Source of the DNA: Bacteroidaceae bacterium
GTDB taxonomy: Bacteria > Bacteroidota > Bacteroidia > Bacteroidales > Bacteroidaceae
Direction of reading: 5' to 3'
Length of the DNA: 64,000 nt
Assembly: GCA_017416805.1 (NCBI GenBank)
Contig: JAFQBB010000039.1
Location: 87,609-151,608 of the forward strand
Part shown: piece after piece, positions 1 to 64,000 of the stretch
Layout: the number at the start of each line of letters is the position of its first letter
Numbering within the stretch: the first letter of the stretch is position 1
Notes under the pieces: generated by a model
The model's database searches: none
Seen by the model: only the letters and a program-made list of their open reading frames with translations
Told to the model about the DNA's origin: nothing
Position numbers and translations under genes: made by a program

Positions 1-1
1 A

Positions 2-949
2 CACATAGAGGTGAAACTGGAAGAGAATACGGTATGGCTTACGCAGCAACAAATGGCTGATCTGTATCAAACTTCTAGAAGCAATATAACAGAACACCTT
101 TTACATATATATGAAGAAGGAGAGTTGGATGAAAAAGCAACTTGTCGGAAATTCCGACAGGTTCGACAAGAAGGTAATAGGCAAGTAGAGCGTGAACTTA
201 CTTTCTATAATCTTGATGCGATTATTTCTGTTGGCTATCGTGTGAAATCTATTATAGCGACTCGTTTCCGTCAATGGGCAACTCAACGCTTAACTGAATA
301 TATTATAAAAGGATTCACCATAGATGATGAACGCTTGAAGCAAATGGGAGGTGGTGGCTATTGGAAAGAACTGCTTGACCGTATCCGTGACATTCGCTCA
401 TCCGAGAAGGTGCTATATCGGCAAGTGCTTGACATTTATGCGACGGCAGTGGATTATGACCCTCGTTCTGATGCTTCCATTGAATTCTTCAAAATAGTGC
501 AAAATAAGTTGCATTATGCGGCACATGGCCAAACCGCTGCTGAAGTAATCTATCATCGGGCGGATGCTGACCTGCCTTTTATGGGGCTTACTACTTTTAC
601 AGGAAATCATCCCACACTTCGTGATACCAAAATAGCCAAGAATTATTTGAAGGAAGATGAAATGAAGGTATTGAATAATCTGGTTTCCGGTTATTTCGAT
701 TTTGCAGAGATTCAGGCAATGAAGCATCGGCCCATGTATATGTCGGATTATATTACGCAGCTTGATAATATTTTGTCTTCTACAGGAGAACCTTTATTGG
801 TAGGAGCAGGGAGTGTAAGTCATCGTCAAGCGATGGAGAAGGCAGAAATGGAATATCGGAAATTCCAAGTTCGTACATTGTCGCCAGTTGAGGAAGCGTA
901 TATGGAGACAATTAAAAATCTGACAGCAAAGACGAAAAAGAAAAAATAA
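2..949 (+). CDS. RhuM family protein (5' end outside window)
   Basis: This is a RhuM (virulence protein) family member of unknown biochemical role. The segment ENTVWLTQQQMADLYQTSRS is the family's N-terminal hallmark, a helix-turn-helix-like part, followed by the conserved NLDAIISVGYRVKS stretch. The frame is open from base 2 (HIEVKLEEN), and family proteins usually have some residues before this point, so the first candidate start (GTG at 11) is probably internal and the gene is cut by the window edge. The C-terminal half matches the longer RhuM type and ends in a lysine-rich tail. Such genes are common in accessory regions beside restriction systems, and here a Fic gene follows. The family assignment is confident; the function is not known. 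Confidence 0.85.
   Translation, partial: HIEVKLEENTVWLTQQQMADLYQTSRSNITEHLLHIYEEGELDEKATCRKFRQVRQEGNRQVERELTFYNLDAIISVGYRVKSIIATRFRQWATQRLTEYIIKGFTIDDERLKQMGGGGYWKELLDRIRDIRSSEKVLYRQVLDIYATAVDYDPRSDASIEFFKIVQNKLHYAAHGQTAAEVIYHRADADLPFMGLTTFTGNHPTLRDTKIAKNYLKEDEMKVLNNLVSGYFDFAEIQAMKHRPMYMSDYITQLDNILSSTGEPLLVGAGSVSHRQAMEKAEMEYRKFQVRTLSPVEEAYMETIKNLTAKTKKKK
143..159. repeat. Palindrome TGTCGGAAATTCCGACA inside rhuM
   Basis: A 17-bp palindrome with one unpaired centre base lies inside the RhuM reading frame. Its core CGGAAATTCCG recurs in the intergenic palindrome at 998-1014. It encodes part of a conserved CRKFRQ segment, so codon constraint alone may explain it. Confidence 0.5.
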
Positions 950-997
950 CAATATCTGAAATGGATTGGTAATGTCGTTTTATTAGTGATATAAATT

Positions 998-1014
998 GTT
1001 CGGAAATTCCGAAC
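998..1014. promoter_or_regulatory. Palindrome GTTCGGAAATTCCGAAC between rhuM and fic
   Basis: Arms of 8 bp (GTTCGGAA / TTCCGAAC) surround one central base in the 200-bp gap upstream of the Fic gene. It shares its core with the palindrome at 143-159. A role as an operator is inferred from symmetry and position only. Confidence 0.4.
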
Positions 1015-1080
1015 AGTTCAACCGTATTTCAACTATCCTTTAATCGTTATTATCCCAATAAATCCTTTCAAATCTTTTCA

Positions 1081-1126
1081 AATTCTTTCCAATTCTTGCA
1101 AAATTGGAAAGAATTGTATAGCTTTG
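1081..1126 (+). promoter_or_regulatory. fic promoter with perfect 14-bp inverted repeat
   Basis: The -7 box TAGCTTTG (1119-1126) fits the Bacteroides TAnnTTTG consensus. Directly upstream, AATTCTTTCCAATT (1081-1094) and its exact complement AATTGGAAAGAATT (1102-1115) surround a 7-base spacer and cover the -33 region. This is a likely operator; the bound protein is unknown. The promoter also places the translation start at 1153 rather than at the upstream ATG at 1096. Confidence 0.65.
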
Positions 1127-1152
1127 CAGCCGTAAACCAAAGAAAATCAGTG

Positions 1153-2469
1153 ATGATAGAAAAAGCGCCCATCTGTACAGAAAAGGATTTGGCCAATGTA
1201 TTGTTTGATAAATCGAAAAGGCCTGATGAAAAACTGACTGCAATCATTGAAAAAATCAATGATGAATACGAGTATTGGGATAAGGTGAAGTACAAGAATA
1301 TACCCGAATCCTGCACCTCGGTACAGGAATTGTGGACCCGCGTAAAGGCTTCGCGTATCACCACCACAGTATATACTTGGGACAGTTACAATGTCAGCTT
1401 TGGATTGACCAACCGGATGCAACGCATGTGTCACGAATTTGACATGAACTTTGGAGGCTCGTGGGGAAACAGCGCCGTACTGTCACATGAAAACAGGGAA
1501 CAGTATCTTATCAGCTCGTTGATGGAAGAGGCTATCTTCTCCAGTCAAATGGAAGGAGCTGCCACCACACGGAAGGTGGCCAAAGAGATGCTGCGCAAAA
1601 AAATGGTTCCCAAGGACAAGTCGCAACAGATGATAGCCAATAACTATCAGACCATCCAGTTTATTGTAGAGAACAAGGATACTCCGCTGACTCCTGAACT
1701 GGTCTTCCATATCCATCACCTGATGACTGAAAAGACATTGGAAAACCCCGAAGATGCCGGACGACTCCGCACGAATGACGAAGTAGTGGTAGAGGACGGA
1801 ATCACCCACGAAGTGGTACACACACCACCACCTTATCAGGAACTGCCAGCGTTCGTCGAAGAATTATGCCACTATTTCAACGAGACGGATGCCAAAGTAT
1901 TTGTCCATCCTATAATAAGGAGCATCATCATCCACTTTATGGTAGCCTATATGCACCCCTTTGTGGATGGAAACGGACGTACAGCCCGTGCACTCTTCTA
2001 TTGGTATATGCTGAAACAGGGATATTGGTTGATGGAGTATATGTCTGTATCGAGGGTTATTGCCAGTTCAAAGAAATCGTATGAGAAGGCTTACCAGTAT
2101 GTGGAATCGGACGGTATGGATGTGGGTTATTTCATCATCTACAATCTGAAGGTGCTGGAGAAAGCATTCAAGCAGTTGCAGGATTACTTGAAGAAGAAAC
2201 AGAAGGAAAAGACGTTAGCCAAGACCTTCCTGCAATTGGGTAACATCAATGAACGTCAAGCACAGATTATACGAATGTATATAGATAATCCCAACGAGGT
2301 ACTGACGGTAAAAGATGTGCAAACCAAATTCATGGTGACTGCCACCACAGCCAAAAGTGACATTATAGGACTGATGCAGCGTGGTATGCTGTCAGAAATA
2401 TCGTTCAACAAAGTGAAGAAGGGATACATCAAGGGAGAAGACTTTGATGAGTCCATCAAACAAATATAG
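1153..2469 (+). CDS. Fic/DOC family protein (AMPylase-type)
   Basis: This is a Fic-domain protein of about 438 residues. The catalytic loop HPFVDGNGRTAR (268-279) has the catalytic His268 and the phosphate-binding GNGR. Fic enzymes of this type transfer AMP from ATP to a hydroxyl side chain of a target protein. An N-terminal inhibitory motif SSQMEG (130-135, Glu134) fits the (S/T)xxxE(G/N) rule, so the enzyme is probably autoinhibited. The C-terminus contains a predicted winged helix (VKDVQTKFMVTATTAKSDI), typical of the Fic/DUF4172-like class. The chosen ATG follows the -7 box at 1119 by a short leader; the frame is open to 1096 but that would lie upstream of the promoter. It has its own promoter and a strong terminator at 2574. 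The target protein cannot be told from sequence. Confidence 0.9.
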   Translation: MIEKAPICTEKDLANVLFDKSKRPDEKLTAIIEKINDEYEYWDKVKYKNIPESCTSVQELWTRVKASRITTTVYTWDSYNVSFGLTNRMQRMCHEFDMNFGGSWGNSAVLSHENREQYLISSLMEEAIFSSQMEGAATTRKVAKEMLRKKMVPKDKSQQMIANNYQTIQFIVENKDTPLTPELVFHIHHLMTEKTLENPEDAGRLRTNDEVVVEDGITHEVVHTPPPYQELPAFVEELCHYFNETDAKVFVHPIIRSIIIHFMVAYMHPFVDGNGRTARALFYWYMLKQGYWLMEYMSVSRVIASSKKSYEKAYQYVESDGMDVGYFIIYNLKVLEKAFKQLQDYLKKKQKEKTLAKTFLQLGNINERQAQIIRMYIDNPNEVLTVKDVQTKFMVTATTAKSDIIGLMQRGMLSEISFNKVKKGYIKGEDFDESIKQI

Positions 2470-2573
2470 CTGTAACCAAATTATTCGGAAAAGATATTTG
2501 AACAGGCGGAGAATTTCAAGAAATATAACGATTAAATAAGCAATTCCTTTACCTAAATTCTCCCCATTCCTTT

Positions 2574-2625
2574 ACCTCCCCTTTACCCGAAAGAATTATC
2601 AGGGTAAAGGGGAGGTTTCTTTTGT
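2574..2625 (+). terminator. Intrinsic terminator after fic
   Basis: A perfect 15-bp stem pairs ACCTCCCCTTTACCC (2574-2588) with GGGTAAAGGGGAGGT (2602-2616) and is followed by a T-rich run. Confidence 0.85.
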
Positions 2626-2647
2626 TTTCGGGCTGTTTTCACCCTTA

Positions 2648-2771
2648 TCTTTGCATCAGTCATTCCGACGGGCTCGGGAGTGACGGAGAGAATATACCTA
2701 TTATTAATATGAACGTAAAAACGATGCAGAGAAATGAAAAGACTGACATTGACAAGTCTCTGAAAAAGTGA
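2648..2771 (+). other. Possible small transcript or 20-residue peptide
   Basis: The gap between fic and the exporter holds a good -7 box TATCTTTG near 2648. A short frame follows (ATG at 2709, stop ending at 2771) that would encode MNVKTMQRNEKTDIDKSLKK, and a strong hairpin terminator stands directly behind it. The unit therefore looks like a short independent transcript. Whether the peptide is made or the RNA itself acts cannot be told. Confidence 0.35.
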
Positions 2772-2812
2772 AGAGGGTGTTCACGTGGAACATCCTCTTC
2801 ACTCTTTTATAT
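2769..2812. terminator. Bidirectional terminator
   Basis: GTGAAGAGGGTGTTC and GAACATCCTCTTCAC form a long stem with one mismatch. T-runs stand on both sides (TCTTTT on plus, TTTTTC on minus). It would end both the small plus-strand unit and the minus-strand exporter operon. Confidence 0.8.
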
Positions 2813-2831
2813 ATGAATCTTTATCCATCAC

Positions 2832-5330
2832 TTACTTCTCAACCCACTTACGGAAAAAGCGGAAGCGCATCATCCAGCGGAAGAGGGCAGGCTGGAGGGC
2901 ATAGGTGAGCAGGATAGTGGCACTCATGCCGACAATGGTGCTTAGTCCTATGCTGTGTATGGCCGGATGGGTGGCGAAGAGGAGCGAGCCGGTGACTACC
3001 ATCAATACGAGGGCGGAGAAGAAAATGGCTGTCTTGTGGTAGGTGAGCAGGGCATCGCCTTCCTTGCGTGCTTGTGCCAACAGGCCGGTCATCACAAAGA
3101 TGCTATAATCGACTCCAATACCGAAGATGAATGTTGCGATGATGATGTTGATAAGGTTGAAATCAAGTCCGCACAGTCCCATCACCCCTTTTACCACATA
3201 CCAGCTGAGGCTCATGGGAAGAAATGAGAGAATGGCCAACGGCAGGTTGCGGAAGGCGATGAGCAATACCACAAAGACAAACATTGAAGAGATGCCCAGA
3301 ATGGTGTTGAAGTCGTTGTTGAGCAGGGTGACCATGTCGCTGGTGTAATAGAAGGGGTCGATGACCAATCCGTGGGGGCAAGAGGCTACGGTATTGCTTA
3401 CGGTCATCTTGTCCGCTTCGTCCATCTGCACAGAGGTGAAAACCAAGTAGCGGTCATCGGCCTCTTCGATGAAATTGCTCAACAGGCTTTCGGGCAAGAC
3501 CTCGGCATCGTAGAGACTGGTGGGTTCGTATTGGCTTTCTGTCATGATGAAGAACGGTTCGAACATCTCGGGCGAGAGTCCGTTCCGGCGGGCCGAAGCG
3601 GTAATGAGGCTTCTCACTTGGTCTGTCCGTTCGGGTGTCCAGTACTCCTCCCACCGGGCTATGCGCTCCTCTTGTTCGGTTGTGGGAACAAAGAGTACTG
3701 ACGAACGGGAGAATTGCTTTACGATGCCGGCCTGTTGCAACGAGTCGAGTGCGGCAATGACTACCTTATTATATATGAGGGCTGAATCAAGGGTGGAGGC
3801 TGTGGTGGCATAGTACATCGAGGCATTTCCACGGTTTACTTTGTCGGCATATTGCTCGTTTGAGCGGATTACCTTAGGCTCGTTGTAGCCTATGTTGCGT
3901 AGGTTGCTGTCGAATCCCACCCAGTCGGCGGTGAAGAAGGTGACTATGCATAATGCCACCAATGCCCAGCGCAAGGGACGTTTGCGGTCAATAGGGTAGG
4001 AGTTGATACGGTCCAGTTGGCGGAAAGCCCGTTCGTTGCGTCTGTTTTTGGATGGTTGGAAGAAGTGGGGCAGGAATATGAGGGCAAACAGGGTAGTGCC
4101 AACCATGGAAAGAGATGCAAAGATTCCAAAATCGCGTAGCAGGTCGCTCTCTGTGAACAACAATCCCATGAAGGCACCAATGGTGGTGATGCATCCTAAA
4201 CATACGGGGGTGGCCTGGTCGCGCAACACCTGTTCGGGGTCGCTCACATATTTGTAGTGTACAAGGACGTGCAGACAATAGCTGAGTGCCACACCAAGGA
4301 CTATGGCACCTATGCCTACGGCCATGAGCGACATGCCTCCCTTAATCCAGTAGATGGTGGCCAATGAGAAGAAGGCCCCATACACTACGGGCAATAACAG
4401 CATAGGGAGTGTGCCCCATCCGCGCATACAGATACCTATAAAGATGCAGATGGCCAACAATGAAATGCCAATGGTGAGTACAAGGTCTGCTTTGATTTGT
4501 CGTGAGTTGAAGACACTCTGCACAGGCGAACCGTGGAAAAGGACCTCAACATCGGGATGTTCTTGTTCGAAGGTCTCGATTTGTTCTTCCAATAGGGTTA
4601 TCAGGTGTGTGCCGGCTTTTGAGTTGAAGGAGTTGAAGTTTGGTGAGAGGAAGGCCAAGGCTACAGTGCTGTCAGGTGCAAACAGTTGTCCGTCAATCAT
4701 GGTGTATCCGCCAATTCCTCCTTTGACTGTCATCCCCTCAGGTATCAGGGCCGTACGTAAAGCGGCAGGGTCTTGTCCTACCATCGTTGAAACCGAACCA
4801 TCTTCATCGGCCATAACCATGGCTGCATTCAATGCCATTTGCCGCTCGATGGCTTCGGGGGTAAGCAATGTGTCGAATCGGGCGTATGCCGTTTCGTTCA
4901 CGAAGGAAGGAACATTGGTCAGAGCATAATCCAACGCATTTACCATCAAGTCGTCATCTACACGGCTCAGGATATGAGCTATGTAGTGTGTGGCGGTATC
5001 GGCCGCCAACAAGGCTTCTACCAATTCGTCAGTACAAGTGGCCAAGTGGGCGGTCAGTTCCTCGGGGTCTGTTGCCTCTTGCTCCTCCTTATTTCCCTTT
5101 TGCTTGGCGGCCAGCTGGATAAATATCTTGTCTTTCACCCTGAGGTTGCCGAAGGCCAATCCGCTTTCAGTGGCAGACTCGGTTTGCGGCAACAGTTTGG
5201 CAATGTTTTCTTCGTATTCTACCTTTAGGCCCGTGTAAACGAACAACACGCTGCTGGCAACCAACAACGTGTACATCAGCCATTTTCTGGCAGCAAGAAA
5301 ACGGTATAGGGGGATAAATATCTTCTCCAT
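2832..5330 (-). CDS. RND/MMPL superfamily exporter
   Basis: This is an inner-membrane RND-type exporter of 832 residues, of the MMPL-like 'predicted exporter' kind. It shows the duplicated RND architecture: an N-terminal membrane helix, a large periplasmic loop (about 35-280), a block of five to six helices (about 280-430), a second loop, and a second helix block to the end with GIGVDYSIFVMTG. Such exporters sit at the end of aryl-polyene and related specialised-lipid clusters and are thought to move the lipid product across the inner membrane. It is the last gene of the operon starting near 9950, 46 bp behind the hot-dog gene. The cargo is inferred from context only. Confidence 0.85.
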   Translation of the reverse strand: MEKIFIPLYRFLAARKWLMYTLLVASSVLFVYTGLKVEYEENIAKLLPQTESATESGLAFGNLRVKDKIFIQLAAKQKGNKEEQEATDPEELTAHLATCTDELVEALLAADTATHYIAHILSRVDDDLMVNALDYALTNVPSFVNETAYARFDTLLTPEAIERQMALNAAMVMADEDGSVSTMVGQDPAALRTALIPEGMTVKGGIGGYTMIDGQLFAPDSTVALAFLSPNFNSFNSKAGTHLITLLEEQIETFEQEHPDVEVLFHGSPVQSVFNSRQIKADLVLTIGISLLAICIFIGICMRGWGTLPMLLLPVVYGAFFSLATIYWIKGGMSLMAVGIGAIVLGVALSYCLHVLVHYKYVSDPEQVLRDQATPVCLGCITTIGAFMGLLFTESDLLRDFGIFASLSMVGTTLFALIFLPHFFQPSKNRRNERAFRQLDRINSYPIDRKRPLRWALVALCIVTFFTADWVGFDSNLRNIGYNEPKVIRSNEQYADKVNRGNASMYYATTASTLDSALIYNKVVIAALDSLQQAGIVKQFSRSSVLFVPTTEQEERIARWEEYWTPERTDQVRSLITASARRNGLSPEMFEPFFIMTESQYEPTSLYDAEVLPESLLSNFIEEADDRYLVFTSVQMDEADKMTVSNTVASCPHGLVIDPFYYTSDMVTLLNNDFNTILGISSMFVFVVLLIAFRNLPLAILSFLPMSLSWYVVKGVMGLCGLDFNLINIIIATFIFGIGVDYSIFVMTGLLAQARKEGDALLTYHKTAIFFSALVLMVVTGSLLFATHPAIHSIGLSTIVGMSATILLTYALQPALFRWMMRFRFFRKWVEK

Positions 5331-5376
5331 GTCTTTGTCTGTTCGGTCTCTTTCTTTTTGATTTTCAAACCTCGTT

Positions 5377-5757
5377 TCAGTTCAGTTCGGCTTTCAATTC
5401 CAGATAAGTTTCACCCTCCTTGCCCAGTGTGGCACGCAGCTTGTAGGTGCCCTCTTTCTCTTCCATGACGATGGTTGCCACCATGGTGGGGTGTGCCTGG
5501 GGTGTGACAAGGGTTGTCAGGCGGCATAGTTGCAGGTTGCCCATGAAGAGGCTTCGGCCTGCTACTTGCTCTGCCAGTTCCTTAATCATCTGTATGTTGC
5601 ATACGCCCGGCGATACAGGTTCGCCAGGGAAATGCCCTTGATATACGTTACATTCGGGGTTCAAGCGAATATGAAATATGTAGGCACTCTCTTGTTGCGA
5701 TGTGCCTTCAATGGTGTAATAGTCTTTTATAAGCATATTCCGTTTTTCTTTTTCCAT
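5377..5757 (-). CDS. FabZ-like hot-dog dehydratase family protein
   Basis: This is a 126-residue single hot-dog protein. The motif YQGHFPGEPVSPGV is the FabZ-type 3-hydroxyacyl-ACP dehydratase signature with its histidine. It presumably dehydrates ACP-bound 3-hydroxyacyl intermediates made by the operon's ketosynthase. It overlaps the upstream thioesterase-like gene; an internal Met at 5736 would shorten the overlap and is equally plausible as start. Its divergence from housekeeping FabZ suggests a dedicated pathway role. Confidence 0.75.
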   Translation of the reverse strand: MEKEKRNMLIKDYYTIEGTSQQESAYIFHIRLNPECNVYQGHFPGEPVSPGVCNIQMIKELAEQVAGRSLFMGNLQLCRLTTLVTPQAHPTMVATIVMEEKEGTYKLRATLGKEGETYLELKAELN

Positions 5758-6167
5758 TCAGTCAGGAAGTCCGGACATGATAGTACGAATTCTCCCTCGT
5801 GGGTAGTAAACAGTTGGGTTGTTTCCGCTCTGAAAAGCAGGGCATTGTCCTCCTTGCGTCTTATTTCGTAATCGAAGATTATTTTGGCTCCTCGCACAGG
5901 GCGGTAGGTAATGGTCACCAGCAGGATGTCATCGGTTGTGGCAGGCATGAGGTACTTCATCTTGATGTCGTACATTGGTGCCAGAAATCCTTGGTTGTAC
6001 ATATACATATACTCCAAGCCGAATTCGTGGCCAAATGCTTCGCGTGCATCTTCGAGGTACTCCAAATATCGGCCGTGCCATACAATGCGCAGGCTGTCCA
6101 CTTCAGAAAACCGGACTTTCACTTCCACCGTAGTGGTGAGGGAGGTAGCTGTTGATTGGCTCTTCAT
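5727..6167 (-). CDS. 4HBT-type acyl thioesterase
   Basis: This is a 146-residue hot-dog protein of the 4-hydroxybenzoyl-CoA thioesterase/FadM/YbgC type. The motif VDSLRIVWHGRYLEYLEDAR contains the expected Asp and the Y-x-x-Y-x-E pattern. It probably releases acyl chains from ACP or CoA in this pathway. It lies between two dehydratase-like genes, overlaps the next one by about 30 bp and is clearly co-transcribed. Confidence 0.8.
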   Translation of the reverse strand: MKSQSTATSLTTTVEVKVRFSEVDSLRIVWHGRYLEYLEDAREAFGHEFGLEYMYMYNQGFLAPMYDIKMKYLMPATTDDILLVTITYRPVRGAKIIFDYEIRRKEDNALLFRAETTQLFTTHEGEFVLSCPDFLTEWKKKNGICL

Positions 6168-6198
6168 TTCTTAATTATTAATTCTCAGCGTAGCAGGC

Positions 6199-6633
6199 TC
6201 ACTCCTTTATGAATATTTTCATCTGGCAAGTGGCTATAACCTCCTTGTCTGCTTGTGTTTCGGCCGCAATGAGAGTGACCCCGGCTGCTTCGCCAAGAAC
6301 TTTCAGTGTGGTGATAAGAGTTTCGCCTGTATGTGGAAGGCGGGCAATCTTGAATTTCTTCACCTCGCCGATGAATCCCAGTTTTGGTTCTTCGCCTTGC
6401 ATGTAGGGAGCATATCCGGCAAAAGCGGCGGCCGATTGTGCCACGTGCTCTATCAGCCCCGGTTCCTGTAGGGTGCCGTCAAGGCAAAAAATGTTGTCCG
6501 TTTTGATGGTAAGTCCTGTGGTAGCGCTTACGGCATCAGCTTCAAAGAATGTGTCCACCATCACGATAGGCGGACGTTGGGGAATGAGTTTGTACAGGCC
6601 TTCTCCTTTGAGGATAGGTTCAGTCATTTTCAT
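6199..6633 (-). CDS. ApeP-like 3-hydroxyacyl-ACP dehydratase
   Basis: This is a 144-residue hot-dog protein. Its layout (an N-terminal LIPQRPPIVMVDTF segment and a central EPGLIEHVAQSAAAFAGY helix) resembles the ApeP/FabZ-like dehydratases of aryl-polyene clusters. Together with the protein encoded at 5377 it would provide two different dehydratases. A second Met at residue 3 (6627) is an alternative start. The assignment is from remembered family patterns. Confidence 0.7.
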   Translation of the reverse strand: MKMTEPILKGEGLYKLIPQRPPIVMVDTFFEADAVSATTGLTIKTDNIFCLDGTLQEPGLIEHVAQSAAAFAGYAPYMQGEEPKLGFIGEVKKFKIARLPHTGETLITTLKVLGEAAGVTLIAAETQADKEVIATCQMKIFIKE

Positions 6634-6691
6634 TTATTTGTAGGATTGATAATACAGCCACTCTTTTAATAGGCGGGCGCTTCATAAATGT

Positions 6692-6803
6692 ATTTAGGCA
6701 CGGATTTTTCGCTTTGCTCAAGGGAACTCCACGGATTAACGTGGTTTTCAGTCTATGTTTATATCAAAATTTTCCGTGCAATCCGTGTCATCCGTGCCTA
6801 AAT
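6692..6803. repeat. Inverted-repeat element (TTAGGCACGGATT arms)
   Basis: The ends TTAGGCACGGAT and ATCCGTGCCTAA are complementary and the arms consist of 9-bp-like repeats. It carries an internal segment TTCGCTTTGCTCAAGGGAAC that is also present, inverted, in the element at 38714-38830. It sits between the dehydratase and ACP genes and explains most of that gap. Confidence 0.7.
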
Positions 6804-6828
6804 CAATTTTGGAATCTCCTCGTGAGAA

Positions 6829-7071
6829 TTACTTCTGGTTGTCGTTTACGAAGTCGTAGAGAGCGGCAAATGTCTGGATGTTAATCAGCTCACTGCTCTT
6901 GATCTTTACACCAAACTCTGATTCAATCAAGGCTACCATATCAACCAGACTCAAGCTGTCCAGTTGGAGAGTTTCTTTGATGTTTGCATCAGGAGTGATG
7001 TCCTCTACCTCAATTTCAAATTCTTCCGCCAATACTTCGTTAATTTTCTCAATCAGTTCGTTCTTTTCCAT
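6829..7071 (-). CDS. Acyl carrier protein
   Basis: This is an 80-residue acidic acyl carrier protein. The phosphopantetheine attachment site is Ser39 in the LDSLSLVDM motif. It is distinct from a housekeeping ACP by its place in this operon and would carry the growing chain between the ketosynthase and the dehydratases. The gap in front of the ketosynthase gene is short and AT-rich with a TTA run. Confidence 0.9.
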   Translation of the reverse strand: MEKNELIEKINEVLAEEFEIEVEDITPDANIKETLQLDSLSLVDMVALIESEFGVKIKSSELINIQTFAALYDFVNDNQK

Positions 7072-7185
7072 TTTTTACTTGTTTTATTGTTATGGTTATT
7101 ATTATTATTATTTGATTTACGATTTCGTTATTTACTATTTGCTGAATTACTCCTCTTCCCTCTCGGGGGAGAGTCAGTGGAGGCT

Positions 7186-8406
7186 TCAGAGATTGCGTAT
7201 CACCAGAGTCGAGTTTGTTCCTCCGAATCCGAACGAGTTGGAGAGGAAGGTGTCAAAATTCTTCTCTATGCGTTTGTCGGGGATAAGCAACTTGGCCGAA
7301 TCCTCATCAGGGTTCTCAAAGTTGAGGTTAGCGGCAATGAAGCCGTTTTTCATCATCAGCATAGAGTAGATTACCTCGCTGGCACCGGCCATCCACATTT
7401 CGTGTCCTGTCTGGCTCTTGGTGCTGGTCACCTCGATGCGGCGGTCTCCGATGACGTTGTAGATAGCTTTAGCTTCGTTGGTGTCACCCACATGGGTTGA
7501 TGTGGCGTGTGCATTGATGTATCCGATTTCGTTTACGTCGATACCTGCACGGCGTATGGCCATCAGCAACGATTTGGTAGGTCCTTCCACGTTGGGTGAA
7601 GAGATATGGTCGCCATTGGATGAGAATCCGTATCCAAGGATTTCGGCCAGGATAGGAGCACCACGGCGTACGGCCGATTCATAACTCTCTATGATAACCG
7701 TAGCTGCACCTCCTCCAGGTACAAGTCCGTCACGGTCGCGGTCAAACGGACGGCTGGCCTTGGTAGGTTCGTCTTCGCGGACAGAGAAAGCCGAGATACC
7801 GTCGAATGATCCTATTGACCAAGGGTTCACCTCCTGAGCTCCACCACAAACCACCATTTCCTGTAGTCCGTTCTGGATGAGCAACGCACCAAGGCCGATG
7901 GCATGCGAACCACTGGCACAAGCGCCACTGACGGTGAGGTTGATACCTTTCAGTTTGAAGATGCAACCAAGGTTCATGGTTACTGTAGAGTTCATTGATT
8001 GGAAGATGGCTCCCGAGCCTACGAGTGTAGTATCTTTCTTCTCGCGCATGGCATCGACGGCTTTCACGTTGGGCACGGTAGAACTGTCGTTTCCATAAAG
8101 CAGACCGACATCGTGCGTGTTCAGGTAGTCCTGGTCAATGCCGGCATTGCGGAGAGCATCTGCGGTGGCGCAATAAGCATATTGGGCCTGTTGTGGCATA
8201 TATACGCGTTGGGCACGGCTGAGCACCTTTTTCAAGTCCGGATCTTCGAGGTGGGCGGTCAGTGCCGAACGGAATCCCATTTCTTTGCGGATAGGGTCAA
8301 AAACTATGCCCGACTTACCGTTGTAGAGCGAGTCGCGCACCTCATCCAAGGTTTTTCCAAGGCATGAATAGATTCCCATGCCGGTTATTACAACTCTGTT
8401 TTGCAT
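7186..8406 (-). CDS. Beta-ketoacyl-ACP synthase (FabF/FabB-like)
   Basis: This is a 406-residue condensing enzyme. The catalytic triad is intact: Cys163 in SGACASG, His300 in NAHATSTHVGD and His335 in KSQTGHEMWMAG. The two-His/one-Cys type condenses malonyl-ACP with an acyl primer. The GHEMWMAGASE variant and the operon context point to a specialised pathway and not to primary fatty-acid synthesis. No ketoreductase is seen in the operon, so that step must come from elsewhere, for instance housekeeping FabG. Confidence 0.88.
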   Translation of the reverse strand: MQNRVVITGMGIYSCLGKTLDEVRDSLYNGKSGIVFDPIRKEMGFRSALTAHLEDPDLKKVLSRAQRVYMPQQAQYAYCATADALRNAGIDQDYLNTHDVGLLYGNDSSTVPNVKAVDAMREKKDTTLVGSGAIFQSMNSTVTMNLGCIFKLKGINLTVSGACASGSHAIGLGALLIQNGLQEMVVCGGAQEVNPWSIGSFDGISAFSVREDEPTKASRPFDRDRDGLVPGGGAATVIIESYESAVRRGAPILAEILGYGFSSNGDHISSPNVEGPTKSLLMAIRRAGIDVNEIGYINAHATSTHVGDTNEAKAIYNVIGDRRIEVTSTKSQTGHEMWMAGASEVIYSMLMMKNGFIAANLNFENPDEDSAKLLIPDKRIEKNFDTFLSNSFGFGGTNSTLVIRNL

Positions 8407-8430
8407 ATTATTATATATCTATTTTTATAG

Positions 8431-8472
8431 TTTAAAGTTTAAAGTTTAAAGTTCAAAGTTTAAAGTTCAAAG
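8431..8472. repeat. Heptanucleotide repeat (TTTAAAG/TTCAAAG)
   Basis: About six units of 7 bp (TTTAAAG and TTCAAAG) follow each other upstream of the ketosynthase gene. Confidence 0.8.
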
Positions 8473-8548
8473 CGTAGGGTGTAGAGTTTAGGGATTAAAT
8501 CTGCAAGACTGTCAGTCTTTTTCTGCTTTTTATTAATTAGCAGTCTTG

Positions 8549-9910
8549 TTATTTCACTCCCATTCCCTTCAGCTTCTCACCGATTCGTTGTTTCAACGAG
8601 CGGATTTTTCCCACCATGCTTGAGGTGGCCATCTGGTAGCGTATTTCGCGGATGGTTCCTTTTACCCATTCCTTGTATTTCCATGCAAAAATCATGAGGG
8701 CGGGGAAGAGGGCTACGTAAATCAGACCTGCCCACCAACTGACGTTCACCCATGTGGCAATGAGGGTGATAAGGCCAAACAAGGGTAATAGGAGCAATGC
8801 ATTGAAGACGAAGAGCATGGTGCCCTCAAACATGGGGTCCTTGAATTTCTTCTTGAAGAAAGCCATGGGGATGGCGTATGCCGGAAGCGAAGGCCAGAGT
8901 GAGAAAATCCACAAGGGCAACAGGGCCAGCAATCCCATCAGTTTCAGTGAGCTGACGATGGGTGTCGTGGGGTGCTCCATGTTGTCAAGCGTGAATCCAG
9001 CTTTGTCCAAGCATTGTTTCAGTTCGCGTGCATCGGCATAAAGCGCCTCAACCTCCGCAGGGTTCTGCTCCTGCTCCTTTTGGATAGCTTCCACAATCTT
9101 CTTGTCCGCCGTCAGCCTGTTGGGCAGAGCTTTAGGGTTTAGTCCCATCTGTTTGGCCACGTCAGCTCCCCATGTCAGGCGGATGAAATCCACGGCATCG
9201 TAGTTTTCCACATCGCGTATGTCCAGCATCAGTTCGCTGATCTGTTTGCGTACCAAGTCATTCACTTTGCGTTGGGCCGTACGTGGTTTTGTCTTGTACA
9301 GGTCATAATAAGGCTTCAGCGAAATCTTTTCGCCATACTTCACCATGTATTGGTTTCTGAAGCCGAAATAATCGGAGTAGTGGTTGCACGAAGGCAGGAT
9401 GAAAATCTCTTTCTCGAAATTACCCGCTTCGGCGGCCTGGAAAGCCATCTTTGTGTAGCCAAAGGAGAATGTACCCAACCAATGTTTGTCCTGATGTCCG
9501 GCCTCGGGAAACATCAATATGGTGTTTCCGCCCAACAGGGTGCGCTCGGTCATCTTGAAGGTCTCTTCATTTTTTGCCAATGCGGCTTCGCCTTCGTAAT
9601 TGATTCGGAAAGCCGGAAGCAAACCGATGCCGCGCAAGAACTTTCCGGCCAACGGATGGTAAGCAAACACATCGGCACGGGTGATGACATTCAGTTTGCG
9701 GTCGTGAAAACTCACCACCACGCCCAAGGGGTCGTTCAAACAATTCTGATGGTTGCTGACAATGAGCAACGGAGTGCCGTCCGCCGGGATGGCTTCTTTG
9801 TTTACTCTATATACATTCCTATAATAAACATTGTCATTCAAGAAGCGTATGTAGCTCCTGAAAAAACGATAGATAAATCCAGGCTTTTCTGTCTCTATTT
9901 TCTTCTCCAT
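8549..9910 (-). CDS. PlsC-type lysophospholipid acyltransferase
   Basis: This is a 453-residue membrane-associated acyltransferase. The N-terminal half is a PlsC domain with the acceptor motif NHQNCLNDP (His, five residues, Asp, the spacing seen in many Bacteroidetes glycerolipid acyltransferases) and the FPEAGHQ block. Two hydrophobic stretches near 320-345 and 355-400 anchor it. It is the first gene of the minus-strand operon, behind a promoter at 9948. In this setting it would attach the acyl product to a glycerol or lipid acceptor. The acceptor is not known. Confidence 0.82.
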   Translation of the reverse strand: MEKKIETEKPGFIYRFFRSYIRFLNDNVYYRNVYRVNKEAIPADGTPLLIVSNHQNCLNDPLGVVVSFHDRKLNVITRADVFAYHPLAGKFLRGIGLLPAFRINYEGEAALAKNEETFKMTERTLLGGNTILMFPEAGHQDKHWLGTFSFGYTKMAFQAAEAGNFEKEIFILPSCNHYSDYFGFRNQYMVKYGEKISLKPYYDLYKTKPRTAQRKVNDLVRKQISELMLDIRDVENYDAVDFIRLTWGADVAKQMGLNPKALPNRLTADKKIVEAIQKEQEQNPAEVEALYADARELKQCLDKAGFTLDNMEHPTTPIVSSLKLMGLLALLPLWIFSLWPSLPAYAIPMAFFKKKFKDPMFEGTMLFVFNALLLLPLFGLITLIATWVNVSWWAGLIYVALFPALMIFAWKYKEWVKGTIREIRYQMATSSMVGKIRSLKQRIGEKLKGMGVK

Positions 9911-9947
9911 TTTTCTTGTTCAATCATTTGCTATGCAAAAGAAGGTG

Positions 9948-9955
9948 CAAAAGTA
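9948..9955 (-). promoter_or_regulatory. -7 box of acyl-chain operon (TACTTTTG)
   Basis: The minus strand reads TACTTTTGC about 40 bp before the acyltransferase start, matching the Bacteroides -7 consensus. Confidence 0.65.
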
Positions 9956-10071
9956 CAAAAAAATAAGGACTTATGCCATATTTTCGCTCATGTCTGTTGG
10001 TTTTGTGCAAAAAAAGAAGACTAAATACGACATTTTGAACAATTTGATTCCTTATTAGGACAGTTTGGTGA

Positions 10072-10574
10072 TGAGCTACTAGTGACTAGCTACTAGCTAC
10101 TAGTGATTGGCGACTAGTGACTAGCGACTAGTCTTGTTGCTCATAACTCGTCGCTCATAGCTCGTAGCTCGTAACTCATAACTCATAACTCATAGCAGGC
10201 AACTCGTAGCTCGTAACTCGTAGCTCGTCGCTCATAGCTCGTAGCTCATAACTCATAGCAGGCAACTCGTAGCTCGTAACTCGTAGCTCGTAACTCGTAA
10301 CTCGTAGCTCGTAGCTCATAACTCGTAGCTCGTAACTCATAACTCATAACTCATAGCAGGCAACTTGTAACTCGTAACTCGTAACTCGTAACTCGTAGCT
10401 TGTAACTCGTAACTCGTAGCTTGTAACTCGTAACTCGTAGCTCGTAACTCGTAACTCGTAGCTTGTAACTCGTAACTCGTAGCTTGTAACTCGTAACTCG
10501 TAGCTTGTAACTCGTAACTCGTAACTCGTAACTCGTAGCTCGTAACTCGTAGCTCGTAACTCGTAGCTCGTAAC
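10072..10574. repeat. Long heptanucleotide satellite (TARCTYG)n
   Basis: About 500 bp are built from 7-bp units. The first part uses ACTAGTG/ACTAGCT units. From about 10139 it uses TAACTCG, TAGCTCG, TAGCTTG and CATAACT variants with occasional AGCAGGCAA interruptions. Because 21 bp is three units, the minus strand reads as a stop-free 7-residue protein repeat (ATSYELQ), but that frame is a by-product. It fills the space between the divergent acyltransferase and nadC transcripts. Confidence 0.95.
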
Positions 10575-10591
10575 TTACTCATTTAGTAGAG

Positions 10592-10642
10592 CATTTTTTC
10601 TTCCCTACGTGGAAAAAAGTTTTTTCAGGTAGGGAAGAAAAA
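10592..10642. terminator. Long hairpin upstream of nadC
   Basis: TTTTTCTTCCCTAC pairs with GTAGGGAAGAAAAA, and an inner GAAAAAA/TTTTTTC stem adds to it. It could act as a terminator on either strand; no gene ends next to it. Confidence 0.5.
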
Positions 10643-10681
10643 TAGTGAGGGTAAAAGAAAAAATATTCGGGAAAATATTTG

Positions 10682-10689
10682 TAGTTTTG
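10682..10689 (+). promoter_or_regulatory. -7 box of nadC (TAGTTTTG)
   Basis: TAGTTTTGC matches the -7 consensus about 130 bp before the nadC start. Confidence 0.6.
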
Positions 10690-10821
10690 CGGCAAATTAA
10701 AAGGAGCTTCTTCAATTTGGTTGAAAAGGTGTGAAAACAGGCCTGAAAAATGAACATATGTTCATATTTTCCCCTGATTTTAATCAGGTTGCAGAAGGGT
10801 AAATTAAAGAATGGAAAAAGT

Positions 10822-11670
10822 ATGAAATCAGTAGATGAATTGATAGACAGTTTGATAGACCTCGCCTTTGCTGAAGATATAGGCGATGGCGACCATACAA
10901 CCCTTTGTTGCATCCCTGCCGATGCCATGGGCAAGTCTCGCCTGTTGATAAAGGAAGCAGGAGTACTGGCCGGTGTAGAGGTGGCCAAGGAGATATTCAA
11001 CCGTTTCGACCCCACCATGAAAGTGGAAGTCCTGATTGAGGACGGCACAGAGGTGAAGCCTGGCGATGTGGCTATGGTGGTTGAAGGAAAAATCCAATCC
11101 CTCTTGCAAACCGAGCGTCTGATGCTCAACGTGATGCAACGCATGAGCGGTATAGCCACCATGACACGCCGCTACGTGAAGCAGCTCGAAGGTACCCGCA
11201 CCCGTGTGCTCGATACCCGTAAGACTACTCCGGGCTTGCGTATGCTCGAAAAAGCCGCCGTCAAGATAGGAGGCGGAGTAAACCATCGTATCGGCCTTTT
11301 CGATATGATTCTCCTCAAGGACAACCATGTCGATTTTGCCGGAGGTATTGACAAAGCCATCCAACGTGCCAAGGACTATTGTCGTGCGAAAGGCAAGGAG
11401 TTGAAGATAGAGATTGAAGTCCGCAACTTTGACGAACTTGACCAAGTCCTGGCCATCGGAGGTGTTGACCGCATCATGCTTGACAACTTCACTCCTGCCG
11501 ATACACGCAAGGCCGTAGAAATCATTGCCGGCCGCTATGAAACAGAGTCATCCGGAGGAATCACCTTCGACACCTTGCGCGACTATGCCGAGTGTGGAGT
11601 CGATTTCATCTCCGTAGGAGCACTCACGCATTCAGTCAAAGGACTTGACATGAGTTTCAAGGCGTGCTGA
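10822..11670 (+). CDS. nadC: Nicotinate-nucleotide pyrophosphorylase (carboxylating)
   Basis: Quinolinate phosphoribosyltransferase of 282 residues. It converts quinolinate and PRPP to nicotinate mononucleotide in de novo NAD synthesis. Conserved blocks are visible: the LMLNVMQRMSGIAT region, the VLDTRKTTPGLR motif, KIGGGVNHRIGLFDMILLKD and the C-terminal GVDFISVGALTHS. The start at 10822 (MKSVDELID) is chosen because the upstream frame to 10750 has no family similarity and would give an odd N-terminal extension. Confidence 0.95.
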   Translation: MKSVDELIDSLIDLAFAEDIGDGDHTTLCCIPADAMGKSRLLIKEAGVLAGVEVAKEIFNRFDPTMKVEVLIEDGTEVKPGDVAMVVEGKIQSLLQTERLMLNVMQRMSGIATMTRRYVKQLEGTRTRVLDTRKTTPGLRMLEKAAVKIGGGVNHRIGLFDMILLKDNHVDFAGGIDKAIQRAKDYCRAKGKELKIEIEVRNFDELDQVLAIGGVDRIMLDNFTPADTRKAVEIIAGRYETESSGGITFDTLRDYAECGVDFISVGALTHSVKGLDMSFKAC

Positions 11671-11683
11671 CTTTTTTAAGTAG

Positions 11684-11755
11684 TAGGCACGGATTTCACG
11701 GATTACGCGGTTGGTATGTTCAATCTCCGTGTAATCCGTGTGATCTGTGCCTAAA
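11684..11755. repeat. Inverted-repeat element (CACGGATTN units)
   Basis: TAGGCACGGATTTCACGGAT on the left and ATCCGTGTGATCTGTGCCTA on the right form an imperfect stem of 9-bp units. It lies between nadC and the M23 gene and overlaps only the spurious upstream part of the latter's open frame. Confidence 0.75.
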
Positions 11756-11780
11756 ATATGATTTTGAACGAACTTGTTGT

Positions 11781-13544
11781 ATGCGTACATACTTCCTGTC
11801 CCTTGCATTTGTTCTTTTATCCATCTTTCCCGCCACAGGGCAGGAAAGCCTTTTCCGTCCCCCCTTTGACTTCCCCCTATTCTTAAGCGGAAATTTTGCC
11901 GAACTTCGGAGCAACCATTTTCACGGAGGAGTTGACTTCAAGACACAAGGCGTGGAAGGCAAACCCCTTCTTTGTCCTGCCGATGGCCATATCTCCCGCA
12001 TCAGTGTCTCCCCCGGAGGATATGGCAACGCCCTCTATATCACCCACGACAACGGCTATACCACCGTACATGGACACCTGCAACGCTTCCTTCCCGAGGT
12101 GGCCGCCCTTGTGCGCGAACATCAATACAAGTACCAGACCTTTCCCCTCGATACCACCCTTGCCCCCGACCGCTTTCCCGTAAAGCAAGGAGAGGTCGTA
12201 GCTTGGGCTGGCAACTCCGGCTATTCCTTCGGCCCTCACCTCCACATGGAAGTGCGCCTTACGGAAACCAATGAGCCGGTCAATCCCCTCGTTTTCTATA
12301 AGGACAAGCTGAAAGATACACGTCCGCCCCGTGCCCACCGCATCAAGATATATCCCATGAAAGGGCAGGGCATAGTCAATGAATCAGAGGCACCCCATAT
12401 CTCCGCCTTCGGTAAAGGAAACCACATAGCCCAGCCCCTTACCGCATGGGGTAAAGTCGGGATAGCCCTCTCCGCCAATGATTACATGGACGGCACGCAC
12501 AACACCTATGGCGTATATAGCATCCGCCTGCTGGTCGATGGAGAGGAAGTCTTCGCCTCCTGCACCGACCGCTTCAGTTTTGATGAAAACCTCCTGATAA
12601 ACTCATGGACAGACTATGCCGAATACCGTACCCGTAGCCGGTGGTACATGAAATCATTCGTAGCCCCGGGCAACCCCTTACGCATGTTGCATACCCAAGG
12701 CGAAGGCAGAGGCATTGTCACCATCAGCGAAGAGCGCCCCTACCATTTCGAATACATCCTCTCCGACCTTCATGGCAACACCTCACGATACACTTTCGAG
12801 ATAACGGGAAAATCCCACCCCCTCTTTGAGACCACCCCCTCTTCGTCTATCCTCAAGTGGGATAAGGAAAACACCATCTCCCATCCGCTCGGCCTCAAGT
12901 TGACCATCCCCCACGGACGGCTTTACGAAGATGCCGACCTTCGCGTCTCAGTATCGTCCGATGCTGAAGCCTATTCCTCCGTCTATAGCCTCGAAGGCGA
13001 AGCCATCCCCCTCTATGGCTATTCTCCCATAGCCATCAAAGTATGGCCGGATTGTGCACAAAGTCCCTCTCCCTCTTCCGGGAGCGACAACCTCCTTTCC
13101 GCATGGCACCGCCCTTGGCCAACCATACCCCCTGCGTATGCCTCCAAACTCTATATCGCCCATCGTCAGAATGGACATACCTCTTCCTTAGGCGGACGTT
13201 ACGAAGCAGGATGGATGAAAGCACAGTTGCGCGAGTTAAGCGGTCATTACTTCGTAGCCATCGACACCATTTCGCCCCTTCTGACACCCCTCATGCCCGA
13301 AAAGTGGTCAAAGACAGGCATTATCTGCCTCAAGGTAACCGATGCCCAAACAGGCATCACCCATTATCGTGCCACCCTTGATGGCCGTTGGACCCTGATG
13401 GAATACAGTAGCAAGAACCGTCAGTTCACCATCCGTCTTGCCCATTCCCCCTTAAAGAAAAAAGGCCTTCTCCACGACCTCACCATCCACGTCACCGATG
13501 GCGTAGGCAATACCACCACCTTCCGCCGTAAGGTGAGATATTGA
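11781..13544 (+). CDS. Exported M23 family metallopeptidase
   Basis: This is a secreted peptidoglycan endopeptidase-type protein of 587 residues. A signal peptide (MRTYFLSLAFVLLSIFPATG) precedes the M23 domain with zinc ligands His48 and Asp52 in HFHGGVDFKT and the HLH motif (His153, His155) in SFGPHLHMEVR. The long C-terminal part (about 200-587) has beta-rich segments with no recognised domain. The frame is open upstream to 11664, but that part runs through a repeat element and lacks a signal peptide, so 11781 is preferred. It probably cleaves peptide cross-bridges in the periplasm. Confidence 0.88.
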   Translation: MRTYFLSLAFVLLSIFPATGQESLFRPPFDFPLFLSGNFAELRSNHFHGGVDFKTQGVEGKPLLCPADGHISRISVSPGGYGNALYITHDNGYTTVHGHLQRFLPEVAALVREHQYKYQTFPLDTTLAPDRFPVKQGEVVAWAGNSGYSFGPHLHMEVRLTETNEPVNPLVFYKDKLKDTRPPRAHRIKIYPMKGQGIVNESEAPHISAFGKGNHIAQPLTAWGKVGIALSANDYMDGTHNTYGVYSIRLLVDGEEVFASCTDRFSFDENLLINSWTDYAEYRTRSRWYMKSFVAPGNPLRMLHTQGEGRGIVTISEERPYHFEYILSDLHGNTSRYTFEITGKSHPLFETTPSSSILKWDKENTISHPLGLKLTIPHGRLYEDADLRVSVSSDAEAYSSVYSLEGEAIPLYGYSPIAIKVWPDCAQSPSPSSGSDNLLSAWHRPWPTIPPAYASKLYIAHRQNGHTSSLGGRYEAGWMKAQLRELSGHYFVAIDTISPLLTPLMPEKWSKTGIICLKVTDAQTGITHYRATLDGRWTLMEYSSKNRQFTIRLAHSPLKKKGLLHDLTIHVTDGVGNTTTFRRKVRY

Positions 13545-13563
13545 CATTATAGGTTCATTGGCC

Positions 13564-13625
13564 AAGTATCTTAAGATACTTCCCGCTTTATCTTAACTTC
13601 TCGGGGCATTTATCTTAAGATACTT
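13564..13625. promoter_or_regulatory. Repeated TATCTTAAGATA palindromes
   Basis: AAGTATCTTAAGATACTT (13564-13581) is a perfect 18-bp palindrome. A partial copy TATCTTAA lies at about 13590 and a second TATCTTAAGATA at 13611-13622. The cluster lies just after the M23 gene. The function is not known; repeated operators or a folding element are possible. Confidence 0.5.
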
Positions 13626-13845
13626 ATCTCCATCCCTAATTTCAATTAAATTGCAGAAGGGCCGTCTTGAACAGTGAAAGTCTGTAATCCTGAGCGGATA
13701 GTGAAAAATGTCAGAGATTTGCCAACAGCCATAGTGAGAAGCCCAGTCATTGCCATTGTAAAACTCAATCCCTACACCCTACACCTTTAAACGCATTTTA
13801 TTATTCACTCCTTCATTCTTAATTTGGATTAAGCGAAACTTCACC

Positions 13846-13958
13846 AGTAGCTCGTAGCTCGTCACTCGTAGCTTGTCACTAGTTACTGAATTTGTGTTCT
13901 TCAGCATGTTTTTGCAAAATAATTTATAATTCATAATTCCTAATTCATAATTAATTTC
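13846..13958. repeat. Heptanucleotide repeats (TAGCTCG, then TAATTCA)
   Basis: Two short 7-bp-period runs occur: TAGCTCG/TCACTCG units at 13846-13886 and ATAATTC/CTAATTC units at 13922-13958. I see no gene between 13545 and 13958. Confidence 0.75.
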
Positions 13959-14290
13959 TATATTTGTCTCGTTTCTTGCGCCGAAGCCTTCGCGGGAAGG
14001 AGGTAGGGGTGGGAACACAGACATGTGAAAAGGCGTTTATCAGCGCTTTGTTCTTGGCGTTTCAGAACTTCGCAACTTCTCAAACAGTAGCCAATGAACA
14101 TTGCAATGGTAGATGTCCCAGGGTGTGTAATATGCCCATGTTGTATCCGTGTGAACATTGTACGGATACCGTGGTTACATATATGCATATCGGCGTGGGG
14201 CTTCTGCATTGCTCGTTCAGACTACTGTGGGCAATGCGAAGGCCTCGAAACGCGGGACGGGCAATGATACAGGCTCCCGCGCTTTTTTTT
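13959..14290 (+). ncRNA. Candidate structured leader/ncRNA upstream of tubulin-like system
   Basis: A -7 box TATATTTG (13959-13966) precedes about 300 bases without a convincing gene but more GC-rich than the genes downstream. A hairpin GTATCCGT/ACGGATAC lies at 14146-14172. The segment ends in a GC-rich terminator at 14251-14290. This could be a small RNA or an attenuated leader of the operon starting at 14373. No known RNA family was recognised. Confidence 0.35.
14251..14290 (+). terminator. Intrinsic terminator before lipoprotein gene
   Basis: CGCGGGA (14251-14257) pairs with TCCCGCG (14275-14281) and an eight-T run follows. It stands about 80 bp before the start of the tubulin-like operon, so it may attenuate it. 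Confidence 0.65.
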
Positions 14291-14372
14291 ATGTGGATGT
14301 ATCACAAAAGAATACCATAAATAACTGTTCGTTTTGGGGAGTTTGCGGGCATAATAATGAGTGCATACATAT

Positions 14373-14738
14373 ATGAACAAACTCGCATCATTGTATAAAG
14401 TATTTTGTTTTTTCTTCATCACCACATTATTTGCATGTGGTATAAATAGCAAAGATTCTTATTTAGAATCTTTTGAAGAATTTGTTGTGAAAATTGAAAT
14501 GGATGAAGATATAACAGAGGAAGAGCTTACATCAGCAAAGAAGAAATATTTGGATTATACCGAAACTTATTACAACAAGTACAAGGAAGAATTAACTAAC
14601 ACAGAAAAAGAGATGGTCGTCAAGTTAAAAGCACGTTACTATGCAGTAATGGCCAAACAAGGATTAAAAGATGCTGGTAGTGCATTGAAAGAATTGGGTG
14701 AACAAGCAAATGATTTAATTAATGATATGCTGAAATAA
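14373..14738 (+). CDS. Small lipoprotein of tubulin-like system
   Basis: This is a 121-residue predicted lipoprotein. The N-terminus has a hydrophobic stretch ending in the lipobox LFAC (Cys22), and the rest is strongly charged and probably helical. It reminds me of small Bacteroidetes lipoproteins of the DUF6565 kind, but this is from memory. The ATG at 14373 is preferred over the GTG at 14361. Only 2 bp separate it from the vWA gene, so the two are co-transcribed. Function unknown. Confidence 0.75.
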   Translation: MNKLASLYKVFCFFFITTLFACGINSKDSYLESFEEFVVKIEMDEDITEEELTSAKKKYLDYTETYYNKYKEELTNTEKEMVVKLKARYYAVMAKQGLKDAGSALKELGEQANDLINDMLK

Positions 14739-14740
14739 TC

Positions 14741-15745
14741 ATGAAACTTAGAATTATATATCTTTTTTGTTGTGCCTATTTGATGGTAACTGTTTCGTTG
14801 GCACAACAGAGTCGTTTCAAGAATGAAAGACGTATTTATCTATGGGATGTGACATTATCAATGAAAGGAGGAGGTAGCCAACCAACCCCAAACATTTACG
14901 ATAAAGTTGTTGATGCTCTTGAAAAAGACATCAATAGTATAAATGATGAACAGACTGAAATTTTGGTGCTTCCTTTTCAAACGTCTATTTTGGACTATTG
15001 GAAAACCTTAGCGACCTCTACGGGAAAGAAATCTTTAATTGATAAGATTAAAGATTTCAATAATAATAATCTGACTAAAACAAACATTGCGTTACCCATG
15101 GAAAAGGTTATGACCACATGGATTAAACCTGACAAGCGTAATGTGTTGATTCTTTTAACAGATGGTATTCAGAATGCCACTCCTAAACAGGAACTTATAG
15201 AGCAGATTCAAAAATGGTGTAGAATTGCTGAAAAGAATGATGCACATGCTTTTTATGTGATGTTGACGCAATTTGCTCAAGATGAAGAATTGATAAAAGT
15301 TATAGATGAAACATGTCGAATGTCTAAAATTGTCATAGATGATGATTTTGATATAAATTTTGTAGAATTACTACCCCAATCCAATTATAAATATAATATA
15401 AAGGATGATGCTGGTAAAAAGTTGTCTCTTCAAATTGAATATAAAAAGAATATCAAGATTCCAGAAGATTTGGAGGTGCTATGTTATTGTGAACCGAATC
15501 CTTATGTTGATATAAATCAAACCGCCACTATAAAAAACAATTTGTTAGAGATAGCAATGAAGCAGAAACAATGTTATGATTCATTAAAAGTAAGATTGCC
15601 ACAAAATGTAAATGAACAAATTATGGTTCATTTTGAAATGAAAGAACCTGAAAAGCATCCAAAAGTACAATTACTGAATGATGAATGTACTTTAGAATTG
15701 ATAAATAAACCTGAAAAAACATTAAAAGTCTATGTTAAAGATTAA
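14741..15745 (+). CDS. Exported von Willebrand factor A domain protein
   Basis: This is a 334-residue protein with a signal peptide (cleavage near AQQ, residues 21-23) and an N-terminal vWA domain. The MIDAS metal site is DVTLS (Asp36, Thr38, Ser40; the first Ser of the usual DxSxS is Thr), with Thr114 and TDG (140-142) as the further ligands. This would bind a divalent metal and mediate protein contacts in the periplasm. The C-terminal third (about 210-334) is beta-rich and unassigned. It overlaps the next gene by 14 bp. vWA proteins are known partners of FtsZ-like family proteins in predicted membrane-remodelling systems. Confidence 0.85.
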   Translation: MKLRIIYLFCCAYLMVTVSLAQQSRFKNERRIYLWDVTLSMKGGGSQPTPNIYDKVVDALEKDINSINDEQTEILVLPFQTSILDYWKTLATSTGKKSLIDKIKDFNNNNLTKTNIALPMEKVMTTWIKPDKRNVLILLTDGIQNATPKQELIEQIQKWCRIAEKNDAHAFYVMLTQFAQDEELIKVIDETCRMSKIVIDDDFDINFVELLPQSNYKYNIKDDAGKKLSLQIEYKKNIKIPEDLEVLCYCEPNPYVDINQTATIKNNLLEIAMKQKQCYDSLKVRLPQNVNEQIMVHFEMKEPEKHPKVQLLNDECTLELINKPEKTLKVYVKD

Positions 15746-16640
15746 ATCATATATTTGTTGGATAATTACTACTCTTGTATTGGTTTCTTGCGAAAAAGAG
15801 ATTGATACTTCTATGTTGTGGGGAAAGACTGATTATTATACAGATTTCATGTTTTATGAATATGAACCGGTGAGGATGACAAAAACCATTTGCTTTGATG
15901 CAAATAAAGATTCTGAAGGCCGTGTAGGGAATGTCAGATTCAGTCTTTATAAGATGTCAAATGATAGTACTTATGTTCCTGTAAAAGACGATATTCTTTT
16001 ATATAAAAATGAAAACCTTTGTAGCGATAATATATTAGAAATTACGCCTCATGACAAAGAGATAAGATTAGGAATAGAATTTACTCCTACTGCAAAAGAG
16101 GGAACGCACAAATGGTTCTTGAAAGTCTTAGATAATGGAGGATTCGACCGAATCAATGACTATTCAACAGAAGATGAAGCATTGCCTTTATTATTGGAAT
16201 GGAAAGCTGAAAAGAATAATGTATCAAATCCTTTGGCATTAGGATTAGGATGGTTATTCTTTATTCTGTTAGGTCTTCTTTTGATATGGTTGTTCATCAT
16301 GAAGCCTATAATGTATCCAACATTTAAAGTGGGTAATATACAAATCATAAGTGGTTCATATTATTCAACTAAAAAAATAAACAAGGCACGAAAATTAGTT
16401 GTGACCTCATCCCCTAAAAGACAAAGTTCCGTAAATAAATTCTTTACTGGAAAAATCATCTATGAACGAAATGAAATGTGGAAAGATGAATGGGAATTAC
16501 ATCCCAAAGGGAAAGGGGCAAGATTGGTAGGCAATCGAAAATATACAATAAATCCGTTCGCTGTTTCATTAGAAAAACATAATGAATATCAATTAGAACA
16601 TTTGGAGTCAGAGGTTAAAGCAAAAATTACACTATTGTAA
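15732..16640 (+). CDS. Lipobox plus transmembrane adaptor protein
   Basis: This is a 302-residue protein of unknown family. It has an N-terminal signal with lipobox LVSC (Cys20), an extracytoplasmic beta-rich part (20-165), one strong membrane helix (about 167-192) and a basic C-terminal part of about 110 residues that should be cytoplasmic. It is thus placed to connect the exported vWA protein with the cytoplasmic tubulin-like protein. It overlaps the vWA gene by 14 bp and is followed after 24 bp by the tubulin-like gene. The topology is inferred from hydrophobicity. Confidence 0.7.
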   Translation: MLKIKSYICWIITTLVLVSCEKEIDTSMLWGKTDYYTDFMFYEYEPVRMTKTICFDANKDSEGRVGNVRFSLYKMSNDSTYVPVKDDILLYKNENLCSDNILEITPHDKEIRLGIEFTPTAKEGTHKWFLKVLDNGGFDRINDYSTEDEALPLLLEWKAEKNNVSNPLALGLGWLFFILLGLLLIWLFIMKPIMYPTFKVGNIQIISGSYYSTKKINKARKLVVTSSPKRQSSVNKFFTGKIIYERNEMWKDEWELHPKGKGARLVGNRKYTINPFAVSLEKHNEYQLEHLESEVKAKITLL

Positions 16641-16664
16641 ATAATAACTTAAATATATAATATT

Positions 16665-19418
16665 ATGGCAACTAAAATTAGAAGATGCCTATATGTTGGA
16701 TTAGGCGGTACAGGAATGAGCGCATTGCTCAACACAAAGAAAACATTTGTTGAAACTTATGGTGAAGTTCCTCCCATGATTGGATTCTTGGGTATTGATA
16801 CCGATGGAGGAGTATATAGAAGAGAGTTAGATTCCAAACATGGTAAAATATCATTAAGTCCAAATGAACAATTACCTATTAAAGTTGATGATGCGAGACC
16901 TATTTATGAGGTAGAAAAATCACATTTTGGATGGTTGCCTGAAGATAATTTATATGCCTTAACTTCTATGACGTTAGGTGCTGGACAAGTTCGTAGTAAT
17001 GGAAGATTTGCTTTAACAGTCAATCACAGAGATGTAGAAGATAAGATAAAATCAATGATAAACTCCATCACACAGGCTTCTATTACAAGTAATGTGAAAT
17101 ATGAGTTATTGGCAACAGAAGTTGAAATTCATGTCATATTTTCTGTTTGTGGAGGCACAGGATGCGGAACATTTATTAATATGGCTTATTTATTACGTAA
17201 ATGTGCTCCCAAATGTAAAATCACTGGATATGGAGTGTTGCCTGATGTATTTGAAGCAATGTCATCAACAGGTATGGCGAAAGTAAAACCTAATGCATAT
17301 GGTGCGATTCAAGATTTAGATTGGTTGATGCATTTAAGTTTAAACAGTGATAAGGTTGCTTTTGATTATATCAATTATATACAGGAAACAAACGAAAAAC
17401 CTTTCAATGCATTCTTTTTTGTTGATAACAAGAATTCAAACAATGATTCTTACTTGCATGTTGACCAATTAACAGAGATGATAAGTTTGGCTTTGGTAAC
17501 TTCTGCTGGAGAATTATCAACCGCTGCAGCCAGTGTCAGTGATAATCTGGAGAAAAATATCAGAGAAGGCTCAATGGATATAGAAAACAAAAAAGCATGG
17601 GCTGCAGGATTGGGAGTTTGCGAAATCATGTATCATGGAGAAGATCTTAAAAAACTATATGCTTGCAAAACTGCTACAAGAGTCATTGAACGTCTATTAA
17701 ATAGTTGTGTTGATTCCAATACGATTGTTAATTCATGGATAGATTCTCCCAATGTGAATATCCGAGAAAATAATGGTTTTGATAATGTTATCAATTTTAT
17801 GCTGAATCAACAACCTCCTTATCAATTAACAGTAATTGATGATAAAGCTAATGCGACTCCAGAAATTGACAGTTATATAAAATCTGCAAAACCCAAAGAT
17901 GGTGAGGTTGAAAGGAAAATACAAGAATTGAATAGCAGAGTCGTTAATGAACTTCATGACTTGATAAAAAAAGAAATAAATCAAGAATGTGGAATTGGAG
18001 CTGCAGAAAGTATAATATTGGGAATTCAAGCTCAAGTTGATTTGTTTTTGTCAGAAATGAATGCCGAAGTAAATGAGTTGAATGAACAATTACCAAGAAT
18101 AGAATCTTCATTAAAAATTGCAATCAATGATTTAGCAGAATATGATAGCAGATTTTTTAAAAGAAGAGGAGTGCTCGAAGAATATGCCAATGGTGTCATA
18201 GAAGTTGCATCTCGAAAAGTTATATGTGAACGTGATATCATTAGACGTAATGCCGCTATCACATTTTACAATGGATTAAAAACAGAATTATTAGATATAT
18301 ACAATAAGGTGTCCAATATAAAAAGGATGCTGATTGTTATATCTGAAGAAATGACAAACCGGATAGCAGAAATACAAAATCATGTAGGAAAAGCGTCACA
18401 AACATTCCAAATTGATTTGGCTCAAGAAGAAATCTCTCAAATAGTAATAAAAGATGCAGAGATACAAATTTCAGAATTTCTAAAAACATTGTCTTCTGAA
18501 AACAAAATTTTCGATTTTGACAACAAGAGAAAGGATGAGGTTATTAATCTGTTACTAAATTATACAACAGAGTTACCAACATCAAGAAGTTTTGGAAATA
18601 AAACTATTGATGATGTATTAGACAATATGGAAGAAACGGAATTTGAACAAATTCTTCAAATGGCTATAAATAAATCTAATCCACTTCTCAGGTATGATTA
18701 TAGAGGCTATACTCCGATGGAAAGACCGGCTAATAGTTATTATATAGGTGTTCCTAATAAGAAATATTCGCGTTTATGTAAAGGGGATAAATTTAAAAAT
18801 CTATTACAAGGTCATATTGATGTTGATTTTGCAAGTATAGGGGTAAAAGACAGAGTTATAATATATCGGCAAGTTGGAGTAATGCCTGCATATTGTATAT
18901 CTTCTTTATCCTCATGTCAGGAAAAATATAATAACATTATGTCTATGACGGATCATTATATTCCTCATTTTGATAAAAATATATATATAAAAATGCAACG
19001 TGAAGATTATAGTCTATATCCTAAAATTGCATCTGATGACAGTCTCGAATTATGGGTAAAAGGATTCATCTTTAATCTTGTAAAGAATGAGAATGATATG
19101 TATTACTTCAAAAGCGACGAATTAGGGGATCCATTAGATGACAATTGGGTCGAACTTGCGAAATATCGTGATGAAGCATTTGATATATTTAAACGACAAA
19201 AAGGTATTATCAGAAAAGAATTCAATGACTTCTTTACCCAATATCAGAAGACCAAAGGAGCTGACAATATGAAATTGTTAGTAGATGATGCCAAAAATAA
19301 CTATTTTGTAAAATATTCTCAAATCAATATGACACGGGAAGAAATAAAGCAGAAAGGGTTTGAAGTCATCCGCAAATTGATTACTGATGAGTTAGAATAC
19401 GTAAAGAAAGAATTGTAA
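16665..19418 (+). CDS. Tubulin/FtsZ-superfamily GTPase-like protein
   Basis: This is a 917-residue protein. The N-terminal part has the nucleotide-binding features of the tubulin superfamily: YVGLGGTG (10-17) and the signature loop CGGTGCGT (162-169), equivalent to GGGTGSG of FtsZ/tubulin. It belongs with the large bacterial tubulin-like family (Pfam Tubulin_2 type), not with FtsZ: it is more than twice as long and followed by a long helical, probably coiled-coil region (about 420-680). It is expected to bind GTP and may polymerise. It has no signal peptide and should be cytoplasmic. The vWA, adaptor and protease genes on either side are in the same transcription unit. Codon use is AT-rich, unlike genes outside 14.4-23.2 kb. 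Confidence 0.85.
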   Translation: MATKIRRCLYVGLGGTGMSALLNTKKTFVETYGEVPPMIGFLGIDTDGGVYRRELDSKHGKISLSPNEQLPIKVDDARPIYEVEKSHFGWLPEDNLYALTSMTLGAGQVRSNGRFALTVNHRDVEDKIKSMINSITQASITSNVKYELLATEVEIHVIFSVCGGTGCGTFINMAYLLRKCAPKCKITGYGVLPDVFEAMSSTGMAKVKPNAYGAIQDLDWLMHLSLNSDKVAFDYINYIQETNEKPFNAFFFVDNKNSNNDSYLHVDQLTEMISLALVTSAGELSTAAASVSDNLEKNIREGSMDIENKKAWAAGLGVCEIMYHGEDLKKLYACKTATRVIERLLNSCVDSNTIVNSWIDSPNVNIRENNGFDNVINFMLNQQPPYQLTVIDDKANATPEIDSYIKSAKPKDGEVERKIQELNSRVVNELHDLIKKEINQECGIGAAESIILGIQAQVDLFLSEMNAEVNELNEQLPRIESSLKIAINDLAEYDSRFFKRRGVLEEYANGVIEVASRKVICERDIIRRNAAITFYNGLKTELLDIYNKVSNIKRMLIVISEEMTNRIAEIQNHVGKASQTFQIDLAQEEISQIVIKDAEIQISEFLKTLSSENKIFDFDNKRKDEVINLLLNYTTELPTSRSFGNKTIDDVLDNMEETEFEQILQMAINKSNPLLRYDYRGYTPMERPANSYYIGVPNKKYSRLCKGDKFKNLLQGHIDVDFASIGVKDRVIIYRQVGVMPAYCISSLSSCQEKYNNIMSMTDHYIPHFDKNIYIKMQREDYSLYPKIASDDSLELWVKGFIFNLVKNENDMYYFKSDELGDPLDDNWVELAKYRDEAFDIFKRQKGIIRKEFNDFFTQYQKTKGADNMKLLVDDAKNNYFVKYSQINMTREEIKQKGFEVIRKLITDELEYVKKEL

Positions 19419-19429
19419 ACGATATCTAT

Positions 19430-22400
19430 ATGAGACACACAGCATTTTTGGTCCTGGGTACTGATTCAAATAATATTTGTGCAGATATAAAGAAGTATGT
19501 AATGATGTATGGTGAAGGTAATACTGATGATTACTTTCAAGTAATTAATTGGAATTGCCAAAACGGATTACATACTGCGATGTTTGCTCAAAGAGAAGAT
19601 GCAAATGAGCAAGAATTCTGTTCAAGCATAAAGGATGAATTTTATATCAAGTTAAAAAATGCTGAAGAAATGAGAACCGAAGAAGAAGTTGCACACTTCT
19701 TCTCGGTTCTTTATGATCGTACAGTTACTATTAGAAATCAAGGAGATTGTCATTCTCTTCATTTAACAATATTGTTGCCATTGTACAATTCCGAACTTTG
19801 TACTGAAGCAATATTAATAGTGAAATTGTTGGACAAGATTCGACAATCTTATGTTGTTGATGTTATAGGATTTTCTGATGATATGGCATACTTATTTTCA
19901 TGTAAAGATGAATTGAATAATTTGCCATCTAATCACAAGAAAAATAAAGAGAATGTCATTAAAACTTGTGAGGAGATTAAAGAACTAAAATCAAGTAGCA
20001 AACACCGATTCATAATGATGCAAAATCATAATTCAAAAGGTGTCTCATTAGATTTAAATCAAGATTCTATTACCGGAATTTTGGGCGAATATGCATTGAT
20101 TTGCATAGAAAATTACAATACAATATTCCCTATTTCGGAAGAAAGTGAACAATGTGAAGTTTGTGCAATAGGATTGTCCGTATTGAGTCTTGACAGATAT
20201 TATTTTGTAGATTATCTGCTGAAAAAAGCATATTTGAAGGTTTTGAGTAGAGAAAATGTAACTCAAAAAGAAGTAGATATAAATAAGGTGTCTCAAGTTG
20301 CTCAAAATAGTTTGAATGGTCGTACGAATTTGTTTTCTGATTTCTATGACCAGCATGTTGTTCCTTTGATAAAGCAAGGAAAATCGGAGGAAAATATAAT
20401 AGCCGAGATAACACCTAAGTTGGATGAAGAAATTGCGATATTATCCCAAGAAATTCAATCATTTATCAATAAAAAAGATTTGTCATTACCAGAAAAGCAA
20501 GCTTCATTGGCTCAAATACTTGGTACTGATGACAAACTGTTGAAAGGATATCAATACAATAAATCCCAATTGACAATAGATGATTGTGATAGTGAAGCTG
20601 TCAATTTGTTTATTACGGAAAATAACAAATTGATTAAAAGAGAAAAAGATGAAAATGGGGATGTTATTATTACTCCATCGGTGCTTCGTTCTCCGTGTGA
20701 TAAAGAAGGAAATGTATATTTGCCATTAGAACAACTTAAGAATTTGCGCTCAAAAATTAAGGAATCAACCAATTATATTCGTGAAAAAAGCAAAGAACTT
20801 GATGAACTTCAGAACCAATTGAAAAAGGATGAGAAAAGTCAAATCCGATTAACAGAAAACGGATTTGTATATGGTAACTCTACATATAAGCTGTTGGATG
20901 TAAAGGAAAAACCTCTGCAAGATAATTATGAGCCTAATGTCACACCCAAAAATGCTGTTGATTTACGACAATATTTTACGGAAATTAAAGATCAGGGAAA
21001 TTTGGGGACATGTTCAGTCTTTTCACTTGTTTCTATATATGAGTATATCTTGAAGAAAACAAATCGCGAACATGATTTGAGTGAACGTTTTGTGTACTAT
21101 AATGTATTGAATGATGCAGGGTGTATAGATGATACTGGATCTTCTCTGTATGGTGTAGTTGAATCAATAACAAAATATGGTACTTGTTTGGAGGAATTTT
21201 GTAAATACGACATTGCACAATACCAATTAGCCCCTTCTGTTGAAGCATACACTAATGCCGAAACTCATAAAATCAAATGTGCCAAGAATATAAAAGTAAA
21301 TCGCACAGATATTATGTCTGCTTTGTCAGAAGGTTATCCAATTGCAATATCCTTAAAAATTTATGATTCTTTTGGTATCAATAACAATGGATTTGTGTTT
21401 AGACCATCTGATGAAGAGATTGAAGAAGGGAAATATGGAAATCATGCGATGGTTATATGTGGTTACAGCACTGATGATAAAGTGTATATCGTAAGAAACT
21501 CATGGGGAAAAGATTTTGGAGATAAAGGTTATTGCTATATACCTTTTTCATATATAGAAGACTCCAATTTTACTAACTCTGCATGTATAATAACATCTAT
21601 TAATGAAGGTGAAGAAGTAAAAGGTTCTAATCAACAAACATTTGTCCCTTTTAACAAAACAGATAGGGAGATTCGATATTCAATCATTCGAATTCTTGTT
21701 GATGAAGAAAAAATTGAATTGGCTGAAAATAAAGATAAATATGGAAATCTGAGAATAGATTACGAAGCATTAGTTCAAACATTATGTAATAATAGCAAAC
21801 GAAATGAATTGATTGAAAAAACAAGAAATAGAATAAAAAATGAAATAGAAAACGATGAGAATTCCTATAATTCATTTGTCGATACCGAAAGAAGAAATAA
21901 ATTGAATGAGTATAAGAGGAATGGAAGATCTATATTTTATACAATGGTAGCATTTTCATTTGCATTAGCAACAACATGGGGTATTTGTGTTACGCAAGTT
22001 GAAAATTGGATGACGAATGATTGGAATTGGATATTGATAGGAGCATTGATTACTACAATTCTTACAATTATTGGATATTGGTCGTTTAAGAGACATCATT
22101 ATCGAGTTTTGAAAAATGAAATGGAAGAATGCGCCCAACAGAAAGCGGCAAATCTTAATAAGAAAAAAATAGAATGCAATTCTATACAATTACGTTTATA
22201 TATTGCAGGAATGATAATAGATAGACTGAATGTCCTACAGAAAGAACTTCATGATAAATATACTTTGATGAAATCGTATGTGGGAAACCTTTCTATATGG
22301 TATGATGAAGAACAACGAAAAATACAGGATATGGAACCTCTTTCGAAGGAGCCATTTCTTCCATTGTTGAATAATAAGATTTTAGAGAATTATTTTGAAA

Positions 22401-22861
22401 ATAATGGAGAGTATTTAACGGAAGGATTGTATCTATATGAATTCCTAAATAAATATGAATTAAGCGAAAAAGGAATAAAGGAATATAAAACAGATATAAA
22501 GAAAAAATTAATACAAATATTAAATAAGCCTTTAAACGAATTTAAATTATTGGCATATATCCAAAATGATAATCTATATCTATATTTGGATAAGACTTAT
22601 TCAGATATAACTACATTATTACCTTTGTTAGAACGTAAGGGAGGATATTTTTTGCAAACAAGGATTACTGAAATAGATAGAATAAATGATGTCTCAAAAT
22701 GCTTGTTTATAAATCAAGAAACACAAAATGAAAGGAACAGATGGAATCAAGAATTTCCAAAGTTTTTCCAAAAGCGTCCAAATACAGAAACCATATCTTC
22801 ACCATATAAATTAGTTGTCCTTCAAAAAGCAAATTTGAATATGGATAGTGTGGTTATTTGA
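19430..22861 (+). CDS. Large membrane-anchored papain-like (C1) protease
   Basis: This is a 1143-residue protein. Residues 1-500 are unassigned with a coiled-coil-like stretch near 440-480. A papain-family peptidase domain follows (about 505-735) with all catalytic residues: Gln522 and Cys528 in DQGNLGTCSVFS, His672 in NHAMVICGY and Asn690 in RNSWGKDFGDKGY. Two membrane helices (about 836-855 and 867-884) form a hairpin with an acidic short loop and basic flanks, so by the positive-inside rule both the protease domain and the 260-residue C-terminus lie in the cytoplasm. It is 11 bp behind the tubulin-like gene. Secreted C1 proteases are common in Bacteroidetes, but an inner-membrane cytoplasmic one joined to a tubulin-like operon is unusual. 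The substrate is unknown. Confidence 0.85.
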   Translation: MRHTAFLVLGTDSNNICADIKKYVMMYGEGNTDDYFQVINWNCQNGLHTAMFAQREDANEQEFCSSIKDEFYIKLKNAEEMRTEEEVAHFFSVLYDRTVTIRNQGDCHSLHLTILLPLYNSELCTEAILIVKLLDKIRQSYVVDVIGFSDDMAYLFSCKDELNNLPSNHKKNKENVIKTCEEIKELKSSSKHRFIMMQNHNSKGVSLDLNQDSITGILGEYALICIENYNTIFPISEESEQCEVCAIGLSVLSLDRYYFVDYLLKKAYLKVLSRENVTQKEVDINKVSQVAQNSLNGRTNLFSDFYDQHVVPLIKQGKSEENIIAEITPKLDEEIAILSQEIQSFINKKDLSLPEKQASLAQILGTDDKLLKGYQYNKSQLTIDDCDSEAVNLFITENNKLIKREKDENGDVIITPSVLRSPCDKEGNVYLPLEQLKNLRSKIKESTNYIREKSKELDELQNQLKKDEKSQIRLTENGFVYGNSTYKLLDVKEKPLQDNYEPNVTPKNAVDLRQYFTEIKDQGNLGTCSVFSLVSIYEYILKKTNREHDLSERFVYYNVLNDAGCIDDTGSSLYGVVESITKYGTCLEEFCKYDIAQYQLAPSVEAYTNAETHKIKCAKNIKVNRTDIMSALSEGYPIAISLKIYDSFGINNNGFVFRPSDEEIEEGKYGNHAMVICGYSTDDKVYIVRNSWGKDFGDKGYCYIPFSYIEDSNFTNSACIITSINEGEEVKGSNQQTFVPFNKTDREIRYSIIRILVDEEKIELAENKDKYGNLRIDYEALVQTLCNNSKRNELIEKTRNRIKNEIENDENSYNSFVDTERRNKLNEYKRNGRSIFYTMVAFSFALATTWGICVTQVENWMTNDWNWILIGALITTILTIIGYWSFKRHHYRVLKNEMEECAQQKAANLNKKKIECNSIQLRLYIAGMIIDRLNVLQKELHDKYTLMKSYVGNLSIWYDEEQRKIQDMEPLSKEPFLPLLNNKILENYFENNGEYLTEGLYLYEFLNKYELSEKGIKEYKTDIKKKLIQILNKPLNEFKLLAYIQNDNLYLYLDKTYSDITTLLPLLERKGGYFLQTRITEIDRINDVSKCLFINQETQNERNRWNQEFPKFFQKRPNTETISSPYKLVVLQKANLNMDSVVI

Positions 22862-22943
22862 TTGTAAAGTTATAGAACTACATAAAAAAACACATTCGTA
22901 CACCACAAATTGGTTGGTGTTTTACAAATAATATTTTCATAAC

Positions 22944-23240
22944 ATGAACAAGATCCTCCCTATTTTTGCTCTCGCTTTATTTGCTTGTTTGTTACCTATG
23001 CCATACGGATATTTCATGTTGGTACGCTTTGCGGCAATGATAATTTTTGCCCTAATGGCTTATGGATATTATAAACAAGAAAAAGAGGGGATAGCTATCT
23101 TCTTTGGTGCAATGGCAGTTCTATTCCAACCTCTATTCAAAATTTCACTTGACCGCATTACGTGGAATGTTGTAGATGTAGCAATGGCGATATTTTTATT
23201 CATTTTATGGTTAAAAGAGAAAGGGTATATTAAAAAATGA
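22944..23240 (+). CDS. Small membrane protein (DUF6804-like)
   Basis: This is a 98-residue protein with three to four membrane helices and the block LPMPYGYFMLVRF. It resembles the DUF6804 family of small Bacteroidetes membrane proteins, recalled from memory. It lies 82 bp behind the protease gene and in the same AT-rich segment; whether it belongs functionally to the tubulin-like system or is a common passenger cannot be told. Confidence 0.7.
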   Translation: MNKILPIFALALFACLLPMPYGYFMLVRFAAMIIFALMAYGYYKQEKEGIAIFFGAMAVLFQPLFKISLDRITWNVVDVAMAIFLFILWLKEKGYIKK

Positions 23241-23332
23241 AATAGAATATTTTATGAAACTCAGGAAATCATTTATATCTAATATTATCGGGCACAATAC
23301 GTATGATGAATCCCCAAAAAATATCCTATATA

Positions 23333-23382
23333 ACCTATAAATATAAATATGTACGCGCGCGTACATATTTATATTTATAGGT
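23333..23382. repeat. Perfect 50-bp palindrome
   Basis: The arms begin ACCTATAAATATAAATATGT and meet at a central CGCGCG; the reverse complement is identical over all 50 bases. It lies about 90 bp after the small membrane protein gene. It could form a cruciform or a long RNA hairpin acting as a terminator. Confidence 0.9.
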
Positions 23383-23627
23383 GTAAACAATACTCGGATG
23401 GAAATGACGAAAGTGTAAAAACTTTCAGGGAGCTTTCAATAAAAGCGTCTACGAATGTAGTTAATGAAACAGAAAACCGTCTACTGAAATCAGGAAAAGA
23501 CAGGAAAAACAAGGTTTCCAAAAGAAATGAACAGTTAATTCCGTTCGCGAACCGAATAAACACGGTTCCTGAACGGTGTTAACTCTGTTCTTCCGAAGGG
23601 GGATAAAAGTGAAGATGCCATGTGCTT

Positions 23628-23712
23628 TAACCGTCATTTTATGACAAAATAGGCTGATTTATACCGTTACTTTATGACAAATTTCATGTGTTTATACCGT
23701 TACTTTATGATA
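23628..23712. repeat. Three iteron-like direct repeats
   Basis: CCGTCATTTTATGACAA (23631), CCGTTACTTTATGACAA (23664) and CCGTTACTTTATGATAA (23698) are spaced 33-34 bp, about three helical turns, which suits repeated protein binding on one DNA face. Confidence 0.65.
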
Positions 23713-23833
23713 ATCTTGGATTGATGTTATGACTAAACTTACTGTGATATAGTGATTTATGAGATAATGCTTGTCAGAACGAAAAATCAGTCCGGTAAAG
23801 AACTGTTAGAGGCTGTTAGAGGCAATAACATAC

Positions 23834-23975
23834 GGCTTGCTGAATGAATAATCAGAGCTTGCCTAAGTGGACTGTTTGCGGCTTACCCAAGTGAAATACT
23901 TACGGCTACCCTAAGTGAACTATAAGCGGCTTGGGAAGTGAACTATAAGCGGCTTGACAAATGAACTATAGTTCA
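23834..23975. repeat. Six degenerate ~23-bp tandem units
   Basis: Units of the form GGCTTGCCTAAGTGAACTATAAGC repeat about six times with drift, the last ending in the palindrome TGAACTATAGTTCA near 23962-23975. The array lies about 150 bp before the promoter of the next gene. Confidence 0.65.
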
Positions 23976-24121
23976 CTTGAGATGCCTTCTGTAGGGCTAT
24001 GAATTAAGGGCGTTTAAACATAGAAAATAATTTATAGAACCTCTCTTAACTGCTTTTCTTGCCTAAAACTGAGCTTTTACTAAATCGGGTCGCAAATGGT
24101 TGAATATTTGAAATATGTTTG

Positions 24122-24129
24122 TACCTTTG
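24122..24129 (+). promoter_or_regulatory. -7 box of transporter gene (TACCTTTG)
   Basis: TACCTTTGC lies 26 bp before the ATG at 24155 and places the start there rather than at the upstream ATG at 24119. Confidence 0.7.
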
Positions 24130-24154
24130 CAGCCGGAATCAAAATTCAAAACTT

Positions 24155-24838
24155 ATGGACAAGGTATCGGAAAACCCTTTCAAAAACCGAAGAGGCAATG
24201 GCATTGACACGCCGTTGCTTGTGGTGACAGCTCTTTTTGTCACACTTTATCTTACTTCAAACATTATGGCCGTCAAGGTCATCAGTATCTTTGGACTTTT
24301 CTATTTTGATGCGGGGACTGTCACTTTCCCTTTCGCTTATATGCTGGGCGATGTGCTTACGGAGTTGTGGGGATTCCGTACGGCAAAGCGGGTTATCTGG
24401 CTGACGTTCTTTTGCAATCTCTTGCTGGTTGTGTGTACGCAGATTGGTGTGTGGTTGCCTTCGCCTGAATATTTGGGCGAGACGGCCGGGGCTTACAACC
24501 ATGTGTTCAATTATGTGCCGCGCATTGTCATTGGTTCATTAGTGGGTTTCCTGCTGGGCGAGTTGAGTAATGCCTGGCTGATGGAGCGGATAAAGGAACG
24601 GACTAAGGGACGCCGCCTGTGGGTACGTACCATCGGGAGTTCGGCCGTGGCTTATCTGTTTGACTCGCTTCCGTTTGTGCTTATTGCTTTTTGGGGTACT
24701 GTCTCTACGCACGACCTCGTGTTGATGATTGCTTTCCAGTATGTATCCAAATTGCTGATTGAGGGATTCTTTGGCACTCCTATGGCTTATGCTTTTATTA
24801 AGGGGATAGCCTCCTTCAAATCCGGCAGGAAAGAATGA
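24155..24838 (+). CDS. Queuosine precursor transporter (YhhQ/VUT family)
   Basis: This is a 227-residue inner-membrane protein with about six helices. The blocks LTSNIMAVKVI, FPFAYMLGDVLTELWGFRTAKRVIW and DSLPFVLIAFWG are typical of the YhhQ/VUT family, which imports 7-cyano- or 7-aminomethyl-deazaguanine for queuosine-modified tRNA. It stands alone with its own promoter; no que genes are nearby. A heptanucleotide repeat begins right at its stop codon. Confidence 0.85.
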   Translation: MDKVSENPFKNRRGNGIDTPLLVVTALFVTLYLTSNIMAVKVISIFGLFYFDAGTVTFPFAYMLGDVLTELWGFRTAKRVIWLTFFCNLLLVVCTQIGVWLPSPEYLGETAGAYNHVFNYVPRIVIGSLVGFLLGELSNAWLMERIKERTKGRRLWVRTIGSSAVAYLFDSLPFVLIAFWGTVSTHDLVLMIAFQYVSKLLIEGFFGTPMAYAFIKGIASFKSGRKE

Positions 24839-24936
24839 GCTACGAGCTATGAGTTACAAGCTACGAGTTACAAGCTACGAGTTATGAGCTACAAGTTATG
24901 AGCTATGAGCTACGAGTTATGAGCTACGGGTTACAA
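24837..24936. repeat. Heptanucleotide repeat (GAGCTAC/GAGTTAC)
   Basis: About fourteen 7-bp units (GAGCTAC, GAGTTAC, AAGCTAC, GAGTTAT) directly follow the transporter stop codon. They are the complement of the satellite at 10139-10574. Confidence 0.85.
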
Positions 24937-24995
24937 GGATAATCCACGAATAGAGGTGCTGGCAAACAATACGGATTTGGGAGTGGGGGAGTTGT

Positions 24996-25064
24996 GATTT
25001 ATGATTTGTGACTGCGGAGCTGATGAGGGCTGTGCTCGAACTAATTATGAATTATGAGTTTCTG
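24996..25064. repeat. 69-bp direct repeat, copy 1 (hipBST left border)
   Basis: This copy matches 67 of 69 bases with 26711-26779. The two copies enclose the hipBST operon. The core CTGCGGAGCTGATGAG also occurs near 30494. Confidence 0.85.
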
Positions 25065-25081
25065 ATTTTGTATCAGTAAAA

Positions 25082-26062
25082 TTACCCTACTATCTTTTCT
25101 AAGCGTTCTTCTATCAATGCTTTATAAATTCCTTTTATATTTTCAGACAAAAATGAGGAGTCAATGAGGGAGAACCACTTTGGTTTGTACCGATGAAACT
25201 TATTGAGAATATTTTTTGAGACGTTTGCGGATATTCCACTTTGTGCCATCGCTTCAAGGAAATCGGATTTGTCGAACTCGCCAATCGCGGTGTCATCATC
25301 TGCCCCATATTCCATGAGTGGCATTGCCAATTCATCTTTGTCATCAATGCCGGTCAAAAGCACGGCAAGCAGGTCGTATGCCGGAGCAAGTATATAGCCA
25401 TTATCGGGTGTTTCAATCAGGGAAAAGTTCTTACAGTGCATATCGGAGTTTCCTGTTATCCATGAAAATATGACTATTTCCCAAAAGCGTTGAACGTCAA
25501 GTAATGGTGCAGATGAATGCTTACGAATAACTTCGGCCAGCTGAATGTACGATCCTCGGTATTTGTGTTCGGTCAACCGATTGGTCAGTTGGCACATATC
25601 CAATAAAGAATGCTTTCTACCATCTTCTCCGCGATCTATTCTGCGGGTAATATAGGCCAATTCTCCGTCGCTCATCCTTATCAATCCATGGGGAACTGTA
25701 GAGATGCCTGCGATTTCAGCCATTTTCATAGTTGTATCTTCAAGTTCGGGGATGGCGTTGTATTTGGGACTTTGTGGTTTCAGAATATAGTTTCCCCGCA
25801 ACCCTGCGATGGTGAGTTTGTCGGCTTCATTTTTTCCTCCTCGGTTGAGCTCTAATGAAAGTTTGGCCTGAACACCCGTGACGGAGGAATTGGACTTTAA
25901 TACATCCAAAGCAAGGTCGGCGATATTATCCCGCGAATATGGCAATATGGGAGCTTGCCGGCTGCCGAATAATTTACGCGCACATGCCGGATGGTAGTCA
26001 ATCTCACCATTTTTCAAAGGGCGGTAGCAACAAAGGCATTTACTATTATTTATTTTCTCCAT
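25082..26062 (-). CDS. hipT: HipT-like serine/threonine kinase toxin
   Basis: This is a 326-residue HipA-type kinase lacking the usual N-terminal subdomain, which is encoded separately by the upstream gene. Kinase features: the Gly-rich loop SSVTGVQAKL (59-68), Lys95 in YILKP, the catalytic Asp207 in GNSDMHCKN and the metal-binding Asp230 in APAYD. An N-terminal CxxC...HxxC motif (Cys9, Cys12, His24, Cys27) probably binds zinc. HipA/HipT kinases phosphorylate aminoacyl-tRNA synthetases (GltX or TrpS in studied cases) and stop growth; the target here is not known. It overlaps the hipS-like gene by 17 bp. Confidence 0.85.
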   Translation of the reverse strand: MEKINNSKCLCCYRPLKNGEIDYHPACARKLFGSRQAPILPYSRDNIADLALDVLKSNSSVTGVQAKLSLELNRGGKNEADKLTIAGLRGNYILKPQSPKYNAIPELEDTTMKMAEIAGISTVPHGLIRMSDGELAYITRRIDRGEDGRKHSLLDMCQLTNRLTEHKYRGSYIQLAEVIRKHSSAPLLDVQRFWEIVIFSWITGNSDMHCKNFSLIETPDNGYILAPAYDLLAVLLTGIDDKDELAMPLMEYGADDDTAIGEFDKSDFLEAMAQSGISANVSKNILNKFHRYKPKWFSLIDSSFLSENIKGIYKALIEERLEKIVG

Positions 26063-26372
26063 ACTTCCTTACACTTATATTGCCAATACAATCCTTACAA
26101 CAAGCCAACAGTAACGACATCCTGTCACGCGGATCTATTTTCCATGTATTACGTACAATGTCCAACATCCAACCTTCGGGTATGAGACCATCGAAGACAG
26201 GAAACATAACCTCTTTTTCATAACTTTCAGCTTGCAAAGGCATGGTAGGACTCAATGCCCTGGCGTCAGTACGTTGCAAATAATCTGTATCGTATGTAAA
26301 ATGGAAACCTTCGACATCTTCTGTCAGGATGCCGCAAAAGATATCATTTATATATATACTTGCCCGTTTCAT
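26046..26372 (-). CDS. hipS: HipS-like N-terminal HipA subdomain protein
   Basis: This is a 108-residue protein equal to the N-terminal subdomain of HipA (HipS of tripartite systems). It has the block GLIPEGWMLDIV and the closing CIGNISVRK, matching the HipA region D-x-x-G-A/N-hydrophobic. In the known E. coli HipBST system HipS acts as the antitoxin; the same role is inferred here. It lies 5 bp after the hipB-like gene and overlaps hipT. Confidence 0.8.
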   Translation of the reverse strand: MKRASIYINDIFCGILTEDVEGFHFTYDTDYLQRTDARALSPTMPLQAESYEKEVMFPVFDGLIPEGWMLDIVRNTWKIDPRDRMSLLLACCKDCIGNISVRKYGENK

Positions 26373-26377
26373 TTATA

Positions 26378-26578
26378 TCACTGATTCTGAATTCTTACCG
26401 GTTGCATTTCTTCACCAAAAAGTGCAAGCACTTGGTTCACTTTGTCCATCTGCACGGTTGGCTTATTTTGTTCCAATTCACGTACAAACCTTATCCCCAC
26501 ACCAGCCCTTTCGGCCAATTCTATTTGGCTGAGATTGTACAACTTCCGCTTCGCACGAAGATATTCACCTATATTCAT
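26378..26578 (-). CDS. hipB: HipB-like XRE-family regulator
   Basis: This is a 66-residue helix-turn-helix protein with the XRE pattern LSQIELAERAGVGIRFVRELE. The start at 26578 (MNIGEYLRAKRK) is chosen since the upstream part of the open frame runs through operator copy 1. It should repress the operon by binding the three TCCCTnnCGGGT sites upstream and complete the hipB-hipS-hipT order. Confidence 0.85.
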   Translation of the reverse strand: MNIGEYLRAKRKLYNLSQIELAERAGVGIRFVRELEQNKPTVQMDKVNQVLALFGEEMQPVRIQNQ

Positions 26579-26595
26579 TGTTTCTACATAATTAA

Positions 26596-26690
26596 TCCCT
26601 TTCGGGTGTATTTCTATAGGAACTAACACTAAATCATCCCTTTCGGGTACAAAAGTAATACTTTTATTTGAATTTATACCCGTTAGGGAG
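26596..26690 (-). promoter_or_regulatory. hipBST promoter with three operators
   Basis: TCCCTTTCGGGT occurs at 26596-26607 and 26637-26648, and the same motif in the other orientation (ACCCGTTAGGGA) at about 26679-26690. The minus-strand -7 box TACTTTTG (26657-26650) lies between the second and third copies, so bound repressor would cover the start site. Autoregulation by HipB is inferred. Confidence 0.65.
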
Positions 26691-26710
26691 GATTATTTTG
26701 CAAAAAATAT

Positions 26711-26779
26711 GATTTATGATTTATGACTGCGGAGCTGATGAGAGCTGTGCTCGAACTAATTATGAATTATGAGTTTCTG
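26711..26779. repeat. 69-bp direct repeat, copy 2 (hipBST right border)
   Basis: This copy differs at two bases from 24996-25064 and lies just beyond the third hip operator, so the whole toxin-antitoxin unit with its control region fits between the copies. Confidence 0.85.
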
Positions 26780-26841
26780 TTTTTTTCGCTCTGTACGGAC
26801 ACTTTTTTTTCTTAAATAGGGCGAAAACGGAGAAAAATAAG

Positions 26842-26849
26842 TATCTTTG
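26842..26849 (+). promoter_or_regulatory. -7 box of nif3-like gene (TATCTTTG)
   Basis: TATCTTTG lies 31 bp before the ATG at 26880. Confidence 0.7.
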
Positions 26850-26879
26850 TGCCGAAATTTCATATTTCACAGACATTTG

Positions 26880-27974
26880 ATGAAGATTAAGGAAATAGTG
26901 AGTGCCCTTGAACGATTCGCGCCACTGCCCTTGCAAGACGGATGGGACAATGCCGGCCTGCAAGTAGGACTGACAGAGGCGGAAGTTACAGGGGCATTGT
27001 TGTGTTTGGACGTGACCGAAGCTGTAGTAGATGAGGCTGTGGCATTGGGGTATAACCTCATAGTGTCGCATCATCCGCTCATTTTCGGTGGGTTGAAATC
27101 CATTACCGGGCGTAATTATGTGGAGCGCTGTGTGCTGAAGGCTATCCGTCATGGGATTGCCATCTGTTCGCATCATACCAACATGGATAATGCTACGGGA
27201 GGGGTGAACTATAAGATTGCAGAGAAACTGGGGCTTGAAAGGGTAAGGATTCTGGCACCCAAAGAGGAGGCATTGCTGAAACTGGTCACTTTCGTACCGA
27301 CGGCTCAGGCTGACGAGGTGCGTCAGGCATTGTTTGATGCAGGATGCGGATGCATTGGCGGGTATGATTCATGCAGCTATAATATGGCAGGAGAGGGGAC
27401 TTTCCGGGCTGGTGAGGGGTGTAATCCATTTTGTGGTAATGTCGGTGAATTGCATCGCGAGGCGGAAGTCAGAATAGAGACTGTCCTGCCTGCCTATTTG
27501 AAGGGTAAGGTGGTACGGGCACTGTTGGAGGCGCATCCTTATGAAGAACCTGCATACGACCTCTATCCGCTGAAGAACCAGTGGCAACAAGCGGGTGCGG
27601 GAGTTATCGGGGAATTGTCTGATGATATGGCCACGGGTAAGTTCCTGCAATTGGTGAAGGAGACTTTTCAAGCCGAATGTGTGAAAACGAACAGATTCAA
27701 TGGGCAGAGTGTACGCACAGTTGCTTTGTGTGGCGGAAGTGGTGCTTTCCTGCTTCCTCAGGCCATAGGGCAGGGGGCTGATGTCTTCCTGACCGGTGAA
27801 ATCAAGTATCACGATTATTTCGGTCATGAGGATGACCTCTTGATGGTGGAGATTGGTCATTACGAGAGTGAGCAGTACACCATGGAGATATTCCAGAAAA
27901 TCATCAAGGAGGCATCTCCTACTTTACCGGTGAGACTGACGAATGTGGATACTAATCCGGTGAGATGCTGTTGA
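26880..27974 (+). CDS. Nif3-like dinuclear metal centre protein
   Basis: This is a 364-residue member of the NIF3/DUF34 family, often labelled GTP cyclohydrolase 1 type 2 although the activity is doubtful. Metal ligands are visible in SHHPLIF, CSHHTNMD and near the end in GHYESEQ. The length fits the form with an inserted central PII/CutA-like domain (about 130-230). It is followed by the zinc-ribbon coiled-coil gene, a pairing seen in many bacteria. The start after the promoter at 26842 is preferred over the upstream one. Confidence 0.88.
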   Translation: MKIKEIVSALERFAPLPLQDGWDNAGLQVGLTEAEVTGALLCLDVTEAVVDEAVALGYNLIVSHHPLIFGGLKSITGRNYVERCVLKAIRHGIAICSHHTNMDNATGGVNYKIAEKLGLERVRILAPKEEALLKLVTFVPTAQADEVRQALFDAGCGCIGGYDSCSYNMAGEGTFRAGEGCNPFCGNVGELHREAEVRIETVLPAYLKGKVVRALLEAHPYEEPAYDLYPLKNQWQQAGAGVIGELSDDMATGKFLQLVKETFQAECVKTNRFNGQSVRTVALCGGSGAFLLPQAIGQGADVFLTGEIKYHDYFGHEDDLLMVEIGHYESEQYTMEIFQKIIKEASPTLPVRLTNVDTNPVRCC

Positions 27975-28128
27975 GAAATTAAAGAATTAAGAATGAAAAA
28001 TTAAAGGGACAAGCGTATTGGCTTTTATCTCCCCAAGGGAGCGAAAGCTACCTATCTCCCTTTATCTCCAATAAATAACAAAGAACAAAGTAAACATAAA
28101 CTTAAAAACCAATAATATAAAAAAACGT

Positions 28129-28953
28129 ATGGCAAGAGAAAAGAAAGATCCTACAGACTTGAGTGTGGAGCAGAAACTGAAAGCTCTCTACCAGTTGCAA
28201 ACCATGTTGTCAGAAATTGACAAAATCAAGACTCTTCGCGGCGAACTCCCATTGGAAGTTCAGGACTTGGAAGATGAGGTGGCCGGCCTTAATACACGTA
28301 TTGACAAGATACGTCGTGAAATGGCTGAACTTCGTCAGGGCATTGCTACCAAGCGCAATGAGATTGAGGATGCGAAGGCTTTGATGGCTAAATACAAAGA
28401 GCAGCAGGATAATGTGCGTAACAACCGTGAGTACGACATGCTGAGCAAAGAGATTGAGTTCCAGACTTTGGAGATTGAACTTTGCGAAAAACGTATTCGT
28501 GAATATACTGCCGCCGAAAAGAGCAAGGCTGACGATTGTGCACGCAGTGAGGAACAACTGGATGAACGGACCAAAGATTTGGAAATCAAGAGAGCTGAAT
28601 TGGAGGAAATCGTATCGGAAACCAAGTTGGAAGAGGAAAAACTGAGAGAGAAAGCAAAAAACCTGGAGGTGACGATTGAACCCCGTCTGCTCCTGGCTTT
28701 CAAACGCATCCGTAAGAACTCACGTAACGGATTGGGTATTGTGTATGTGCAACGCGATGCTTGTGGAGGTTGCTTCAACAAGATTCCGCCCCAGCGCCAA
28801 CTCGATATACGTATGCGTAAAAAAATCATTGTGTGTGAGTATTGCGGCCGTATTATGATTGACCCTGAATTGGCAGGCGTAGAGAAGGTGGTTGAAAAGG
28901 ATGCTGCTCCTAAGCGCAGAAGCCGTAAAAGTGCAGCCAGCGAAGATAAATAA
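28129..28953 (+). CDS. C4-type zinc ribbon coiled-coil protein
   Basis: This is a 274-residue protein. Residues 10-190 form a long coiled coil and about 200-245 a zinc ribbon with CGGC...CEYCGR cysteines. It belongs to the DUF164/CdsZ-like family, which usually sits beside nif3-like genes. The basic C-terminal tail (PKRRSRKSA) may touch nucleic acid. A role in translation stalling has been described for a distant relative; here it is inference. The 154-bp gap before it contains short TCTCC-type repeats only. Confidence 0.82.
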   Translation: MAREKKDPTDLSVEQKLKALYQLQTMLSEIDKIKTLRGELPLEVQDLEDEVAGLNTRIDKIRREMAELRQGIATKRNEIEDAKALMAKYKEQQDNVRNNREYDMLSKEIEFQTLEIELCEKRIREYTAAEKSKADDCARSEEQLDERTKDLEIKRAELEEIVSETKLEEEKLREKAKNLEVTIEPRLLLAFKRIRKNSRNGLGIVYVQRDACGGCFNKIPPQRQLDIRMRKKIIVCEYCGRIMIDPELAGVEKVVEKDAAPKRRSRKSAASEDK

Positions 28954-28983
28954 ATGCTGATGATTTTTTTTATTAGTTGGGGA

Positions 28984-29124
28984 TGTGTCATAATTCACTT
29001 TTCATCCGCAGATTGCGCAGATGACGCAGATTATTCTTTCCTATTATACCCGATAGGTTATAATTTATCTGCGTCATCTGCGTCATCTGCGGATGAAGAA
29101 TTAAATGGTGGCATTTTTGACACA
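28984..29124. repeat. Inverted-repeat element with TGTGTCA ends
   Basis: The outer ends TGTGTCATAATT and TTTTTGACACA are complementary over seven bases. Inside, ATCCGCAGATTGCGCAGATG and its partner CATCTGCGTCATCTGCGGAT form the arms around a core TATACCCGATAGGTTATAAT. It is closely similar to the element at 38693-38862. Confidence 0.75.
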
Positions 29125-29142
29125 GCTTCAACTAATATTTTT

Positions 29143-29236
29143 TTTAGGCACGGATTTCACAGATAACACGGATGTTTTTAATTTTATGCCCAATGGGTTA
29201 TAAATTATCCGTGTAATCCGCGAAATCCGTGCCTAA
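29143..29236. repeat. Inverted-repeat element (TTAGGCACGGATT arms)
   Basis: TTAGGCACGGATTTCACAGA and AATCCGCGAAATCCGTGCCTAA form the arms. The core TATGCCCAATGGGTTATAAA is a variant of that at 29046. It lies convergent to the 3' end of purT. Confidence 0.75.
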
Positions 29237-29268
29237 TTCTATTTTTGACGCACCCGCTTTTTTTATCA

Positions 29269-30438
29269 TCAATATACTTCCACTTTGGCGGCTGCAGCCT
29301 TACACTTGTCGCGCAAAGCATCAAGGTCGCTACCAAGTGGAGCGTAACAAAGGGTTACACCCATGCGGCGCTTAACGCGGGTAGTGGGCTTGCCGAAGAT
29401 GCGGAGGTAGGTGTTCTCCATAGCGCAGACCTCTTCTTCGCCACGATAGCGCGGACGCTCCTGGCTGGCAATGGGTGAGGGGATAACGGCACTGGCTCCC
29501 ATGCGCTCCAGCGTTACACCGGGGATGGGCAGGCCAAGTACGGCACGGCAATGGAGTTCGAACTCGCTGAGGTTTTGTGTACCGGCAAGTGTCACCATAC
29601 CTGTGTCGTGTGGACGAGGTGAGAGTTCGCTGAAATAAACACCATCCTTGTTGCTGAGGAAGAACTCTACACCCCAGATACCGGCACCAGTCAGAGCTTC
29701 GGTCACCTTGGCAGCCATCTCTTGTGCGGCTTTCAAATGTTCGTCGCTGATGGGAGCCGGTTGGAAGCTCTCTTGATAGTCACCGCCTTTCTGGATATGT
29801 CCGATAGGGGGACAGAAGAGGGTAGGCCCATTCTTTTGGGTAACGGTAAGCAGGGTAATCTCGCTATCGAAGTGGATGAACTCCTCGATAATCATCTCCT
29901 TGATGTCGCCACGGCTACCTTCACATCCGTATTCCCAAGCATGGCGGAGGTCGTCAGCTGTCTTGACTAAGGACTGGCCTTTGCCTGATGAGGACATCAA
30001 AGGTTTCACTACGCAGGGGAAACCAATCTCTTTGCTGGCTTCTACCAACTCTTCGTAACTCTTGGCATAGAAGTATTTGGCAGTCTTCAATCCCAATTCC
30101 TTGGCGGCAAGGTCGCGGATGGCCTTACGGTTCATGGTGAAATTGACGGCACGCGCACTGGGTACTACCTGAATGCCCATCTTCTCGCAATCGTAAAGGC
30201 GCTCCGTACGGATAGCTTCGATTTCGGGTACTATCAGGTCTGGTTTATGCTTCTCTACGGCTGCCATCAATGCATCGCCATCGAGCATATCAAAAACTTC
30301 ACACTCGTCGGCTACTTGCATAGCTGGTGCACCGACATACGAATCACATGCAACGACGTATTGTCCCTTGCGTTGGGCGGCAATCACGAACTCCTTACCG
30401 AGTTCGCCTGAGCCTAAAAGAAGGATTTTTTTGGTCAT
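29269..30438 (-). CDS. purT: Formate-dependent GAR transformylase
   Basis: Phosphoribosylglycinamide formyltransferase 2, 389 residues, the usual length. It uses ATP and formate to formylate glycinamide ribonucleotide in purine synthesis. The ATP-grasp fold shows [11 protein letters not shown] at the N-terminus, the [14 protein letters not shown] loop, the acidic pair in [25 protein letters not shown] and the C-terminal block KRRMGVTL. A possible -7 box TATATTTG lies far upstream (30724-30717). Confidence 0.95.
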
Positions 30439-30655
30439 GAGGGGATTTATGAATTATGAATTATCAATTATCAATTATGAATTATGAATTATTACTGCGG
30501 AACTGATGAGAGCTGTGCTCGAACTGATTATGATTTATTATTTCTTGTCATTTGTGGCTCATTTGAACTCTTTATTCTTTAGGACACAGAGACGCAGAGA
30601 CACAGAGTTTTTTTTCAGGTTCAAGGTTTAGGGTTCAAAGTTCAAGGTTCAAAGT
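30439..30655. repeat. Repeat-rich gap upstream of purT
   Basis: It contains GAATTAT/CAATTAT 7-bp units (30441-30492), a third copy of the CTGCGGAACTGATGAG repeat core (30493-30530), GACACAGA-type 9-bp units (about 30582-30608) and AGGTTCA/AGTTCAA 7-bp units (30617-30655). No gene is seen. Confidence 0.75.
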
Positions 30656-30773
30656 AAGCACACAACCTTTCTTTATCTCCCTTTGTCTCCTTTCATCCTT
30701 TAATTCTTTCATTGTTCAAATATACGACTAATTCTGATAGGGGTATTGAAACTGTTTTTATAATTAGTATTTA

Positions 30774-31508
30774 TTAAGAGATTCCGCTTTTAGGGATTTG
30801 TGCCAATGTCTCCGGCTTGCCTACATCGATGAGTTGAAGGCCTGCCTTGGGGACTCCGATGATGGGCACTTTGTCGGCCACTGAGAGGTAGAAGTCGATG
30901 ATGGAGAAGCGCGAAGGCCATTCGTCCATGTAGCTCAAAAGAGACTGGCTGAACAGATGGATGCCTGCGAAGGCATACATCTGGCAATCCTCTACGCGGA
31001 GGTTGGGGTAGGGCGACTTCACTTCGCCTGTCTGGAGGTTTGTCCATCCCACGAGCCGGTTGTCTGAAGGGTTGAAGAGCAGGTAGCGTGAGGTTTTGCG
31101 TTCACTTACAAGTAGGGTAGCTCCCTCGGTGGTGGGATGCTGGATATAGAAATCCGCCAAGTTCAGGTTGCTGAAGATATCGACGTTGTGGATGAGGAAA
31201 GGTGTGCCGTCAGGTGTGAACAAGGGGCCTGCCTGACGGATGCCTCCGCCTGTGTCGAGGAGTGCGGTGCGCTCATCGCTGATGCGTATTGTCACACCTT
31301 CGATGGGATGGTTGGCCACGTAGTCGATTATCTGCTCGCCAAAGTGGTGTACGTTGATGACTATTTCGGTATATCCGCTTCGTGTCAATTTCTCAAGTAC
31401 GTGGGCAAGCAGTGGCTTGCCGTTTGCCTCCACCAATGCTTTGGGGCGGGTATCGGTCAACGGTTTCAGACGGGTTCCAAGTCCTGCGGCAAATATAAGT
31501 GCTTTCAT
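30774..31508 (-). CDS. Sugar-phosphate nucleotidyltransferase (MurU-like)
   Basis: This is a 244-residue nucleotidyltransferase with the pyrophosphorylase signature AAGLGTRLKPLTDTRPKAL and the NVDIF metal-site Asp. Its size and the adjoining AmgK-like kinase suggest MurU (MurNAc-1-phosphate uridylyltransferase) of peptidoglycan sugar recycling; a mannose-1-phosphate guanylyltransferase is the alternative. It overlaps the kinase gene by 4 bp, so translation is probably coupled. Confidence 0.8.
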   Translation of the reverse strand: MKALIFAAGLGTRLKPLTDTRPKALVEANGKPLLAHVLEKLTRSGYTEIVINVHHFGEQIIDYVANHPIEGVTIRISDERTALLDTGGGIRQAGPLFTPDGTPFLIHNVDIFSNLNLADFYIQHPTTEGATLLVSERKTSRYLLFNPSDNRLVGWTNLQTGEVKSPYPNLRVEDCQMYAFAGIHLFSQSLLSYMDEWPSRFSIIDFYLSVADKVPIIGVPKAGLQLIDVGKPETLAQIPKSGIS

Positions 31509-32956
31509 TCCAATGTCTTGTGTATTCCTTGTTCGCGATGTGTCAGTTCTACAGTGATGCCAAATCTCTCGTGCAGATGGTGAGCCAGGTGTTCGGCACT
31601 ATATACCGAGCGGTGTTGCCCACCTGTACATCCGAAGGAGAACATCAGATTGGTGAATCCGCGTTCGAGGTAGCGCTCCACATGGGCATCGGCCAGTTTA
31701 TATACGCTTTCGAGGAAGGTGAGTATTTCTCCGTCTTTTTCCAGAAAGTCTATTACCGGTTGGTCAAGTCCTGTCAGTTGTTTGTACGGTTCGTATCTGC
31801 CAGGGTTGTGGGTGCTCCGACAATCGAATACATAGCCTCCACCATTGCCACTGAGGTCATCAGGTATTCCTTTCTTGTAACTGAAACTGAAGATTCTGAC
31901 CACCAATCCTTCTCTCTTCTTACGATGTTGGTATTCGGGCTTGGCGCATACCTCGGCCAATACTTTACGAAGGTAGGGGAAGTCTCTGAGCGGGCTTTCT
32001 TCTGACTCCATCAGAGACCTGATGTTTTCGACGGCAGGCGGTATGCTTGTCAGGAAATGGGCTTTCTTTTCGAAGTATCCGCGAAAGCCGTATGCTCCCA
32101 ATACCTGCATCAACCGGAAGAGGACAAAGAGTTTCAACTGCTTGTCGAAGTCTCCTCTATCCACGTCGCCTACAAAGGGCTTGGCATGTGTCAGATAGGT
32201 GTCGATAAGGCTATGGCGCAGTTCATCAGAATACTTTGCCGCCGCTTGCCAAAGGAACGAAGCAAGGTCGTAGTAGATGGGACCTCGGCGTCCGCCTTGG
32301 AAGTCAATAAAGCGCGGTTCACCTTCGGGGGTAAGCATCACGTTGCGTGCTTGGAAGTCCCTGTAAAGGAATCCCCAAGAGTATCCGTCCTTTATGAGTA
32401 ACAGTTCTGCCAATCGCTCAAACTCCTCTTCCAATCTGACTTCATCAATATCGGCCACGACGGCTTTCAGGAAACAATACTTGAAGTAGTTCAGGTCGAA
32501 CATGATGCCTTGGCGGTCAAATTCCGCTTTCGGATAGCACCACTCACCCTTCAGCCCTTCGCCTCCGAGGAACTGCATCTTGGGCAAAAGGGCTATGGTC
32601 TGATGAAGAAGTTCCTGCTCCTTCTCGTCATACAATCCTCCTTTGGCTCGTCCGGGAGCTATGGCATCGAAGAGTGCAATCCTGCCCACATCTTCCTGCA
32701 GGTAGAAGTGTCCGTCTGCACTCAATCCGCTCATTAGCTTTGGCACCGGAAGTCCTTTTGAAGCAAAGTGGCGGGCTATTTCTACAAATGCGCGGTTTTC
32801 AGCCTCGCATGCCCCATAGACGGCAATGAATGTACCCTGTTCCTCATCTTGCAACCGGAGGTATATACGATTGCTTCCCGAACCGGTGATTTGTTCAACC
32901 TTGCCACGGTATTCGGGCAGGTATCTTTGAAGGATATATGGTATGTCTGTTTTCAT
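31505..32956 (-). CDS. AmgK-like sugar kinase fused to RapZ C-terminal domain
   Basis: This is a 483-residue two-domain protein. Residues 1-345 are an aminoglycoside-phosphotransferase-type kinase with FLYRDFQARN (catalytic Asp200) and FIDFQGGRRGPIYYDLAS, as in AmgK, which phosphorylates MurNAc/GlcNAc at C1. Residues about 351-483 match the RapZ C-terminal domain, with SFSYKKGIPDD, FDCR, LTGLD and GCTGGQHRSV (442-451); in E. coli RapZ this part binds glucosamine-6-phosphate. The fusion links wall-sugar recycling with amino-sugar sensing. The start at 32956 follows the -7 box at 32992; the frame is open to 33007. Confidence 0.85.
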   Translation of the reverse strand: MKTDIPYILQRYLPEYRGKVEQITGSGSNRIYLRLQDEEQGTFIAVYGACEAENRAFVEIARHFASKGLPVPKLMSGLSADGHFYLQEDVGRIALFDAIAPGRAKGGLYDEKEQELLHQTIALLPKMQFLGGEGLKGEWCYPKAEFDRQGIMFDLNYFKYCFLKAVVADIDEVRLEEEFERLAELLLIKDGYSWGFLYRDFQARNVMLTPEGEPRFIDFQGGRRGPIYYDLASFLWQAAAKYSDELRHSLIDTYLTHAKPFVGDVDRGDFDKQLKLFVLFRLMQVLGAYGFRGYFEKKAHFLTSIPPAVENIRSLMESEESPLRDFPYLRKVLAEVCAKPEYQHRKKREGLVVRIFSFSYKKGIPDDLSGNGGGYVFDCRSTHNPGRYEPYKQLTGLDQPVIDFLEKDGEILTFLESVYKLADAHVERYLERGFTNLMFSFGCTGGQHRSVYSAEHLAHHLHERFGITVELTHREQGIHKTLE

Positions 32957-32984
32957 GAAATGCTTTCTTGGCATAAACGATAAG

Positions 32985-32992
32985 CAAAGGTA
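32985..32992 (-). promoter_or_regulatory. -7 box of amgK-murU unit (TACCTTTG)
   Basis: The minus strand reads TACCTTTGC 29 bp before the chosen start. Confidence 0.65.
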
Positions 32993-33131
32993 GTGTATTT
33001 CCGTCAAGTGGCCAAAAGAAAGTTGAATAATGAATAATTAAAAGAATGAAAAAACTTCTGTATCCTATAAAAGGACTTTAGGCGGATGCTGCATCTTTTT
33101 GGGGAAGGGTCAGGGGGAGCTTCTGATGGCA

Positions 33132-34559
33132 CTACATTAAAGGTGCCAAAAGTCTGAATATGGATTCCTCCATTTTGCGCCAACGTGAGCGTTTTGCCCA
33201 ACGTTGGGTGGAGATGTGGGTACAAAATTGTTCGTCTTCGTTGAATATATGGCGCAAACGGGTAGCTGTTTCTGAATCGTACATGAAAGCATTGGCTTCG
33301 AAATTGTACTCAAAGCTCCGGAAGTCCATATTGGTTGACCCGACGGACGATATGCAATCGTCAATGACCAGCGTCTTTGAGTGGAGGAAACCACGATGAT
33401 AGAAAAGGACTTTGACTCCAGCCTCCATCATGTCGCGCAGGTATGAGCGTGAGCACATCTGTACGATGCGGCTGTCTCCTTTCCACGGGAGCATGATGCG
33501 TACATCTACCCCTGATAAAGCGGCGGTTTGCAGGGCGGTAAGAATCTGTTCGGTAGGCATAAAATAAGGAGTCTGAATGTAGATATACCGACGTGCCCCT
33601 GTAATGGCGTGCAGATATCCCAACATGATTTCCTGCCAACGGCCAACGGGTTTGGAGGTCACAATCTGGATGTGGGATTTCCCTTCAGCCTCTATCGTAG
33701 GGAAGTAAGTAGGGTCGTTGATAAGCGCTTGTGTGACGAAGCACCAATCCATCAGGAATACAGTTTGAAGTCCTTGCACGGCTCCACCCTTGATGCGGAT
33801 GGCTGTGTCGCGCCAGTTTCCCCACGAAAGCCCATGCAAGTAGCGGTCGGCCAGGTTCATGCCTCCGATGAATCCTGTTTGGCCGTCAATAATGGCTATT
33901 TTCCGATGATTGCGGTAGTTCACCCGATTGCTGAAAATGGGGAAATGCACTTTCAAGAAAGGGTACACTTCGATGCCGGCCTCTTTCATGACGCGGAAGA
34001 AGCGCTTGTTTACATGCCAGCACCCCACATCATCGTACATGATACGGATTTTTACACCCTCACGTGCCTTGCTGATGAGGGCTTCGCGGACACGTTGGCC
34101 TACGGTATCATCGTTGAAAATATAAAACTCCATGTGGATGTGGTGGCGTGCCTGCCTGATGGATTCAAGCAACGAATCGAGCATGGCTCCTCCTTGTGTA
34201 TATACTTCCACCTCGTTTCCTCCAAAAGGCATGGAGCGGTTCATGCGGCGGAAAAGTGAGGCCAATGATTGGCACTCAAGGGGCAAATCGGAGGGAGGAC
34301 GTCGCCAATAACCACGCAATGGGCGACGGGCTATGCTGATGAAACTCCGTTTGCTGATAAGTCGCTCCTTGCGTACATTTTGTCCGAAAAAGAAGTAGAA
34401 GACAAGGCCAATGACTGGTAAAAAGACAAGCACCATTATCCAGGCGATGGTCTTCACCGGATGGCGATTGTCAAGAAGCACCACCGTAACTGTACCCAAA
34501 ACCATTGTCAGGTAAATGATGTTGAGCCCAATGTTGAATGTATTTGACCAGTCAAGCAT
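33132..34559 (-). CDS. cls: Cardiolipin synthase
   Basis: This is a 475-residue phospholipase-D-family enzyme that joins two phosphatidylglycerols to cardiolipin. Two N-terminal membrane helices (about 10-30 and 38-58) precede two HKD motifs: NHRKIAIIDGQTGFIGG and LHSKTLVIDDCISSVGSTN. Both are complete. Its leader of about 180 bases from the -7 box TACTTTTG (34743-34736) contains a heptanucleotide repeat. Confidence 0.93.
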   Translation of the reverse strand: MLDWSNTFNIGLNIIYLTMVLGTVTVVLLDNRHPVKTIAWIMVLVFLPVIGLVFYFFFGQNVRKERLISKRSFISIARRPLRGYWRRPPSDLPLECQSLASLFRRMNRSMPFGGNEVEVYTQGGAMLDSLLESIRQARHHIHMEFYIFNDDTVGQRVREALISKAREGVKIRIMYDDVGCWHVNKRFFRVMKEAGIEVYPFLKVHFPIFSNRVNYRNHRKIAIIDGQTGFIGGMNLADRYLHGLSWGNWRDTAIRIKGGAVQGLQTVFLMDWCFVTQALINDPTYFPTIEAEGKSHIQIVTSKPVGRWQEIMLGYLHAITGARRYIYIQTPYFMPTEQILTALQTAALSGVDVRIMLPWKGDSRIVQMCSRSYLRDMMEAGVKVLFYHRGFLHSKTLVIDDCISSVGSTNMDFRSFEYNFEANAFMYDSETATRLRHIFNEDEQFCTHISTQRWAKRSRWRKMEESIFRLLAPLM

Positions 34560-34564
34560 ATTCC

Positions 34565-34638
34565 TTTATTTAAAGTTTAAAGTTCAAGGTTTAAAGTTCA
34601 AGGTTCAAGGTTCAAAGTTCAAGGTTCAAGGTTCAAAG
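34565..34638. repeat. Heptanucleotide repeat in cls leader
   Basis: About ten 7-bp units (AAGTTTA, AAGTTCA, AGGTTCA) lie directly upstream of the cls start and should be transcribed in its 5' leader. Confidence 0.85.
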
Positions 34639-34735
34639 CTGATTCTGTCAGCAAGTTGGCGAATAGCGAACAGAAAAGACCTTCCGGCATCGAATCTTCA
34701 CCCTTCATTCTTCACTCTTCACTTTTACGGCTCTA

Positions 34736-34743
34736 CAAAAGTA
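34736..34743 (-). promoter_or_regulatory. -7 box of cls (TACTTTTG)
   Basis: The minus strand reads TACTTTTGTAG, a good -7 match, upstream of the repeat-bearing leader. Confidence 0.55.
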
Positions 34744-34831
34744 ACGGAAAGGGGGATAAGATGATGCAAACATTAACATCAATTAAACATGAAGTGTAAA
34801 CAGGGATATGAGTCGTGTGGAAAAAATATCG

Positions 34832-34839
34832 TAACTTTG
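34832..34839 (+). promoter_or_regulatory. -7 box of uvrA (TAACTTTG)
   Basis: TAACTTTGC lies 26 bp before the uvrA start. Confidence 0.7.
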
Positions 34840-34864
34840 CAACTTCAATGCAATTCAAGAAGAG

Positions 34865-37639
34865 ATGACAGAAAGCAAATATATATCGGTCAGAGGTGCA
34901 CGGGTGAATAACCTGAAAAATGTCAATGTGGATATCCCTCGTGGTAAGTTGGTGGTAATCACAGGAATTTCCGGCTCGGGAAAGTCATCATTGGCTTTTG
35001 ATACACTCTATGCCGAAGGTCAGCGCCGATACGTGGAAAGTCTTTCGGCGTATGCCCGGCAATTCTTGGGGCGTATGGGGAAACCTGAATGTGACTTCAT
35101 TAAAGGTATCCCACCGGCTATTGCCATTGAGCAACGGGTGAATAGCCGCAATCCGAGGTCAACTGTGGGCACATCGACAGAGATTTATGAATACCTCCGT
35201 CTGCTATATGCACGTATCGGAAAGACTTATTCGCCCATCAGTGGCGAGTTGGTAAAGAAACATACCACGGATGATCTGGTCGAACGCATGCTCTCTTTCA
35301 CGAAAGGAACCCGTTTTGCGGTGCTTTGTCCTGTCATTCCCCGTGCAGGGCGTACGTTGGCCGAGCAACTTTCCATTGATATGCAACAGGGCTTTACCCG
35401 TGTAGAGGTGAAAGGCGAGATTATGTCGATAGAAGATTATCTGGCCGCTTTGCAAAAAGGAGAAAGGGAAGAGGAGGGAGTCTGCTTGCTGATTGACCGT
35501 CTGTCGGTAAGTGAAGATGCCGGCACGATAAGTCGTCTTATTGATTCTGCAGAAACGGCCTTTTATGAGGGGGATGGTAGCTGCATGCTCCGTTTCTATC
35601 CTGCCGGATTGCTCTATACGTTCAGCAAGCAATTTGAGGCGGATGGTATCCGCTTTGAAGAGCCGACCGACCAGATGTTTTCCTTTAACTCTCCCGTAGG
35701 GGCATGTCCTGAATGTGAAGGCTTCGGACGGGTGATAGGAATCGATGAATCGTTGGTAATACCAAATACCTCACTCAGTGTGTATGATGGGGCGGTAGTA
35801 TGTTGGCGTGGAGAGAAAATGGGTGAATGGCTCAAGGAATTTATCCGTAGGGCTGCCCGCCATGATTTCCCTATCTTCGAACCCTATTACAACCTGACCA
35901 AGGCACAAAAAGATTTCCTCTGGCACGGGAAACGTACGGAAGCCTGCATTGATTCTTTCTTTCAGATGCTGCATGAAAATCAGTATAAGATCCAATACCG
36001 CGTCATGTTGGCCCGTTACCGGGGGAAGACAGTTTGTCCGGTATGTCATGGTGCCCGCCTGAAGAAAGAGGCGCTTTATGTAAAGGTTGGCGGGCGGTCG
36101 ATAGCCGAACTTGTAGAACTTCCCATTACTGATTTACAGACATTTTTCCGCAATCTCCAACTTGACGAGCACGATATGGCCATAGGAAAACGGTTGCTTA
36201 CCGAAATCAACAACCGGCTTAGTTTTATGGTTGATGTCGGTCTTGGATACCTGACCCTGAACCGTTTGAGCAATACTCTTTCCGGTGGTGAGAGCCAACG
36301 CATCAATCTGGCGACATCGCTTGGAAGCAGTCTGGTAGGCTCGTTGTATATATTGGACGAACCAAGCATCGGACTGCATAGCCGGGATACGCAACGCCTG
36401 ATAAAGGTGCTCCGGCAGTTGCAAGCGCTTGGCAATACTGTGGTTGTGGTAGAGCATGACGAAGAAATCATACGTGCTGCCGATTACATTATAGATGTGG
36501 GGCCTATGGCCGGACGGCTTGGCGGGCGGATTGTCTATGAAGGTGATATGGGGGACTTGCGTCGTGGGAGTGAAAGCTATACCGTAAAGTATCTGCTTGG
36601 CGAGGAGGTGATACCTCGTCCGCTGATGCATCGCCAGTGGAATAATTACATAGAAGTGAAAGGAGCCCGGGAAAACAACCTGAAAGGCATTGATGTGCGA
36701 TTCCCGCTTAACGTGATGACGGTGGTGACCGGGGTCAGCGGTTCGGGAAAATCGACGTTGGTGCGCGATGTCTTCTATCGTGCCCTCAAACGCGAGTATG
36801 GCGAATCTACCGAACGGCCGGGAGAGTATTCCGGGTTGGAAGGAGACATACAAATGGTCAAGAATATAGAGTTTGTTGACCAGAATCCTATAGGAAAATC
36901 GTCCAGAAGCAATCCGGTCACATACCTGAAGGCTTACGATGAAATACGGAAACTTTATGCCGACCAGCCGCTGGCCAGACAGATGGGATATACGGCCGGA
37001 TATTTCTCCTTCAACTCGGAAGGAGGCCGGTGTGAGGAATGTAAGGGCGAAGGTACGGTGACGGTGGAAATGCAATTTATGGCTGACCTCGTGCTTGAAT
37101 GTGAATCATGTCATGGAAAACGGTTCAAAAAGGAAATCCTTGATGTCAAGTTCAAGGATAAGAGCATTTATGACATCCTTGACATGACGGTAAACCAGGC
37201 CATAGAATTCTTTACCGAACACAAGCAGACCAAAATAGTCCGTAAGTTGCGCCCGTTGCAGGATGTAGGCATAGGGTACCTCAAGTTGGGACAATCTTCG
37301 TCAACACTCTCCGGAGGTGAGAACCAGCGGGTAAAGTTGGCCTATTATCTCAGCCTGGAAAAGGTGTCGCCTACCATATTCATATTTGACGAACCTACCA
37401 CCGGACTCCATTTCCATGATATACGGAAATTGCTGGAATCGTTTGAAGCCCTGATTAATCAAGGGCATACGGTAATCATTATCGAACACAATATGGATGT
37501 AATCAAATGTGCTGACCATGTCATAGATTTAGGTCCTGAAGGTGGAGATAAAGGTGGGACGTTGGTTGCGGCAGGTACTCCTGAAGAGATAGCGGCTTGT
37601 CTGGAGTCGTACACAGGAAAATTTCTGTCTGCATTGTAA
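34865..37639 (+). CDS. uvrA: Excinuclease ABC subunit A
   Basis: This is a 924-residue UvrA, the damage-recognition ATPase of nucleotide excision repair. Both ABC halves are complete: Walker [10 protein letters not shown] (Lys40) and GVSGSGKST (Lys629), two LSGGE signature motifs and two EPS/EPT Walker B regions. Zinc-binding cysteines appear in [15 protein letters not shown] and CEECKGEG...CESCHGKR. The length is near the usual 940. Many Bacteroidetes carry more than one uvrA, so this may be one of two paralogues. Confidence 0.95.
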
Positions 37640-37679
37640 AAAAAAACTGCAATGTTTTGGTGAGATTTCTGTTTTTTAA

Positions 37680-37687
37680 TACTTTTG
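37680..37687 (+). promoter_or_regulatory. nagB promoter (-7 TACTTTTG, -33 TTTG)
   Basis: TACTTTTG lies 20 bases after TTTG (37656-37659), the spacing expected for Bacteroides promoters, and 31 bp before the nagB start. Confidence 0.75.
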
Positions 37688-37718
37688 CACCCCAGAAAAT
37701 ATAAAAAACGAATAGAGT

Positions 37719-38528
37719 ATGCGAGTAATCATATTGGATGACTACTCTTTGGTATCGCGGTGGGCGGCCAATTATGTAGTAGAGAAAATAAATCAGAAGA
37801 ACCCTACACCGGAAAATCCTTTCATATTGGGGTGTCCTACGGGCTCTTCTCCCTTGGGCTTGTACAAGGAGCTGATACGCCTGTACAAGGAGGGTAAGGT
37901 GTCGTTCAAGAATGTGGTGACCTTCAATATGGACGAGTATGTAGGACTTCCTGAGGAGCATCCTGAGAGCTACCATTCGTTCATGTGGACGAACTTTTTC
38001 AACCATATAGACATTCGCAAGGAGAATGTGCATATCCTCAATGGAAATGCTCCGGACTTGCTTGAAGAGTGTGACAACTATGAACGTATGATTGAAGAGG
38101 CCGGTGGTATAGACCTTTTCTTGGGAGGCATAGGCCCCGACGGACATATCGCATTCAACGAACCGGGCTCTTCACTCTCCTCAAAAACGCGTATCAAGAC
38201 GTTGACAACTGATACGCTCATAGCCAACAGCCGGTTCTTTGACAATGACATCTCGCAGGTGCCACGCCAGGCTCTGACCGTGGGTGTGGGGACGGTGATG
38301 GCGGCACGCGAAGTGCTGGTAGTCTGCAACGGCCATGCCAAAGCACGTGCGTTGAAACATGCCATCGAGGAAAGCATCAACCACATGTGGACCGTAAGTG
38401 CCATACAGATGCATCCGCATGGCATCATAGTCTGCGATGAACCGGCTTGTGCGGAAATCAAAGTTGGTACGTACAAATATTTCAAGGATAAGGAAAAACT
38501 GGAAGGACTGGTTGACCGGTATCTGTAA
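37719..38528 (+). CDS. nagB: Glucosamine-6-phosphate deaminase
   Basis: This is a 269-residue enzyme converting glucosamine-6-phosphate to fructose-6-phosphate and ammonia. The active-site residues Asp72 (FNMDEYVGL) and Asp141, His143 and Glu148 ([12 protein letters not shown]) align with the E. coli numbering. It stands alone between its promoter and a strong terminator. It gives amino sugars, for example from wall or host glycans, access to glycolysis. Confidence 0.96.
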
Positions 38529-38549
38529 TATATAAGGTATTGGAATTAT

Positions 38550-38605
38550 AGCATAGGGTGTAGGGAATCTGTTTTTACTTTTCCCTGCACCCTATGCTTT
38601 TATCA
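38550..38605 (+). terminator. nagB terminator
   Basis: AGCATAGGGTGTAGGGA (38550-38566) pairs with TCCCTGCACCCTATGCT (38582-38598) and a TTTTAT run follows. Confidence 0.85.
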
Positions 38606-38692
38606 CTATACATTCACCTCTCTTTCCTCTATCTGATTCAACTTCCGCAAGTAGAATTTATGGAGATAAAGGGAGATAGATGGAGATGAATA

Positions 38693-38862
38693 GGGTGTGT
38701 CATAATTAACTTTTTAGACGCAGATGACGCGGATGACGCGGATTTTTCTTGATTATTATACCCGATAGGTTATAATTTATCTGCGAAGTTCCCTTGAGCA
38801 GAGCGAAAAATCCGCGTCATCCGCGTCTAAAGAATGAAAAGAAAGCATTTTGACACATCCCC
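38693..38862. repeat. Inverted-repeat element with GGGTGTGTCA ends
   Basis: The ends GGGTGTGTCA and TGACACATCCC are complementary, and the inner arms TTAGACGCAGATGACGCGG / CCGCGTCATCCGCGTCTAA surround TATACCCGATAGGTTATAAT. It contains GTTCCCTTGAGCAGAGCGAA, the inverted copy of the insert in the element at 6692-6803. It fills much of the gap between nagB and thiH. Confidence 0.8.
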
Positions 38863-38991
38863 GTAGTGTCACCATGCATGAGACCAGTAGTGTCACCATG
38901 CATGAGACCAGTAGTCTCACTATGCATGAGACTAGTAGTGTCACTATACATGAGACTAGTAGTCTCACTATACATGAGACCAGTAGTGTCA
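38863..38991. repeat. Five 24-bp tandem repeats ending at thiH stop
   Basis: Units GTAGTGTCACCATGCATGAGACCA start at 38863, 38887, 38911, 38935 and 38959, with a partial sixth unit. Variation is mostly G/C and C/T swaps. Each contains GTSTCA...TGAGAC, so every unit can form a small hairpin. There are no spacers, so this is not a CRISPR array. The array touches the thiH stop codon. Confidence 0.92.
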
Positions 38992-40137
38992 TTACACTCC
39001 TGATCTGTAGCCTGTATTCATCCGGTCAAAAGAGGTGTCCCAGTCTTTCCATACCGGCTCTCTTCCCAAAGCCTGAAGTGCGGCTTTCACTTCGTGGGCT
39101 GTTCGTTGGTCGCTGACGGAGAATTGTTCGAGTGCCTGCGGATGAGTGGCATAACCTCCCGGTTCCGTCTTGCTCTCCGCACTCATGGTGGTGACACCAA
39201 GAGTGGCCATGTGGTCGCGCAGGTGGGGAGTTTCGCGGGTGGAGTAGCTGATATCGACATCGTGGTCAAAAATACGCATGGCAAATGTCAGTTGGGCCAG
39301 TTCCCTGTCCGTGAGAATGACGTTGGGTTGGAATCCGCCGTTTTCTGCCGGACGCATACGGGGGAAGTTCACACTGTATTTTGTCCGCCAATAGTGCTTT
39401 TGCAGGTAGCGCAGGTGGTGGGCCATCATGGCGACGTCCGTACGCCACTCCTTCTCCAATCCTATGAGCACTCCCATCCCGATGCTGTGTACTCCGGCCT
39501 CTCCCATGCGGTCAGGGGCATTTACCCGCCAATCGAAATTGCCCTTCATTCCACGCGGATGGTAAAGGTTGTAGTGCGCACGGTTGTAGGTTTCCTGAAA
39601 GCAGATTACTCCATTCAGGCCGTGACGGGTCAGCTCGCGATACTCTTCCGCCTTCAGGGGCATCACTTCAATCTTCAAGTTGCTGAAGTACGGTTTGGCC
39701 AGATCGAGGGCGCGTGCCAGGTAGGGAACTCCCGCTTTGGCCGGATTCTCTCCGGTTACCAATAGCAGGTTCTCAAAAGGAGCCAACCGCTTGATGGCCT
39801 TGTACTCTTCCACTATCTCCTTCTCTGTAAGTATGGTGCGTGGCATGGGGTTGCTTACATGGAATCCGCAATATACGCACGAGTTGCCGCACGAGTTGGT
39901 GAGATAAAGCGGGATAAACATCGAGATGGTGCGTCCGAACCGCTCTTCGGTATATTGGCGGCTCAAACGGGCCATCGTCTCAAGGTGGGGAATGGCGGCT
40001 GGCGAAATCAAGGCCATGAAATCGTTTACCGTACAATGCCTTTTGCTTAATGCCCGGCACACATCGGCATCGGTCATGGAGGCAATGCGCTTGCTGGTTT
40101 CTTCCCACGATATGTCTTGTAGTTCTTCGGAAAACAT
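38992..40137 (-). CDS. thiH: 2-iminoacetate synthase
   Basis: This is a 381-residue radical SAM enzyme that cleaves tyrosine to 2-iminoacetate for the thiazole ring of thiamine. The cluster motif CGNSCVYC gives Cys83, Cys87 and Cys90. It is the last recognisable gene of the thi operon; thiF and a second thiE/tenI-like gene, often next in Bacteroides, are not present here. The stop codon abuts a 24-bp tandem repeat. Confidence 0.95.
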   Translation of the reverse strand: MFSEELQDISWEETSKRIASMTDADVCRALSKRHCTVNDFMALISPAAIPHLETMARLSRQYTEERFGRTISMFIPLYLTNSCGNSCVYCGFHVSNPMPRTILTEKEIVEEYKAIKRLAPFENLLLVTGENPAKAGVPYLARALDLAKPYFSNLKIEVMPLKAEEYRELTRHGLNGVICFQETYNRAHYNLYHPRGMKGNFDWRVNAPDRMGEAGVHSIGMGVLIGLEKEWRTDVAMMAHHLRYLQKHYWRTKYSVNFPRMRPAENGGFQPNVILTDRELAQLTFAMRIFDHDVDISYSTRETPHLRDHMATLGVTTMSAESKTEPGGYATHPQALEQFSVSDQRTAHEVKAALQALGREPVWKDWDTSFDRMNTGYRSGV

Positions 40138-40162
40138 AGTTTGTTACATTTGTTGAGTGTGG

Positions 40163-41932
<1,770 letters not shown>

Positions 41933-42709
41933 TTAATCGTTTAGGAAGGCCGTCAAGGGCGAACTTGCTTCGGCTATAAAGTCTTTACTTTTGGTTCCTA
42001 ATCCTGCTTCGTAGGCACGTCGTCCGGCGATAACGGCCTCTTTGAATGCTGTGGCCATCTCTACAGGATTATCGGATACGGCGATGGCGGTGTTTACCAA
42101 ACAGGCGTCTGCTCCCATCTCCATAGCTTCGGCAGCATGGCTGGGAGCACCTATGCCGGCATCAACCACCACTGGCACTCCTGCTTGCTCGATGATAATG
42201 TGCAGGAAGTCGCGTGTCTGCAATCCCTGGTTACTGCCGATAGGGGAAGCTAAAGGCATTACCGTAGCGGCACCGGCCTCCTCCAATCGTCGGCAAAGTA
42301 CGGGGTCTGCCTGACAATAAGGAAGTACGATGAATCCCAATTTTACCAGTTCTTCCGTAGCTCTTAGTGTCTCTATGGGATCTGGAAGCAGGTATCGTGG
42401 GTCAGGATGAATCTCCAATTTCAGCCAGTTGGTCCCGAATGCCTCGCGTGCCATTTGTGCGGCAAACACAGCCTCTTCGGCTGTACGTACTCCGCTGGTA
42501 TTTGGTAACAATTGGATGTGTGGATGACGGATGTGCTCCAACATGTCATCTTCCTTGTTTGTGAGGTCAATGCGTTTCATGGCCACTGTTACCATCTCTG
42601 TATCAGATGCAAAAATGCTCTGTTTCATTTCTTCATTTGAACGGAACTTTCCTGTCCCCAAAAACAGGCGTGATGAAAACTCACGTCCGGCAATAATAAG
42701 TTTCTTCAT
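41933..42709 (-). CDS. thiG: Thiazole synthase
   Basis: This is a 258-residue (beta/alpha)8 enzyme that joins deoxyxylulose-5-phosphate, iminoacetate and ThiS thiocarboxylate into the thiazole. Lys97 in [11 protein letters not shown] is the Schiff-base lysine; [19 protein letters not shown] is the phosphate-binding part. A hairpin lies in the 45-bp gap to thiE. Confidence 0.96.
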
Positions 42710-42720
42710 ATAGTCTGTTA

Positions 42721-42752
42721 TTTAAGGTGGGAATTTATAGAACCCACTTTAA
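42721..42752 (-). other. Intercistronic hairpin between thiE and thiG
   Basis: TTTAAGGTGGG pairs with CCCACTTTAAG around AATTTATAGAA. There is no T-run, so it may affect mRNA stability rather than end transcription. The loop segment AATTTATAGAACC also occurs near 24030 and 43903. Confidence 0.5.
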
Positions 42753-42754
42753 GT

Positions 42755-43399
42755 TTAGTCATTCTTCATTTCTCTGATCACTCTTTTCATCTCCTCTACA
42801 GGGTTGTCAGCCCTCAAGATACTTCCACTTAGGGCAATGCCATTGATGCCCGTTTCTTTCAACTTCGGTATATCTTCGTATTCAATTCCTCCGATAGCGA
42901 CAAGAGGCAGCGGTATGCCGGCATTCTTTATTTTGTTGATAATGTTTGTGTATCCCTCAATCCCAAGGATGGGCGACAGATTCTCTTTGGTTGTGGTGTA
43001 TCGGTAAGGACCGCAACCGATGTAGTCGGCATCACTGATATAGTGGCGTTGCACATCATAGAAGGTGTTGGCTGTTCCTCCAATGATAAATCTGTCTCCC
43101 AATATCTTCCGTGCTTCACGTATAGGCATGTCGTTTCTTCCCAGATGTACTCCATCAGCTTTTGTACGGGCAACCAGCTCTACATGGTCATCAATAATGA
43201 ATACGGCATTGTACGCGTTGCACAGTTCTCTCATCTTCAAGGCTGTATTTTCCACCTCCGTTATTGGGTATTTTTTCATTCTCAACTGAATCCACCGGCA
43301 TCCTCCTTCAAGAGCCATTTGTGCTCCTTCAAGGTGGGAGTAACGTACAGTTTCGTGAGTGATGAACTGTACGGCCATTTTTGACAACCAGTTCTTCAT
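42755..43399 (-). CDS. thiE: Thiamine-phosphate synthase
   Basis: This protein of about 214 residues condenses hydroxymethylpyrimidine diphosphate and thiazole phosphate. The blocks CRWIQLRMKK, FIIDDHVELVARTKADGVHLG and CGPYRYTTTK are typical. Three starts are possible (43408, 43399, 43378); 43399 is taken, just past the thiS stop. ThiE normally has TxTK with G-P; here YTTTKEN is kept. Confidence 0.93.
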   Translation of the reverse strand: MKNWLSKMAVQFITHETVRYSHLEGAQMALEGGCRWIQLRMKKYPITEVENTALKMRELCNAYNAVFIIDDHVELVARTKADGVHLGRNDMPIREARKILGDRFIIGGTANTFYDVQRHYISDADYIGCGPYRYTTTKENLSPILGIEGYTNIINKIKNAGIPLPLVAIGGIEYEDIPKLKETGINGIALSGSILRADNPVEEMKRVIREMKND

Positions 43400-43593
43400 C
43401 CGCCGCATGCTGCTTTAATGATAACTATTTGCATGTTCTCGGACAAAGCATGCGTTTCCCATTCCGCACGGGGAATCATACGGTTATTTACAGCTATGGC
43501 TACACCGCTTTCTGGCAGTGACAGCTCTACACCGAGTTCGGACAGCGTGTGTGCCGAAGTCTCTACAGATTGATTGTTGATTGTTAAAGTCAT
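43396..43593 (-). CDS. thiS: Sulfur carrier protein ThiS
   Basis: This is a 65-residue ubiquitin-like carrier ending in the required Gly-Gly (AACGG), which is adenylated and thiocarboxylated. It is first in the operon, directly behind the riboswitch, and overlaps or abuts thiE. Confidence 0.95.
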   Translation of the reverse strand: MTLTINNQSVETSAHTLSELGVELSLPESGVAIAVNNRMIPRAEWETHALSENMQIVIIKAACGG

Positions 43594-43639
43594 AAACTTC
43601 CCTTTTATTGATTATATAAATTCCAACAAAGGGGAAGCC

Positions 43640-43666
43640 TGAATAAAAGATGCCCGCAACGGGCAC
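43640..43666 (-). terminator. Terminator of TPP riboswitch expression platform
   Basis: On the minus strand TGCCCGTTGCGGGCA is followed by TCTTTTATTC, between the aptamer and thiS. It fits control by premature termination when TPP is bound. Confidence 0.65.
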
Positions 43667-43687
43667 AGACGTTAAAAAGATATCCAC

Positions 43688-43764
43688 AATTCCTACGGCA
43701 GCATTATCTGCATCAGGTTCGAGGGTATAATCTCAGCCTCTTCGCGAGGCACCCCTTTGTCTAT
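43688..43764 (-). promoter_or_regulatory. TPP riboswitch (THI element)
   Basis: The minus strand shows the conserved order GGGGTGCC, GCTGAGA, ACCCTCGAACCTGAT, then TAATGC and GTAGGAA. These are the TPP aptamer blocks. It lies about 95 bp before thiS and should switch the whole thiSEGCH operon off when thiamine diphosphate is plentiful. Confidence 0.97.
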
Positions 43765-43771
43765 GTCGCGG

Positions 43772-43779
43772 CAAAGATA
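43772..43779 (-). promoter_or_regulatory. -7 box of thi operon (TATCTTTG)
   Basis: The minus strand reads TATCTTTGCC just before the aptamer. Confidence 0.75.
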
Positions 43780-44115
43780 GGGATTAATTATGAATTATAA
43801 ATAATGAATGAGGATTATTTTTCAGGAAAAGACAAAGAAATGTTGAAGAACAACAGCAAAGCATCCAAGCAGAAAACCAACCAGAATAAAACGTGGGAAC
43901 TAATTTATAGAACCTCCTTAAAGAATGAAAGCATTTTGACACAACTTCGTGAAGTGAAAAGATTGCTGGACACATGCATATATAATAAGGTACGTGCGTA
44001 CCTTAAATTATATATGTCATTAGAACTTGAAATTTAGTCTGTATCTTTATTGCTTTTCTAACTATAAAGCTTTCGGCCTTGAACTGTACAGTTTGGTAGT
44101 TAATCCTGTATGCTA
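43780..44115. other. Gap between thi operon and ispE
   Basis: No convincing gene is seen. It holds a possible remnant of an inverted-repeat element (AAAGAATGAAAGCATTTTGACACA at 43919-43942, similar to the right end at 38830-38858) and an imperfect palindrome at 43976-44017 built on AAGGTACGTGCGTACCTT. Confidence 0.5.
43976..44017. repeat. Palindrome around GGTACGTGCGTACC
   Basis: CATATATAATAAGGTACG pairs with CGTACCTTAAATTATATATG apart from two extra T-A bases. The GTACG/CGTAC centre and AT-rich arms recall the perfect palindrome at 23333-23382. Confidence 0.7.
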
Positions 44116-44979
44116 TTATTCCAGTTCGCACATCCAACAAAAACTTCCGGGGAAGTACTCTTGTAATATGGTATTGTTTTCAAATGGCTTTTCTCTGTAC
44201 AATCCAAATAGGGAAGAGCCGCTTCCTGACATGGAGGCATAGTCTGCTCCAAGGGCGTAAAGTTTTTGTTTGATACTACCAATGGCAGGATGTTTTGCAA
44301 AGACACTCTCTTCAAAATCATTACATAAACCTGCTTCACGCCATTTGCTGATGGGTAATGAAACAATCTCTGTTAACTTTTTTATGGGTTTATGAGGATG
44401 TATAAGGGCAAACGCATCGCGTGTTGAGACAAAAATATCCGGTTTGACAAGTACAAAATGGTATCCCTTCAATGCTAACTGAGGCATTGGGGTAAAAATA
44501 TTTCCTATCCCTGTAGCAAAAGTGGGATTGTTACGAATGAAAAAAGCACAGTCTGCTCCTAAACGAGAAGCACGTTCTTCCAAATCATCATCAGAAAGAG
44601 GGAGTGAGAATTTGTCGCGAAGCAACTTTAACATATATGCGGCATCGGAAGAACCGCCTCCTAATCCGGCTCCTGAAGGTATGTGTTTATATATGAATAT
44701 ATGTATTGGTGGTATGGGAAATTCAACTTTTAACAAATGATAGGCACGTACTACCAGATTTTCTTCAGGTTTACCAATTACTGGAATGCCTGACGCATGT
44801 AGCATGAAGTCGCAGTCGGTAGGGTGGGGCAGATTGGGATTTTCATCAAAAGTGACAATCTCTAATACATCCTGCAACGGAATGGGATAAAAGATCGTCT
44901 CCAAATTATGATACCCGTCTGGTCGGCGTTCTACCACGTTAAGGCCTAAATTTATCTTGGCATTCGGAAATACAAGCAT
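44116..44979 (-). CDS. ispE: 4-diphosphocytidyl-2-C-methyl-D-erythritol kinase
   Basis: This is a 287-residue GHMP kinase of the non-mevalonate isoprenoid pathway. The start [15 protein letters not shown] is the family's N-terminus; the ATP loop [15 protein letters not shown] and the C-terminal SGSGSSLFG follow. The frame is open to 45081 but residues before 44979 have no family match, and the -7 box at 45058-45051 lies within it. Confidence 0.95.
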
Positions 44980-45050
44980 ACGTTTTCTTTTTAGTATAGA
45001 TAGAGTCTGGTCCGATATAGAATTATATAGTTCATATCTGTTATGGATGG

Positions 45051-45058
45051 CAAAAATA
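45051..45058 (-). promoter_or_regulatory. -7 box of ispE (TATTTTTG)
   Basis: The minus strand reads TATTTTTGCC about 70 bp before the ispE start. Confidence 0.55.
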
Positions 45059-45205
45059 AGAAACTTGTATGAAATGTGCAAGTGGAAAATCGAAGAAATG
45101 TAAAAACTGTGGTTTGGGCGTTTAATGGCTGTTAATGGACTGTATGCCTCTGTTAAAAGTGGACAAAAAAGCGGCTAACACATATAAATGTCTATTTTTT
45201 ATTCA

Positions 45206-45213
45206 TACATTTG
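45206..45213 (+). promoter_or_regulatory. -7 box of degP-like gene (TACATTTG)
   Basis: TACATTTGC lies 57 bp before the ATG at 45270. Confidence 0.6.
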
Positions 45214-45269
45214 CTGTCGGAAAATGTTAAACTAAAATTGATAATTAACAATTAATCCAATATAAAGTT

Positions 45270-46781
45270 ATGAAACAGACAACTAAAAATGTGGGTAAAT
45301 TTGTGGCAGTAGCACTGCTGAGTGCTGCTGTAGCTGGTACGACCAGCTATTTGCTGAGACCAGAAGAGAAGGAAATGACTTCCTTTGTACAGCATTTCCC
45401 CCAACAGACTCAGATGGTAACTCCTGCCTTGTTTGGAGGATCGGGAGCTGGAGCGATGGACTTGACTAAAGCAGCCGAGGCTTCAGTCAATGCAGTAGTC
45501 CATATCAAATCGACCCAATTGGGCAAAGTGCAGACTGTGCAGCAGCCTATGGATTTCTTTGATTTCTTTTTTGGTAATCCGCATGGTGGACGTCAACGTC
45601 AGGTGCAGACGCAACCGCGTGTAGGATTTGGCTCGGGAGTAATCATATCTACTGATGGATATATAGTCACAAACAATCATGTTATTGAGGGAGCGGATGA
45701 AATAAGTGTCAAACTCAACGATAGTAGAGAGTTTGTGGGACGTATTATTGGTACTGATCCTAATACGGATTTAGCACTTGTTAAAATTGAGGCAGAAGAA
45801 GATCTCCCCACTATTCCAATTGGCGACAGTGATGCTTTAAAGATTGGTGAATGGGTACTGGCGGTGGGTAACCCCTTTAACCTGAATTCAACGGTAACGG
45901 CTGGTATTGTCAGTGCCAAGGCACGTTCGTTGGGCGTATATAACAACGGTATAGAATCATTCATTCAGACGGATGCTGCTATTAATCAAGGAAATAGTGG
46001 CGGTGCTTTGGTAAATGCTAATGGCGAATTGGTTGGTATCAATTCCGTCCTTTCTTCGCCTACAGGTTCTTATGCCGGATATGGATTTGCTATTCCTACC
46101 AGTATTATGACCAAAGTTGTAACCGACTTGAAAGAATATGGCACCGTGCAACGTGCTTTGTTAGGTATCAGTGGAAAGACCCTCAGCCTCCATTTCGATG
46201 ACGAAATGAAGAAAAAGGCTGAAGAGCTGGGTGTTATCGATGGTGTATGGGTTGGTGAAGTAATGGAAGGCGGATCTGCTGCTGCGGCTGATATACAGGT
46301 TGATGATGTGATTGTCGGTATAGATAACAAGACTATAAAAACTATGGCTGAACTTCAGGAAGAACTGGCCAAGCATCGTCCGGGTGACAAAGTGAAAGTA
46401 AAACTTATCCGTGATAAGAAAGAGAAGAGTGTGGATGTAGAGTTGAAGAATGCTCAAGGAAATACTAAAGTGGTGAAGAACGTGGATATGGATATTCTTG
46501 GTGCTGCTTTCAAGGAATTGCCTGACGAGTTGAAACGTCAATTGAACTTGGGATATGGTCTGCAAGTGACAGGTGTAACCGATGGGAAAATGAAAGATGC
46601 CGGTATCCGCAAGGGAGTAATTTTATTGAAAGCCAACAATCAACCTCTTCGTAAAGTGACAGATTTGGAAGATGTGTTGAAGAGTGCATCCCAATCACCA
46701 GAGCAAGTCCTCTTCATCACAGGTATTATGCCTTCAGGAAAACGCGTGAATTTTGCCGTTGACCTTTCGCAAGAAGAATAA
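45270..46781 (+). CDS. degP: DegP/HtrA family serine endoprotease
   Basis: This is a 503-residue Do-type periplasmic protease/chaperone for misfolded envelope proteins. An N-terminal signal or anchor (about 10-28) precedes the trypsin-like domain with His137 (VTNNHVIEG), Asp167 (NTDLALVK) and Ser243 (QGNSGGAL). Two PDZ domains follow (about 290-385 and 400-500). It has its own promoter and terminator and is divergent from ispE. Confidence 0.95.
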   Translation: MKQTTKNVGKFVAVALLSAAVAGTTSYLLRPEEKEMTSFVQHFPQQTQMVTPALFGGSGAGAMDLTKAAEASVNAVVHIKSTQLGKVQTVQQPMDFFDFFFGNPHGGRQRQVQTQPRVGFGSGVIISTDGYIVTNNHVIEGADEISVKLNDSREFVGRIIGTDPNTDLALVKIEAEEDLPTIPIGDSDALKIGEWVLAVGNPFNLNSTVTAGIVSAKARSLGVYNNGIESFIQTDAAINQGNSGGALVNANGELVGINSVLSSPTGSYAGYGFAIPTSIMTKVVTDLKEYGTVQRALLGISGKTLSLHFDDEMKKKAEELGVIDGVWVGEVMEGGSAAAADIQVDDVIVGIDNKTIKTMAELQEELAKHRPGDKVKVKLIRDKKEKSVDVELKNAQGNTKVVKNVDMDILGAAFKELPDELKRQLNLGYGLQVTGVTDGKMKDAGIRKGVILLKANNQPLRKVTDLEDVLKSASQSPEQVLFITGIMPSGKRVNFAVDLSQEE

Positions 46782-46815
46782 TAGAATAAGCTATACAATT
46801 CTTAGAACAAAATCG

Positions 46816-46875
46816 GCTCAAAACTTCAGGTGTGGATTTTTTTACAACACACACCGAAGTTTTGAGCTTTTATCT
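46816..46875 (+). terminator. Terminator of degP-like gene
   Basis: GCTCAAAACTTC (46816-46827) pairs with GAAGTTTTGAGC (46856-46867), with GGTGTG/CACACC inside, followed by TTTTATCTTTTC. Confidence 0.85.
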
Positions 46876-47057
46876 TTTCTTATACTCTTTGGATATTTGT
46901 ATAACTCACTTATTATTTGCATCTTTGCACAAGAAAAAGAGATAGAAGATGGTGACTGATGATATTTGCAAGGGATAGAAAGCCTCTCTCTACCCCCAAA
47001 AAAGGAGGGAATCAACTACTAAATCGTAAATAACAAAATAGTAAATCAAAAAATATT

Positions 47058-47096
47058 TCCCTGAATCCTATCCCCAAAAGGGGAGGATTCAGGGGA
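47058..47096 (+). promoter_or_regulatory. Hairpin just upstream of alcohol dehydrogenase
   Basis: TCCCTGAATCC and GGATTCAGGGGA with inner TCCCC/GGGGA form a long stem that ends about 18 bases before the ATG at 47115. A promoter-like GCATCTTTGC lies near 46919. The hairpin could act on translation or mark an attenuator. Confidence 0.5.
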
Positions 47097-47114
47097 ATTT
47101 GACAGAACAAAAAC

Positions 47115-48296
47115 ATGAAAGATTTTATCTACTATGCTCCCACCGAAGTAGTCTTCGGAAAGGAGTCAGAAGAACAGGTGGCCCGTATGGTAAAGAAGTA
47201 CGGTGGTCACAAGGTCTTGGTACACTATGGTGGACAGAGTGCTCTCAAATCGGGCCTGTTGGACAAAATGTGCAACTTGCTGGGCGGAGCCGGTATTGAA
47301 TATGTGAAGTTAGGTGGCGTGGTGCCCAATCCTCGCCTGTCGAAGATTTACGAAGGCATCGAACTTTGTCGTCGTGAGGGAGTGGACTTCATCCTGGCCA
47401 TAGGTGGCGGTAGTGTCATCGACTCGGCCAAAGGCATTGCATACGGCGTGCCCTACGAAGGCGATGTGTGGGACTTCTACTTGGGTAAGGACAAAGCCCG
47501 TACGTGCCTGCCTTTGGCTTGTGTACTCACCATTCCTGCTGCTGGTAGTGAGATGAGCGAAGCCAGTGTGGTGACTAAGGAAGAGGGTGACGTGAAGTTG
47601 GGATATTCCAACGACATCTCACGTCCGAAGTTTGCCATCATGAATCCCTGCCGTACCTTCACCTTACCTCCCTATCAGACGGCTGCAGGTGTGACGGACA
47701 TGATTATGCATACCATGGAGCGTTACTTCACTCATGATGATGATATGACACTGACCACAGAAGTGGCTGAAGCGGTAATGCGTACCTTAATGGACAGTGT
47801 GTTTGCCGTACTGAGAAATCCCGAAGACTACCGCCATCGCGCTCAAATCATGTGGGGAGGCAGTATTGCTCACAACGGATTGACGGGTTGTGGTGTGGAA
47901 GATGACTGGGCCACCCACCAATTGGAACATGAGCTGAGCGGCATGTTTGACGTGACACACGGTGCCGGATTGGCTGCGGTATGGCCTGCGTGGGCACGCT
48001 ATGTTTATAAGGAGAAAGTGAGCCGTTTCGTACGCTTTGCTGTCAATGTGTTGGGTGTTCCCAACGACTTCACAGATCCCGAAGGTACAGCATTGAAAGG
48101 AATCGAGGCCATGGAGCGTTTCTATCATGCTATCGGTATGCCTATCAACATTCATGAACTTATCGGACGTGACATTACTGACGAGGAAATCAAGGAGATG
48201 GTGCGTAAATGTAGCCGTGGTTACAAGATAACTCAGGGTAGTTTCAAAGTCCTCCATCCTGAGGATATGGAGAAAATCTATATGATGGCGAAATAG
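47115..48296 (+). CDS. Iron-containing alcohol dehydrogenase (YqhD/BdhA-like)
   Basis: This is a 393-residue NAD(P)H-dependent dehydrogenase. The GGGSVIDSAKG motif binds the cofactor; metal ligands are expected in GVTDMIMHTMERY and in HQLEHELSGMFDVTHGAGLA. It is of the YqhD/butanol dehydrogenase type, reducing aldehydes to alcohols in redox balance or detoxification. The substrate is not known. Confidence 0.92.
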   Translation: MKDFIYYAPTEVVFGKESEEQVARMVKKYGGHKVLVHYGGQSALKSGLLDKMCNLLGGAGIEYVKLGGVVPNPRLSKIYEGIELCRREGVDFILAIGGGSVIDSAKGIAYGVPYEGDVWDFYLGKDKARTCLPLACVLTIPAAGSEMSEASVVTKEEGDVKLGYSNDISRPKFAIMNPCRTFTLPPYQTAAGVTDMIMHTMERYFTHDDDMTLTTEVAEAVMRTLMDSVFAVLRNPEDYRHRAQIMWGGSIAHNGLTGCGVEDDWATHQLEHELSGMFDVTHGAGLAAVWPAWARYVYKEKVSRFVRFAVNVLGVPNDFTDPEGTALKGIEAMERFYHAIGMPINIHELIGRDITDEEIKEMVRKCSRGYKITQGSFKVLHPEDMEKIYMMAK

Positions 48297-48372
48297 AAGG
48301 AAGGCTGTAAGCTATGAGTTGGTGGAACCCTGCAAAGAGAACTGACAACTCGTGATTTTGTTACTTGCTACT

Positions 48373-48411
48373 AAAAAGGGCTGTGCCAATCGATTGGCAT
48401 AGCCCTTTTTC
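48373..48411. terminator. Bidirectional terminator between convergent genes
   Basis: AAAAAGGGCTGTGCCAAT pairs with ATTGGCATAGCCCTTTTT almost perfectly, with A/T runs on both sides. It ends the dehydrogenase and the GH98 transcripts. Confidence 0.88.
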
Positions 48412-48438
48412 AAAACAGAACTGTTATCTACAATCTAA

Positions 48439-51400
48439 TTACTTTATCATGAGTTTGCGTACTGTACCATCTTGCATCATGACTATGTTCAAACCGCGTT
48501 GGAGAGTCTCATGGCGCACACCATGGATGTCATAGATAGCCTTAGGCACAGAAGGAGTATTCAAGACTTCTTCAATACTGTTAGGTTTGCCGTTGATGCG
48601 ACATTCAAGGAGCAGGAACTCGTCATAGCCGCTGCCATTGTTCTGGAAGCGGATAACATAATTGCCAGCTTCTGTAATGTCAAATGCCAATTCATGGAGT
48701 GATGCAGCAGAGAGATTTGCTGAAGTGCTTCCATTGGCATTCGGTGTGGCAGAATGAACAGTTGATGTGGCTACTACTTTAGCATTGCTCTTGTTGATGA
48801 TGCTCACCTTATATTGCGGTGTGGCTTTCCAAGCTGCTACTGCATAACTCAACTTATAGTTTCCAGGTTCGAGGCTAAGCGGATAAGCACTCTGCATGCC
48901 ATACTCGGCACGTCCTATACGCCAATAAAGTCCCTTGCTCTGATAACCTGTGAATCCGACGAAGGTGCGTGAACCTGATCCGTATGAATTGGGATATTCG
49001 TGAATATCATTATTTTCCTGTGTCACGCGCCATCCCTCAGGAATACCACCGCTGAGTACTGGAGTGAAATCAAGAGTATACATAACTGTTTGGTCTGTGA
49101 AAATGGGTTGTAGGGTGACAATGTCATCAGGCATTACAAAGGTGTTGTCATCACCAATTGTCACATTGCCGTGGATGATTTCCCAACCTGTGTGAGCATA
49201 ACCATCATTTGGAGTAACAGTAAGTTGGACAACTTGACCTTCGACAGCTTCGGTTACGTTAGCTGTAACTGTACCACCTTTAACCTCGCGGAGGGTCACC
49301 TGGAATTTCTCTTCCTCAACATCTTCCGGAGTATAAATTATCTGGTCGATGTACATGGGGATACCGTTGGTGTTGTTAATTAAAAGTTTATTGCTTCCTT
49401 CTTTCAAGTTGGCAGTAATGAATACCTTACGCCATTCGTTGACTGCAGTCTTCTCACACTTCACGGTGCGACTCGTTCCGTTCACAACTATGGCAATGTT
49501 GCCTCCTTTGGTTGATGATGTGTAGCGTACGGCAATGGTATGTGAACCGGCATGTTTGCAATTGAGCTGATGGCGGAGTGAACTACTTGTATTGGTGCCC
49601 ATATCCATGAAACCGTTTCCTGCATGACCACGCACGGAGGGATACCAACCATAGGGATCTGTTACACAACTCTTGATGCTTTTGAAGTCCATATCTTCGG
49701 CTTCGATAATGATTTCACCCTTATAATCTTCTGGTTGTTGGGGTATTCCGAGAGCTGTAATAGCGGGGGAGTCAGCTAATTTTCCTTCAGGTTCATCGCC
49801 AGGTGTCTTGATAACCAAATCTACACCACCCATGTGTTTTACGTTGAGGGTGAATGTACCTGTAGCCTCATTCCAATTGTGAGTGGCAGAAGAGGTCGTG
49901 AGGTAACGTTTTTTGGTGGTATAAGTAGGTTGTACTTTTGTCCCACGGATTATAATCTGGTCTGTTTGTGTTGTAGTGGTATCCGTACGGTAATTGTTCA
50001 AATAGAAAACGATACTGTCTTTGTATTCGCGGATGGTTCCACTGCTGAGTTTGCCATAATTCAGTACTAGCGTGTCGCACCGGTTGTAAAGGAGAGGAAT
50101 CTCTGCCGAAGCTGTCTTCTTCTTATTCAAATAGGTGTAAGGAGTGTAAGTGATAAGCTGGTTCCCACGGCGAGACACATACAAGTCGCCCTTGCTTATC
50201 TCTGGATATTGTTTATTGAAGTCGTTCACTTTGGCAGTTTGGGTGCCCCAACGAGACTGGTATAATGATTTTTTTACTTGTACAGGAATGGCCTTGGCCA
50301 CTGAGTCATACAGTGCAATCACGATAGGAATAGCAGCATAGCGTCCCGTTTTCTTGAAATAGCAAAAGTTGTCCATCCACTGGCCGTTGCCGCGATTAAA
50401 TGGATCATCCTGCTTATAGAGATTGTCATACAAATCACCCCAAGCGGCATAGCTCTGTTCGTAATTTGTATTATTGATATCATTCACTACTACAATTTTG
50501 GTGTTCTCTACTACCTCTTTGCGCGAAGGAATGTACATTGTTCCATCAATAATCTTGCGGAACATATCAATCCATCCGCCCTTAAAGCTATTGAACGTAC
50601 CCCAATTGCGACGAGTATATCCTTCAACAGTGCTATTGTTCAGATTCTGAAAATCCTCTGTCCATATCAACTCCGGACCATCCCATACGGCACCGCCGTT
50701 TACGCAAGTCTGCTCCATCACCGTACCTAATCCGGCAGATGTCGGGTATTTTTTGCCATGTCCTTCGCCCAAAATTCCATCCAATGCTCCATTCCATCCG
50801 CAGTTATCATAACGGACACCATAGTTGGTGGCCAATCCGCTAATAAAAGGAGACATGGTCACACTCTCGTTATTGTAGAAGCAGGATGAAGTGGTATATT
50901 TATAGAGCCACAAGCAAGCTTCGGGATAATCCTTACAAGCTTTCAACAAATCTTTGTTGCGCTTCATCATACCCACGGGATTGAGTCCGTGTGACCAGAT
51001 ATTACCGCAGAAACTGATGGTCAGGAAACCACCGTATTTATGGGCCATGGGAACCAGTTTGGCAAACAATGCCAAACGGTCGGCTTGTGGGCTGGAACTC
51101 TTGTCATTGGGCTCATCGAAACCCCAAAACTGTTCACAATAATTCCAACCCAAGAAGTTCGGATAACGTTTGTAGAAATATTCGAATATCTCCAAATCAT
51201 TGTCTTGGATATGGGTATGTCCGCCACTGGCCGGTTGGCAAGTGAACCACATGCCGTTGTGTTGGCAAACTGATGCCCACGACTTATAGGTGCGGATAGC
51301 ATTTTGTGGCATCTTATACACATCCTTTTCCGGATCATATTGGCACGAGAGCGAAAGGTTCAGACATACATACGGTTTGATGTCATCGGGTATCAGATCG

Positions 51401-51558
51401 ATGATTTTCTGTGGGTCTGCCTTATTCCATACATCTACGTGTACCAACCACAAAGGGTTCTTGTTGTCAATAGGGCGGCGTTGTTGTGCCGATACGTCTT
51501 TTCCTGTTATTATCAATAATAGAAAAAGAATAAGAAATGAGTAAAATCGTTTGTTCAT
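48439..51558 (-). CDS. Secreted GH98-type glycoside hydrolase
   Basis: This is a 1039-residue exported enzyme. After a signal peptide (1-25) comes a glycoside hydrolase family 98 catalytic region (about 35-370), recognised by WLVHVDVWNKADPQKIIDLI and YVCLNLSLSC. Known GH98 enzymes are endo-acting on blood-group glycans or on xylan. A CBM-like beta-sandwich (about 620-740, starting IIIEAEDMDF), a small repeat domain (GGTVTANVTEAVEGQVVQLT), another beta-domain and a C-terminal sorting-type segment (AIYDIHGVRHETLQRGLNIV) follow. It has its own promoter at 51592. It is next to a GH105 gene but no SusC/SusD pair is present. Substrate uncertain. Confidence 0.8.
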   Translation of the reverse strand: MNKRFYSFLILFLLLIITGKDVSAQQRRPIDNKNPLWLVHVDVWNKADPQKIIDLIPDDIKPYVCLNLSLSCQYDPEKDVYKMPQNAIRTYKSWASVCQHNGMWFTCQPASGGHTHIQDNDLEIFEYFYKRYPNFLGWNYCEQFWGFDEPNDKSSSPQADRLALFAKLVPMAHKYGGFLTISFCGNIWSHGLNPVGMMKRNKDLLKACKDYPEACLWLYKYTTSSCFYNNESVTMSPFISGLATNYGVRYDNCGWNGALDGILGEGHGKKYPTSAGLGTVMEQTCVNGGAVWDGPELIWTEDFQNLNNSTVEGYTRRNWGTFNSFKGGWIDMFRKIIDGTMYIPSRKEVVENTKIVVVNDINNTNYEQSYAAWGDLYDNLYKQDDPFNRGNGQWMDNFCYFKKTGRYAAIPIVIALYDSVAKAIPVQVKKSLYQSRWGTQTAKVNDFNKQYPEISKGDLYVSRRGNQLITYTPYTYLNKKKTASAEIPLLYNRCDTLVLNYGKLSSGTIREYKDSIVFYLNNYRTDTTTTQTDQIIIRGTKVQPTYTTKKRYLTTSSATHNWNEATGTFTLNVKHMGGVDLVIKTPGDEPEGKLADSPAITALGIPQQPEDYKGEIIIEAEDMDFKSIKSCVTDPYGWYPSVRGHAGNGFMDMGTNTSSSLRHQLNCKHAGSHTIAVRYTSSTKGGNIAIVVNGTSRTVKCEKTAVNEWRKVFITANLKEGSNKLLINNTNGIPMYIDQIIYTPEDVEEEKFQVTLREVKGGTVTANVTEAVEGQVVQLTVTPNDGYAHTGWEIIHGNVTIGDDNTFVMPDDIVTLQPIFTDQTVMYTLDFTPVLSGGIPEGWRVTQENNDIHEYPNSYGSGSRTFVGFTGYQSKGLYWRIGRAEYGMQSAYPLSLEPGNYKLSYAVAAWKATPQYKVSIINKSNAKVVATSTVHSATPNANGSTSANLSAASLHELAFDITEAGNYVIRFQNNGSGYDEFLLLECRINGKPNSIEEVLNTPSVPKAIYDIHGVRHETLQRGLNIVMMQDGTVRKLMIK

Positions 51559-51584
51559 ATCTGTTTAAATATAAAATTCTGTCG

Positions 51585-51592
51585 CAAAAGTA
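51585..51592 (-). promoter_or_regulatory. -7 box of GH98 gene (TACTTTTG)
   Basis: The minus strand reads TACTTTTGC 27 bp before the start. Confidence 0.65.
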
Positions 51593-51680
51593 GCTTAAAT
51601 ACAGATATTGAACAAAAAAAAATGTTTCAAATATTTTTCTATATGTTGTGGGTATATGAAATGCGGATGATGGTAAATCG

Positions 51681-51722
51681 AAAAGAGTGAAGAATCATAT
51701 TGTGCGATTCTTCACTCTTTTT
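51681..51722 (-). terminator. Terminator after GH105 gene
   Basis: AAAAGAGTGAAGAATC and GATTCTTCACTCTTTT are perfect complements with a 9-base loop. It separates the two glycoside hydrolase transcripts. Confidence 0.85.
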
Positions 51723-51732
51723 TACTTTTTAC

Positions 51733-54060
51733 TTAGAATAGATCTTTTGTCACAATTTTGTCTTTCCACTGATGATCTTTCGGGAAGGGCTGTCCACTCC
51801 ATGCTTTCTTTGATGTCCAATCTGCCGGCGCATCTGTCCAGAAAGGATGAGTGGCTGGAAGACCGAGGGGAAGGAAAGAAAGTGAGGTCATGTAGAGACT
51901 TCCGTTGTTGGTGTACCAATCAGCCACATTGGGTTGGCGGCCACAGAAACCAATGGTGAGGAATCCACCTTCGTTGAAATTCTCCTTACCGTCAAACATG
52001 CTTTTCATAGTGGCGGTCAATGCTGAGCGTACTTGTCCGTTGGTGAGTCCACCAGGCAATGTCTGATACCAAGCCATCAGAGCAAGGGGTTGCATAGCGG
52101 CCATACGATAAGGTATTGAGCGGCCGAATACAGGGAAAGTGCCTTCGGGAGATATAAGACGTTCAAGTACAATACTGAACTTCTGACAACGTTCAAGGGC
52201 GCGTGCATAATATTGTCCATAATGGATACGAGTGTAAGCCTTGGCGTCCTTCATGGCTTGCAAAGTCTCCAGATACATAGGATGGAAAACATAGCTGCTA
52301 TAGTAATCGAAAGCAAACACTGGGCCGTCAGCATACCAACCATCGCCCACGTACCACTCTTCCATTTTGCGGCAAGCAGAGTTTACACGATAAGCATCGT
52401 AAGGAGCACCGGCCTTGGCCAAGAAACTCTCGATGATGCTGGAGAATAGCAACCAGTTGGTATAAGGAGGATCCACACGGCGAAGCAGAGTGAATTCTTC
52501 AATGTAGCGTTTCTTAGTTGTCTCATCCAAAGGCTTCCAAAGTTGATCGTAAGCACGAAGGAAACTCTCGGCGATATAAGCGGCGTCAACTAATGGCTGA
52601 CCTTCCTTACGCCAAAGCAGATAGTCGGGACTTTGGGGGTCAACAGCATGAGCATAACTCTTCAATGCCCACTCACGGAGTTGTTTGCGCATCTTTCCCT
52701 CTTCAGTATTGTCATCAGGAAGTGAGAGCCAAGGAGCCACACCGGCCATCAGGCGGCCAAAGGCTTCCATATAAGTCACACGCTTGTCACGGTTATCAAA
52801 ACTGGGGCTTACTTCAATCTGCATGTTGGCTTGCAATTTGCCTTCAGCCATGTTGCTCAACACGGGAGCCGCCATCTTATAGGCAAGGTCAACCCAATAA
52901 GCACGGTCGTTTGCGGTTTGGAGATCGCGGCTCTCCAAGTAGCGCACATATTCACAAGCGGCCAACAAGAAGGCACCAACACCAAAGTTGGCTTGTGAAT
53001 TGGCATCCACCACTTGTCCGGGGATAGCTTTTTCACCGATAGGCTGTACGTAACCTACCTTACCACTTTTCTGCAACGCTTTATTTTTCAGGTAGGCCCA
53101 AGATTTTTGTACAACGGGGAAATAAATTTCTTCGTCCAAATAGCCATTGTTGATACCCCAAAGGAAACCGTAAGTGAAGAAAGCAGTACCACTTGTTTCT
53201 GGGCCGGGAGCATGTTCGGGATCCATCATACTTCGTGTCCAATAACCCTCAGGTTGTTGGATTTCGGCAATGGCCTTGGCCAGGCGGGTATATTTATCGA
53301 CAAAGAACTGGCGGTGCTTGTAGTCGGCAGGCAGGTCTTTCAAAACTTTGGCAAGTCCGGCCAACACCCATCCGTCGCCACGTGCCCAGAAGTCCTTCTT
53401 GCCGTTGGCACTCTTGTGTTTGGGATAGACGTACTTCGCGTCGCGGTAATAGATACCTGTCTCCTGATCATACATGATTTCGTCGGAGTAGCAGATGTAC
53501 TCGTAGAGTTTGTCGAGATACTGTTGGTTGCCGGTAAGTTTGTAGAGTTTGGTCATCACAGGCATTACCATGTAGAGGCCGTCGGCCCACCACCAATAGT
53601 CGTTCTTGAGGGTACTCATCTGATACTCCATCACCTCACGTGCACGACGGATCTTGTAGTCGTCCGGTTGGATGTTATAGAGGTCGATGTAAGTCTGGAA
53701 ACAGATTTGCCAGTCACCGAAAAGCACGTGCTTGTCTGTTTCACCGTAATTGTACTTCCATTCAGCCCGATTGTTACTCTTGGCACCCTTCCACTGGTTG
53801 TGGTTTGCCCAAGCTTCGGAGTAAGCACGGTAAGCCTCGTTTCCCGTCAGGAAATAAGCCTCCATATTACCCGTATGGTAAGCTGCATTGTCCCAGAAGG
53901 AACGTACTTCAGGCTTGTTGTTCGTTTGCCAATAGGTGTTTACCTTGTCAATGATCTTGCGCACTTCTTGCGCCTCCTTGTTCTGCTTGGCTGCCATCAT
54001 TGGTAGCACGAGCATCAACAGGCCTGCACAGAGCAGGACTTTCTTCCATACATTTTTCAT
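51733..54060 (-). CDS. GH105-DUF2264 fusion glycosidase
   Basis: This is a 775-residue exported protein. A signal peptide (1-24) is followed by a GH88/GH105 alpha6/alpha6 barrel (about 30-385) with WWWADGLYM (Asp160, the likely catalytic acid) and FWARGDGWVLAGL; GH105 enzymes hydrate unsaturated uronyl ends of pectin fragments. Residues about 395-775 are a DUF2264 domain, a second predicted alpha/alpha barrel. The two domains occur mostly as separate proteins as far as I recall. The promoter at 54111 is distinct from that of the GH98 gene. Confidence 0.83.
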   Translation of the reverse strand: MKNVWKKVLLCAGLLMLVLPMMAAKQNKEAQEVRKIIDKVNTYWQTNNKPEVRSFWDNAAYHTGNMEAYFLTGNEAYRAYSEAWANHNQWKGAKSNNRAEWKYNYGETDKHVLFGDWQICFQTYIDLYNIQPDDYKIRRAREVMEYQMSTLKNDYWWWADGLYMVMPVMTKLYKLTGNQQYLDKLYEYICYSDEIMYDQETGIYYRDAKYVYPKHKSANGKKDFWARGDGWVLAGLAKVLKDLPADYKHRQFFVDKYTRLAKAIAEIQQPEGYWTRSMMDPEHAPGPETSGTAFFTYGFLWGINNGYLDEEIYFPVVQKSWAYLKNKALQKSGKVGYVQPIGEKAIPGQVVDANSQANFGVGAFLLAACEYVRYLESRDLQTANDRAYWVDLAYKMAAPVLSNMAEGKLQANMQIEVSPSFDNRDKRVTYMEAFGRLMAGVAPWLSLPDDNTEEGKMRKQLREWALKSYAHAVDPQSPDYLLWRKEGQPLVDAAYIAESFLRAYDQLWKPLDETTKKRYIEEFTLLRRVDPPYTNWLLFSSIIESFLAKAGAPYDAYRVNSACRKMEEWYVGDGWYADGPVFAFDYYSSYVFHPMYLETLQAMKDAKAYTRIHYGQYYARALERCQKFSIVLERLISPEGTFPVFGRSIPYRMAAMQPLALMAWYQTLPGGLTNGQVRSALTATMKSMFDGKENFNEGGFLTIGFCGRQPNVADWYTNNGSLYMTSLSFLPLGLPATHPFWTDAPADWTSKKAWSGQPFPKDHQWKDKIVTKDLF

Positions 54061-54103
54061 GATGTTTACTATGTGTGTGTTTAATTAGTTTTCCACTTGT
54101 GGG

Positions 54104-54111
54104 CAAAGGTA
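54104..54111 (-). promoter_or_regulatory. -7 box of GH105 gene (TACCTTTG)
   Basis: The minus strand reads TACCTTTGCCC about 44 bp before the start. Confidence 0.7.
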
Positions 54112-54225
54112 ATGCTTTTTTTTGTTAATGAAGAAGGAATGTGGAAGAATCCTCAATCGGGCAATGAAATCCATGATTTTTCTTCATTTTGTACAGTCAG
54201 GCATTGTTTTATGGGGCGAAATCTG

Positions 54226-54233
54226 TAACTTTG
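54226..54233 (+). promoter_or_regulatory. -7 box of tex (TAACTTTG)
   Basis: TAACTTTGC lies 26 bp before the tex start. Confidence 0.7.
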
Positions 54234-54258
54234 CCACCAATAAAAAACGGGGAAACCA

Positions 54259-56391
54259 ATGGAAATATTTAATTCAATGATAGCCAAAGCCCTGCAGATT
54301 GCAGAGCGGCGTGTAGCAAATACACTGGAGCTGTTAGCCGGAGGGGCTACCATTCCCTTCATCAGTCGTTATCGTAAAGAGGCTACGGGCGGATTGGATG
54401 AAGTGCAGATTGAGCAAATCAAGCAGATGCACGAGAAACTGGTTGAGATGGCCAAACGCAAGGAGACTATCCTGAATACCATCGAAGAGCAAGGCAAACT
54501 GAATCAAGAACTGAAAAGACGTATTGAGGCATCGTGGGATGCTACGGAACTGGAGGATATTTACCTTCCCTTCAAACCTAAGAGGAAGACTCGCGCCGAG
54601 GTGGCTCGCCAGCGTGGATTGGAGCCTTTGGCCAACCTCATGATGCTCCAACGTGAGACGAATCTGATGGCTCGTGCGCGCACATTTATAAGTGCTGAAG
54701 TGAAAGATGAGGAAGAGGCGCTGAAGGGGGCACGCGATATTATTGCCGAACGGGTGAGTGAGGATGAACGTGCCCGAGGGCAGGTTCGCAATCTGTTCAG
54801 CCGTACGGCCATTATTACCTCCAAGGTGGTGAAAGGAAAGGAAGAAGAGGGGCAGAAATTCCGTGATTATTTTGACTTTAGCGAACCGCTTAAGCGTTGC
54901 TCTTCACACCGTTTGTTGGCTCTTCGTCGTGGCGAGGCTGAGGGTATCTTGAAAGTGTCAATCTCTCCCGATGATGATGAGTGCAGGGAGAGGTTGGAGA
55001 GAATGTATCTCTTTAAAGTTGACAACTCGTCAACGGAATGCTCCTTTCATGTTCGCGAAGCCGTCATGGATGCCTACAAGCGTTTGTTGAAACCTTCCAT
55101 CGAGACCGAGTTTGCGGCATTGAGCAAGGAGAGAGCAGATATGGAGGCTATCCGCATTTTTGCTGAAAACCTGAAGCAGTTGTTGCTCTCTTCACCCCTT
55201 GGTCAGAAACGTGTGTTAGGCATTGATCCCGGTTTCCGTACGGGATGCAAATTGGTATGTCTCGATGCACAAGGAGCCTTGTTGCATCATAGCATCATGT
55301 CGCCTCATCCGCCCAAGAACCAATACCGCGAGTCGGTGGCTACAATGAAGTACCTCATTGAGAGATATGAAGTGGAAGCCATTGCTATAGGCAACGGAAC
55401 GGCCGGACGCGAGACGGAGGATTTTGTCCGCCGTCTGCCCTTTGTTGAGGGTATAGAAGTCTATTCGGTAAGCGAGGATGGGGCTTCTGTCTATTCCGCT
55501 TCGAAGATTGCTCGCGAAGAGTTTCCAGACTATGATATAACCGTTCGCGGAGCCGTCTCTATTGGTCGCCGGTTGATGGATCCTTTGGCCGAATTGGTGA
55601 AAATCGATCCCAAAAGTATTGGGGTAGGGCAGTATCAGCACGATGTGGATCAGACGATGCTTAAACGTTCGCTCGATCAGGTGGTGGAGAATTGTGTCAA
55701 CCTGGTAGGCGTGAATGCCAACACGGCCAGCAAACATCTGCTTACTTACGTATCTGGTCTTGGCCCTGTATTGGCTCAAAATATCGTTAATTATCGCACC
55801 GAGAATGGGCCTTTCCGTTCGCGTAAAGACCTGATGAAGGTTCCCCGCATGGGGACCAAAGCCTTTGAGCAATGTGCAGGTTTTCTACGCATACCGCAAG
55901 CCACGAATCCTTTGGATAATAGTGCTGTACATCCCGAAAGCTACCATATTGTAGAGCAAATGGCAAATGACCTTTGTTGTACTGTGGACGAATTGATAAA
56001 GAACAAAGAGTTACGCTTGAAGATTGACCTCCAACGCTACACAACCCCCATCGTAGGACTTCCTACCTTGACGGATATCATGCAGGAGTTGGATAAACCG
56101 GGTCTTGATCCGCGTAAACCGCTTACTGCATTCCGCTTTGCTGATGTACATACGTTGGAGGACCTTCGTGAGGGGATGACTCTTCCAGGTATAGTTACCA
56201 ATATTACCAATTTTGGGTGTTTTGTTGATGTCGGTGTCCATCAGGATGGTCTCGTACACATCTCCCAATTGGCAGACAAGTTCGTAAGTGACCCCACTAC
56301 CGTTGTCTCCCTCCGCCAACAAGTAATGGTGCGGGTCATTGAAGTGGATTTGAAACGCAAGCGTCTGGCACTCTCCATGCGGCAACTTTAA
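54259..56391 (+). CDS. tex: Tex family transcription accessory RNA-binding protein
   Basis: This is a 710-residue Tex protein. It shows the N-terminal helical region with GGATIPFISRYRKEATGGLDE, a YqgF-like RNase H fold around GIDPGFRTGCK, a helix-hairpin-helix region (GPVLAQNIVNYR) and a C-terminal S1 domain (about 635-705, GIVTNITNFGCFVDVGVHQDG). It binds nucleic acid and affects transcription and stress tolerance in studied species. Confidence 0.95.
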   Translation: MEIFNSMIAKALQIAERRVANTLELLAGGATIPFISRYRKEATGGLDEVQIEQIKQMHEKLVEMAKRKETILNTIEEQGKLNQELKRRIEASWDATELEDIYLPFKPKRKTRAEVARQRGLEPLANLMMLQRETNLMARARTFISAEVKDEEEALKGARDIIAERVSEDERARGQVRNLFSRTAIITSKVVKGKEEEGQKFRDYFDFSEPLKRCSSHRLLALRRGEAEGILKVSISPDDDECRERLERMYLFKVDNSSTECSFHVREAVMDAYKRLLKPSIETEFAALSKERADMEAIRIFAENLKQLLLSSPLGQKRVLGIDPGFRTGCKLVCLDAQGALLHHSIMSPHPPKNQYRESVATMKYLIERYEVEAIAIGNGTAGRETEDFVRRLPFVEGIEVYSVSEDGASVYSASKIAREEFPDYDITVRGAVSIGRRLMDPLAELVKIDPKSIGVGQYQHDVDQTMLKRSLDQVVENCVNLVGVNANTASKHLLTYVSGLGPVLAQNIVNYRTENGPFRSRKDLMKVPRMGTKAFEQCAGFLRIPQATNPLDNSAVHPESYHIVEQMANDLCCTVDELIKNKELRLKIDLQRYTTPIVGLPTLTDIMQELDKPGLDPRKPLTAFRFADVHTLEDLREGMTLPGIVTNITNFGCFVDVGVHQDGLVHISQLADKFVSDPTTVVSLRQQVMVRVIEVDLKRKRLALSMRQL

Positions 56392-56457
56392 ATTGTTGCC
56401 CCCCAATGCTAAACATATAATATATATACAGTCATCTTAAATCATCCTATTCCTCCT

Positions 56458-57231
56458 ATGTCATATTGGATACTCTTCTATCAAGATGCGCTCATCCTTG
56501 ATGGCGGAACATCTTTTCTTCAGGGTGCAGAACCGGAAACTTTACCCAGAGGGAAACATTATCATACTTTGCCTTGGCTTGATGGCAAATCATGTTATGC
56601 TATCAGTTTGACAGATAAAGAAAAAGATACATTGATAGAAAATGGTAAAGGTAAACTTGAACTTGTGGCATTGCGTGCCTCCTACGATGTGCTCCCCCTT
56701 TCACATTACCTCATGGCAGGTAAAGCGCGCGAGTTGATACATTTCGATGAAACCGTCAAGTATTGTTCTCTTTGCGGTTCGCCTATGAAGTGGCACACCG
56801 ACATTAGTAAGCAATGTACCGCATGCGGGCGTGAGGTGTGGCCTTCCATTGCTACGGCCATCATCGTACGCATTACGCGGGATGACGAAGTGCTGCTTGT
56901 TCGTGCCAAGAATTTCCGTGGCAATTACTATGGCCTTGTGGCTGGATTTCTTGAAACAGGTGAAACCCTTGAAGAATGTGTACGTCGTGAGGTAAAGGAA
57001 GAGACGAATCTTGAGATAACCCATATTCGTTACTTTGGTAACCAATCATGGCCCTATCCCAGCGGACAGATGATAGGCTTCACTGCCGAATATGCAGGTG
57101 GCACCCTTCGTTTGCAGGATGAAGAACTCTCTACCGCTGCATTCTTCCGTTATGACCACTTGCCTGAGATTCCTCACAAACTCAGCATGGCTCGCATGCT
57201 GATTGATGATTGGTTGAAGAAATATGAATAG
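56458..57231 (+). CDS. nudC: NAD(+) diphosphatase
   Basis: This is a 257-residue NudC-type Nudix hydrolase. Four cysteines in CSLCGSP...CTACGRE form the zinc site; the Nudix box is GFLETGETLEECVRREVKEE; the NAD-specific motif appears as NQSWPYPSGQ (usually SQPWPFPxS). It cleaves NAD(H) and can remove NAD caps from RNA. It lies between tex and the sigma factor gene. Confidence 0.93.
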   Translation: MSYWILFYQDALILDGGTSFLQGAEPETLPRGKHYHTLPWLDGKSCYAISLTDKEKDTLIENGKGKLELVALRASYDVLPLSHYLMAGKARELIHFDETVKYCSLCGSPMKWHTDISKQCTACGREVWPSIATAIIVRITRDDEVLLVRAKNFRGNYYGLVAGFLETGETLEECVRREVKEETNLEITHIRYFGNQSWPYPSGQMIGFTAEYAGGTLRLQDEELSTAAFFRYDHLPEIPHKLSMARMLIDDWLKKYE

Positions 57232-57283
57232 CCTGTTCTGATATAAAAAAGGTGAAAAAGAGAAAGATTTCGTGATAATATAG

Positions 57284-57291
57284 TACTTTTG
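57284..57291 (+). promoter_or_regulatory. -7 box of sigma factor gene (TACTTTTG)
   Basis: TACTTTTG lies 23 bp before the ATG at 57315. Confidence 0.65.
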
Positions 57292-57314
57292 TAGCAGAAA
57301 TTTGTTGTCTATGC

Positions 57315-58178
57315 ATGAGACAATTAAAAATTTCTAAGAGCATAACGAACCGTGAGAGTGCTGCGCTGGAGAAATATCTGCAAGAAATAGGGCGCGAAGA
57401 GATGATTACGGTTGAACAAGAGGCAGAACTGGCACGTCGTATTCGTAAAGGTGACCGGAAGGCTCTTGAAGAATTGACAAAAGCTAATCTGCGTTTTGTT
57501 GTATCGGTGGCCAAACAATATCAGAATCAAGGGTTGACTTTGCCGGATCTTATCAATGAAGGAAACCTGGGACTAATAAAAGCGGCCGAGAAGTTTGATG
57601 AAACGCGTGGATTCAAGTTTATCAGTTATGCAGTGTGGTGGATACGCCAATCTATTCTGCAAGCATTGGCTGAACAATCGCGTATCGTGCGTTTGCCATT
57701 GAATCAAGTGGGGCAATTGAATCGGATTAACCGCCTTTTTTCGAAGTTCGAACAAGAGAATGAACGAAGTCCTTCTGTAGAGGAATTGGCCGAGGTGTTG
57801 GATACTGATGCTGAAATGGTGGGTGAAGTGATGAAAAATGCTGTCCGACCGATTTCGATGGATGCTCCGTTTGTTGAGGGTGAAGAAAATACGTTGCAAG
57901 ATATATTGACAGACAACTCAAGTTCGGATGTGGATGGTCTTTTTGATGGAGAATCTTTAGCGACAGAGGTGAAACGTACTTTGGCTATGTTGCCAGAGCG
58001 TGAACGTAAAATATTGGTCATGTTTTACGGTATTGGAGAGTCAGAGAAAAGTCTGGAAGAAATAGGTCTTCAATTAGGGTTGAGCAGGGAGCGGGTACGT
58101 CAAATAAAGGAGAAAACATTGAAGAAACTCCGTCGTGATGACCAAAACAGATTGTTGAAGTCCTTTTTAGGTAGATAA
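57315..58178 (+). CDS. rpoD: Primary sigma factor (Bacteroidetes RpoD)
   Basis: This is a 287-residue sigma-70 lacking region 1.1, as known for the Bacteroidetes primary factor. Region 1.2 is near the start ([12 protein letters not shown]), regions 2.1-2.4 include [18 protein letters not shown] and [13 protein letters not shown], region 3 follows, and region 4.2 is [18 protein letters not shown]. It should recognise the -33/-7 promoters seen throughout this window. Confidence 0.95.
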
Positions 58179-58217
58179 GACGGAGATTGATGTGATAAAT
58201 AAAGAGAAAATATAGAA

Positions 58218-58619
58218 ATGAAAACTTTGAGACATTGGATTGTGGCCGTATGTGCCTTGTTGGTGTGTGGAGTAGCTGGTGCAAAAGGTAAAAATGATTT
58301 GCAGACAATTTATATCTTTGGTGTTGGTGCGGCTTTTGGTGATACGGTAGTTTGTTTTACAGATATTCAAAAACTGGAAGGTAAGGAATTGGTAAAAAAA
58401 GGTTTTTTGCAAGCTCGTAGCCAATATTCTTATCAGTTGAAGAACTATTTGGAGTATAATGAGAATTTGCCTCATCGCACATGTGCTATCTATTTCTCTG
58501 AGAAAAAAGGAAAAATAGAAAAAGCGTATTCAAAATTGAAGGCCAAGTATGAAGGCGACAAAACATTGTTTGTACGAACAATCCCTTCCTTAGAGTTCAA
58601 ATTTGAGGAAGTTGAATAA
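58218..58619 (+). CDS. Exported protein of unknown function
   Basis: This is a 133-residue protein with a signal peptide (MKTLRHWIVAVCALLVCGVAGA) and a small alpha/beta remainder containing IYIFGVGAAFGDTVVCFTDI and a basic region near 100-120. I do not recognise the family with certainty. It follows the sigma factor gene by 39 bp and may share its transcript; it is convergent with comF. Confidence 0.75.
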   Translation: MKTLRHWIVAVCALLVCGVAGAKGKNDLQTIYIFGVGAAFGDTVVCFTDIQKLEGKELVKKGFLQARSQYSYQLKNYLEYNENLPHRTCAIYFSEKKGKIEKAYSKLKAKYEGDKTLFVRTIPSLEFKFEEVE

Positions 58620-58624
58620 ATACT

Positions 58625-59317
58625 TTATATATCGGTTGTCATACATAGTGTGGCAATGCTTATCCTGCATTCGGGGACAGCTTCTTTTATGGCCAATGCA
58701 CATGAAGTGAGTGTTGCTCCGGTTGTTGTTACGTCGTCTATCAGGAGGACGTGTTTGTTGTCAAGCTTTTGAATGGCTTCTGGGGTAGCTTTGAATATGC
58801 CTTTTACGTTTTCCCACCGTTCGATGTCATTCAAATGTGTTTGTGTCGGGTTGTCGGTTGTACGTATCACTACGCCTGTTTCTATGGGCAACCCGGTTTC
58901 GGATTTGATTCCTTCGGCAACCAATTCACTTTGGTTGTATCCGCGCTGACGCATACGGACAGAAGATAAGGGTACGGGGATAATCAGATCGATTCCTTCA
59001 AAGAAATTGTATTTGCCATGTTTCAAATGTGTGGCCATGCAACGTCCCATATATATACCCATCTTTTTATCCTTATAATATTTAAGTTGATGTAGGATTT
59101 GATGGTAAGGGCTTTCCGGTGAGTAGAAAAAATAGGCGGTTGCTCGTTCAATGGGGACGGTCCCATAGAAACGTTGCTCTAACCGGTTACCTGTTTGTGT
59201 ATGGTAAAAGGTGCGTGGAAGATTGCCCAAACAAGTGGTGCAGATGCAGGATTTTCCTATCAACCGGTTTTGACATACCGGACAACGGCGGGGAAATAGG
59301 AAATCCAACATAAGCAC
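58625..59317 (-). CDS. comF: ComF family phosphoribosyltransferase-like protein
   Basis: This is a 230-residue ComF protein. An N-terminal zinc motif (CPVC...CICTTC) is followed by a type I phosphoribosyltransferase fold with VLLIDDVTTTGAT as the PRPP loop and RGYNQSELVA. It is linked with DNA uptake in some bacteria. It lies 19 bp behind the pseudouridine synthase gene and is probably co-transcribed. Confidence 0.9.
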   Translation of the reverse strand: MLMLDFLFPRRCPVCQNRLIGKSCICTTCLGNLPRTFYHTQTGNRLEQRFYGTVPIERATAYFFYSPESPYHQILHQLKYYKDKKMGIYMGRCMATHLKHGKYNFFEGIDLIIPVPLSSVRMRQRGYNQSELVAEGIKSETGLPIETGVVIRTTDNPTQTHLNDIERWENVKGIFKATPEAIQKLDNKHVLLIDDVTTTGATLTSCALAIKEAVPECRISIATLCMTTDI

Positions 59318-59336
59318 TATGTAGAAAATGTGAAAA

Positions 59337-60263
59337 TCACCTTTGCATCAATTGTCGGAAAGCAATCGGGTAGGAGGTCTCGAAATTCAATAATTCACCG
59401 GTCACGGGATGATGGAAGCGTAGAAGGAATGCGTGTAGAGCCAAACGGTTAAGTGGATTGTGCTCAATATTGCATTTAGTGTCTCCCACGATAGGATGAT
59501 TTAATTCTTGCATGTGAAGGCGGATTTGTTCTTTACGTCCGTTTCCCAAATCCAATTCAACTAACGTGTATCCGTTTGCACGTTTGATGGTGGTATAATA
59601 GGTTACCGCTTTATCTCCATTAGAGTTTGTCGCTGTATGTGCTACCAATAATTGTTCGCCTGCTAACCAAGAGGAAATGACACCTTTGTCTTTTTCCATT
59701 TCACCATTGAGAATAGCTACGTAGGCGCGTTCAGTGACAAGACGCTCCCAATTGTCCTGAAGATTCTGCTTGGTGCGTTCATCTTTGGCAAAGACCATCA
59801 ATCCGGAAGCTTCACGGTCAAGCCGGTGTACTCCATAGATGCGGCGTTGTTTGCTCGAGCGTTTCACATAATCAGTCAATATGCTATAAGCGCTCATCTC
59901 TTTCTGCTTGTCGCTACCTACGGCCAAGAGCCCTTCACGCTTTTCGATGACAAGAAGATAGGCATCCTCATAAACTAATCTGATATGGGCACTCTTGAAC
60001 TCTTTTTGATGATGATTCTTGCTCAATTGCACCAACATGCCCGGTTGTAACATGAAGTTGTATTGGGTAGTGATGGTCTTGTTTACAAGAATAGCCCTAT
60101 GAGTCAATAAAGTCTTCACCTTATTGCGGCTCATATTACCTTTCTGTACCAGGAAATCCATCAGCTCCATAGGCTCCTTCACAATCGGAAGGTTGGTATA
60201 TTGCTCGGCCCTTCTGGCCATCGGTCGTCCGGAGTTATTATTTCTGTTTCGCATAATTGTCAT
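59337..60263 (-). CDS. RluA-type pseudouridine synthase
   Basis: This is a 308-residue RNA pseudouridine synthase. An S4-like N-terminal domain (KVKTLLTHRAILVN) precedes the catalytic domain with the aspartate motif GVHRLDREASGLMVF. Most family members read T-S-G after HRLD; here it is EASG. Which RNA position is modified cannot be told. Confidence 0.88.
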   Translation of the reverse strand: MTIMRNRNNNSGRPMARRAEQYTNLPIVKEPMELMDFLVQKGNMSRNKVKTLLTHRAILVNKTITTQYNFMLQPGMLVQLSKNHHQKEFKSAHIRLVYEDAYLLVIEKREGLLAVGSDKQKEMSAYSILTDYVKRSSKQRRIYGVHRLDREASGLMVFAKDERTKQNLQDNWERLVTERAYVAILNGEMEKDKGVISSWLAGEQLLVAHTATNSNGDKAVTYYTTIKRANGYTLVELDLGNGRKEQIRLHMQELNHPIVGDTKCNIEHNPLNRLALHAFLLRFHHPVTGELLNFETSYPIAFRQLMQR

Positions 60264-60284
60264 TTTAATAAGGATTAAGCCCCT

Positions 60285-60430
60285 AAAGACTTTAGAGACT
60301 TTAAAGACTTTAAAGACCCTAAGAATCTAAAGGATTATTGCTCACTCGCCACTAATCACTATTCGCTAATCTCCAGTCACTAGTCACTAGTAGCTAGTCA
60401 CTAGTAGCTAGTAGCCCGTCGCCAATCACT
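60285..60430. repeat. 9-bp and 7-bp simple repeats upstream of synthase gene
   Basis: GACTTTAAA-type 9-bp units (60285-60319) are followed by 7-bp units TCACTAG/TAGCTAG (about 60340-60430), which run up to the stop codon of rlmD. Confidence 0.8.
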
Positions 60431-61847
60431 CCCTTCTTTCCAACAACACCACATTCTCCACATGATGTGTGTGGGGGAACATGTCCACAGGTTGTACGGC
60501 AACCACCCGGTAGTCTTTGTCCAGCAATTGCAGGTCGCGTGCTTGTGTGGCGGGGTTGCAGCTCACGTAAACAATGCGTTTGGGAGCAGCAAAGAGGATG
60601 GCATCAATCACATCGTTGTGCATACCGGCGCGTGGAGGGTCAGTGATGATGACATCGGGCCGTCCGTGCTCCTCGATGAAGTCGCGTGTGAGTATGTCCT
60701 TCATATCGCCGGCATAGAAGAGGGTGTTTTCAATGCCGTTGATGGCAGAGTTCACCTTGGCATCTTCGATGGCCTCGGGCACATATTCGATACCCACCAC
60801 TTTACGCGCTTGCCGGCTGACAAAGTTGGCAATGGTACCGGTACCGGTATAGAGGTCATATACCAGTTCGTTACCCGTCAGTCCTGCGTAGGAGCGGGCT
60901 ATCTTATAGAGGTTATATGCCTGTTCGCTATTTGTCTGATAGAATGATTTGGGCCCCACTTTGAAGCGCAATCCCTCCATCTCTTCGAAGATGTGGTCGT
61001 TGCCACGGAAGACGTGTACGTCGAGGTCGCCTATCGTGTCATTGCACTTGTTGTTGATGACGTAGAGCAACGAGGTGATTTCCGGGAAACCGTCGGCCAC
61101 ATATTGTAGTAATCCCTTCATCTGCTCTTCCTCCTCCACACAAGTGACGTTGCATTGCAGAAGCACCATCAGTTCGCCGGTTGACGATGTACGTATCATC
61201 AGGTTTCGGAGCAACCCTTCTTGTGTGCGCAGGTTAAAGAATGAGAGTCCTTTCCCGTAAGCATAGTCGCGCATAGCATTGCGGATGCGGTTGCTGATGT
61301 CGTCCTGAAGCCAGCACTTCTCGATGGCCAGTACCTTGTCAAAGGCTCCGGGGATGTGGAAGCCTACGGCATTCATCTGGTCATACTTCACCTCCTGGGC
61401 CACCTCCTCTTCGGTGAGCCAACGCTTGTTGCTGAAGGTAAACTCTAGTTTGTTGCGATAAAATTGAGTCTTTGCACTTCCCAGGATTGGGGTAATCTCC
61501 GGCAATTCGATTTTTCCTATACGACGCAGGTTTGCCTCCACCTGTTTCTGCTTGTATTTGATTTGCTCCTCGTAGGGCAGCACTTGCCATTTGCATCCGC
61601 CGCACACACCATAGTGTTGGCAGAAAGGTACCGCACGGGTAGGAGAGTATTCATGAAAATGTACGGCCACGGCTTCGGCATAGCTGTGTTTCTTGCGCTT
61701 CACCTGCAAATCCACCACATCACCGGGCACCACATAGGGCACAAACACCACCATATCATTCACACGCGCCAATGCCATACCTTCGGCAGCCACGTCAGTT
61801 ATTGTCACCTTTTCAAGCAAAGGGAGCTGTTTCTTTTTTCGGGCCAT
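60426..61847 (-). CDS. rlmD: 23S rRNA (uracil-C5) methyltransferase
   Basis: This is a 473-residue RlmD/RumA-type enzyme. It has an N-terminal TRAM domain (about 5-65), iron-sulfur cysteines in CQHYGVCGGCKW plus a later one, a SAM-binding DLYTGTGTIANF block and the catalytic cysteine in VYVSCNPATQARDL. The exact rRNA position (1939 or 747 in E. coli numbering) is uncertain. Confidence 0.93.
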   Translation of the reverse strand: MARKKKQLPLLEKVTITDVAAEGMALARVNDMVVFVPYVVPGDVVDLQVKRKKHSYAEAVAVHFHEYSPTRAVPFCQHYGVCGGCKWQVLPYEEQIKYKQKQVEANLRRIGKIELPEITPILGSAKTQFYRNKLEFTFSNKRWLTEEEVAQEVKYDQMNAVGFHIPGAFDKVLAIEKCWLQDDISNRIRNAMRDYAYGKGLSFFNLRTQEGLLRNLMIRTSSTGELMVLLQCNVTCVEEEEQMKGLLQYVADGFPEITSLLYVINNKCNDTIGDLDVHVFRGNDHIFEEMEGLRFKVGPKSFYQTNSEQAYNLYKIARSYAGLTGNELVYDLYTGTGTIANFVSRQARKVVGIEYVPEAIEDAKVNSAINGIENTLFYAGDMKDILTRDFIEEHGRPDVIITDPPRAGMHNDVIDAILFAAPKRIVYVSCNPATQARDLQLLDKDYRVVAVQPVDMFPHTHHVENVVLLERRE

Positions 61848-61873
61848 TCTTAGTCAATATAATAAAAACTCTG

Positions 61874-61881
61874 CAAAAATA
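61874..61881 (-). promoter_or_regulatory. -7 box of rlmD (TATTTTTG)
   Basis: The minus strand reads TATTTTTGCAG 27 bp before the start. Confidence 0.55.
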
Positions 61882-61984
61882 CTCCTTTTTATCCGATTAT
61901 TTCCGCTCCTGCAGAGAAAAAATTATTCTCAGGTAGGGAAAAAATAATTTGCAGGGCAATGTGTTTAATTTTTCCCCTTTAATG

Positions 61985-62016
61985 TTTGGGACTTCCACCT
62001 TTTTTATATAGTTTTG
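61985..62016 (+). promoter_or_regulatory. ppdK promoter (-33 TTTG, -7 TAGTTTTG)
   Basis: TTTG at 61985-61988 and TAGTTTTG at 62009-62016 are 20 bases apart, the expected spacing, and 61 bp before the start. Confidence 0.75.
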
Positions 62017-62077
62017 CAGACTGATAGAAACTATGAACTAACATATTTATTAATTTTTAACCGATAAACAAGACAGT

Positions 62078-64000
62078 ATGGACAAAAAAAGAGTCTACAC
62101 CTTCGGTAACGGACAAGCCGAGGGTAAAGCAGACATGAGAAATCTGTTGGGTGGTAAAGGTGCCAACCTTGCCGAGATGAACCTGATCGGTGTACCCGTA
62201 CCTCCGGGATTCACCATCACCACAGACGTATGTAACGAGTACTTTGCTGAAGGCAAAGACAAAGTGGTTGCCCTGTTGAAGGACGATGTATTGAAGGCAG
62301 TAGCCAACATCGAGACTTTGATGAACTCCAAGTTCGGTGACACAGAGAACCCTCTGTTGGTATCAGTACGTTCAGGTGCCCGCGCCTCAATGCCCGGTAT
62401 GATGGATACTATCCTCAACCTCGGTCTCAACGACGAAGTGGTTGAAGGTATGATCCGCAAGACTGGCAACGCCCGTTTCGCATGGGATTCTTACCGTCGT
62501 TTCGTACAGATGTACGGTGACGTTGTACTCGGCATGAAGCCCGTCAACAAGGAAGATATCGACCCGTTCGAAGCTATCATCGAAGAGGTGAAGGAAGCTA
62601 AGGGCGTGAAGCTGGATAATGAACTCGAAGTAGAAGACCTGAAGGAACTCGTTGCCAAGTTCAAGGCAGCAGTGAAGGCTCAGACAGGTAAGGACTTCCC
62701 GACCGACTCTTACGAGCAGTTGTGGGGTGCCATCTGCGCTGTGTTCGACAGCTGGATGAACGAGCGTGCCATCCTTTATCGTAAGATGGAAGGTATTCCT
62801 GCAGAGTGGGGTACAGCCGTTAACGTTCAGGCCATGGTATTCGGTAACATGGGCGAGACTTCAGCTACTGGTGTATGCTTCAGCCGCGACGCAGGTAACG
62901 GTGAGGACCTCTTCAATGGTGAGTACCTCATCAACGCTCAGGGCGAGGACGTGGTTGCCGGTATCCGTACACCCCAGCAGATTACCAAGATTGGTTCTCA
63001 GCGTTGGGCAGAGCGTGCAGGAATCAGCGAAGAAGAGCGCGTAGCCAAGTATCCTTCTATGGAAGAGGCTATGCCCGAAATCTATGCTGAATTGGACGCT
63101 CTCCAGACTAAGCTCGAAAACCACTACAAGGATATGCAGGATATGGAGTTCACCGTACAGGAAGGCAAGCTCTGGTTCCTCCAGACACGTAACGGTAAGC
63201 GTACAGGTGCCGCTATGGTGAAGATTGCTATGGACCTCCTCCGTCAGGGCATGATTGATGAGAAGACTGCTCTTCTCCGTTGCGAGCCCAACAAGCTCGA
63301 CGAGCTTCTCCACCCCGTATTCGACAAGAAGGCTCTTGCCAGCGCTAAGGTGTTGACTCGTGGTCTTCCCGCATCTCCGGGTGCAGCTTGCGGTCAGATT
63401 GTATTCTTCGCTGACGACGCTGCCAAGTGGGCCGAGGATGGCAAGAAGGTGGTAATGGTACGTATCGAGACTTCTCCCGAAGACCTCGCAGGTATGGCCG
63501 TTGCTGAAGGTATCCTGACTGCCCGTGGTGGTATGACTTCTCACGCTGCCGTAGTTGCCCGCGGTATGGGTAAGTGCTGCGTATCAGGTGCCGGCGCTTT
63601 GAATATCGACTACAAGGCTCGCACTATCGAAGTGGATGGTGTAGTGTTGAAGGAAGGTGACTTCATCTCTCTCAACGGTACTACTGGACAAGTATATGCC
63701 GGTCAGGTTGAGACCAAGGCTGCTGAGGTTTCTGGTGACTTCGCTGACTTGATGGCTCTTTGCGAGAAATATACCAAGCTTGTTGTACGTACCAATGCTG
63801 ATACTCCCCACGATGCACAGGTTGCCCGCAATTTCGGTGCTGTAGGTATCGGTCTTTGCCGTACAGAGCACATGTTCTTCGAGGCTGAGAAGATTGTTGC
63901 CATGCGCGAGATGATTCTTTCTCCCGATGCAGAAGGCCGCAAGAAGGCTCTTGCCAAGTTGTTGCCCTATCAGAAGGCTGACTTCTATGGCATCTTCAAG
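62078..64000 (+). CDS. ppdK: Pyruvate, phosphate dikinase (3' end outside window)
   Basis: The first 641 residues are present of a protein that is usually about 900 long. It interconverts PEP and pyruvate with AMP/ATP and pyrophosphate/phosphate. The N-terminal nucleotide-binding domain contains GGKGANLAEMNLIG and SVRSGARASMPGMMDT; the swivelling phosphohistidine domain has His489 in GGMTSHAAVVARGMG; the start of the PEP-binding barrel follows (TNADTPHDAQVARNFGA, GLCRTEHMF). Codon use is strongly biased, as in highly expressed genes. The frame runs to the last base. Confidence 0.97.
   Translation, partial: MDKKRVYTFGNGQAEGKADMRNLLGGKGANLAEMNLIGVPVPPGFTITTDVCNEYFAEGKDKVVALLKDDVLKAVANIETLMNSKFGDTENPLLVSVRSGARASMPGMMDTILNLGLNDEVVEGMIRKTGNARFAWDSYRRFVQMYGDVVLGMKPVNKEDIDPFEAIIEEVKEAKGVKLDNELEVEDLKELVAKFKAAVKAQTGKDFPTDSYEQLWGAICAVFDSWMNERAILYRKMEGIPAEWGTAVNVQAMVFGNMGETSATGVCFSRDAGNGEDLFNGEYLINAQGEDVVAGIRTPQQITKIGSQRWAERAGISEEERVAKYPSMEEAMPEIYAELDALQTKLENHYKDMQDMEFTVQEGKLWFLQTRNGKRTGAAMVKIAMDLLRQGMIDEKTALLRCEPNKLDELLHPVFDKKALASAKVLTRGLPASPGAACGQIVFFADDAAKWAEDGKKVVMVRIETSPEDLAGMAVAEGILTARGGMTSHAAVVARGMGKCCVSGAGALNIDYKARTIEVDGVVLKEGDFISLNGTTGQVYAGQVETKAAEVSGDFADLMALCEKYTKLVVRTNADTPHDAQVARNFGAVGIGLCRTEHMFFEAEKIVAMREMILSPDAEGRKKALAKLLPYQKADFYGIFK

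Follow-up and report, generated by a model that had tools for sequence, protein, structure and literature searches.

Operons that encode FtsZl1 (Tubulin_2, PF13809) together with a vWA protein were described by Makarova and Koonin in 2010 (PMC2875224), who proposed a membrane-remodelling machine for them; an earlier sequence-only reading of the DNA considered here had cited such sets as predicted membrane-remodelling systems, in agreement with that proposal. The partners to which the paper gives weight, as frequent and not obligatory ones, are protein kinases, a P-loop GTPase and OmpA-like proteins, and its FtsZl1 alignment includes Bacteroides caccae; in its main text the words "protease" and "peptidase" are absent. 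Kaur et al. 2020 (PMC7159879) described GAP1-N2 GTPase-centric conflict systems with tubulin, in a main text that mentions papain once, in another system, and contains neither calpain nor DA1.

The locus analysed here lies in a 64,000-nucleotide stretch from a gut-type bacterium of the Bacteroidaceae (the window), and all coordinates below are positions in that stretch, on its + strand. ORF calls confirm a real operon of five genes, A to E, all on the + strand. The tight packing claimed for these genes is borne out by their spacings, which are 2 bp between A and B, a 14-bp overlap of B and C, 24 bp between C and D and 11 bp between D and E. With D as the sole query, 17 loci were retrieved, with identities to the window genes of 22-78%, varying by gene and locus, and of at most 57% in every gene for 16 of the 17. 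The order B-C-D-E is kept in all 17, a count that includes one locus in which B lies beyond the contig end (L033) and one in which B and C are a single ORF (L044). Gene E follows D in every locus, at a gap of -4 to 88 bp, which upholds the suggested linkage of a C1 protease to the Tubulin_2 gene. Gene A (14373..14738; a GTG start at 14361 is an alternative) encodes a small lipoprotein, as had been claimed, and belongs to DUF6565 (Pfam PF20203, E 2.9e-11). A homolog adjoins B in only 1 of the 17 loci (L032) and lies downstream of E only in L047 (E 8.6e-5). Gene A is an operon accessory outside the conserved core, and conservation of the proposed five-gene unit holds for B-C-D-E and not for A.

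Gene B (14741..15745) encodes an exported vWA protein with a hydrophobic N-terminus and a VWA match above the Pfam cut-off (E 1.5e-5; 25.7 bits against 23.8). It was found in 16 of the 17 loci, the other being cut by the contig end. The metal site is present as a MIDAS core, D36-x-T38-x-S40 (14846..14860), with the distal residues T112, T114 and D141, all invariant in 16/16 aligned rows. The sequence-only reading was right about the vWA domain and its metal site; the core is D-x-T-x-S, not D-x-S-x-S. Gene C (15732..16640), present in 17/17 loci, gave no family in a Pfam scan, and the lipobox and transmembrane features attributed to it recur throughout. Its lipobox Cys20 (15789..15791) is invariant in 17/17 rows (the window and 16 loci, the fused L044 being omitted), and a single TM segment is predicted from hydropathy at residues of about 172-190 (16245..16301), with a peak near 172-185 in 17/17 rows; the tail would lie on the far side of the membrane. 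The vWA protein and this adaptor are fused into one protein in L044, L054, L055, L069 and L081.

Gene D (16665..19418; 917 aa) belongs to the Tubulin_2/FtsZl1 family, with a PF13809 match of E 3.8e-48 and 165 bits against a curated Pfam cut-off of 27. The GTP-binding loop (GGxTGxG) is present as the T4 loop CGGTGCGT at residues 162-169 (17148..17171), where the form GGTGxG, with G163, G164, T165, G166 and G168, is invariant in 19/19 rows. The structure model has a tubulin/FtsZ fold and, after the GTPase domain, a coiled-coil arm of helices at 414-438, 443-494 and 501-575. Sequence and model place D among the tubulin/FtsZ-fold proteins, its GTP loop intact and its coiled coil long, and its assignment to the tubulin superfamily stands. 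Deep support in the D tree is weak, and we draw no claim from it.

Gene E (19430..22861; 1143 aa) encodes the slot-4 protein, which carries a Peptidase_C1 match (PF00112, E 7.9e-20, above the Pfam cut-off) and a modelled papain fold. The protease domain occupies residues of about 501-730 (20930..21619), and Q522, C528, H672 and N690 are kept in 20/20 rows, so that the residue previously named as the catalytic cysteine, Cys528, is confirmed by the alignment. E is, to judge from alignment and model, a papain-like protease with complete catalytic residues. A membrane hairpin is predicted from hydropathy at residues of about 835-886 (21932..22087). Two hydrophobic segments (at about 835 and 868) appear in 17 of 18 rows and one in L043, in accord with the claim of a membrane-anchored C1 protease. 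Because basic residues flank these segments on both outer sides, the protease is most simply predicted to be cytoplasmic. A SLATT-like reading of the hairpin was rejected (NCBIfam SLATT_1, E 0.011, 15.7 bits against a cut-off of 41), and antiholin, Cas11a and similar weak matches were set aside.

Residues 1-345 of E (19430..20464), an alpha/beta domain at its N-terminus, offer a lead to a possible pseudo-tubulin. When whole E was used in a fold search, the match list was taken up by papain. A pooled slot-4 N-domain profile scored 30.2 against D, with control maxima of 17.7-20.3 and an hhalign probability of 7%. The N-domains of the window clade alone reached 18.9, under the best unrelated control (20.3), which was exceeded by two of seven single remote N-domains, those of L065 (24.9) and L144 (24.8); the non-protease slot-4 trio scored 23.5. 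The tubulins of what we call System I, the Tubulin_2 operon of L053 and its relatives, scored 26.9 against the pooled N-domain, but align with it from tubulin residue 151 on, in another register than D, which aligns from its start; this speaks against the idea. Secondary structure agreed between the slot-4 N-domain and D at 61% of positions, compared with at most 51% in shifted controls, and within D 166-222 the alignment puts one strand and portions of two helices out of register. We tentatively raise the possibility that slot 4 is filled by a tubulin paralog, its GTP loop lost and a protease gained, and that D and E form an asymmetric pair or heteropolymer, a cytoskeletal scaffold anchored in the membrane that activates papain, calpain or metallopeptidase domains by proximity when triggered outside the membrane. 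Such a scaffold might, just as tentatively, be likened to an inflammasome in its manner of action, but built of tubulin. A pseudo-tubulin in slot 4 would make this an asymmetric bacterial tubulin pair in which the second subunit is an enzyme carrier.

The enzyme itself varies among related operons. In a sample of 10 vWA/Tubulin_2/slot-4 loci picked by PF13809 alone, seven encode a peptidase in the operon; the vWA call rests on motif and position in three of the ten (G090, G082 and G813), and in G804 the vWA gene lies past the contig end. Five have a peptidase over the Pfam cut-off: C1 in G000 and G093, the latter with a DA1-like peptidase as well, calpain C2 in G112, a DA1-like peptidase in G153 and DUF2268 in G082. 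Two more, G090 and G804, are DA1-like by a custom profile of three DA1-like proteins, with 33.6 and 29.7 bits, and fall below the cut-off in Pfam. In G871 a truncated gene has a Peptidase_MA_2 match under the threshold; the case of G813 is ambiguous, and G180 has no peptidase in its operon. Since similar chassis carry calpain, DA1-like or other metallopeptidases, or papain plus a lipase, the hydrolase looks like an exchangeable output. Among 39 tubulin-positive genomes, four of the seven strong C1 matches (E < 1e-10) lie inside these operons, and three of the seven, with four of five calpain matches, lie away from the tubulin gene. The corresponding DA1-like search gave 0/39, yet two of these genomes encode proteins in which hmmscan detects the family; that search detected no control and gives no base rate. 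The slot-4 proteins of L054, L055 and L061 have no recognised protease, and the nearest downstream genes scanned there encode a DnaJ domain, Sel1 repeats and SH3/DUF families, with an S15-type hydrolase in L061 that is encoded on the other strand. By hhalign, the slot-4 proteins of L055, L063, L065 and L084 have no clear similarity to E, which indicates that the remoter chassis resemble each other in layout rather more than in sequence.

The operon is rare, low in GC and accessory. Genes A-E have a GC content of 30.5-32.2%, whereas the window as a whole has 44.4% and the flanking genes have 48-53%, and D had no match in 14 other genomes of the genus, nine of them less than 90% complete. It was acquired horizontally and is patchily distributed. 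In relatives, its two flanks sit on separate contigs, so that no clean empty site with an exact insertion boundary emerged; a Peptidase_C69 gene directly follows M23 in L104, the transporter is conserved in L105, and L106 has a low-GC DUF2971 gene at the same place after M23. Plasmid carriage was rejected: E returned 25 plasmid records, the best 20 of which cover 17-21% of the query in the C1 domain only, and the best match comes from a Deinococcus plasmid whose annotation, over the 20.7 kb examined, includes no tubulin gene. Phage carriage was rejected as well, the one phage record for D being an unverified faecal scaffold of 9.8 kb, which looks like a fragment of bacterial DNA in which a vWA-like gene precedes a Tubulin_2-like one; in viral contigs, D gave 20 pattern matches and no relatives. 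Seven Rfam microRNA-model matches in 13000-25000, six of them on an AT-rich palindrome near 23328-23390, were all below gathering scores and were rejected as RNA genes.

On balance, we lean towards reading the operon as a membrane-spanning, GTPase-controlled proteolytic switch. This reading draws on the 17/17 synteny, the five vWA-adaptor fusions, the invariant catalytic, MIDAS, lipobox and G-loop residues, the modelled folds and the seven of ten loci with a peptidase. The vWA protein and the outer part of C would respond to an envelope ligand or damage, and the tail of C would nucleate or release D assembly at the inner membrane. Assembled D may then gather E subunits, possibly via their D-like ends; the protease, activated by proximity, would cut cytoplasmic targets or itself. 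The chain proposed earlier, from an outside sensor through adaptor and tubulin to protease, is as a whole partly supported. Horizontal acquisition and patchy occurrence make a conditional response, for example defence or stress-triggered growth arrest, the likeliest role of the operon.

Several other functions have to be weighed against such a switch. Chance neighbourhood of genes that share no joint function has only its generality in its favour and deserves almost no credence, given an order kept in 17/17 loci (16 of them so diverged), overlapping genes and vWA-adaptor fusions. A membrane-remodelling or vesicle machine, with D filaments tethered by the vWA protein and adaptor and a protease confined to maturing or recycling the parts of the machine, would account for the core gene pair shared with the 2010 operons (PMC2875224), for the tubulin fold and coiled coil of D and for the membrane segments of the adaptor and E. 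Unrelated peptidase families and a lipase on similar chassis, however, are easier to reconcile with an output than with a processing step, and this, with the rare, low-GC, accessory character of the operon, makes such a machine rather improbable. More doubtful still is a device for the export or maturation of a secreted product, such as a NucA-like nuclease, with the protease processing this cargo. A nuclease gene does follow E at a distance of 3-7 bp in L033, L037, L040 and L045 and lies at a greater distance downstream in L043 and L032 (assigned to Endonuclease_NS by Pfam in L033 and by homology in the remaining loci), but 11 of the 17 loci have no nuclease-cluster member in the stretches examined, some of them short, and neither does the window operon. 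L033, L040 and L043 also share further neighbours, and these three linkages are therefore not independent.

Anti-phage defence, specifically protease-driven abortive infection, is a narrower claim than a conditional response, and a possible though not a probable one. Horizontal acquisition, patchiness, exchangeable hydrolases and the DUF2971 gene of L106 speak for it, as does the classing of related tubulin/vWA gene sets as conflict systems (PMC7159879). Against it, PADLOC-DB 2.0.0 has no fitting model for the five genes, with only Cas11a at E 0.055 for B and none for A, C, D or E at E up to 1. A vWA domain facing outside is also unusual for phage defence. A scan of the flanks took 76 of the 93 proteins with 150 aa or more that are encoded within 4.5 kb of the 17 operons and matched 106 PADLOC models at E 1e-10, the 25 listed being 24 PDC-S01/S02 models, each matching 2 proteins, and MTase_I; we use it neither for nor against defence.

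Related gene sets with other proteases suggest that the proteolytic switch is an uncharacterised one that turns on protein cutting. We found no recognised treatment of the protease in this operon in the open-licence literature, and no output assigned in print for FtsZl1/Tubulin_2 operons since their description in 2010; a recurring, exchangeable peptidase would give these operons an assayable output. The prediction is of a bacterial tubulin that serves as a scaffold for signal-controlled proteolysis, not for division or DNA movement.

The nearest solved structure in peptidase family C1, xylellain (3ois), shares with E the papain fold and the Q/C/H/N residues, whereas the C1 domain of E is embedded in a 1143-aa protein, after an alpha/beta domain and before a membrane hairpin, and is predicted to be cytoplasmic. 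System I, present in the same genome (contig 23), likewise combines a Tubulin_2 protein with membrane partners; unlike in this operon, its tubulin has about 1030 aa and is joined by a three-TM protein and six further conserved genes. No vWA was recognised there, and the one locus scanned has no peptidase in its seven genes. With the GAP1-N2 systems (PMC7159879), in which a conflict role is proposed and components vary, the operon has in common tubulin-domain proteins, sometimes two per neighbourhood, an extracellular vWA and membrane parts. The descriptions of tubulin in those systems come from firmicutes and actinobacteria. Such systems are recognised by GAP1-N2 and zinc-ribbon GTPase genes, and genes A-E matched no GTPase family in a Pfam and NCBIfam scan that included no GAP1 model. 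The FtsZl1/vWA operons (PMC2875224) share with this one a coiled-coil Tubulin_2 protein, a neighbouring vWA gene with a metal site and membrane-associated, lineage-specific partners. Pfam places none of the five genes in the protein kinase, P-loop GTPase or OmpA-like families; what sets this operon and its close relatives apart from those operons is a constant TM adaptor and a protease-bearing slot-4 protein.

The operon is a real unit. Its five genes lie, as the sequence-only reading described them, on the + strand at 14373-22861, and Pfam places their products (A to E) in DUF6565, VWA, no family, Tubulin_2 and Peptidase_C1, in that order; a PADLOC scan of the five proteins gave no fitting system. 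Relatives were found by one genome-collection scan using six short peptide patterns from D only, so that E was unselected for and only fairly close relatives were detectable. This returned 17 loci in records titled Bacteroides, Bacteroidales, Bacteroidia, Prevotellaceae or Paludibacteraceae, the closest named relative being L032, a Bacteroides sp. metagenome assembly (77% identity in D). The genes are regular neighbours in other genomes: C, D and E occur in order in 17/17 loci and B in 16/17, the contig of locus L033 beginning at C. Gaps range from -4 to 88 bp (D-E) and from 3 to 182 bp (C-D), B and C form a single ORF in L044, and the order of the window is also kept in G1062 and G1066, two more relatives that genome searches yielded. 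A counterpart of gene A stands at the same place only in L032 among the 17 loci. A gene for a NucA-like nuclease whose start is signal-like follows E by 3-7 bp in L033 (7245), L037 (8320), L040 (16274) and L045 (16248), assigned by Pfam (Endonuclease_NS) in L033 and by homology in the other three. One of the 17 loci, L042, has a LIM + DA1-like metallopeptidase gene ~5 kb downstream of E (16983-17930).

A sample was taken with PF13809 as the only query, to avoid choosing loci by similarity to the window. In the family, 34 of 199 genomes gave matches above cut-off, and in the phylum 10 of 395; neighbourhoods were obtained for 33/34 and 9/10, leaving out G089 and G867, both weak matches. Of the 33 family genomes, 26 carry System I alone, the separate Tubulin_2 operon type (25 by the partner clusters, with G193 not among the matches listed). 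The commonest partner cluster of System I occurs in 26 of 42 loci surveyed. System I comprises a three-TM protein, a 1030-aa tubulin, a zinc-ribbon TM protein and five others, several of which have signal-like starts; it has no recognised vWA, and a scan of one locus found no peptidase in its seven partner genes. The genome that holds the window (3.16 Mb, 64 contigs) carries another, distinct Tubulin_2 gene on contig 23, where locus L053 (4904-14239) has System I in the same fixed gene order as its relatives. In two genomes, a 774-aa degenerate tubulin directly precedes the 1030-aa tubulin (L064 6980-9304 and L114 6087-8411), which suggests that asymmetric tubulin pairs also occur in System I. 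A third layout (L056, L143 and L142, in G418, G974 and G648) joins a small three-TM protein and a tubulin to a vWA-like protein recognised by motif or eye only and unconfirmed by Pfam. HSP70 domains lie nearby in G418 and G974 and a kinase domain in G974; four genes scanned in G648 gave no match to either. One Tubulin_2 protein, L126 3-3035, bears two C-terminal GYF_2 domains (E 3.1e-22).

The order vWA, Tubulin_2 and slot 4 (the gene position after D, held by E in the window) was found at ten loci: G000 (the window operon), G093, G112, G153, G180, G090 and G082 in the family, and G804, G871 and G813 in the phylum. The vWA was recognised by profile in G000, G093, G112, G153 and G180, by Pfam in G871, and solely from motif and position in G090, G082 and G813. 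In G804 the vWA would fall beyond the contig end; this locus was counted because a gene following its slot 4 is a match (1.7e-52) to the slot-5 (next) gene of G090.

The protease of these vWA/Tubulin_2 operons appears to be exchangeable. A peptidase is present in 7/10 loci, five of them passing Pfam cut-offs (G000, G093, G112, G153 and G082). The linked C1 protease sought in the neighbourhood survey is among these at two loci (G000 and G093). G000 has papain, and G093 has papain plus a class-3-lipase-like domain, with an adjoining DA1-like metallopeptidase. G112 has a calpain Peptidase_C2 inside slot 4 (E 1.3e-13; GDCY, ENHAY and NPWN motifs), G153 a DA1-like protein adjoining slot 4 (29.6 bits vs a cut-off of 25) and G082 a DUF2268 (25.5 vs 23.6). 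A profile made for this analysis from three DA1-like proteins places a DA1-like domain at the end of the slot-5 proteins in G090 (33.6 bits; hhalign 96.8%) and G804 (29.7 bits), for which Pfam gives only DUF6782 below cut-off. In G871, a gene lying 30 bp upstream of the vWA is truncated and matches Peptidase_MA_2 below cut-off (E 0.0022). G813 carries an M48-TerB gene 1.3 kb upstream and, downstream, a transglutaminase-like gene that scores below threshold. No peptidase was found in G180 on the operon's strand, an S15-type hydrolase gene lying on the other. Counting against exchangeability are G562/L054 and G289/L055, loci found through D with no peptidase in the slot-4 protein or the next genes. 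As a base rate, the 39 tubulin-positive genomes tested hold seven strong C1 matches (E < 1e-10), of which four lie within these operons (G000, G093, and G1062 and G1066, the latter two found through D), and five C2 matches, one in such an operon. At L069 (1954-5826), the slot-4 protein combines papain with a class-3-lipase/Mbeg1-like domain, whose Mbeg1-like match exceeds the cut-off and whose Lipase_3 match falls just short of it.

That the slot-4 protein is a pseudo-tubulin may be taken as a lead. Start and end regions of slot-4 proteins align along much of D. Pooled N-domains score 30.2 in hhalign against D residues 1-440 (20 column shuffles <=17.7, reversed 18.5, nine unrelated profiles <=20.3) and C-domains 32.3 (30 shuffles <=16.4, reversed 15.2, nine unrelated <=17.8); positive controls gave 183 and 44 for the System I tubulin N- and C-domains and 38.7 for the degenerate tandem tubulin. 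Secondary structure in the D and E models coincides at 61% of the positions aligned, compared with a mean of 38% and a maximum of 51% for 330 circular shifts. On the other side, hhalign probabilities against D are 7% (N-domain) and 20% (C-domain), the window-clade N-domain alone scores 18.9, inside the control range, the alignment of System I tubulins with the pooled N-domain takes a different register (tubulin residues 151-419), and D 166-222 and the E model do not stay in register. By alignment, E has neither the T1 glycines nor the T4 loop.

The N-terminus of B is hydrophobic, and residues D36, T38, S40, T112, T114 and D141 of this protein are invariant (16/16 rows). C has an invariant lipobox cysteine and a single strong TM segment near residue 172-185 (both 17/17 rows), and the vWA is fused with C in one protein in L044, L054, L055, L069 and L081, which is consistent with one chain that extends from the outer face across the membrane. 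D is without a TM segment and its GGTGxG loop is invariant (19/19 rows). E has two hydrophobic segments in 17/18 rows (one in L043). Since these form a hairpin flanked by basic residues on both outer sides, with no hydrophobic segment at the N-terminus, both ends and the protease would most simply be cytoplasmic.

The operon was horizontally acquired. Genes A-E have 30.5-32.2% GC vs 44.4% for the window, with 49.9% in the flanking quinolinate phosphoribosyltransferase gene (nadC), 53.1% in M23 and 48.4% in the transporter. No match to D at E 1e-15 was found in 14 other genomes of the genus (9/14 under 90% complete). The D profile matches 9/399 family genomes, four only at 1e-20 to 1e-15, and 2/395 phylum genomes, the window's own included; D as a single protein matches 4/393 genomes of the order. 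In the relative L106, the place after M23 is taken by a DUF2971 gene (34% GC), and in another, L104, a Peptidase_C69 gene directly follows M23. A stretch of about 130 bp immediately ahead of the operon (14172-14303) also lies beside M23 in relative G1009 (L106 1392-1522), with no Rfam family there among the matches listed. An AT-rich palindrome with a CGCGCG core lies downstream (23328-23390), and nearby adjoining HipA C-terminal and N-terminal genes (25082-26372) make up a split HipA-type toxin. The phage-labelled record L089 (MT836542.1), read by eye as a vWA-like/TM protein, then a Tubulin_2-like protein and ordinary-looking bacterial genes, is probably bacterial DNA.

Starting from the observed gene order, folds and active-site residues, the most likely course we infer is that B would sense together with the outer part of C, C would transmit the signal, D would assemble with GTP, and E would be activated by clustering. 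The logic of swapping effectors on a conserved NTPase chassis, described for conflict systems in PMC7159879, favours a defence-like or stress response role, with no direct pointer to phages here. Our literature search of open-licence PMC papers found no published link of vWA/FtsZl1-type operons to a protease, and the main text of PMC2875224 mentions neither "protease" nor "peptidase". The vWA/FtsZl1 association itself was already described in that 2010 paper.
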